This document shows positions 1 through 34,168 of a DNA stretch of 34,168 nucleotides, piece by piece (the stretch's first letter is position 1; every line of letters starts with the position of its first letter). Source of the DNA: an uncultured SAR324 cluster bacterium. Its GTDB lineage: Bacteria > SAR324 > NAC60-12. Position numbers and translations under genes: made by a program. The notes under the pieces were generated by a model. The model was not told the DNA's origin and made no database searches. It saw only the letters and a list, made by a program, of their open reading frames with translations. The DNA lies in NCBI GenBank assembly GCA_902590435.1, contig CACIWU010000012.1:1-34168 (forward strand), read 5' to 3'.

Positions 1-1
1 T

Positions 2-706
2 GATGAAGTTGCAAGTTTTACTGATGGAGGATTTTCCCAGACAGCTCCAATTGAAATTACTCCTACTGAAGATCTCAATTGGAAATCTATAAGAGATGTA
101 GACAATGAAGGTTATCATGTAGCACGAGCACATCCTTCTTTGAATGATTTGTATGGTAAAAATTACTATGATGAACCATTTTTAAACGGGGTTTCTCGTT
201 CTTATGCCCCATTTAATGAGGGATCAGCAAAACTCTGGAGTGTTCGCCATTATAAAAAAATGTTAGAAAGATTGGATAAACCATACAGTGATCTTCCGAA
301 AGCGTGGTTATATATAGGGGTTTTTCCTAATTTTGTTTTGGGATTTTATCCAGATTCGATGATGTTTTACCAGGAAATTCCATATTCAGTCAAAGAGGCT
401 GCAATCAGAGGAGCTACATATAAGAGGAAAGATGAGAATCGAACTATGAGACTCGCTCGCTATTTATCTGAAAGAATTGATGCTACAGCTGTAGTTGAAG
501 ATAAGCACTTGAGTCGTTGGTCTTATGAAGCAATGAAATCTTCTGCTTTTGAAGGAGTTATACTTTCAGATTTAGAGTATGGAGTTCGTACTCATCACGA
601 CGCACTTCGTGAAGTCCTACCGGTGATGAGACATGAAAAAGAGCCATCTCAAGGTACTATTTTTGATATTAACTATTCTGATACTCATCCACAAAAAAAG
701 GTATAA
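2..706 (+). CDS. Rieske non-heme iron oxygenase, alpha subunit, C-terminal part (5' truncated by window edge)
   Basis: The frame is open from base 2, so this is the 3' end (234 codons) of a gene that begins outside the window; the N-terminal [2Fe-2S] Rieske domain is not visible. What is visible is the catalytic domain. An NW motif is followed by NEGYH and a second His five residues later (His39 and His44 of the visible part), the usual two-His part of the facial triad. Asp167 in VVEDKHL is the likely third ligand. The acidic residue three before His39, the bridge to the Rieske cluster, is Glu36. Glu at this place is known from carnitine oxygenase CntA and other oxygenases acting on quaternary amines, but it is not exclusive to them. 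The stop overlaps the next start by one base (TAATG), so it is co-transcribed with the ABC permeases. Family is secure; the substrate is inferred only. Confidence 0.8.
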   Translation, partial: DEVASFTDGGFSQTAPIEITPTEDLNWKSIRDVDNEGYHVARAHPSLNDLYGKNYYDEPFLNGVSRSYAPFNEGSAKLWSVRHYKKMLERLDKPYSDLPKAWLYIGVFPNFVLGFYPDSMMFYQEIPYSVKEAAIRGATYKRKDENRTMRLARYLSERIDATAVVEDKHLSRWSYEAMKSSAFEGVILSDLEYGVRTHHDALREVLPVMRHEKEPSQGTIFDINYSDTHPQKKV

Positions 707-1584
707 TGGATAGAGCAATAAGTTTGTTTGACACCGATTCGAAAAGAGGTCTTTCATTAATTGGCTTACCTTTTGGTTTTTCGTTGTTATTGCTTGCAGC
801 GCCATTAATATTAATTTTTTTTCTGGGTTTTTGGAAACAGGATTATCTTATTCTTGAAAGAAGTTTCAGTTTAGATAATTATATAGAGGCATGGACGGAA
901 CCGATGTACAGGGATTTAATGCTTCGGTCTTTAGGTATATCTGCCTCTGTAACATTTGCAACTGTGCTGCTCGCATATCCAATGGCATATTTTATATCCT
1001 TCCATGGTGGTAATCGAAAGGCTCTTTGGTTATTTCTAGTAACGATTCCTTTCTGGACAAGTTATTTATTAAGGGTATTTCTATGGAAGGTTATACTTGG
1101 GTATAATGGTGTTTTGAACAGTTTATTAGATTGGTTGGGTTTAATCGAAGAGCCATTGACATTCATTCTATATAACGCAAATGCCGTAGTCATTACTCTA
1201 ACACATGCATGGGCTCCTTTTGCAATATTACCGATTTATGTAGCTTTAGAGAAAATAGACCGTAGCTATCTTGAAGCGGCGACGGATCTAGGAGATGGTC
1301 CTCTGAAACGTTTTTTTAGAATAACCCTTCCTTTATCAATGACTGGAGTAGTAGGAGCTGCTCTAATTATTTTCATTCCCACCATTGGAGATTATGTTAC
1401 TCCGAAGCTTGTTGGAGGAAAAGACGGGCTCATGATAGCTAATATGATTCAAGTTCAATTTATGAAGGCAAACAATGCTCCACTAGGGGCATCACTTGCA
1501 GTTTCAGCAATGGGAATTGTCACTATGATATCTGTTATATTTTTAACTTTCAATAGACGTTGGTTGAGAAAGAGAGGGTCTTGA
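706..1584 (+). CDS. ABC transporter permease, PotB-like (polyamine/osmolyte type)
   Basis: This is a 292-residue inner-membrane protein with about six hydrophobic segments. The first is near residues 20-45 and the others are spread to the C-terminus. The binding-protein-dependent permease loop lies at EAATDLGDGPLKRFFRITLP, where the EAA and G residues dock on the ATPase. Length and layout match PotB of the spermidine/putrescine importer family, which also includes importers of other amines and betaine-like solutes. Its start overlaps the stop of the Rieske gene by one base, and its end overlaps the next permease, so the genes are translationally coupled. Specificity is set mainly by the binding protein and is not readable here. 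Confidence 0.88.
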   Translation: MDRAISLFDTDSKRGLSLIGLPFGFSLLLLAAPLILIFFLGFWKQDYLILERSFSLDNYIEAWTEPMYRDLMLRSLGISASVTFATVLLAYPMAYFISFHGGNRKALWLFLVTIPFWTSYLLRVFLWKVILGYNGVLNSLLDWLGLIEEPLTFILYNANAVVITLTHAWAPFAILPIYVALEKIDRSYLEAATDLGDGPLKRFFRITLPLSMTGVVGAALIIFIPTIGDYVTPKLVGGKDGLMIANMIQVQFMKANNAPLGASLAVSAMGIVTMISVIFLTFNRRWLRKRGS

Positions 1585-2405
1585 AAATTAATAAAAAATT
1601 CCAAATATTTGCATATGCATACCTTTTGTTTTTGTATTTACCGGTATTATTGCTACCGATTTTTGCATTTAATGATAGTACGATAATATCTTTCCCGCTT
1701 AATAGTTTTACATTTAAATGGTTTGCAGGATTGACAGAAGAAACTTATCTTCACGAATCACTTAAGAATTCTTTATTTGTAGCAATAAGTACATCCATCC
1801 TTAGTACATGTTTAGGAATTCTTGCATCTCGTGCTTCAGCACGTTATGAATTTTTTGGGAAAAAAAGTATACTATCTTTTCTCATTCTTCCACTTTTTTT
1901 ACCTGAAATAATTGTTGGAGTTGCTTTGTTGGTTGTCCTTATGCAGTTAGGTTTGGCTCTTACACTATGGACTGTTATTTTGGGGCACACATTGATTTGT
2001 ACACCATTTTCTATTGCAATCTTAAATTCTGCTTTTGCAAATATGGATATGAGCCTCGAAGAGGCCTCTTTAGATTTAGGCGAAACAAGATTTGGTACTT
2101 TTAAGAGAGTTATTCTACCAATGGTAACTCCGGGGTTGATTTCAAGTATTCTAATTTGTTTTACAATTTCACTAGATGAATTCATAATAGCATTCTTCTT
2201 GACTGGAACTGAAACAACATTACCTGTTTACATTTGGGGACAATTGCGTTTTCCTGCGAAGCTTCCTGGTGTTATGGCTCTTGGATTTTTAATGTTATTG
2301 CTTTCACTATTACTGCTTTCACTTTTCGAATATTTCCGTAGAAGAACAAACCGAGTTATTGATGATCAAGTTAATTTAGAATTTGGAAATTTATTTAAAT
2401 CATGA
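1581..2405 (+). CDS. ABC transporter permease, PotC-like
   Basis: This is the second inner-membrane permease of the importer, with about six membrane segments and the EAA loop at EEASLDLGETRFGTFKRVILP. I chose the TTG at 1581, which overlaps the TGA of the upstream permease (TTGA) and has a purine-rich AGAGAGG just before it. This gives 274 residues. A TTG at 1560 is also in frame and would add seven residues; no in-frame ATG exists near the start. The stop overlaps the ATPase start by four bases (ATGA). It should pair with the PotB-like protein to form the membrane channel. Confidence 0.87.
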   Translation: MKINKKFQIFAYAYLLFLYLPVLLLPIFAFNDSTIISFPLNSFTFKWFAGLTEETYLHESLKNSLFVAISTSILSTCLGILASRASARYEFFGKKSILSFLILPLFLPEIIVGVALLVVLMQLGLALTLWTVILGHTLICTPFSIAILNSAFANMDMSLEEASLDLGETRFGTFKRVILPMVTPGLISSILICFTISLDEFIIAFFLTGTETTLPVYIWGQLRFPAKLPGVMALGFLMLLLSLLLLSLFEYFRRRTNRVIDDQVNLEFGNLFKS

Positions 2406-3520
2406 AAGAACTAGATAAAGAAGTGACAAAAAACAATATAGTTGAATTGAATGAAGTTTTTAAGCATTTTGGCGAAATTGCGGCTTTAGATGGGGTTAGT
2501 GCCCAAATTAGTGAGGGGGAATTCTTTTCGTTATTGGGGCCTTCAGGTTGCGGGAAAACAACCTTACTGCGACTAATTGCAGGATTTGAAGAGCCCACAA
2601 AAGGAACTATTTCAATAGATAACTCTCCAATGTTTAAGGTAGAAGCTAATAAACGACCTACCAATATGGTGTTTCAATCATATGCTATTTTTCCTCACCT
2701 AAATGTAGAAGAGAATGTAGGTTACGGTCTTATAAGACTTAATTTAGGAAAAGAGGAAACTTCACGAAGAGTTGATGAAATGCTTCAACTGGTTGATTTA
2801 GAAGGATATAATTCAAGACCCGCGCATGCTCTTTCAGGTGGTCAGCGTCAGCGAGTTGCATTAGCTCGATCACTTATCATGAAACCGAAAGTATTGTTGT
2901 TAGATGAACCTTTGTCTTCTCTTGATAAAAATCTAAGAGAACAAATGCAAGTCGAATTACGAAATTTACAAAGGACTGTTGGTATAACATTCATTCTTGT
3001 GACTCACGATCAGGAAGAAGCACTTACTATGAGTGATCGTATTGCAGTTATGTTTGATGGAAAAATTATTCAAATTGCAACACCTCAAGAACTGTATAGC
3101 AGACCTATTTCTAAAAGAGTAGCTTCTTTCATTGGAGAAATGAATTTTATAGAAGGACAACTATTAATTGATGAAAAGGGAAAAACATCTGTTGAAGCTG
3201 GAATACTTGGTAAAATGGATGTTAATAGAGATCAAATTGCTGTCCCGCTTGATTCTGGACTAGTGACAATAGGGATTAGGCCAGAAATGATGTCATTACT
3301 TTTTGAAGAGCGAGATCGTACTGAATTTGAAATTGGAGGAGTAATAAAAGAAAGTGCCTATTTTGGTGACATGACATATTATACTGTAGAAGTTTCTGGA
3401 CTAAATTCTCCTTTGACTATTTCGATGCGAAATACTTCTGGTAGGCGAATACTTGAAAATGGAGAATCAGCTAGAATTGGATGGGGATCAGAATCACTTG
3501 TAATACTTAATAAAACTTAG
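2402..3520 (+). CDS. ABC transporter ATPase, PotA-like
   Basis: This is the cytoplasmic ATPase of the importer, 372 residues, the usual length for PotA. Walker A is GPSGCGKTT at residues 46-54 and the Q-loop Gln is residue 92. The signature LSGGQ is at 144-148, Walker B VLLLDEP at 164-170, and the switch His in THD at 202. Residues from about 240 onward form the C-terminal TOBE-type regulatory domain (GIRPEMM near 290). The start overlaps the preceding permease stop by four bases. The nearest substrate-binding gene is convergent, ending 69 bases downstream on the other strand. Family identity is certain; the transported solute is not. Confidence 0.92.
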   Translation: MKELDKEVTKNNIVELNEVFKHFGEIAALDGVSAQISEGEFFSLLGPSGCGKTTLLRLIAGFEEPTKGTISIDNSPMFKVEANKRPTNMVFQSYAIFPHLNVEENVGYGLIRLNLGKEETSRRVDEMLQLVDLEGYNSRPAHALSGGQRQRVALARSLIMKPKVLLLDEPLSSLDKNLREQMQVELRNLQRTVGITFILVTHDQEEALTMSDRIAVMFDGKIIQIATPQELYSRPISKRVASFIGEMNFIEGQLLIDEKGKTSVEAGILGKMDVNRDQIAVPLDSGLVTIGIRPEMMSLLFEERDRTEFEIGGVIKESAYFGDMTYYTVEVSGLNSPLTISMRNTSGRRILENGESARIGWGSESLVILNKT

Positions 3521-3538
3521 TTTTAAATAAATAGGTTT

Positions 3539-3566
3539 GCATCGCCCATAGAAAAAATGACGATGC
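3539..3566. terminator. Possible weak hairpin between convergent genes
   Basis: GCATCG at 3539-3544 pairs with CGATGC at 3561-3566 across a 16-base loop that contains an A-run. It sits in the 68-base gap between the convergent ATPase and binding-protein genes. The stem is short and there is no clear T-tract, so a role in termination is only suggestive. Confidence 0.3.
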
Positions 3567-3588
3567 TAACCGATATTTCCAAAGATAA

Positions 3589-4641
3589 TCAATATCCGGC
3601 TTTAATCTTTTCAAAATCCTTGATCATCTGTTCTCTAATTTTATGAGATAGTGGGCTTTGCATTAGAGTATTTTTTGTATAGGTATCTAAACTTGCAAAA
3701 CCATTTTCTTTGCCAATGCGATTCATTACATTTTCATTTGTATGTCCATATCCCCACTCTGTTAATAAATAAGTTGCAGCTGAATCAGATAGGAACGCAT
3801 CAATGAAGTCATAAGCTTTTTGTTCACTTCCTGGTGCGTTTGCCATTTTTACATAACCGCATACCCAAGTTGAAGCACCCTCCTTAGTATCTATTTTCAT
3901 TTTAACAGGATGATTTTCAGCTATTAAAGCGACAGCAGTTTCATTCCATGCCCATGATATAAGTATTTCTTTACTTGCCATTAATTGTTTTAAATCGGCT
4001 GGATCTTGCCAGTATGTTCGAACGTTTTTGTGAACTTTACGTAGAAAATTTGATGCATCTTCCAAGTCTCTCATTGAAGCTTTTTTCCAGTCTTTAATTC
4101 CATTAGCAAGAAATGCCAATGCATATGCATCATCTGTATTGTCTGGTATAGAAATTCTTCCTTTAAACTTAGGATTGATAAAACTTTGCAATGTGCTTGC
4201 TTCAGCTTCACTAACCTTGTCTGTTCTATAAGTAATAGCAGTTGCTCCCCAGTCAATAGGTACGAGCCATTGCTTACCTCCATGGTAAAAACCTTCAATG
4301 TTTTTGAAGTTTGCCATAACTTTTGACCAATTTTTTAAACGTGAAGTATCGATAGGTTCAATAATACCAGCTTCTCGCCACTTTACTGCAGATTGAGAAC
4401 ATGGATGAGCAAGGTCTGCTCTAAATCCAGTTCGTATCTTTTGAAAGGCTTCTTCTTCATCAGCAAAGAATGAATAATCAGGTGCTTTCTTGTATTTTTT
4501 CATGTAATCTTCAAAAAAACCTGGATCTTCGTATCCAGCCCAGTCAAAGATGACAAGTTTGTCATTTGCTGCCAATGACGTTCCAGTTGATAATATCAAT
4601 CCTAAAATAACCAATGAGACTTCTTTAAAGAATTTTTCCAT
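3589..4641 (-). CDS. Periplasmic substrate-binding protein, PotD-like
   Basis: This is the solute-binding component of a spermidine/putrescine-family ABC importer. The N-terminus MEKFFKEVSLVILGLILSTG is a Sec signal peptide, probably cleaved near SLAA. The mature part opens with LVIFDWAGYEDPGFFEDY, typical of the family. I chose the ATG at 4641 because GGAG lies seven bases upstream; an ATG five codons earlier (4656) overlaps that ribosome-binding site. This gives 350 residues. Trp and acidic residues usual for an amine pocket are present (WGATAITYR, ISWAWNET), but exact ligand contacts cannot be assigned. It has its own promoter, separate from the flavoprotein gene upstream, and is convergent with the permease/ATPase genes it presumably serves. 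The split arrangement allows the binding protein to be made in excess. Confidence 0.88.
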   Translation of the reverse strand: MEKFFKEVSLVILGLILSTGTSLAANDKLVIFDWAGYEDPGFFEDYMKKYKKAPDYSFFADEEEAFQKIRTGFRADLAHPCSQSAVKWREAGIIEPIDTSRLKNWSKVMANFKNIEGFYHGGKQWLVPIDWGATAITYRTDKVSEAEASTLQSFINPKFKGRISIPDNTDDAYALAFLANGIKDWKKASMRDLEDASNFLRKVHKNVRTYWQDPADLKQLMASKEILISWAWNETAVALIAENHPVKMKIDTKEGASTWVCGYVKMANAPGSEQKAYDFIDAFLSDSAATYLLTEWGYGHTNENVMNRIGKENGFASLDTYTKNTLMQSPLSHKIREQMIKDFEKIKAGY

Positions 4642-4726
4642 AGTATTTCTCCTCATGATTCTGATAATACAAAATAATATTAAATTTTAATGTGCCTTCA
4701 GTCTGAAATTTTACAAACTTTAGCTC

Positions 4727-4755
4727 ATTCTAATTCCATTTATCAAACTTGTCAA
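4727..4755 (-). promoter_or_regulatory. Sigma70-like promoter for the binding-protein gene
   Basis: Read on the minus strand: TTGACA at 4755-4750, a 17-base spacer, and TAGAAT at 4732-4727. The -35 box is perfect, the -10 box is one base from consensus, and the spacing is ideal. It lies about 85 bases upstream of the chosen ATG of the PotD-like gene and just past the end of the flavoprotein gene. Confidence 0.7.
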
Positions 4756-4796
4756 TAAACTTTCACAATGGTTAGCTTTTCTGTTGGAAACTAATA

Positions 4797-6875
4797 TCAA
4801 ATCTTAACCCTCTCACGCAAAAAAGGAACTTCTTCAGCGTTAACATTTTCAAACTCTCGAGCTGCTAGATGTCCTGAATGAACTGCATTTGCAATAATAC
4901 CTGGTGCCAGGCAATCTCCTATAGGTTGAAAAGATTTGATTTTTAATTTAGAAAATTCACTTTTAGAATTTTGGAGGTTTTGGTAGATCTCATCATTTGG
5001 TACTCGTTCTGTGACTAACACCAGACTGTCGCAATCATAATGTGTTTTGTGATTAGTGAACACACATGATAGCTCTACTGATCCATTATGAACTGCGTTT
5101 AGATTATGTTGAGGATATAATTTAACTCCAATTTGTAGAAGTTTTTTTTGTATGCGTCGTTGCTCCATAGTATTGTGAGTCCAATTAGAAATGTCTGGAG
5201 CAGGAGTGACCAGTGAAACCTCATGGCCATCAATTCTTAATTTTTCTGCTAAAACACCACCCATGTAATAGTGTTCATCATCAAAAATTACTACTTGTCC
5301 CTTAACAGGAACATCTGCAAAAATGTCATCTGCTGTAAGTACCAGGAGATTCCCCAGACCTGGGATAGGTTCACGATTTTCTCTAGCAATACCATCTTTA
5401 CGCCATTTTGAACCAGTTGCTAGAAAGACATGCGAAAACCCAAATTTGCTTTCTTCACTAAATTCCAAGATATCCTCTGTACTGAGATGGCTTCCCAGAT
5501 AAATCTTTACGTTATCTAGTTTGTCCAACATTCTAATACGATAATCTTTTACTCTAGACCATTCAGACAATCCGGGAAGTTTAGTTTCATTAGAGATTCT
5601 GCCGCCAAGTTCTTCTGTCTTTTCTGCAAGAATTACCTTATAGCCTCTTTTACCTAGCATTAATGCACATTCTAATCCTGCGGGACCGCCTCCAACAACT
5701 AGAATACCGTCGTTACTTTTTTTAGATTCAATCTTTTCTGGATGCCATCCTCTTCTCCATTCTTCTCCCATGGTTGCATTTTGTGTACATCTAATGGGAA
5801 CAGATAACCAATCACCGGCGACACAAATATTACAGCCTATACATTCACGAATTTCATCAATACGTCCTTCCTCAATTTTTTTAGGAAGGAAAGGATCTGC
5901 AATTGAAGGTCTTGCTGAACCTATCATATCTACAATACCTCTCTTAATCATGGAGACCATGGTGTCAGGTGATGTTATCCTACCAACTCCAACGACGGGT
6001 TTGGTTGTAAGAGATTTTACAAAACCTATGTATTTTTCTTGATAACCTTCTTTTTCGAACCTTGATGTTGCGGAATCGTTCTCCCATTCACTTATATTGA
6101 CATCCCATAGATCTGGAATTTCTGCAAGCATTTCTATAATTTCACGACCTTCGTGTTCACAGGTTATGCCTTTGGGACCGAGAATTTCATCTACTGCAAA
6201 ACGAACTGCTACAGCACACTTATTGCCAACTAACTCTTTGGTATCTTCCAGTACTTCTCTGAAAAGCCTTACCCTATTTTCTAAACTGCCTCCGTACTCA
6301 TCTGTTCGATGATTTAAACGACGAGAAATAAAGTGCATCAATAAAGTCAGATTGTGACCAGCATATACATAAACAATATCAAATTCAGCCTGCATTGCTC
6401 TAGAAACAGCTTTACGATGCCATTCACGAAAATCGCGGATGTCTTTTTTGTTCATTGCTCGAGCTTGAACAGGATCATATGAATTTACTGAGATAGTACT
6501 TGGGGCAATTGGCGGAATTCGGCTATAATTGTTTGCATTAGAATAACCTCCGTGGACTAACTCAATGCCCGCCAATGCATTATGTTTATGGACTGCATCC
6601 GTCATTTTTGCAAGAGCAGGGATATCTCCGTCATCCCAGAGTCTCCCTTCTGCAGCAGAACCATTATCAGAGTTAGGGTGAATTTCAACTTCTTCTGTGC
6701 AGACGACAGCCCATCCACCTTCTGCCTTAATTTCTCTCATTGCAGCTAAAGTATTAGGGCGCAAATAACCCATGCCGTTGCAGTGAGGAACCTGATAAAA
6801 ACGATTTTTTGCCGTTAATGGGCCAATTTTTATAGGCTCAAAAAGAATGTCATATATAGGATCACGTTGGACCAT
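4797..6875 (-). CDS. Trimethylamine-dehydrogenase-like FMN/4Fe-4S/ADP-binding oxidoreductase
   Basis: A 692-residue cytoplasmic flavoprotein of the TMADH/dimethylamine dehydrogenase/N-methyl demethylase branch of the Old Yellow Enzyme family. The N-terminal FMN barrel opens with DILFEPIKIGP and contains VPHC, with Cys32 at the place of the cysteine that binds FMN covalently in TMADH. Tyr171, His174 and Asp267 match the TMADH catalytic triad (Tyr169, His172, Asp267), and Trp264 matches a wall of its substrate bowl. The 4Fe-4S cysteines are 345, 348, 351 and 363. A Rossmann GGGPAG is at 395-400. The bowl residue Tyr60 of TMADH is replaced by Glu62, so the substrate may not be trimethylamine. 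The start lies four bases after the aminotransferase stop, so the two are co-transcribed. GGAAGG upstream of the ATG supports this start. Confidence 0.88.
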   Translation of the reverse strand: MVQRDPIYDILFEPIKIGPLTAKNRFYQVPHCNGMGYLRPNTLAAMREIKAEGGWAVVCTEEVEIHPNSDNGSAAEGRLWDDGDIPALAKMTDAVHKHNALAGIELVHGGYSNANNYSRIPPIAPSTISVNSYDPVQARAMNKKDIRDFREWHRKAVSRAMQAEFDIVYVYAGHNLTLLMHFISRRLNHRTDEYGGSLENRVRLFREVLEDTKELVGNKCAVAVRFAVDEILGPKGITCEHEGREIIEMLAEIPDLWDVNISEWENDSATSRFEKEGYQEKYIGFVKSLTTKPVVGVGRITSPDTMVSMIKRGIVDMIGSARPSIADPFLPKKIEEGRIDEIRECIGCNICVAGDWLSVPIRCTQNATMGEEWRRGWHPEKIESKKSNDGILVVGGGPAGLECALMLGKRGYKVILAEKTEELGGRISNETKLPGLSEWSRVKDYRIRMLDKLDNVKIYLGSHLSTEDILEFSEESKFGFSHVFLATGSKWRKDGIARENREPIPGLGNLLVLTADDIFADVPVKGQVVIFDDEHYYMGGVLAEKLRIDGHEVSLVTPAPDISNWTHNTMEQRRIQKKLLQIGVKLYPQHNLNAVHNGSVELSCVFTNHKTHYDCDSLVLVTERVPNDEIYQNLQNSKSEFSKLKIKSFQPIGDCLAPGIIANAVHSGHLAAREFENVNAEEVPFLRERVKI

Positions 6876-6879
6876 CTTA

Positions 6880-8271
6880 TTAACCCTTCCAAAGTCCTTC
6901 CCGAATCAAATCTTCAGTGGTCTTGAGAATACCCTTTTCCAGAATGTTAAACATATCATCGATTTGGTTCTTATTTATAACTAGGGGAGGAGAAAACACG
7001 CACATATTCCATAATGGTCTCACAATTAATCCCATTGACTGACAGTTTTTGTCTATAAGGGAACTCATTTCAATGTCCATTTCTAGGGCATCTTCACTTT
7101 CAGGATCAACAATTTGACATTCAACACATCCTACTAAGCCTACTCCACGAGTGTCCCCAACGAGAGGAAGTCTCCTCAAATCTTTAATGCGCTGCTGGAA
7201 ATATGGTGATATTTCTCTGACATGCTCCATCAGTCCTTCATTTTCGATGATTTCAAAATTTTTTAAAGCTGCAGCAGAACTTACTGGATGTCCAGAATAT
7301 GTAAATCCATTAGAAAAAGTGGCGTCTTGGGAACCATCTCCTGAAATTTTTTGAAAAATTCGATCAGAAATTATACATGCTCCCATCGGTACATAACCTG
7401 AGGTAAGACCTTTCGCACAAGTAATTATGTCTGGTTCAATTCCAAAAACATCCTTGGATGCGAACCAATGCCCCAAACGTCCAAATGCTGTTACAACTTC
7501 ATCTGAAATATATAAAACATCATACTTTCTACATACTTCCAAACATCTCTGATGATAACCTTTAGGAGGTACAATAACTCCTCCGGAAGCCAAAATTGGT
7601 TCTGCAATGAATCCTCCTACATTTTCTTCTCCAAGAGAAAGAATAGCTTTTTCCAAGTCATTAACTTTTTCTTCAAGAAAATCATCAATGCTGACGTTTT
7701 TTTGTCTTCTGCTTGGATTTACATCGGGAAGAAAGTGTACTAATTCTTTTGCTGTATCCATCCAATCCTTATCACGATCTTTGCCACACATAGTCGCACT
7801 AAGATATGTGCTTCCGTGATAAGATTTTTCTCTGGAAATAATTTTTTTCTTTTTATTTCTTCCTAAAACATTGTTGTAAAAGTGTACAAAACGAATAGCG
7901 CTATCTACGGCCGTTGATCCACAAGTTGTGAAGAAAACGTTGTTTAAATCTCCAGGAGTAAGATCAGCAATTTTATTTGCTAAGATGGCACTTGGTGAAG
8001 AACTCATATTCCATGGGGAATAATAGGGTACTTTGAGAATTTGATCTGAAATAGCATTAGCCATTTCTGGACGACCGTATCCTATCTGCACGCACCACAT
8101 TCCTCCAGGCCCATCTATCAATTTTTGGCCATTTTCATCAAAGAGATATATCCCTTGTGCCTTTTCAGCAAACATACGTTTGTTTTGTCCAACCTCCTTC
8201 ATATATTCCCATGGATGGACGAAATTGTTATTATCAAAACTTTGGATTTCTTCAATGTCTTCAATTTTCAT
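6880..8271 (-). CDS. PLP-dependent class III (omega) aminotransferase
   Basis: A 463-residue fold-type I enzyme of the class III group (taurine/beta-alanine/putrescine-pyruvate transaminases). Visible family marks are the N-terminal DGPGGMWCVQIGYG (53-66), YHGSTY (151-156), AEP (223-225), the cofactor-binding Asp257 in SDEV, and the Schiff-base Lys287 in CAKGLTSGY. It should move an amino group from a primary amine or omega-amino acid to a keto acid such as pyruvate. AGGAG lies eight bases before the ATG. It starts 20 bases after the MttB-family stop and ends four bases before the flavoprotein start, so all three form one operon. The context suggests it handles an amine product of demethylation or an imported polyamine; the exact substrate is unknown. 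Confidence 0.87.
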   Translation of the reverse strand: MKIEDIEEIQSFDNNNFVHPWEYMKEVGQNKRMFAEKAQGIYLFDENGQKLIDGPGGMWCVQIGYGRPEMANAISDQILKVPYYSPWNMSSSPSAILANKIADLTPGDLNNVFFTTCGSTAVDSAIRFVHFYNNVLGRNKKKKIISREKSYHGSTYLSATMCGKDRDKDWMDTAKELVHFLPDVNPSRRQKNVSIDDFLEEKVNDLEKAILSLGEENVGGFIAEPILASGGVIVPPKGYHQRCLEVCRKYDVLYISDEVVTAFGRLGHWFASKDVFGIEPDIITCAKGLTSGYVPMGACIISDRIFQKISGDGSQDATFSNGFTYSGHPVSSAAALKNFEIIENEGLMEHVREISPYFQQRIKDLRRLPLVGDTRGVGLVGCVECQIVDPESEDALEMDIEMSSLIDKNCQSMGLIVRPLWNMCVFSPPLVINKNQIDDMFNILEKGILKTTEDLIREGLWKG

Positions 8272-8291
8272 ATTTTTGGTCTCCTAAAAGG

Positions 8292-9875
8292 TTAGTTTTT
8301 CCATCTGGAATTTTTTCTCATAGCATTAATTGGAAGCAAAATTGGAAATTTTTCACGAATGTTTTTATCTTTTTTAGATGTGATATGGTCAGGATAGTTT
8401 TTTGATAAAATTTTGTGAACAGTTTCGTGTGCTCGGTTCATTATATCTTTTGATCCTTCTTCTTCCCAAACACTTGGAGAAGAGCGGTCTGCTATTTTTG
8501 GGTATAAAAACTCACTTTGCATATGATCAAGTGTTTGTTTCTGTCCAAGATAATGTCCGGCACCTAGAGCAACATCTTTAATTACGTTAACACTGAGAGT
8601 TTCTTCATTGACTTCAATACCACGAATTATTCTTTGTACTGCTCCAAGCATGTCATTGTCTATTACCAATGCTTCGAAAGAACAACCCATCAGGCTCCCC
8701 AGCATTCCAGCTGATTCTAAGATTCTATTACCTCCTGCTAATCCAGCAAGTACAGCACTTATACCTTTTTCATAACCTGCTTGAGCATCTGGAATTTTAG
8801 AATCAGTCATACATGATGGAACAGTCGTTGGCAAGTTGTAAAATTTTCCTATTTGAACAGCTGCAGAAATAATTAGAGCTTCCTCTCCACTTCCTCCTGA
8901 GAAAGAACCAGTCCTTAAATCACTTATAAAGGGCCAGATTGCAAAACTCATTGGACATCCTGGACTTATAAAATTAACTATGGCTAAACAAGCTAATCCT
9001 TCTGCAGTAACTTGGGCAAGAGTTCCTGCCAAAGTTACAGGAGCAGTTGCTCCTGCCTGGGGAGCAATCGCGATATCGTTGATTAAACCAAGTCGGCTAG
9101 TTTCTACCAAAACGTCCAAATTGTCCTTCGCAAATTTTAATGGAGAAACAATTGGACAACCTCCAAAAGTACAAAATGGTTTTTTGGCAAAACGTCCTTC
9201 TCCTCCCAAAACGATATCGAACATTTCCAGAGCTCCTTTAATATTTTTAGCACGATTAAATGTCATTTCAAAAGGTTTTTCTGTGCCAGAAACAAGAGCG
9301 TATGCTACATTAAAATCATGCTCATCCAAATCAGAAATTTCAGTTGGAATTACTGTTTGTCCAAACTGGTGTATGTACTCCAATTTGTCAACTAAACGAC
9401 AAGTATCATATAAATCTAATAAAGTTGAAGGACGATAGGTCTTTGTATCATATTCTAAAATGGTTACAGCTTCACCACTTGTAGCATAATGTACCCTGTA
9501 TCCACCGACGTGCAAGTCTGCATGCGTTGGATTTCGGCTATATACAACATATTCACTTGCAGCATTTACCAAGACATCCTCAATTAAAGATTTTGGAAAA
9601 CATATGCGTCCAAGATCATTCAAAACGCATCCACATTTTGTTGCCAACTCAATAACTTCTGGAGTGGCATCAGCAATTCCTACACTTGACAAAATTTCCA
9701 AAGCTGCGTGATGAATCTTCTCAAGGTCTTTGCTATCAAGAGGTTTGTATGTCCCTCCAGTCATTCCTGCTTGTACGACAGACATCTTTTTTTCTGAAAA
9801 TCTTTGAGATTTTCTAGCAGATCTCCCTCCAGAACGTACTTTCCCTATTTGCCTTACTTTATCTATATCTATCAT
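8292..9875 (-). CDS. MttB-superfamily methyltransferase, non-pyrrolysine type
   Basis: A 527-residue protein of the trimethylamine methyltransferase (MttB) superfamily. After a basic N-terminal stretch (SGGRSARKS) the family core follows: HHAALEILSSVGI (55-67), the Gly-rich GGSGEEAL near 327-334, and DSKIPDAQAGYEK at 358-370. No in-frame amber codon occurs, so it is not a pyrrolysine enzyme. Characterised non-pyrrolysine members (MtgB, MtpB, MtcB) demethylate glycine betaine, proline betaine or carnitine and pass the methyl to a corrinoid protein. No corrinoid protein gene lies in this window. It is the first gene of the operon with the aminotransferase and flavoprotein. No convincing ribosome-binding site precedes ATG 9875; Met31 is an alternative start, but the basic N-terminus is common in the family. 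Confidence 0.85.
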   Translation of the reverse strand: MIDIDKVRQIGKVRSGGRSARKSQRFSEKKMSVVQAGMTGGTYKPLDSKDLEKIHHAALEILSSVGIADATPEVIELATKCGCVLNDLGRICFPKSLIEDVLVNAASEYVVYSRNPTHADLHVGGYRVHYATSGEAVTILEYDTKTYRPSTLLDLYDTCRLVDKLEYIHQFGQTVIPTEISDLDEHDFNVAYALVSGTEKPFEMTFNRAKNIKGALEMFDIVLGGEGRFAKKPFCTFGGCPIVSPLKFAKDNLDVLVETSRLGLINDIAIAPQAGATAPVTLAGTLAQVTAEGLACLAIVNFISPGCPMSFAIWPFISDLRTGSFSGGSGEEALIISAAVQIGKFYNLPTTVPSCMTDSKIPDAQAGYEKGISAVLAGLAGGNRILESAGMLGSLMGCSFEALVIDNDMLGAVQRIIRGIEVNEETLSVNVIKDVALGAGHYLGQKQTLDHMQSEFLYPKIADRSSPSVWEEEGSKDIMNRAHETVHKILSKNYPDHITSKKDKNIREKFPILLPINAMRKNSRWKN

Positions 9876-9988
9876 ATAGTTTTTAATATTCTATCTTGTT
9901 CTATCTCAGAAATATTATTCTATAATTTTTAATCGTAAATTAATTACAAATTTATTTTTTAGAAATAAATTTATTTTTTTCTAATTTT

Positions 9989-11242
9989 TTAAAATGTTTT
10001 TTGGTATTTAATGTTTCCACCGTCCCAAAAGTCATTGAAAAAATCATCTATATTCCAGCTTGTTGTTAGCATGAATGAAGAATTATTTTTAAGATTTTGA
10101 AATTCCCAACTGACCCGTAGTTTAGATTCAGTTTTACGTCTTTTTTTGTCTTCATTTTCTTCAGTAATATAATTTGTAACCTTATCGGTGTCTCCCACAT
10201 ATATGGCATACTCCCAAAATCTTTCCACTTCATATTGATGTCTCAGAATAGCGTAAGATTGAAAGGTCCACAAATGGAAATCATAACTGTCTTTTGCTAA
10301 ATCTAACTGACGGAAAAAGTTTCTAAATCGATCTTCTCTAAGTCCTATAGTACAGTGAAAGTTAGTATTCAATTGATGAAGCCAATAAAAATCAATTGAG
10401 CTATAAAGAATTCGCTGTTCTCTATTATCAGGTGATCCAATTTCAGAGGATATTTTATTTTGTCTTTTTTTGAAAATATCAAAACTGCGCCAGCTAAATC
10501 CAGCAAGTTGATTTTTACGAAAATGATAATCAATCACGGCTCTAGAATCGTTACCTTTATAAGAAAAAACAAGTGATTCATCAGGAAAAATCTTACTGAA
10601 ATTTTTATCTTTTAATAAACTAAAGCGAGTCCGCCAATTTCTCCATAGGAAAGCTCCCTCAAGTACACTTTCTATTGGATGTGTAGAATAGTAAGAACTA
10701 TCAAAAAAATTTTTTTCATTATAATGAAGATCTTGAAGTAATTGCCTAAAACGTAAAAAATTCCAAGGGCGTCTACCAAGGGTTAGGCTTCCTCCTTGAT
10801 CAGCATTACGTTTATCATATTCAGGCATTCCTAAAAGAGAAAATGCTATCCAATCATATACTCTCCATTCAACTTCAACAAGATAATGGAATGGTTTTAT
10901 TTCGTAAAATTCTTCTTGTTTTGTATTAAAAATAACTGAAATTTGTTCTGAAATAGAATTTTTTATACGTGCTTCAAAATTTGTATAGAGTAGATCTAAG
11001 CCAAGGCTTCCTCCATTCATTCTCCATCCTTCTCCACTTTCATGCCATTTTTCTTCTTTTAATTTATTAAATTGGTAGGAATTTATATCTAGAAAATTTT
11101 CCTGATTTAGGTAAGTATGATTTATTTCAGAAGCATCATCGAATGCGAAAACAAATGATGCTTTTGAAATAATTAATAGACCATAAAAATACAAGTAGAA
11201 AAATTTGTTTTTAAAATTTCGATGCAAAAGATATTTGAACAT
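9989..11242 (-). CDS. Putative outer-membrane beta-barrel protein, unknown function
   Basis: A 417-residue exported protein. The N-terminus is basic, followed by a hydrophobic stretch ending SFVFA, a plausible signal-peptidase site near residue 34. The rest is rich in alternating aromatic and polar segments, such as HYLVEVEWRVYDWIAFSLLG and YSSIDFYWLHQL. It ends in Phe (KYQKTF), as many outer-membrane barrel proteins do. No specific family is recognised. Its start is 13 bases after the glnS stop, so it is likely read through from glnS. An LPS-assembly or porin role is possible but not shown. Confidence 0.65.
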   Translation of the reverse strand: MFKYLLHRNFKNKFFYLYFYGLLIISKASFVFAFDDASEINHTYLNQENFLDINSYQFNKLKEEKWHESGEGWRMNGGSLGLDLLYTNFEARIKNSISEQISVIFNTKQEEFYEIKPFHYLVEVEWRVYDWIAFSLLGMPEYDKRNADQGGSLTLGRRPWNFLRFRQLLQDLHYNEKNFFDSSYYSTHPIESVLEGAFLWRNWRTRFSLLKDKNFSKIFPDESLVFSYKGNDSRAVIDYHFRKNQLAGFSWRSFDIFKKRQNKISSEIGSPDNREQRILYSSIDFYWLHQLNTNFHCTIGLREDRFRNFFRQLDLAKDSYDFHLWTFQSYAILRHQYEVERFWEYAIYVGDTDKVTNYITEENEDKKRRKTESKLRVSWEFQNLKNNSSFMLTTSWNIDDFFNDFWDGGNIKYQKTF

Positions 11243-11255
11243 CTTATTATGTCAG

Positions 11256-12956
11256 TTATGACTGACGTTTTTGTCCCTGTTCTACTTTGGCCCAAGTGTC
11301 TCTAAGTGTTACTGTACGGTTAAACACTAAGGCATCTGTACGAGATAACTTTGAATCTACACAGAAATAACCCAACCTTTCAAATTGTAAAACATCTTCA
11401 GATTTAGCTTCTTTGATTCCAGGCTCAACTTTGCAATCTGAAATTGTTTCAATTGAAGCTGGGTTCAAATCCTTAATAAAATCGCCTTTAGTATCAGCTC
11501 TTCCAGGAAAAGGATTTGAGAAAAGTCTGTCATATAAACGAACTTCAGCAGAAACAGATTCATGAGCTGAAACCCAGTGAATAATTCCTTTTACCTTGCG
11601 TCCTATAGGCTTTACTCCGGATCGAGTTTCTTTATCATACGTGCAGTGGAGTGCTGAAACTTCCCCATTTTTGTATATAACCTCATTACAGCGAATAACA
11701 TAGGCGAAACGTAGTCGAACTTCATTGCCTGGAGAAAGTCGAAAATAATTGTCAGGTGGATTTTCTCTAAAATCATCTGCTTCAATGTAAATTTCTCTTG
11801 AAAAATTGATTTTTCTTGAGCCCATTTCAGATATTTTTGGATGACTTGCTGGTTCGAATAATTCAGTTTGTCCTTCAGGAAAATTTGTGATAATAACTTT
11901 CAAAGGTCTTAAAACTGCCATTACACGAGGAACATTTTTGTCAAGTTCTTCTCTAGCACAATCTTCTAAGACAGTCATATCAATATTGTTTTCACTTTTC
12001 GAAATTCCAATTCTTTCACAAAATAGTCTTATGGCTGATGCAGGGTAACCCCTTCGCCTTAACCCTGAAATCGTCAACATTCGAGGGTCATCCCAACCCG
12101 TAACGTGACCATCTTCAACGAGTTGTATTAATTTTCGTTTACTTAGTAAAGAATAATGAAGATTGAGTCTGGAAAATTCAATTTGCCTTGGGAGGCAAGG
12201 TGCACTGACCTCTTCTAAAATCCAATTATATAAAGGCCGATGATCTTCAAATTCAAGAGTACAAAGAGAATGAGTTACTCCTTCCAAGGCATCTGATAAT
12301 CCATGAGTAAAATCATAAAGAGGATAAATACACCATTTACCCTTAGTTCTAAGGTGTGAAACTTTACGGATTCTATATAGAACGGGGTCTCTGAGATTAA
12401 TATTTGGTGAAGACATATCAATTTTAGCTCTTAAGACAAGAGAGCCGTCTTTATACTCTCCATTACGCATTTTTCTGAATAAAGTTAAATTTTCTTCAAC
12501 AGTTCTTTCTCGAAACGGACTGTCCTTACCTCCTTCAGTAAGGGTGCCTCGGTATTCACGTATTTTTTTTGCATCTAGGCTTTCAACATAGGCCTTACCT
12601 TTTTTTATTAATTCTTCAGCAAATACGTAAAGTTTTTCAAAATAATCTGAAGCATAAGTTAGTTTTTCTTCCCATTCGTATCCCAACCAACTAACATCTT
12701 TTAAAATTCCTTCGACATATTGCTCGTCTTCTTTGATTGGGTTTGTATCATCAAAACGCATAAAGCAAATTCCTTTAAATTCTTTAGCAATACCAAAATT
12801 CAAGTGAATGGATTTAGCGTGTCCAATATGTAAATGTCCATTTGGTTCAGGAGGGAATCGAGTTATTATTTGCTTATGTTTCCCAGAAGATAGATCTTCG
12901 CGGATTGTTTTACGAATGAAATCAGTAGTATTAATTTTAGAATTTTCGTATGTCAT
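11256..12956 (-). CDS. glnS: Glutaminyl-tRNA synthetase
   Basis: A cytoplasmic class I aminoacyl-tRNA synthetase that charges tRNA-Gln with glutamine. The 566 residues match the bacterial GlnRS length. PPEPNGHLHIGHAKS at 35-49 carries the HIGH motif, and LLSKR at 270-274 is the KMSKS-type loop. FDDTNPIKEDEQYV (68-81) and YDFTHGLSDALEGVTHS (214-230) are typical GlnRS/GluRS active-site segments. The LHYSLLSKRKL form separates it from bacterial GluRS. The C-terminal half (from about 345) is the beta-barrel anticodon-binding region. The ATG lies 34 bases after the reconstructed end of the broken GST gene. Confidence 0.96.
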   Translation of the reverse strand: MTYENSKINTTDFIRKTIREDLSSGKHKQIITRFPPEPNGHLHIGHAKSIHLNFGIAKEFKGICFMRFDDTNPIKEDEQYVEGILKDVSWLGYEWEEKLTYASDYFEKLYVFAEELIKKGKAYVESLDAKKIREYRGTLTEGGKDSPFRERTVEENLTLFRKMRNGEYKDGSLVLRAKIDMSSPNINLRDPVLYRIRKVSHLRTKGKWCIYPLYDFTHGLSDALEGVTHSLCTLEFEDHRPLYNWILEEVSAPCLPRQIEFSRLNLHYSLLSKRKLIQLVEDGHVTGWDDPRMLTISGLRRRGYPASAIRLFCERIGISKSENNIDMTVLEDCAREELDKNVPRVMAVLRPLKVIITNFPEGQTELFEPASHPKISEMGSRKINFSREIYIEADDFRENPPDNYFRLSPGNEVRLRFAYVIRCNEVIYKNGEVSALHCTYDKETRSGVKPIGRKVKGIIHWVSAHESVSAEVRLYDRLFSNPFPGRADTKGDFIKDLNPASIETISDCKVEPGIKEAKSEDVLQFERLGYFCVDSKLSRTDALVFNRTVTLRDTWAKVEQGQKRQS

Positions 12957-12990
12957 TTAATTTATGAATATAATCAGGAAACATTAAATT

Positions 12991-13690
12991 CTATATTTTT
13001 TGTATTGAAAATACATCAGGTTTTCTAGATATATCATTGTGTAAATCAAACATTTTTTCACGCCAATCAAAAAATAGGATCATCAGTACTAATTAGGGAA
13101 AAATTCGAAATGCAACGATCCCATTGAAATGCTCCAAATATAATATAATCTGAAAATCTTGGAGTTTAACCTGCTACAAAATTTTGCTGATTTAAAGTCT
13201 TACGTAAAGAGCTTAACAATTTTTGAAAATGTGGTAAACGTTTTTCACGATTTAGAACGACTTCCTCCAAAGTTTGTCCAGCAAAATTAATTTTTTCTCT
13301 ACTTATACGAAAATATATTTTGTCTTTTGGTGATAAACTATTATGAATATCAAGAGCTATAAATTTTAATAATTCTGAATGTAAAATAGATTCTGTCCAG
13401 AATTTTATAAAAATTACTTCCCCATTCATAAGCTTTAGGGAAGTAGAATTAGGATATTCATTTTCCAGATATTTGGCAATTTCCCAAGAATCAGCAATTA
13501 TATTTTCACCATCAATATGTATTGTGAATTTATTTTTTCCAGAGAACTCGATTTCCTTTTTTTCTGTAAAATGCCCAGGTAAAAACTTTACAGCTAACTT
13601 TTTATGGGCTAATGCCATTTTAACTCTAAAGCAATAAGGTCTGAATCTAATATTTACATTTGCAGCAGCTAAGTCATACAATTTTAGCAT
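12991..13690 (-). pseudogene. Broken glutathione S-transferase-like gene (nonsense codon plus frameshift)
   Basis: The open part (13690 to 13166, 174 codons) starts with a thioredoxin-fold GST N-domain (RPYCFRVKMALAHK, then ADSWEIAKYLE) and stops at TAA after NQQNFVAG. Reading on in the same frame gives TPRFSDYIIFGAFQW and then LISTDDPIF, which looks like a normal GST C-terminal domain. A TGA follows in a run of six T; dropping one T restores DWREKMFDLHNDISRKP to a stop at 12991. The restored length (about 233 codons) is the normal GST size, so one nonsense change and one homopolymer indel explain the break. It lies between the AICAR transformylase gene and glnS. The 174-residue product could still be made, but it would lack most of the helical domain. 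Confidence 0.8.
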
Positions 13691-13755
13691 AATTTAATTT
13701 TGGAAAGATGAATAAATAATAATTATGTTTTTTTAAAACCAATCATTAAAAAAAT

Positions 13756-14955
13756 TCAATGGTGAAAAAGTCTTGTTCCTGAAAAGGACATTGCAATTCC
13801 ATATTCATTTGTAGCAGAAATAACCTCTTCATCACGATTACTTCCTCCAGGCTGTACAATATATTTTACTCCAATTTTAGACAAATGGTCTATATTATCC
13901 CTGAAAGGGAAAAAAGCATCTGAGGACAAGCTAACATTTGAAAGTTTTTTGATCCATTCTTTTTTCTCTTCATTAGAAAATATTGAAATTGAATCAGTAA
14001 ACAAATCTTGCAATATTTTAATTTCACTGGATGAAAGGTCTTCTTCAATGTAAAGATTTCGGGCATTTGTTCGATCAACATTCCCTACTTGCTTGCGAAA
14101 AGGTAGATTTAAGATTTTAGGATGCTGCCTTAGGAACCATTTTTTGGATTTATTACTTGCCATTTTAATACAATCCAAACGATTTTGTTGTCCAGCACCA
14201 ATACCAATTGTTTGCCCATTAATTGCAAAAACAACTGAATTAGATTGAGTATATTTTAATGAAATAGTTGCAACCAACAAATCTCTGCATGCTTCTTCTG
14301 TAAAATATGAATTTTTTGTTACAACTTTATTTAATATAGATTCTTTTGTTATTTTTAAGCTGTTCCGACTTTGAGAAAAAACGACACCATTTACTTCTCT
14401 AAATTCTATATCTGGAGATTTATAATCTGGGTTAACTTTCAAAATTATATATTTTCCTCCTTTTTTTTCTTTCAAAATTTTAAGTGCTTTTTCATCAAAT
14501 CCAGGTGCAATAATACCATCTGAAACATTTTTTTTGATTATGTTTGCAGTACTTAAATCAATATTACGACTTAGTCCTATGAAATCTCCATAGGATGAAG
14601 AGGGGTCAGTCCCTCTTGCCCTAATATATGAGGTCGCTATCGGAGAAATATCTAAGTTGCGGCAATCATAAACTTCAAGTAAGGTTTCATCTAATTCTAC
14701 GCTTACTGCAGCTCCAGCTGGGCTAACATGCTTGAAAGATGTTGCTGCTGGCAATTTTAAAGCATCATCAAGTTCTTTTACTAATAGCCAAGAATTTAGT
14801 GCATCTAAAATATTTATGTAGCTAGGATGACCGTTAATTATTTCAAATGGTAAATTTTTATTTTCCTGAGTATAAATTGCTGCTGAATTTTGATGGGGAT
14901 TAATTCCATATCTAAGATCAAATTTGTGGATATAGGATTTTTTAATATCGGTCAT
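13756..14955 (-). CDS. purH: Stand-alone AICAR transformylase (PurH C-terminal domain type), eukaryote-like
   Basis: This 399-residue enzyme should transfer a formyl group from 10-formyl-tetrahydrofolate to AICAR, the penultimate step of purine synthesis. It begins directly at the transformylase domain (LRYGINPHQ at 14-22) and lacks the N-terminal IMP cyclohydrolase domain of normal bifunctional PurH (over 500 residues). Catalytic Lys75-His76 sit in FKHVSPAG; KYTQSNSV, IGIGAGQQ and DAFFPFRDNID are also intact. The sequence reads remarkably like the second half of animal ATIC, down to the ending LFHH. A separate cyclohydrolase must exist elsewhere if purines are made. It lies upstream of the broken GST gene and glnS on the same strand. 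Function is secure; the symbol applies only to the transformylase half. Confidence 0.9.
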   Translation of the reverse strand: MTDIKKSYIHKFDLRYGINPHQNSAAIYTQENKNLPFEIINGHPSYINILDALNSWLLVKELDDALKLPAATSFKHVSPAGAAVSVELDETLLEVYDCRNLDISPIATSYIRARGTDPSSSYGDFIGLSRNIDLSTANIIKKNVSDGIIAPGFDEKALKILKEKKGGKYIILKVNPDYKSPDIEFREVNGVVFSQSRNSLKITKESILNKVVTKNSYFTEEACRDLLVATISLKYTQSNSVVFAINGQTIGIGAGQQNRLDCIKMASNKSKKWFLRQHPKILNLPFRKQVGNVDRTNARNLYIEEDLSSSEIKILQDLFTDSISIFSNEEKKEWIKKLSNVSLSSDAFFPFRDNIDHLSKIGVKYIVQPGGSNRDEEVISATNEYGIAMSFSGTRLFHH

Positions 14956-15145
14956 TATTTTGAATTATTATTTTTAGAAGGTAAGAAAGTATTTTGTACA
15001 AAAATTAATGGTAGCTCCACAAATATAAAGACTCAAGTATTCAATCAAATTAGAATAATTAACAACTTTTATTTATATTAAATTTAAGAATTATGTTAAA
15101 AAAATTCTAGGGTAAAAGTTTGTATTTGAATGTATATTAATTAAT

Positions 15146-15727
15146 CTAATTTTCCCAATTAGGAATCTTTAGTGTGCCTTTTTTACTTGTATTTTTGAGG
15201 CTGGATTTCTTTTTAGGAATAGAAGAACTTTCCGTTAAAACTTTTGACTTATATTCTGAGTCTGAAATCCTTGCCTTTTTTTCCTGCTCCTTTTTTACTT
15301 TTTTCAAACGTTCTTGGGCTTTTCTCAAGCTAAGCATGTCTTGGTATCTATTATAGTAGATGTCTGCCATTCGGCTGTCAGACATTTTATAGTGAGCCAG
15401 AGCTAAATTATAGTATGTATCGGTCTGATTAGGTACAAGACTTTTAACACGCTTGAAAGATTCAATTGATTCATTGTAATTGCCTATTTCAAAGTAAACT
15501 AAACCAAGATTGTAGTGGAAACTTGGTGACTCGCTGTCTAAATTAATAGCCTTTTGGAAATTCCAAATTGCGATTTGGTAGTCCCTCTGTTTCAAAGCAG
15601 AATTGCCTTCTTCAAAATAATATATCGCAGATTTTCTTATTTGTTCATGATTTGAGCAAGCATTAAAATAAAATGATAAAATCAGAAAGAATAAAAAAAT
15701 AAATTTAAAATATGATTTTTTCAACAT
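15146..15727 (-). CDS. TPR-repeat lipoprotein
   Basis: A 193-residue lipoprotein with a hydrophobic signal ending in the lipobox FNAC (Cys24), so it should be lipid-anchored facing the periplasm. Three tetratricopeptide repeats follow from about residue 33 to 135 (for example YYFEEGNSALKQRDYQIAI and HYNLGLVYFEIGNYNESI). The tail from about 136 is a Lys/Glu-rich likely coiled coil, then a Ser/Lys-rich disordered end. TPR proteins of this kind scaffold envelope complexes; no partner is evident. It is the first minus-strand gene of this block and diverges from the exported protein at 15911. Confidence 0.75.
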   Translation of the reverse strand: MLKKSYFKFIFLFFLILSFYFNACSNHEQIRKSAIYYFEEGNSALKQRDYQIAIWNFQKAINLDSESPSFHYNLGLVYFEIGNYNESIESFKRVKSLVPNQTDTYYNLALAHYKMSDSRMADIYYNRYQDMLSLRKAQERLKKVKKEQEKKARISDSEYKSKVLTESSSIPKKKSSLKNTSKKGTLKIPNWEN

Positions 15728-15804
15728 TTAAATTTAAACCAAAAAAAGATAAATAATTTATTATAATTAAGTAATAATAACTATATTTGTATAGATATTG
15801 TAAA

Positions 15805-15816
15805 CGACAGTTGTCG
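15805..15816. repeat. Short inverted repeat in a divergent intergenic region
   Basis: CGACA and TGTCG face each other around a two-base centre, between the divergently transcribed TPR lipoprotein and the exported protein genes. This is a plausible operator position, but the repeat is short and no regulator is implied. Confidence 0.25.
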
Positions 15817-15910
15817 ATTTTTGCTCAAGGATTGCATTAAAGTTTTAAATAGTTTTATTAGATATTACTTTTTGATTATCAATGCATATTTCATACTCAA
15901 TAATTATCAT

Positions 15911-16345
15911 ATGAAGAGAATTATTTTTATTTTTTTTATTATCTCATTATTTTTTGTGTTTCTAACTTCGACTTGTTCAATCCAAAATGTTCTAGCAGAG
16001 AAGTATAATAATAAGGATGAAAAAACAATTAATGAAGATAAGAAGAGACAAAAATTTTTGTTAGAAATGCAAAATTTAATTAATGCCGCAATTAAATCTG
16101 GTTTTTCAGAAAAAGAAATTAGAGAAATTACTATAGTTCGAAATGGTAAAGTTATATATGTTTGGGATTACATAGAACAAGAAAAACTAAGGTTAAAAAA
16201 AGAGGAACTTAACAAAAAAAAATTAAAACCACTTGATAGGTATTTGACAGTTATGGATGTTTCAGATGAATTGGAAAGCTTTGAAACCAAAGATTTAGAT
16301 CTTTTGAAAGATAAAAGTATTTTTGTGGGGGCTGATCAAAAGTGA
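15911..16345 (+). CDS. Small exported protein, unknown function
   Basis: A 144-residue protein of no recognised family. I start it at ATG 15911 (MKRIIFIFFIISLFF), which gives a clean signal peptide or anchor; an upstream in-frame start at 15821 would bury this signal. After the signal the chain is highly charged. KRQKFLLEMQNLINAAIKSGFSEKEIREITI looks helical, and a Lys-rich helix follows (EQEKLRLKKEELNKKKLK). GTG of the uridine-kinase-like gene overlaps its stop by four bases (GTGA), so the two are translationally coupled. Confidence 0.6.
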   Translation: MKRIIFIFFIISLFFVFLTSTCSIQNVLAEKYNNKDEKTINEDKKRQKFLLEMQNLINAAIKSGFSEKEIREITIVRNGKVIYVWDYIEQEKLRLKKEELNKKKLKPLDRYLTVMDVSDELESFETKDLDLLKDKSIFVGADQK

Positions 16346-16935
16346 AGATTATAGCAGTTACTGGTGGTTCTGGTTGCGGTAAAACTTTTTTTACTAAATT
16401 ACTTGTTGAACGTTTGCCGAAATCAGTCATTTTACCTTTGGATAGTTACTATTTTGACATACCGGAACAAATTCCGACCGGTAAATATGATTTTGATGAG
16501 CCTAATTCTTTTGATTTCAAGCTTTTTAGGTTTCATCTAGATAGTTTGTCTTCCGGCAAAACAGTTCAAAAACCGAATTTTTGCTACGATTCAGGAAAAA
16601 GGCTGGATGATTTTACTTTGTTACAACCAAGTGAGTATTTGATTATTGAGGGTTTACACGTTCTCTTATATCCAGATATAAGGTCTAAAATTTCTTTTTC
16701 ATTCTATCTTGAATCTCCTCTTGACATAGCAGTTAGTCGTAGATGTCTAAGAGATATTAATGAGCATTCTATGACTGCTGAACATAGTATCAATCAATAT
16801 TTGCAATTTGTCCGACCCGTTTTTTTTGAACTTATCCAACCAACAAAAAAGTTTGTAAATTTAGTTGTAGAAAATAACCTTGATAGTAGATTAGATTTAT
16901 TTATAGATAACTATTTAGCAAAAAACACTCTATAA
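16342..16935 (+). CDS. Uridine kinase-like P-loop kinase
   Basis: A 197-residue cytoplasmic kinase of the uridine kinase/phosphoribulokinase family. The P-loop GGSGCGKT is at 8-15. LDSYYFD (33-39), FDEPNSFDF (52-60) and YLIIEGLHVLLYPDI (95-109) match the nucleoside-binding and Walker-B-like parts of uridine kinase. RRCLRDINEHSMT replaces the usual RRIxRDxxERG lid. It starts with GTG, overlapping the previous stop by four bases. It probably phosphorylates uridine or cytidine in pyrimidine salvage, although another nucleoside or pantothenate-like substrate cannot be excluded. Confidence 0.8.
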   Translation: MKIIAVTGGSGCGKTFFTKLLVERLPKSVILPLDSYYFDIPEQIPTGKYDFDEPNSFDFKLFRFHLDSLSSGKTVQKPNFCYDSGKRLDDFTLLQPSEYLIIEGLHVLLYPDIRSKISFSFYLESPLDIAVSRRCLRDINEHSMTAEHSINQYLQFVRPVFFELIQPTKKFVNLVVENNLDSRLDLFIDNYLAKNTL

Positions 16936-16994
16936 TATAACTATTACATTTTATCGTCTTTTTATTTAAATTTGTAATTCAAATTAAGTTTTAA

Positions 16995-17402
16995 ATGGAA
17001 CTTCTAAAAAGATATTCTATCTCTTTTGGTATTGCTGGCTTGTTCCTCTATTTTTTTATTGTTTGGGTTGAGGAGAGAAACGAAAGTAATATGCCACATA
17101 ATCTGTCTACAAAAAAAGAAGAAAAAGTTTCTGTTACTTTAGTTCCTAAAAGATATCATGAAAAGTGTGTTGATCTAAATACGAATCAAAAACTCCAATA
17201 TGGTTTTAATTCAGATGCACTTTTGAAATTTAATCTTCATTATCATGATGAAGGAGAAAAAATTTTTATAGTTCAGGAAGATTCTTCTAACAATTTAGAG
17301 AAAATTTTCAAACCTCAAAAGAGAGCTTATTATTGTTTAATGTGGGTTAATTCAGGAGAAAAAAACAAAAAAATTGACTATTATTTCAAAATTATAAATT
17401 AA
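16995..17402 (+). CDS. Membrane-anchored small protein, unknown function
   Basis: A 135-residue protein with one N-terminal membrane segment (about residues 9-25, ISFGIAGLFLYFFIVWV) and a mostly polar remainder likely outside the cytoplasm. Two Cys (58 and 118) could pair. The ending KIDYYFKI and regular alternating residues suggest a small beta domain. No family is recognised. It follows the kinase by 59 bases and precedes the tRNA-Leu gene. Confidence 0.55.
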   Translation: MELLKRYSISFGIAGLFLYFFIVWVEERNESNMPHNLSTKKEEKVSVTLVPKRYHEKCVDLNTNQKLQYGFNSDALLKFNLHYHDEGEKIFIVQEDSSNNLEKIFKPQKRAYYCLMWVNSGEKNKKIDYYFKIIN

Positions 17403-17466
17403 TTCTCATTAAATCAATAAAAACTGAATAATAAAAATTTTAAATTAAAATATTTATTTAAATTAA

Positions 17467-17551
17467 GCGAGAGTGGTGGAATTGGTAGACACGCCAGATT
17501 TAGGATCTGGTGCCGAAAGGTGTGGGGGTTCGAGTCCCCCTTCTCGCACCA
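17467..17551 (+). tRNA. tRNA-Leu (anticodon UAG)
   Basis: An 85-base class II tRNA with encoded CCA. The acceptor arm GCGAGAG pairs with CTCTCGC-like 3' bases, ending CTCGC-ACCA. The anticodon stem CCAGA/TCTGG surrounds a seven-base loop with TAG at 17501-17503. A long variable arm (TGCCGAAAGGTGTG) is as expected for Leu, and the T arm is GGGGGTTCGAGTCCCCC. It reads CUA and related Leu codons. Its 3' end borders the accessory zone, as is common for integration sites. Confidence 0.95.
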
Positions 17552-17851
17552 CATAATCCCCGTGATTGCAAGGCTTGGGATGTGCGACCCCTATTTGTCT
17601 GCATTTTTGTCTGCATTCAGCCATACAATTTCTTGGATATGGTGGCACCAGTCTCCAAAGTTTCTTCTCCAGAAATATGCGAATATCTCTCTGTACTGGC
17701 AGAATCTTTATGGCCGAGATGACTCTACATATGACCCCCAATACTTTTTCTATCCTGGTGTAAATAAGAAGCTCAACAATGTCGAAGATCATGCCAGCGA
17801 AAGTTTTCAATTCCTATTCTTTTTAATAAGTTGTACTAGGGAGTACGAAAA
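17552..17851. other. Gene-free stretch after tRNA-Leu with a short tandem repeat
   Basis: About 300 bases with no convincing gene. The open frames here run through or antisense to the tRNA and show no family. The base composition looks less AT-rich than its surroundings. An 11-base unit, TTTGTCTGCAT, occurs at 17594-17604 and again at 17606-17616 (12-base period). This could be a remnant of an element inserted at the tRNA 3' end, but no integrase motif can be read. Confidence 0.4.
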
Positions 17852-18239
17852 TTGTTGAGGAAAACAAATTCACTTTTTGGAAACTCTTCTGCATTCCCTC
17901 TTCACCTGACAAGTATATCTCTAACTGCGAGCATATTATCAAGATTTGGAAGTTATGGAGGAACGAATCGTGATCTTTGGATAGGTTTGAAAGATAATGT
18001 TACAGAAGGTACGTGGTATTGTTATACTGGAACTACTTACGGGGATGGAGGAGTTACAGACAATATTTCCTCAGGTGCCACATGGCCAGATGATTCTTCA
18101 AAATGGCGTAGCGGTCAACCAGATAATCATGGTAGTGGAGAAGATTGTAACACCAACAGAGGATCTTTATCATCGTGGACATGGAATGATTTTCCTTGCA
18201 TCGCAGATTTGTAAGGTTTTATCGAATTTGATTAATTAG
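17852..18239 (+). pseudogene. C-type-lectin-like domain, damaged reading frame
   Basis: The frame from TTG 17852 to 18214 encodes a clear C-type lectin-like core: RDLWIGLKDNVTEGTWYC, then WRSGQPDN, EDC and WNDFPC. QPD and WND are the calcium and sugar-binding motifs, and QPD usually favours galactose-type sugars. Upstream the frame has HLTSI but no proper domain start, signal peptide or first cysteine. The C-terminus is shifted: the frame ends CIADL, whereas the next frame reads ASQICKVLSNLIN to 18239, supplying the expected final Cys of the fold. So it is best read as a truncated, frameshifted remnant. C-type-lectin-like domains in bacteria are often on secreted adhesins or phage-derived proteins. 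Confidence 0.65.
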
Positions 18240-18253
18240 TTATTAAATTCGAT
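18221..18253. repeat. Perfect 9-bp inverted repeat after the lectin remnant
   Basis: ATCGAATTT at 18221-18229 pairs exactly with AAATTCGAT at 18245-18253 across a 15-base loop. There is no T-tract after it. It could be a terminator remnant or a recombination site relic. The bases TTCGATCCCCATTC at 18248-18261 resemble the T arm of the nearby tRNA-Leu with one gap and one mismatch. Confidence 0.4.
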
Positions 18254-18345
18254 CCCCATTCATTGAAACATCTACCTTATTCTAGTATAAAATTGATAAG
18301 AAAATGTTTTTTAAAGTGAGAATGATTTGTGTTATGTGTCTATTT

Positions 18346-18801
18346 TTATAAAATATTAACCTTGCCTTGCATAATCATGAAATGCCCTGGGAAACTACAA
18401 AAAAAAGTATAATCTTCTCCTTTAATTAATTTTTTTGTATTTATCTCCAGTGTAGTTTCTTCTCCACCACCTACAATGTGAGATTTAAAAAGAACTTCAT
18501 TTAACTCTGGTAAAAATCCATTTTCAATTCCATGAGACATTTTGATTTTCGAGATGACCTTATCGAGATCACTTTTTTTTAAAATTACAATGTTGTGCCC
18601 CATAACATTTTTTGGTAGTTTCCCAGTATGTTTTAATACTATCTTAAATAAACTACAAGAATCGATGACATTGATAATTTTTGTATCAAATTTCATCATA
18701 TCTGTGCCATTTATAATTTTCTCACAATTATTTGCGAATAAATTATAACAAAAAAATAGTGCTAAAAAATTTATCATTATTATTTTCAATATTTTTCTCA
18801 T
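18346..18801 (-). CDS. Azurin (periplasmic blue copper protein)
   Basis: A 151-residue precursor with a signal peptide ending near FANN (about residue 24). The mature part starts CEKIINGTDMMKFDT, the usual azurin beginning. The copper ligands are all present: His69 in MGHN, Cys135 in FFC, His140 and Met144, with Gly68 for the axial carbonyl. Cys26 and Cys49 should form the disulphide. With a constant offset of 23, all these fall exactly on Pseudomonas azurin numbering (3, 26, 45, 46, 112, 117, 121). It should carry single electrons between periplasmic redox partners such as c-type cytochromes. It is in the accessory zone beside tRNA-Leu with the unknown membrane protein upstream on the same strand; no reductase neighbour is visible. 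Confidence 0.93.
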   Translation of the reverse strand: MRKILKIIMINFLALFFCYNLFANNCEKIINGTDMMKFDTKIINVIDSCSLFKIVLKHTGKLPKNVMGHNIVILKKSDLDKVISKIKMSHGIENGFLPELNEVLFKSHIVGGGEETTLEINTKKLIKGEDYTFFCSFPGHFMIMQGKVNIL

Positions 18802-18861
18802 TTTATATTTTTATTTAGTCTAAAAATTGTAAAATCTAATACGAGTTTACTTCTTAGAATT

Positions 18862-19254
18862 TTAAAATATTTTATAGTTAAAATCTAATATAGGATTAAA
18901 CATAAATCCTATATTATTTTGAGTGTTATACAAATTTTTAGCATACTCAAAATATGACAAATTCAATCTTGGTTTATATATATTTTCTACTTTTTTAAGT
19001 TTACCTAAAGACATTATTACAGGAACTGACAATTCAGGGTAATTTTGAAATTCTATTTTTCGAAGGACTGATTTTTGTTCTAAAATATTTTTCTCATTTT
19101 GATTGTAGGAATTTTTTAAAGTATCCACAGGAATTAAAATCTTTTGTTTAAATGATTTTGAAAATACCATGCTAAGAATTATCCCAAAAAGCATAGTTAA
19201 AATAATTATACTTGTAAAAAATATGTCATAATATTTACTACTGTATTGACTCAT
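18862..19254 (-). CDS. Small membrane-anchored protein, unknown function
   Basis: A 130-residue protein with one strong membrane segment (about residues 10-31) and a polar C-terminal part containing Asn-rich, aromatic sequence (YFEYAKNLYNTQNNIGFMFNP). No family is recognised. It lies 60 bases upstream of the azurin gene on the same strand, so the two may be co-transcribed. A structured element lies upstream of its start (19309-19384). Confidence 0.5.
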   Translation of the reverse strand: MSQYSSKYYDIFFTSIIILTMLFGIILSMVFSKSFKQKILIPVDTLKNSYNQNEKNILEQKSVLRKIEFQNYPELSVPVIMSLGKLKKVENIYKPRLNLSYFEYAKNLYNTQNNIGFMFNPILDFNYKIF

Positions 19255-19308
19255 ATTTTTTAATCTAAAATTTTTTGGTTTAATTTTTCTAAATTTTCAA
19301 AAAAAAAT

Positions 19309-19384
19309 CCCCCATGCCGGGTGAGGAGAAGATAGAATCAGGATTGAAGTTATCCCTGTTTCTAATGTGTAACCCAGCAGGGGG
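19309..19384 (-). ncRNA. Candidate structured RNA or leader with terminal U-tract
   Basis: An outer stem pairs 19309-19313 (CCCCC) with 19380-19384 (GGGGG), then GC 19316-17 with 19377-78, and GGG 19319-21 with CCC 19373-75, with small internal loops. An inner hairpin pairs AGAATCAGG (19334-19342) with 19355-19363, broken only by one T-T mismatch. Read on the minus strand the outer stem is followed at once by a run of eight or more T, as in an intrinsic terminator. The G+C content stands out from the flanking AT-rich sequence. It lies about 55 bases upstream of the small membrane protein gene, so it may be a leader/attenuator or a small RNA. No known RNA family is recognised, and the strand is inferred from the T-run. 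Confidence 0.5.
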
Positions 19385-19506
19385 TAGATAAAATATTATT
19401 TTTAAGGTTAGTATATACTAATTAAATAAATATGTAAATAATAAATTATAATTAATTAAATTTAGTAATAAAGAGGATAATTTTTAATATAAAAAAATAA
19501 TTGATT

Positions 19507-20468
19507 ATGGATAGGCTATCTGAAATAATTTCATTAAAATTTAATTATGAAGTTTCTGAAATTACTGATGAAAAAGTAGGAATTCTTTCAAACTATTTAT
19601 TCAGGAATATCAACCATAGAATCTCAGCTGTTAATCATATATGAATTTCATTCAAAAATTTTAAAAAAAAATCTTCAAAAAAATATAGATACAATCATTA
19701 TAAATTACCTAAATGCATTAGCAGAATATTTAAAAAATCAAGAAGAAAAACATTACAAATATAAACCCAAAATGTCGGAACATTGGAATCAAACTGAATT
19801 AAATAATATGTTTAAATATCCTGCTACCAAAAAAAATCAAATCCTTTATGTCGCTATAAAAAAAATTTTCAAGAAATATTTGAAGCTTTTGATTCAGTAT
19901 GTGTAAATGAGAATCACGCATTTTTTATGAAAGGAGAGTTTTCAAAAAAGTTATATCTAGAAGAAGATATTTTAAAGAAACATTGCAGAAGATAGATTAG
20001 GCTATGAACTTGAGTCTTGTTGCATGGGATATAGATATTGCTGTCAGATAATGAATGTGGGGATATTTCTAAAGATCTTTATTTAATAAAGTATTAATTT
20101 TTAAAAAGAAAGAAACTTTTGGAAAAATAGATATTGAAAACTAAAAAATATCTATATCTACTATGAACAAAATATTCTTATCTCTTTTTAATAGGAATGG
20201 CAAGGCATTGAATAGTCTAGCAGAAACACATGGGGGTATATTCACGTTATTCAAGATGATTGTTCTCTGAAAACTGTGAAGCATCAGCAGAATTTTAGGA
20301 AAAGATTAAAAAAATCTAATACTTCCTTAATTAGGAGAATATACAAATCAATGGAGTAATTTGCAAAATAACTCTAAATATTTAGACTCAGATACAAAAA
20401 TCAAATGTTCAGATAAGTTCAGGGTATTTAAATTTATTGAAGAAAGAACAATTCCATTTTCAGAATAG
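19507..20468 (+). pseudogene. Eroded protein-coding gene(s), several frameshifts and stops
   Basis: No long open frame exists, yet protein-like sequence continues by switching frames on the + strand. MDRLSEIISLKFNYEV runs from 19507. From about 19600 the next frame reads ESQLLIIYEFHSKILKK and on to MSEHWNQTELNNMF. From about 19860 a third switch, in an A-run, gives FQEIFEAFDSVCVNENHAFF. From about 19980 another gives IAEDRLGYELESCCMGYRYCC, ending at 20086. After a 75-base gap, further pieces (EWQGIE, a stop, then WGYIHVIQDDCSLKTV, and later NQWSNLQNNSKYLDSDTKIK) end at 20468. At least four frameshifts are needed. It could be one gene or two. No family is recognised. Confidence 0.55.
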
Positions 20469-20588
20469 TCTTAATTTTAAAAATGAAGTATTTTTTAATA
20501 TTCTAATTATAGAAAAACCTTTCTCATGCTCAACCATCATTAATATATTTTTGGTTCTATCCAAAAAATTATAGACAATAATTAATGA

Positions 20589-20993
20589 ATGATGATTAAA
20601 ATTCTAACAAAATTAGAATCTAGTTGCATCTTTCTTAAGTCATGTTTATTTTTTTGTTTGTTATTTGAGATTATTCTAGGCGGTTGTATTGATCCCGAAG
20701 TAAGATCAAATTATAGTTTCCCTTCAAAACAGCAGCAAAGAGTGATGGAACTGTGCACACTAGTTTTTACTGATCCTTATTATCAATACATCTCTCCTTC
20801 ACGTCGATCAAAATTAAAAAGAATTCGAACAACGGAATGGGGTTTTTGGGCGACATTTGAAGATGGAAGAACTTATAGAGTTCCTATTATCTCAGGTTTA
20901 AATCTTGGAGAAGATTATTATTGTAGTTTTAATATAAATTCAGAATATTGTCCAAATAGGAGTGATGCTAATCATCATTGTGAGTGGGACTAA
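20589..20993 (+). CDS. Small lipoprotein, unknown function
   Basis: A 134-residue protein with a hydrophobic N-terminus and the lipobox LGGC (Cys33), so it is probably a lipid-anchored envelope protein. The mature part has a basic stretch (SPSRRSKLKRIR), then WGFWATFEDGRTYRVPI, and a Cys/His-rich end (YYCSFN, EYCPN, HHCEW). The closely spaced Cys and His could form disulphides or bind metal. No family is recognised. It follows the eroded gene by 120 bases. Confidence 0.55.
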   Translation: MMIKILTKLESSCIFLKSCLFFCLLFEIILGGCIDPEVRSNYSFPSKQQQRVMELCTLVFTDPYYQYISPSRRSKLKRIRTTEWGFWATFEDGRTYRVPIISGLNLGEDYYCSFNINSEYCPNRSDANHHCEWD

Positions 20994-21047
20994 AAATCTT
21001 TTAAGTGTTTTTTAAAAACAATTATATTAAATTAACAAAATTAATTT

Positions 21048-21482
21048 TTATAAAGTTGCAATATCTTCTAATCTAGAAACATACTCTGGACTAAGAAGAT
21101 GTTCTCCTTCTAGCAGGAAATTAAGATATTCTTTAGTAGGTCGAGATTCAGGTCCAGTATTGATTGCAACATAAACAATGGCTGATAAAAGATGTCCTTT
21201 GAGATCAAGAACTTGAATGTTTTTCCTTTCATATTGTTTGTCCTGAACTCCCTCATAATTATCTAGTGTAACTAGATCTTCTTCTCGTACAAAATATAGA
21301 ATACCTTCTACTAGATCTCCTAAAGAATTTTTAATGTTGGCTTTGCCTCCATCAAAGGATTGTTTGTTAAATGTCAGAACGTAATCGGACAAGGTTGCAG
21401 AAATTCTTGTAGGTGACCAACCTATTCTGTGCCTAATCCTTCGGCCACTCATATTTGATCCATAAGCGAAATAATTTTTCAT
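21048..21482 (-). CDS. Gamma-glutamylcyclotransferase-like protein
   Basis: A 144-residue cytoplasmic protein of the GGCT/AIG2 fold. YGSN at residues 7-10 is the substrate-binding loop, and Glu77 in DNYEGV is the likely catalytic acid; the following YERK is also typical. Such enzymes release 5-oxoproline from gamma-glutamyl amino acids or amines. Length fits the family. It is convergent with the small lipoprotein gene and divergent from the polytopic membrane protein. Which gamma-glutamyl substrate it uses is not evident. Confidence 0.8.
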   Translation of the reverse strand: MKNYFAYGSNMSGRRIRHRIGWSPTRISATLSDYVLTFNKQSFDGGKANIKNSLGDLVEGILYFVREEDLVTLDNYEGVQDKQYERKNIQVLDLKGHLLSAIVYVAINTGPESRPTKEYLNFLLEGEHLLSPEYVSRLEDIATL

Positions 21483-21764
21483 GAAATATCTTGTAATAAA
21501 AAATAAATTTTAAAATGATGTTAATAATTATTTGTTATAATAAATTATTAATTAATTATTAAAAAATTTGACCAATGCTAATATAAAATATTTAAACTAT
21601 TAATGAAAGTGTTGTGAAAAATTATAAATAATTTAATTTTTACTTTAATCAAAATATATTTTTCTTAAATGAATCTTTCATAAAACACTAAACTTGAGGC
21701 GTTGTAATATTTGTGAAACAATTTTAGCGTTTTCGTATATTTATTCTTTATTTTTTAAGATTTA

Positions 21765-22955
21765 ATGATTTCTCTTATTTATAGAAAATTTTATTATTTC
21801 CGTCCTGAAAAATTAATTTTTTTAAAAGATAAATTTTGGATCAAGTCAATATTTTGGGATATATTTTGGTTTCATTCAGGTATATGGATTCCTTTAATTC
21901 TTATAATTTTTAACCACTCATTTTTAAGTGAAATATTTTATGCAGTAGGGGTTTTTATGTTTTGGATTGCTCACCGTTTTAGCTCTTTATATTTGGCTTG
22001 GGGGACAAAAGCTTTTCATACTCTTCGTAAAAATCAACCAAAACGTTTTATTATATTTCCAATATTGATTGTACTAGGAGTTTTAATTTTACTTTTTTTG
22101 ATTCCAGATTATTTGTTACCTTTTTCACTTTTGGAAAGAATTTTAGGTTTATTATTGATTGATTTTGTTTGGGGAGCTCATCATTTTGCGGCTCAACATT
22201 TTGGAATACTAAGAATATATCAAAATGTTTTGAAAAAAGAATCTTCTAAATTTTTAAAAAATCAAGATCGCATTTTCTGTTGGGGAATTGGTGGAATAAT
22301 GGTTATAGTGGCAGAAATTATTCATGGAACATCTTTCTTACAGGAAAAAAAATTGATACCAGTTAATAATTCTATTTTGTTATTGGATGAAATTCTATTT
22401 TTAAAAATTCTTGGTACTTTAGTCGTTTTTGGATCGACTTTTTACATGATTAAAAATGCTATACTTTTTAAATCCGGTTTACCAAAGATTTTATATTATT
22501 TAGGCATTGGAGTAATGGTTATAACAGCTTTTCAGATCGATCCATTTAAGTTTTTGATGTTATGGACACTTCAACATTGGATGGTTTCTTTGGGATTAGC
22601 TGCTCATATGGCTGGTAATGATAACTTGGGAAATAATGTAAATCATTTTGTGGCTTATCAAAAGTCTTCATCTTTCAATTTTTCAAAAAGTTTTATTGTA
22701 TTGCTATCTATGTGTAGTTTTTCTGTTATAATGACTCCTTTTTTCGAAATAGAAGCTGTTACTAACGATATAAGTTACACTGAAAAAATCTTCCCTAATT
22801 TGATTGAATGGTTGAGAGAATCAGACCTGGTAATATTTATAATGGCATTAGGCATTGCAACAGGATTTTTGCATTATTGGATGGACAGGTCTGTATATAG
22901 AATTTCCGACCAGGAAACAGGTAAGGTAGCAAAAAGATTAATTTTTTCGAAATGA
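21765..22955 (+). CDS. His-rich polytopic membrane protein, unknown function
   Basis: A 396-residue inner-membrane protein with roughly nine to ten hydrophobic segments. Histidines lie at membrane edges in repeated contexts: HSG (37), AHR (70), GAHHFAAQHFG (139, 140, 145), IIHG (187), LQHW (271), AAHM (281) and FLHYWMD (370). Such an arrangement recalls membrane di-iron or Brp/Blh-like carotenoid oxygenases, but no diagnostic motif assigns it. The ending HYWMDRSVYRISD resembles C-termini of uncharacterised bacterial membrane proteins. The small unknown gene follows 20 bases downstream. Confidence 0.6.
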   Translation: MISLIYRKFYYFRPEKLIFLKDKFWIKSIFWDIFWFHSGIWIPLILIIFNHSFLSEIFYAVGVFMFWIAHRFSSLYLAWGTKAFHTLRKNQPKRFIIFPILIVLGVLILLFLIPDYLLPFSLLERILGLLLIDFVWGAHHFAAQHFGILRIYQNVLKKESSKFLKNQDRIFCWGIGGIMVIVAEIIHGTSFLQEKKLIPVNNSILLLDEILFLKILGTLVVFGSTFYMIKNAILFKSGLPKILYYLGIGVMVITAFQIDPFKFLMLWTLQHWMVSLGLAAHMAGNDNLGNNVNHFVAYQKSSSFNFSKSFIVLLSMCSFSVIMTPFFEIEAVTNDISYTEKIFPNLIEWLRESDLVIFIMALGIATGFLHYWMDRSVYRISDQETGKVAKRLIFSK

Positions 22956-22975
22956 AGCATTAATAAAAATTAAAA

Positions 22976-23323
22976 ATGATTGAGGAAAATGAAATTAAAG
23001 ATAATTGGCCTAGTGCAGTAGAAGGAAATATAGAACATCCTGATTTAGGTATTATTAACTATTGGACAGGTGAAGAGAAAGATAGAATAGTTGTACGTTT
23101 TAAATATGAAGGACAAATTAAGGAAGAATCTGAAAAAATATTTTTTATAAATTTAAATCAGGGTGACTGGGTATTAAGTCAAATTTCAACTTTTAAATCC
23201 AGTAATTCAAAGTTAAAATTAACAAAGGTTCATTCTTTTCAAGAATATGAGGAGCTAGAAAAAAAATATCATCCTATTATTGAACTTTTCATAAAATTTC
23301 GTGAAAGTAGAAAATTATTCTAA
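22976..23323 (+). CDS. Small cytoplasmic protein, unknown function
   Basis: A 115-residue soluble protein without signal or membrane segment. It is acidic overall; the first half looks like beta strands (GIINYW, DRIVVRFKY, KIFFINL, WVLSQI) and the end is helical (FQEYEELEKKYHPIIELFIKF). No family is recognised. It lies 20 bases after the polytopic membrane gene and ends 57 bases before the heat-shock promoter. Confidence 0.55.
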   Translation: MIEENEIKDNWPSAVEGNIEHPDLGIINYWTGEEKDRIVVRFKYEGQIKEESEKIFFINLNQGDWVLSQISTFKSSNSKLKLTKVHSFQEYEELEKKYHPIIELFIKFRESRKLF

Positions 23324-23380
23324 TAATTTATATTTGTTTTATGTATTTATTGCAGAAAATTTTTTGGTGATATCTTTTAC

Positions 23381-23409
23381 TTGACTTATTTCAACAAAAA
23401 TAGTTAAAT
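23381..23409 (+). promoter_or_regulatory. Sigma70-like promoter of the heat-shock operon
   Basis: TTGACT at 23381-23386, a 17-base spacer, and TTAAAT at 23404-23409. Transcription would start about 23416, inside the CIRCE operator, which is the normal arrangement for HrcA repression. Confidence 0.6.
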
Positions 23410-23411
23410 TA

Positions 23412-23438
23412 TTAGCACTTGACACTAATGAGTGCTAA
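23412..23438 (+). promoter_or_regulatory. CIRCE operator (HrcA binding site)
   Basis: The left half TTAGCACTT and right half GAGTGCTAA are separated by nine bases. This matches the CIRCE consensus with a single mismatch at the last base of the left half. It overlaps the predicted transcription start of hrcA-grpE-dnaK-dnaJ. The HrcA encoded immediately downstream should bind here and repress the operon when chaperone capacity is adequate. Confidence 0.93.
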
Positions 23439-23469
23439 TACAAAATTAAATGGAAATGGAGTTTTTCTT

Positions 23470-24555
23470 TTGATAAAAAAAGTATTAAGTGTTGGCAAAA
23501 AAGAAGTACGCTTCAACGTTGTTTTAAACGAGCGTACTCAGCTGGTTCTTCATAGTATTATAGAAAGCTATATACAGTCTTCGGAGCCTATTGGTTCTCG
23601 CACACTATCAAAATCAATTGGACTATCGTTGTCTCCTGCAACTATAAGAAATATTATGTCTGACTTGGCAGAATCGGGATATCTGATTCAGAATCACACT
23701 TCAGCTGGGAGAGTTCCAACTGATAAAGCGTACAGATTTTATGTTAATTCCCTTCCAACTAGGTCAAGAGTTCCTGAACAGATTAAACAAAAAATTTCTA
23801 CAGTATCTAATGAACAAGGAACTCAAGTCGAGGAGATACTAGCTGAGGCGGTACGTAAATTAGCGGAACTTACTAATTTTGCTAGTGTAGTGACTAAACC
23901 AAAAGCATCGGTTAGTAAACTTCAACGTATTGAGTTAATAAGAATAAGTGATGACAGAGTTCTGGTAATTTTAGTAACAAAAGCTGGTGTTGTTCGAGAT
24001 AAAGTTATTTTTGTTAAGGAAAGTCCTTCCCAAGACTTCCTAAATTCAGTTACCACTTTCATGAATGAAAAATTTAAAAATCAATCAATGGAGGAAATTC
24101 GTAATGAAATTCATCAAAGCATGGTTGAAAATCTTGATCGATATGACGATTTTTTACCACATGCTATTAGGTTGGGGAAAAAAGTTTTTGAATACGACCA
24201 ACCAGGAGAAATTTTGATTGATGGACAGATGAACTTGTTGCTTGATTCAAATTTTAATGAACAATCTACGGTTAGATTGTTAATAGATGCATTTGATAAA
24301 AAAAGTGAAATTATGAAAATATTAGATAACTCAATGAAACAAAAAGGTGTGAAAATTTTCATAGGTAACGAAAATGATTTTAAACAATTGCAAGGTTGCT
24401 CACTTATAACTGCAAGCTATAGGAATAAACAAAATGTTTTAGGTTCAATAGGAGTAGTTGGTCCAACAAGTATGGACTATAAGATGATAATATCGATGGT
24501 AGACTATACTGCAAAAATTTTGACTAAGACTATTTCCGAACAATCTTACGATTGA
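23470..24555 (+). CDS. hrcA: Heat-inducible transcription repressor HrcA
   Basis: HrcA binds CIRCE and represses chaperone genes. The winged-helix N-terminus is clear (LNERTQLVLHSIIESYIQS, then GSRTLSKSIGLSLSPATIRN and TSAGRVPTDKAYRFYV). The GAF-like and dimerisation parts follow to the C-terminus (IGVVGPTSMDYKMIISMVDY). The frame stays open upstream to 23419, but those starts lie inside the CIRCE operator. I chose TTG 23470 because GGAG lies eight bases before it; this gives 361 residues, close to the family length. It is first in the operon, 23 bases before grpE. Confidence 0.93.
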   Translation: MIKKVLSVGKKEVRFNVVLNERTQLVLHSIIESYIQSSEPIGSRTLSKSIGLSLSPATIRNIMSDLAESGYLIQNHTSAGRVPTDKAYRFYVNSLPTRSRVPEQIKQKISTVSNEQGTQVEEILAEAVRKLAELTNFASVVTKPKASVSKLQRIELIRISDDRVLVILVTKAGVVRDKVIFVKESPSQDFLNSVTTFMNEKFKNQSMEEIRNEIHQSMVENLDRYDDFLPHAIRLGKKVFEYDQPGEILIDGQMNLLLDSNFNEQSTVRLLIDAFDKKSEIMKILDNSMKQKGVKIFIGNENDFKQLQGCSLITASYRNKQNVLGSIGVVGPTSMDYKMIISMVDYTAKILTKTISEQSYD

Positions 24556-24578
24556 TTAATTAGATTTAAAAAGTATTT

Positions 24579-25193
24579 ATGAGTGTAAAAAAACGTAAAG
24601 AAACAGCTGAAAAAAAAATAAAAAGAAAGAAATCGAAGAAGTTTAGTGATATTGAAAATTTGAAGAATGTTGCTGAATCTGGTGAAGTCTCAGATGATGT
24701 GAATGTTTTGGAAGAGCAATCTGGCCAAGAATTATTGGAAAAGGAAAGAGCTCGTGCTAAGAAAATGGAGGATAGGTATCTAAGAGTCAACGCAGAATTT
24801 GAAAATTATAAAAAAAGAATGATACGAGAAAGCTCGGATCGATTCAAATATTTTAATCTTGATTTGATTAAAGAGCTATTACCTTCCCTTGATAATCTTG
24901 AAAGGGCTATTAACCATGCAAAGAATGAAAATAAAGAAAATACAGACGTAGACAGTATGATAGTAGGACTAGAAATGGTCAAAAAAATGACACATGAAGT
25001 GTTTGAAAAGTTTGGTGTTTCACGGGTCAGTACCATTGGAGAAGTGTTTGATCCTAATGTTCACCAGGCAGTAGGAGTAGTTGAGTCGAACTCTGTCCCC
25101 GAGAATCAAGTAGTAGAAGAATGTCTTGGAGGCTATCTTCTTCATGGTCGAATTATCAGGCCTGCTATGGTTCGTGTCTCAGGAAAAAACTAA
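24579..25193 (+). CDS. grpE: Nucleotide exchange factor GrpE
   Basis: A 204-residue cytoplasmic cochaperone that releases ADP from DnaK. The first 60 residues are Lys/Glu-rich and disordered. The long dimerising helix includes RYLRVNAEFENYKKRMIRE, followed by the four-helix part (LIKELLPSLDNLERAI). The beta-wing that touches DnaK includes GEVFDPNVHQAVGVVES and ends GRIIRPAMVRVSG. All are normal for the family. It follows hrcA by 23 bases and precedes dnaK by 88. Confidence 0.95.
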   Translation: MSVKKRKETAEKKIKRKKSKKFSDIENLKNVAESGEVSDDVNVLEEQSGQELLEKERARAKKMEDRYLRVNAEFENYKKRMIRESSDRFKYFNLDLIKELLPSLDNLERAINHAKNENKENTDVDSMIVGLEMVKKMTHEVFEKFGVSRVSTIGEVFDPNVHQAVGVVESNSVPENQVVEECLGGYLLHGRIIRPAMVRVSGKN

Positions 25194-25225
25194 ATTAGTT
25201 TTTATAAAAAACAATCTTAATCCTG

Positions 25226-25248
25226 TGAAAAAATCTAGGATTTTTTCA
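25226..25248 (+). promoter_or_regulatory. Perfect hairpin between grpE and dnaK
   Basis: TGAAAAAATC at 25226-25235 pairs perfectly with GATTTTTTCA at 25239-25248 around a three-base loop. An overlapping alternative stem pairs AATCCT (25219-25224) with AGGATT (25237-25242). Lying 33 bases before the dnaK ATG, it may be an RNA-processing, partial termination or mRNA-stability element that adjusts DnaK relative to HrcA and GrpE. Confidence 0.5.
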
Positions 25249-25281
25249 AGGGAAATATATTAAAGAAAAAGGAGCAAAATA

Positions 25282-27207
25282 ATGGGAAAAGTCATTGGCA
25301 TTGATTTAGGAACAACTAATTCTTGCGTGAGTATAATGGAAGGAGGAGATCCAAAAGTCATTGAAAATACAGAAGGAACAAGAACTACACCTTCAATGGT
25401 AGCTTTTAATGATGAAGGAGAACGATTAATAGGACAGGTAGCAAAGCGACAAGCAGTAACTAATCCCCAAGGCACTATATTCTCGATCAAGCGTTTGATG
25501 GGACAAGAAATTAAATCTGCAGAAGTAAAGCATACAAAGAAATTAGTATCATATGAAATTGTAAAAGGCAATCAGGATTCAGCATATGTTAAAGTTAATG
25601 ACAAAACTTATTCACCTCAAGAAATTTCAGCATCCATTCTTCAAAAAATGAAACAAACTGCGGAAGAATATTTAGGAGAAAAGGTTGAAGAAGCAGTAAT
25701 TACAGTCCCTGCCTATTTTAGTGATGCACAGCGTCAAGCTACAAAAGATGCGGGTAAAATAGCGGGCTTAGATGTACTGAGAATTATTAACGAGCCAACT
25801 GCGGCTGCAATGGCATATGGCTTGGATAAAAAGCAGGACGAAAAAATTGCAGTATTTGATTTAGGAGGAGGTACTTTTGATATATCTATTTTGGAAATAG
25901 GAGAGGGCGTTTTTGATGTAAAAGCGACAAATGGAGATACATTTTTAGGTGGTGATGATTTTGATAATCGGCTAATAACTTTTTTTGCGGATGAATTTAA
26001 AAAAGAAAATGGGATAGATTTGCGTGAAGATAAAATGGCGTTGCAGCGTTTAAGAGAGGCAGCTGAAAAAGCAAAACACGAACTTTCATCAAGTTCCGAA
26101 ACAGATGTCAATCTTCCCTTTATAACTGCTGATGCATCTGGTCCTAAGCACTTTAATTTAAAAATTACACGAGCAAAATTTGAATCTCTTGTGGATGATC
26201 TTATTAAGGGTTGTCTTGAACCTTGCAGAAAAGCTTTGAAAGATGCTGGTTGTACTTCAAAGGACATCAACGAAGTAATTCTCGTTGGTGGAATGACACG
26301 CATGCCAAGAGTGCAGGAAATTGTAAAAGAGTTTTTTGGAAAAGAACCTCATAAAGGAGTAAATCCTGATGAAGTTGTAGCTATTGGAGCAGCAATACAG
26401 GGAGGAGTATTAAAAGGTGATGTTAAGGATGTTTTATTACTAGATGTAACCCCACTTTCTCTAGGTATAGAAACTCTAGGTAGTGTCATGACTAGATTGA
26501 TTGAGCGAAATACTACTATACCTACAAGAAAAAGTCAGACATTCTCAACTGCAGCAGATAATCAACCAGCGGTAAGTATACATGTTTTGCAGGGTGAGCG
26601 AGAGATGTCCCCTGATAATAAGACTCTAGGTCGATTTGAATTGGTAGGAATTCCACCAGCTCCTAGGGGTGTACCTCAAATTGACGTGACTTTTGACATT
26701 GATGCTAATGGAATTGTACATGTGAGTGCAAAAGATTTAGGAACTGGAAAAGAGCAAGCAATAAAAATAGAATCTTCCGGAGGTCTTTCTGATGAAGAAG
26801 TAGATAAAATGGTAAATGAAGCAGAACAGTTTGCCGATGAAGACAAAGTTAAGCGCGAAGTAGTTGAAATTAAAAATCAAGCAGAGAGTCTAATTCATAG
26901 TACTGAAAAATCAATAAATGAACTTGGGGAGAAATTACCAGAAGAAGACAAATCAAAAATTGAAGCTTGTTGTGAACAATTGAAAAAAAGTCTTGAGGGC
27001 GATGACGTAGATACAATTAAAAGTGATATAGAAGCTTTAAACCAAGCCGCTCATAAAATTGCAGAATTGTTATACAGTCAACAGTCTGAAAAGCAGGGTG
27101 AAGCTTCAGAAAGTGAAATAAAAGAGCCGACATCTGAAAGTGGTGAAACTTCTGGCAATGATAATGAAGACATAGTAGATGCAGATTTTGAAGAAGTTAA
27201 AAAGTAG
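25282..27207 (+). CDS. dnaK: Chaperone DnaK (Hsp70)
   Basis: A 641-residue Hsp70 of full length. The ATPase domain begins [13 protein letters not shown] (6-18) and contains [30 protein letters not shown], the phosphate loop [12 protein letters not shown], and VGGMTRMP. The substrate-binding domain starts after the linker [16 protein letters not shown]. The C-terminus ends [13 protein letters not shown], the usual bacterial tail. It folds and protects proteins in the cytoplasm with DnaJ and GrpE. AAAGGAG lies eight bases before the ATG, a strong ribosome-binding site. It is the third gene of the CIRCE-controlled operon. Confidence 0.98.
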
Positions 27208-27285
27208 ATAGAAATGGGCTCATTTAAATATAAAAAAAAAATTATATAACAATAAAATTCAGCTTATAGAGTCCACTGGGAATTC

Positions 27286-28401
27286 ATGGCAAAAAAAGAT
27301 TATTATGATGTTTTAGGTGTTTCTCGAAACGCATCGACAGAAGAACTAAAAAAAGCTTATCGAAAAGTTGCAATGAAGCATCATCCAGACCGCAATCCTG
27401 GAGACTCAAGGGCTGAAGAAAAATTTAAAGAGGCATCAGAGGCATTCGAAGTCCTTGGAAATCAAGAAAAACGATCAAGATATGATCAATTCGGACATGC
27501 AGCCGAAGGTTTGGGTAATGGAATGGGTGGATTTGGGGCTTCAGGAGGTAGTGGATTTGGAGATGTTTTTGGAGATATTTTTAGTGAATTCTTTGGTAGT
27601 TCAGGAGGGACTTCAAATGGTAGACATGAGCGTGGTTCTGATTTACAGTATAATATGGAAGTTTCTTTTAATGATGCTGCCTTTGGTTCCTCTAAAGAAA
27701 TTGATGTGCCTCGTATGGAAACTTGCGATTCATGTGGCGGGTTGGGAGCAGAGTCTGAAAAAGATATAAATTTTTGCAGTTCATGTGGAGGAACTGGTCA
27801 GCAACGTGTCCAACAAGGGTTCTTTAGTGTAGCATCAACATGTGGAAGCTGTGGTGGACGTGGAAAAACTATATCTAATCCATGTAAAAATTGTAACGGA
27901 AGGACTAGAGTTTCAAAGACAAAACGAATTCGCGTTAATATTCCTGCTGGAGTTGCTACTGGTTCGAGAATAAAACTTTCCGGAGAAGGCGAGCATGGAC
28001 CAAATGGAGGAACTAGTGGTGATCTATATATTTTGTTAAGTGTTAAAGATCATTCTCTTTTTGAAAGAGATGGAGCAGATATTTTTTGTGAAGTACCTAT
28101 TAGTTTTTCACAGGCCTCACTTGGGACAGATCTCGAGGTCCCAACTTTGGAGGGGAAGGCTAGACTGAAGATTCCAACTGGAACTCAAACACATAGAATA
28201 TTTAGATTGAAGAACCAAGGTGTCGCCCATTTGAGAGGAGGTGGACGTGGAGATTTACACGTTAGAGTTGTGGTAGAAACACCTAATAAATTGACTTCAC
28301 GCCAAAAAGAATTGTTAAAAGAATTTGATGAATGTTCAGACGCAAATAGTAATCCAATCCATGATAAATTTATGGAAAAAATAAAGAATATCTTTTCATA
28401 A
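27286..28401 (+). CDS. dnaJ: Chaperone DnaJ (Hsp40, type I)
   Basis: A 371-residue type I DnaJ. The J domain has HPD at 33-35, which stimulates DnaK ATPase. A Gly/Phe-rich linker covers about 73-115. Four zinc-binding repeats follow: [24 protein letters not shown] and CKNCNGRT; the last has lost its final Gly. The substrate-binding C-terminal domains come next ([19 protein letters not shown]). It lies 78 bases after dnaK and completes the operon. Confidence 0.97.
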
Positions 28402-28518
28402 GTCCTTTCCAGTTGACAGATTTATATTTTCTGTTTTTTTCTTCTTGACTATCAATCACTTGATGTTTTGTCCTAGATATTTTTATTAGATACTATTTAT
28501 CTTTAGAAAGAAAAACTT

Positions 28519-29703
28519 ATGTCAATAGCAAATTCTATTCGTGAATCGTTAGAAAATGGATCTTGGATTCGTGAAATGTTTGAAGTTGGTACTAAATTGA
28601 AAGAAGAAAAGGGAGAAGAAAATGTTTTCGATTTTTCTTTAGGGAATCCAATCCTAGAACCTCCAGAAAAATTTCATTTCGAGCTTTTAAATCTACTAAA
28701 ATCTCCTAAAAAGGGAATGCATCGATATATGCCAAATGCGGGATTTTATGAGACTAGGGAATTTATTTCTGGTGTAATGAGAGATGAAACGGGTCTTCCT
28801 TTTGAAAGCAAAGATATTGTTATGACTGTTGGAGCAGGAGGTGGATTAAATGTTGTATTAAAGTCTTTGTTAGAGCCCGGAGAAGAAGTTTTAGCTCTGG
28901 CTCCCTATTTTGTTGAGTATAAAGCTTATGTGCAAAATCATGGAGGATGTTTGTCTATTGCTCAAACTACTCCAGAATTTCAAATTGATTTGGATAGTAT
29001 AGATTCTGCTTTAAACAAGAAAACTAAAATTGTAATAATTAATAGTCCAAATAATCCAACAGGAGTGGTTTATTCTCAAGAATCAATAGATAAATTGGGT
29101 GACCTATTAAAGAAAAAGGAAGAAAAATTTGGCCATCCGATCTATTTGCTTTCAGATGATATTTATCGATATCTGGTTTTTGATGGACTGACCAATTGTA
29201 ATGCATTTCTAAGTTATCAAAATTCAATATTAGTAAATTCTCATTCAAAAGATCTCGGATTAGCAGGTGAAAGAATAGGATATATTGCAATTCATCCTGA
29301 AATATATGAAATTGATGGATTACGTCAAGCTCTGATCTATAGTAATCGGATTCTCGGATTTGTAAATGCTCCAGCAATGATGCAAAAAATAATACCTCTA
29401 ATCGGAAAATCAAAAGTTGATATTTCTATCTATGAAAAATTAAGAGATAAAATTTATGCATTGATTCTTGATTTAGGATTTGAAGCGATCAAACCTCAAG
29501 GTGCTTTTTACATTTTTCCTAAATCTCCTGATCAGGATGATGTTAAATTTGTGAAAAGGGCTCAGGAGGAAAATATTTTACTTGTTCCAGGTAGTGGTTT
29601 TGGAAGAGCGGGATATTTTAGAATATCTTTATGTTGTAATTTAGAAACCATTGAAAATTCACGTCCTGGATTTGAGCGTCTAGCTAATTATTATGGTTTG
29701 TAG
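28519..29703 (+). CDS. PLP-dependent class I/II aminotransferase
   Basis: A 394-residue fold-type I enzyme of the aspartate aminotransferase superfamily. SLGNPILEPP (40-49), MPNAGFYETR (71-80), INSPNNPTG (174-182, Asn179), SDDIYRYLVFDG with Asp214, and Schiff-base Lys244 in NSHSKDLGLAGERIGY are all in place, with the C-terminal Arg in YFRISLCC for the substrate carboxylate. It transfers amino groups between amino and keto acids in the cytoplasm; the specific amino acid is not readable. Separated by 117 bases from dnaJ, it is likely a separate unit, and it converges with the RND pump gene. Confidence 0.88.
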   Translation: MSIANSIRESLENGSWIREMFEVGTKLKEEKGEENVFDFSLGNPILEPPEKFHFELLNLLKSPKKGMHRYMPNAGFYETREFISGVMRDETGLPFESKDIVMTVGAGGGLNVVLKSLLEPGEEVLALAPYFVEYKAYVQNHGGCLSIAQTTPEFQIDLDSIDSALNKKTKIVIINSPNNPTGVVYSQESIDKLGDLLKKKEEKFGHPIYLLSDDIYRYLVFDGLTNCNAFLSYQNSILVNSHSKDLGLAGERIGYIAIHPEIYEIDGLRQALIYSNRILGFVNAPAMMQKIIPLIGKSKVDISIYEKLRDKIYALILDLGFEAIKPQGAFYIFPKSPDQDDVKFVKRAQEENILLVPGSGFGRAGYFRISLCCNLETIENSRPGFERLANYYGL

Positions 29704-29724
29704 AATTTAAACTAAATTAATAAA

Positions 29725-32700
29725 TTATTTTTTTCTACTAATAAATAATTTTATTCTTTCCTTGCCTCCCTCTACTAGTGAGTAGAGTGTTGGTAAAATA
29801 AAAAGTGTGATAATAGTTGTAACTCCAAGGCCATACATTATTGCTAATGCCATTGATTTCCAAAAACTAGCACTTTCAGCACCAAATACGAAAATTGTAT
29901 CGCGAGAGAAATCAAAATCCATCCCGATAGCGATTGGAATAAGACCTAGTACTGTAGTTACAGCAGTCAATACAATTGGACGAAATCTAACTGCTGACGC
30001 TAGTATCATGGCCTCGTTTATTTTGTATCCTTTTTTTCGCAATTTGACAACATAATCTAGCATCACAATAGCATTATTGACTACAATCCCAGCTAGGGCG
30101 ACGGTACCAACTCCGGTCATGATTATTCCAAATGGTCTATCGTGAACTATAAGTCCTACTAAAACTCCCATAATTGACATAAATACAGTAGTTATTATTA
30201 TCAAAGGTAGAGCAATAGAGTTAAACTGGGCAACCATAATTACGATAATCATGAAAATAGCTATTATTAAAGCTCTACCGATGAAGATTTGAGATTCTTT
30301 ACGATTTTGGTCTTCTCCCGTAAAAAGATAGCTAACTCCTTGTGGTAGATCCAAATCTTTTAGTAGTTGTTTTGCTTTCATAACAATTACTGGTCCAGGC
30401 ATTCTATAGGCATCCCCACTAATGGTAATGGTTCTTTCAGCTTCCACATGTCTAATTGATCCATAGGAAGGTCCACTTTCAACTTTTGCAATTTCACTCA
30501 GTCGTACTGGTTCTCCTGAAGGAGTGTAGATAAAAAGAGAAGATAAATCAGATTGATTATTACGAAAGCTTTGATCCAGCTGAACCCAAATATCATATTC
30601 TTCAGTCCCATCGCGTAATACAGAAACCTTTTTCCCATTGAAAGCGGTTCTTACAGTACTTGCTATTTCTCTAGCGCGTAGACCAAGTCTTGATGCTTTA
30701 TCACGATTAATAATAACTTTTAACTCTGGACGGCTTCGATCAAAATCATCTGTGAGATCAACTAAACCTGGAATGTTTTTGATTTTTCTTTTTATTATTT
30801 CAACGGATTTAGAAATTTTGTTAAAGTCTTCACCTTGAACTTCTATGTTAAGTGCTACTCCTGTTGGAGGTCCACTACGAGCTTCTGCTAGTTTGATTTC
30901 TACACCTACCATTTGATCTAATTTCCGACGAAGTTTTTTGATTATCAAAGATGGTTTTTCAATCCAATTTTGCCAACTAGGAAAATCAAGTACGACGTGA
31001 CTCAGATATGTTGTCGTACTTCCTGCAGAAGCCGCACCGGAACCTCTTCTTTGACCTACATTTGCAACTACTGCATCTAGTCTAGACTGATCCTCATTTA
31101 CAAAATTTTCAACTGATCTAACATACTTATTAGAAACTTCTAGAGTTGTTCCAAGAGGAGCCCTGATGTTAACAACTGCTTCACTTGGTTCTGTTTTTGG
31201 GAAAAATTCTATTCTTTTTCTCGGGAATGTGTTTTTACCATACCAGTAGAAAGTTCCTACAAATAGAAAGATAAATATAAACAAAGTAATGTATCTGAAT
31301 CTCAACACTTTACGTAGGATATATTGATATAAGACTAATATTTTAGATTTTTCTACCAATTTCAATTCATCAAAATTTGAAGTAATTTCTTCTTTAACTT
31401 TCACTTTCATTAAAGTTGAGCATAAAACAGGGTTTATAATAACTGCAACTAAAAGTGATGATGATAGAGTAACAATAAGAGTTTTTGGGAGAAAACTTAT
31501 AAATTCTCCTGCAATACCAGGCATAAAAATTAATGGAAAAAATGCAGCAACAGTTGTAATTGTGGAGGTAGTAACTGGTAGCGCTATTTCTTTTGTTCCG
31601 AGTATAGCTGCATCAATTCGGTTTTTGCCAGCTTGTCTGTGACGGAAGATGTTTTCTACTATAACTATAGCGTTATCAACTAAAAGCCCAAGTGAAAGAA
31701 TTAAACTAAAGAGTACTACAATATTCAAAGTAAATCCCATTACATTGAGGATAATCATGCTCACTAAAAAAGAAAGAGGTATTGCTACTGCAACAAGGAG
31801 TGCATTACTTATTCCCATTACAAGCAATAGAACCAAAAATACAAGAACAAATCCGCTTAATATATTGTTTTCAAGATCTTTTACTATCCTTTGAACTCTT
31901 TCACCTTGATCAGATAGGATACTAAATTTTACATTGTCTCCAAATTCATTTTTTAAACGCTGAAGTATTAATTTTACTTGATCTCTTATTGCGAGTAGAT
32001 TTTCTCCACTACGTTTGACAATACTTAGTGAAACTGATTCTATTCCATCTAGTCTAGATTTACTTGATATTTCTTTAAATCCAAAGACTACCTTTGCGAG
32101 ATCTTTTACTCTCACAGGGACTTGATTAGGGGCGGATATAAGTGCTTCATTAATTCCCTCTGCATTAATAAATTCACCTGGTACCCTTATAAGATATTTT
32201 GTAGGTCCCATTGTTACACTTCCACCAGGTAAATTAGTATTTTCGCTTTTTATGGATGAGCTGACCTGATTTAAGTCTAAGTTATAATAATTTAATTTTT
32301 CTGGATTAACATAAACCCTAATTTCTTTCTCGAGACCTCCAGCTCTTCGAACTTCTAGAATTCCGGGAATTCCTTCAATCTCCTGTTTAATTTTGTCTGC
32401 AAGATCTGTAAGTCCTAAGAGTCCAATGTCACCAGCAATATTTAAAATCATTAATGGTTGTTCAGAAAGATTTATTTCAGTGATTTTATAATCTTCAGAA
32501 TCAGAAGGGAAATTGGGTTTAATCTGGTCCATTTTTTCTCGAACCTTTATCCTAGCATCACTGATATCGAAATCAGATGTGAATTCAAGTGTTAAAACGG
32601 CGACACTTTCTGATGATGTAGATTTAATTTTCTTTAAGTTTTTGATTGTTTTAAGTTCTTGTTCTGCCTTATTAGTAATAAGGGACTCTACATCTTCAGG

Positions 32701-32865
32701 TGAAGCACCAGGAAAAGGTATAGTGATAATTAATAGTGGAATCTGAATATCCGGTGCCGCTTCACGAGGGATCGAGTTATAAGCTTTAAAACCCGAAAAA
32801 CTTATCACAATGATCATAACGAAAACAAATATTGGATTTCGTATAGCTATTTGACTTGGGTGCAT
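29725..32865 (-). CDS. RND-family efflux pump, inner-membrane transporter
   Basis: A 1046-residue proton-driven efflux transporter of the AcrB/MexB type. The first membrane helix begins near residue 9 (NPIFVFVMIIVISFSGF), and the first periplasmic loop opens IPREAAPDIQIPLL. The second cluster of helices includes LGLLVDNAIVIVENIF, the charged proton-relay helix, and GTKEIALPVTTSTITTVAAF. The second half repeats the pattern (VGTVALAGIVVNNAIVMLDYV). It takes substrates from the periplasm or membrane and passes them to an outer-membrane channel, which is not in this window. The adaptor gene ends 36 bases upstream, so the two form one operon. Drug or solute specificity is unknown. Confidence 0.94.
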   Translation of the reverse strand: MHPSQIAIRNPIFVFVMIIVISFSGFKAYNSIPREAAPDIQIPLLIITIPFPGASPEDVESLITNKAEQELKTIKNLKKIKSTSSESVAVLTLEFTSDFDISDARIKVREKMDQIKPNFPSDSEDYKITEINLSEQPLMILNIAGDIGLLGLTDLADKIKQEIEGIPGILEVRRAGGLEKEIRVYVNPEKLNYYNLDLNQVSSSIKSENTNLPGGSVTMGPTKYLIRVPGEFINAEGINEALISAPNQVPVRVKDLAKVVFGFKEISSKSRLDGIESVSLSIVKRSGENLLAIRDQVKLILQRLKNEFGDNVKFSILSDQGERVQRIVKDLENNILSGFVLVFLVLLLVMGISNALLVAVAIPLSFLVSMIILNVMGFTLNIVVLFSLILSLGLLVDNAIVIVENIFRHRQAGKNRIDAAILGTKEIALPVTTSTITTVAAFFPLIFMPGIAGEFISFLPKTLIVTLSSSLLVAVIINPVLCSTLMKVKVKEEITSNFDELKLVEKSKILVLYQYILRKVLRFRYITLFIFIFLFVGTFYWYGKNTFPRKRIEFFPKTEPSEAVVNIRAPLGTTLEVSNKYVRSVENFVNEDQSRLDAVVANVGQRRGSGAASAGSTTTYLSHVVLDFPSWQNWIEKPSLIIKKLRRKLDQMVGVEIKLAEARSGPPTGVALNIEVQGEDFNKISKSVEIIKRKIKNIPGLVDLTDDFDRSRPELKVIINRDKASRLGLRAREIASTVRTAFNGKKVSVLRDGTEEYDIWVQLDQSFRNNQSDLSSLFIYTPSGEPVRLSEIAKVESGPSYGSIRHVEAERTITISGDAYRMPGPVIVMKAKQLLKDLDLPQGVSYLFTGEDQNRKESQIFIGRALIIAIFMIIVIMVAQFNSIALPLIIITTVFMSIMGVLVGLIVHDRPFGIIMTGVGTVALAGIVVNNAIVMLDYVVKLRKKGYKINEAMILASAVRFRPIVLTAVTTVLGLIPIAIGMDFDFSRDTIFVFGAESASFWKSMALAIMYGLGVTTIITLFILPTLYSLVEGGKERIKLFISRKK

Positions 32866-32901
32866 AAATGAAGCTAGTTTCTAATTTTGAAAAGATTTTT
32901 C

Positions 32902-34104
32902 TTATTTGACGACATTAACATCTTCTCCATCTGTTAGTTTTGTGTGTCCTTCAACTACTATCATTTCTCCGTTTTTGAGGCCTTTTTGGATTTGAACTTG
33001 ATCCTGTTTAGTTAATCCTACTTTGATGTTTCTCTGAAAAACTTTCCCCTTTTCAAAGACATAAACAACACGTCCTATTTCTTTTTCTAAAATGGAATGT
33101 CGAGGGATTACAATTTGATCTTCATCTATTATTTTGGTAAATGTAGCGCGAGCGAGCATACCTGGACGAAGCTTCCTTTCCTTATTATTGACTAATATTT
33201 CTACTGGGAATGTTCTATTACCAGAATCTGCCTCCAGTCCAATGTTCTTAACTTTTCCTAAAAAAATTTTATCTTCTAAAATATACAAAGCTACGTCAAC
33301 TTTCTGTCCAATTTTAATATCTAGAATCTCTTGTTCTGGGACATTTATTTTCACTATAACACTGCTAAAATCAAGGATTTCAACTAATTTATCCCCCTTT
33401 CTAACAAATTCTCCTACTTTTATATATCGAGTTTTGATTGTTCCCTTTAATGGAGAAGATATCAGAGACTTTTTTAGATTTATTATAGCAAGTTCTCTAC
33501 TTAGGCGAGATCTTTCTGCTCGAGTACGGGTTTGATCGAGTTGAGCATTTGAGATAAGATTTTTTTCAGCAAGTTTTTTATCACGCTCCATATTAATTTC
33601 AGCTAGATTTGAATCTGTAACAGCTATTTTGAGTTTTAATTGAAGCTCTTTTGTTGAAATTTCAAGCATTCTTCCATCTTTTTTTATTTCATCACCCTCT
33701 TCGAAATTAATTTTTTCTATAACTCCATCAATTTCTGATCTCATCAGTACTCGATTGTTGGGAAGTAGCGATCCAACGTAGGTTCTTTTAACATTAAACG
33801 AATCAGATTCAACAAATTTGATTCGGACGTTATTCTTTTTCTTATTATTTAATTTTTTATCAAATTTTCCCCATGATCCTTTTCTGCCTTTTTCTGATTC
33901 TTTCTTTTGATAGATCTTAGCTTTGTCATTAGATTCTTTATTTGAATTGTGTTTTTCAGAGGAGTTATTTTTTTCACAACCAACAAAAGAAAAAGTAACC
34001 AAGGAAATTAAAAAAAATAATTTTTTAAAAGTACTTTTGTAATTTTTTAAAAATGGATATTTTATAAAAAAATCAATAATATATTTTTTGTTTTTAAGCA
34101 TCAA
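32902..34104 (-). CDS. RND efflux periplasmic adaptor lipoprotein (membrane fusion protein)
   Basis: A 400-residue adaptor of the AcrA/HlyD family that links the RND pump to an outer-membrane channel. A hydrophobic segment ends in the lipobox FVGC (Cys43), so it should be lipid-anchored. The stretch before it is unusually long (about 30 residues), but no closer ATG is in frame. A Lys/Ser/Asn-rich linker follows. The lipoyl halves are recognisable (GVIEKINFEEGDEIKKDG and ISSPLKGTIKTRYIKVGEFV) on either side of a helical hairpin (residues about 155-205). The beta-barrel and membrane-proximal domains end VVEGHTKLTDGEDV. It is first in the operon with the pump. Confidence 0.9.
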   Translation of the reverse strand: MMLKNKKYIIDFFIKYPFLKNYKSTFKKLFFLISLVTFSFVGCEKNNSSEKHNSNKESNDKAKIYQKKESEKGRKGSWGKFDKKLNNKKKNNVRIKFVESDSFNVKRTYVGSLLPNNRVLMRSEIDGVIEKINFEEGDEIKKDGRMLEISTKELQLKLKIAVTDSNLAEINMERDKKLAEKNLISNAQLDQTRTRAERSRLSRELAIINLKKSLISSPLKGTIKTRYIKVGEFVRKGDKLVEILDFSSVIVKINVPEQEILDIKIGQKVDVALYILEDKIFLGKVKNIGLEADSGNRTFPVEILVNNKERKLRPGMLARATFTKIIDEDQIVIPRHSILEKEIGRVVYVFEKGKVFQRNIKVGLTKQDQVQIQKGLKNGEMIVVEGHTKLTDGEDVNVVK

Positions 34105-34143
34105 ATAATCATAAAAAAGTTAAGTTTAAAATAAAAATAATAA

Positions 34144-34168
34144 ATGAAGATTAAAGTATTTTATGAAG
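34144..34168 (+). CDS. Possible start of a divergent gene, cut by the window edge
   Basis: ATG at 34144 opens a frame of eight codons (MKIKVFYE) that continues past the window. It would diverge from the RND adaptor across a 39-base AT-rich gap. No ribosome-binding site is visible, so this is only a possibility. Confidence 0.2.

Follow-up and report, generated by a model that had tools for sequence, protein, structure and literature searches.

In Neisseria, two similar small RNAs (sRNAs), NmsRA and NmsRB (NgncR_162/163), are arranged in tandem and carry UC-rich single-stranded stretches complementary to the Shine-Dalgarno sequence, according to two reports (PMC5362039, PMC9973317). The tandem NmsR sRNAs are reported there to act via these UC-rich stretches (PMC5362039). 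NsiR1 of Nostoc is a short sRNA with tandem copies whose individual promoters share a motif, as described in the respective publication (PMC9045159). Among the papers listed for SAR324 together with small RNA or noncoding RNA, none has a title that points to an SAR324 sRNA.

The SAR324 bacteria are common marine organisms without cultured representatives. The window analyzed here is a stretch of 34,168 nucleotides from one of them, in which an earlier note had marked a hairpin-forming block at 19309-19384 as a possible unnamed small RNA or leader. Judged from its sequence, this element is probably a free-standing sRNA gene of roughly 100 nt (minus strand, about 19403-19299), belonging to a narrow multi-copy family of sibling RNAs in one SAR324 genus. 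This reading is considered the most likely one because the conservation extends from the promoter to the T-run, the outer stem is kept and the genes downstream differ. The family, previously unnamed, is best read as belonging to a known kind, the bacterial intergenic sRNAs. In the following, the copy in the window is called W, and the copies C1, C2 and C3 are those of the SAR324 single cell AG-404-P05 (same genus; contig CACFAY010000021.1).

As reported, NmsRA/NmsRB resemble the SAR324 RNAs in their similar tandem copies and in the UC-rich single-stranded stretch complementary to the Shine-Dalgarno sequence. NmsRA/NmsRB consist of three stem-loops, whereas the SAR324 RNA has one long stem and an inner stem. 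Furthermore, no Hfq was found in the SAR324 genus. The likeness to NsiR1 (RF02399) concerns the tandem copies and the motif-sharing individual promoters; in the Rfam search W and C3 also resemble it weakly. However, NsiR1 is known from cyanobacteria, and the scores of 22.3 bits (W) and 17.4 bits (C3) are below its gathering score of 39, so that W and C3 do not qualify as members. In agreement with the earlier claim that the block matches no RNA family, the Rfam covariance search gave no family at gathering score, and at E-values up to 10 only sub-threshold, mostly unlike matches were obtained for W, C1/C2 and C3. A GC-rich stem followed by a U-run is common to the element and to intrinsic (Rho-independent) terminators. 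Unlike these, the SAR324 element is directly preceded by a conserved promoter, and its outer stem encloses 49 nt with an inner stem and a loop motif. An interior of 49 nt is unusual for an intrinsic terminator.

On the minus strand, positions 19384-19309 form a GC-rich outer stem of 13 bp with one bulge, which encloses an inner stem of 9 pairs. Directly 3′ of the outer stem one A is followed by nine T (19307-19299). Sequence, fold and terminator-like T-run thus are as described in the earlier note. The parts of the predicted gene are as follows, the transcription start being expected near 19403.

19433..19438, minus strand: −35-like hexamer TTTACA, in place in C3 (TTTACA) and C1 (TTTACT)
19410..19415, minus strand: −10-like hexamer TATACT with a 17-nt spacer; together with the −35 hexamer a 10/12 promoter match
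19408..19421, no strand: perfect 14-bp palindrome TTAGTATATACTAA over the −10 hexamer, candidate operator; with the −35 hexamer it precedes only W, C1 and C3 among 17 genus genomes
19372..19384, minus strand: 5′ arm of the outer stem, from fold and pair comparison
19355..19364, minus strand: 5′ arm of the inner stem with one mismatch, from the fold
19343..19354, minus strand: apical loop, which differs between the compared copies
19333..19342, minus strand: 3′ arm of the inner stem, from the fold
19323..19332, minus strand: UC-rich single-stranded stretch UCUUCUCCUC, with UUCUCC at 19330-19325 as candidate seed complementary to GGAGAA
19309..19322, minus strand: 3′ arm of the outer stem with a bulge at 19314, from fold and pair comparison
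19299..19307, minus strand: T-run, predicted intrinsic terminator end, from the sequence; a T-rich tail stands behind all four copies and is short in C2

The fold of 19386-19298 (minus strand) has an energy of −32.5 kcal/mol, compared to −18.4 ± 3.2 for dinucleotide shuffles (z −4.5; 0 of 200 as good), and the plus strand of the hairpin folds more poorly (z −2.9). For comparison, 2,352 segments of 87 nt (step 29, both strands) were folded across the 34 kb, a scan that was off-centre relative to the hairpin element; only two segments, at 8991 inside an mttB-like gene, reached −32 or below. A simple terminator scan of 15-24 kb returned the hairpin element as its one site, whereas shuffles gave 2.5 sites on average, and the scan alone therefore is no evidence.

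The element occurs once in its own genome (1.51 Mb in 106 contigs, 54% complete). A covariance model built from W alone was searched against 192 genomes. Its best match outside the window was C3 (22671-22757; E 2.1e-6), which has the architecture of W. Weaker matches (E up to 1) were found in 16 other genomes; the five inspected besides W and C3 resemble W at most in stem shape and T-run and were discarded. Using C3 as blastn query, C1 was identified at 7882-8011 (E 5.6e-19, 76% identity), which is also matched by the W-only model (E 1.6e-4 in a search of 21 loci). C2, a weaker copy, is located 105 bp after C1 (8119-8206). In local alignments each of the pairs W-C1, W-C3 and C1-C3 beat 500 of 500 shuffles, while the similarity of C2 was equalled by 9 (with C1), 31 (with W) and 42 (with C3) of 500. 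In W, C1 and C3 the conservation starts at the −35 box and ends at the T-run.

A second covariance model was built from W, C3 and C1. C2 scored 31.6 bits with this model, and its reverse strand scored higher (35.1 bits). Believable copies were present in two of the 17 genus genomes and two of the 52 phylum genomes, both carriers being about half complete. The other 15 genus genomes, all of them more complete, had no match better than E 0.035. Throughout the phylum six of 52 genomes passed E 0.05, four of which were rejected: two matches of genus g2 (G024, G045) overlap the start of a response-regulator gene in antisense orientation and are without a promoter, the match in G010 (E 0.035) is without the promoter palindrome, and that in G027 is a short plain terminator. 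When the 1.8 kb around the element were used as DNA query against 40 genomes, nothing relevant was returned, the matches being an AT-rich place elsewhere in the window genome and 27 bases in G022.

All four copies were used for the comparison of the stem pairs. Since the MAFFT alignment placed W out of register, the arms of each copy were entered by hand with single bulges removed, and the inner stems were judged by eye. None of the four copies departs from standard pairing at outer-stem pairs 1 to 12; pair 13 is disrupted in C2 and C3. At pairs 1, 2, 8 and 12 both bases differ between copies (C-G or G-C versus A-U), and at pair 9 one of them does. Without C2 the changes on both sides remain at pairs 1, 8 and 12; pair 2 depends on C2. 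Folded alone, each copy forms an outer stem with an inner structure (z −4.5 for W, −7.2 for C3, −2.8 for C1 and −5.7 for C2). The secondary structure is thus conserved with compensatory changes among the four copies, and the absence of such changes between homologous loci, which the earlier note would have counted against its proposal, did not occur. By sequence and fold, each outer stem with its U-run (short in C2) would represent an intrinsic terminator of its own. The 12-base string AACAGGGATAAC, which the same note had pointed out for its occurrence in 23S rRNA, is present in W. It is not kept in C1, C2 and C3, and its likeness to the rRNA is therefore likely due to chance.

The stretch with the strongest conservation of all is found outside the RNA and consists of TTTAC, 13 free bases and TAGTATATRCTAA, with the −10 hexamer inside TTAGTATATACTAA and a −35/−10 spacing of 17 nt. 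A slightly looser version of this pattern was found three times in the 17 genus genomes, in all cases before W, C1 or C3 (reversed control: 0). With one mismatch allowed, the 52 phylum genomes contained one further match in another family of the class (G048:C3:1437; 1437-1467), a locus that gave no match to the three-copy covariance model. The pattern was not found before C2. Sigma-70-like sites as such are no commoner in the AT-rich DNA of the window than expected by chance (45 vs. 51). The conserved −35 and −10 hexamers at fixed spacing directly upstream of W, C1 and C3 suggest that each of these has its own promoter.

As previously noted, the element is positioned 5′ of a small membrane-protein gene and an azurin gene; both ORFs lie downstream on the minus strand. 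The first (130 aa, start at 19254) begins about 45 nt downstream of the hairpin and U-run, and the second is a plastocyanin/azurin-family ORF at 18801-18346 (Pfam Copper-bind, E 1.4e-13). The element could accordingly be a regulated leader of these two genes (attenuator or riboswitch-like), whose hairpin stops or passes transcription starting at the palindromic promoter. The order of promoter, hairpin with U-run and co-directional gene fits such a leader, as does the presence, about 120 nt beyond C2, of an ORF for a small membrane protein. However, the membrane proteins behind W and C2 share no similarity at E 1e-3, C1 is followed by C2, and about 310 nt separate C3 from the ORF after it. The azurin homologue of AG-404-P05 is located on the same contig as the copies, yet adjoins none of them, and the azurin loci of AG-404-P05 and G010 gave no match to the W-only model, i.e., are without the hairpin. 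The same downstream gene was thus not found at the homologous loci, and a leader function is unlikely. Of the two possibilities in the earlier note, the small RNA is favored by the homologues, compensatory changes, conserved promoter and terminator, whereas the leader is disfavored since the AG-404-P05 copies do not precede homologues of the membrane-protein or azurin genes.

There is also only a slim chance that the copies are a small non-autonomous mobile element or REP-like palindromic repeat with a promoter-like sequence arisen by chance. In line with this, there are several diverged copies at different places, two of them adjoining, and the window contains a tRNA gene with an integrase remnant 1.5 kb from the element. 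On the other hand, the window genome has a single copy, no common flanking duplication was seen on inspection by eye, and three copies have the promoter at the same position and in the same orientation. No match to the element was found in phages and plasmids. In viral contigs a loose stem pattern gave at least 120 stretches, of which none of those 120 matched the three-copy model at E 0.1, and the promoter patterns were found 0 times.

An ordinary intrinsic terminator of an upstream minus-strand gene is very improbable despite the GC-rich stem and U-run, as the next intact gene of this orientation ends at 21048, 1.7 kb away and beyond broken plus-strand frames, the conserved unit takes in the promoter just upstream, and the interior measures 49 nt. 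The hairpin element is thus most probably not a stray terminator.

For the free-standing sRNA gene, transcription would start at the dedicated promoter with its −10 hexamer inside the 14-bp palindrome, to which a regulator may bind and thereby switch the gene. The RNA is predicted to be a single long stem that includes an internal loop and the inner stem, and the outer stem and U-run would act as intrinsic terminator. Target mRNAs might be bound at their Shine-Dalgarno sequences by UUCUCC, on the UC-rich side of the internal loop, and their translation thereby blocked.

UUCUCC is complementary to GGAGAA, a Shine-Dalgarno type. It was found on the 3′ side of the internal loop at copy positions 57 (W), 58 (C1) and 60 (C3), so that a UC-rich single-stranded candidate seed is kept at the same place in three of four copies. 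C3 carries a second UUCUCC on the 5′ side of the loop (position 18), and C2 is without this hexamer. Among 25 gene starts in the window, the best loop duplex was predicted for a PotD-like substrate-binding protein (−13.9 kcal/mol, nine contiguous pairs), with 1 of 200 shuffles as good, uncorrected for the 25 genes. Its ribosome-binding site TGAGGAGAA (4655-4647, minus strand) is a perfect 9-nt complement of UUCUCCUCA in the RNA. Shine-Dalgarno-like tetramers precede only six of the 25 gene starts. The motif GAGGAGAA before ATG was counted 18 times in AG-404-P05 compared to 7 in the reversed control, and 10 times each in the window genome and its control. Because the motif is no commoner than the control in the window genome, no target is claimed.

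None of the 17 genus genomes had a match to Hfq (PF17209), while the control, a search of 14 named genomes, was positive in five. An RNA as heavily paired as this one could function in the absence of the protein. By analogy, it is conceivable that the UUCUCC loop, by binding Shine-Dalgarno sequences of the GGAGAA type, keeps its targets from being translated, perhaps without Hfq. The wider proposal of lineage-specific SAR324 sibling sRNAs with a palindromic operator, which repress sets of mRNAs via the Shine-Dalgarno sequence in a genus in which no Hfq was found, is rather doubtful. With the covariance model and the promoter signature, the SAR324 RNA can easily be sought in marine metatranscriptomes, and from its copies the divergence of sibling sRNAs could be followed.

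Further features of the window were observed. Positions 19500-20580 are AT-rich and contain several broken frames on the plus strand, which look like the remains of one or two genes. At 17467-17900 (minus strand) a tRNA-Leu (anticodon tag) is followed by a broken integrase-like C-terminus, presumably of a tyrosine integrase; a similar remnant is found by the azurin gene of G010 (L006 850-1300). The azurin-family gene adjoins another gene, which we take to be rhodopsin-like, in G010 (L006 2143-2838) and AG-404-P05 (L007 2148-2843), not in the window. A small ORF at 17852-18214 (plus strand) has a C-type lectin domain (Pfam Lectin_C, E 5e-5). Rfam PYLIS_3 was detected at 8711-8810 (minus strand, 64 bits) within the mttB-like ORF 8292-9875. 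This ORF is open with no in-frame TAG and falls short of the cut-off set by NCBIfam for the pyrrolysine family; it apparently encodes a non-pyrrolysine MttB relative.
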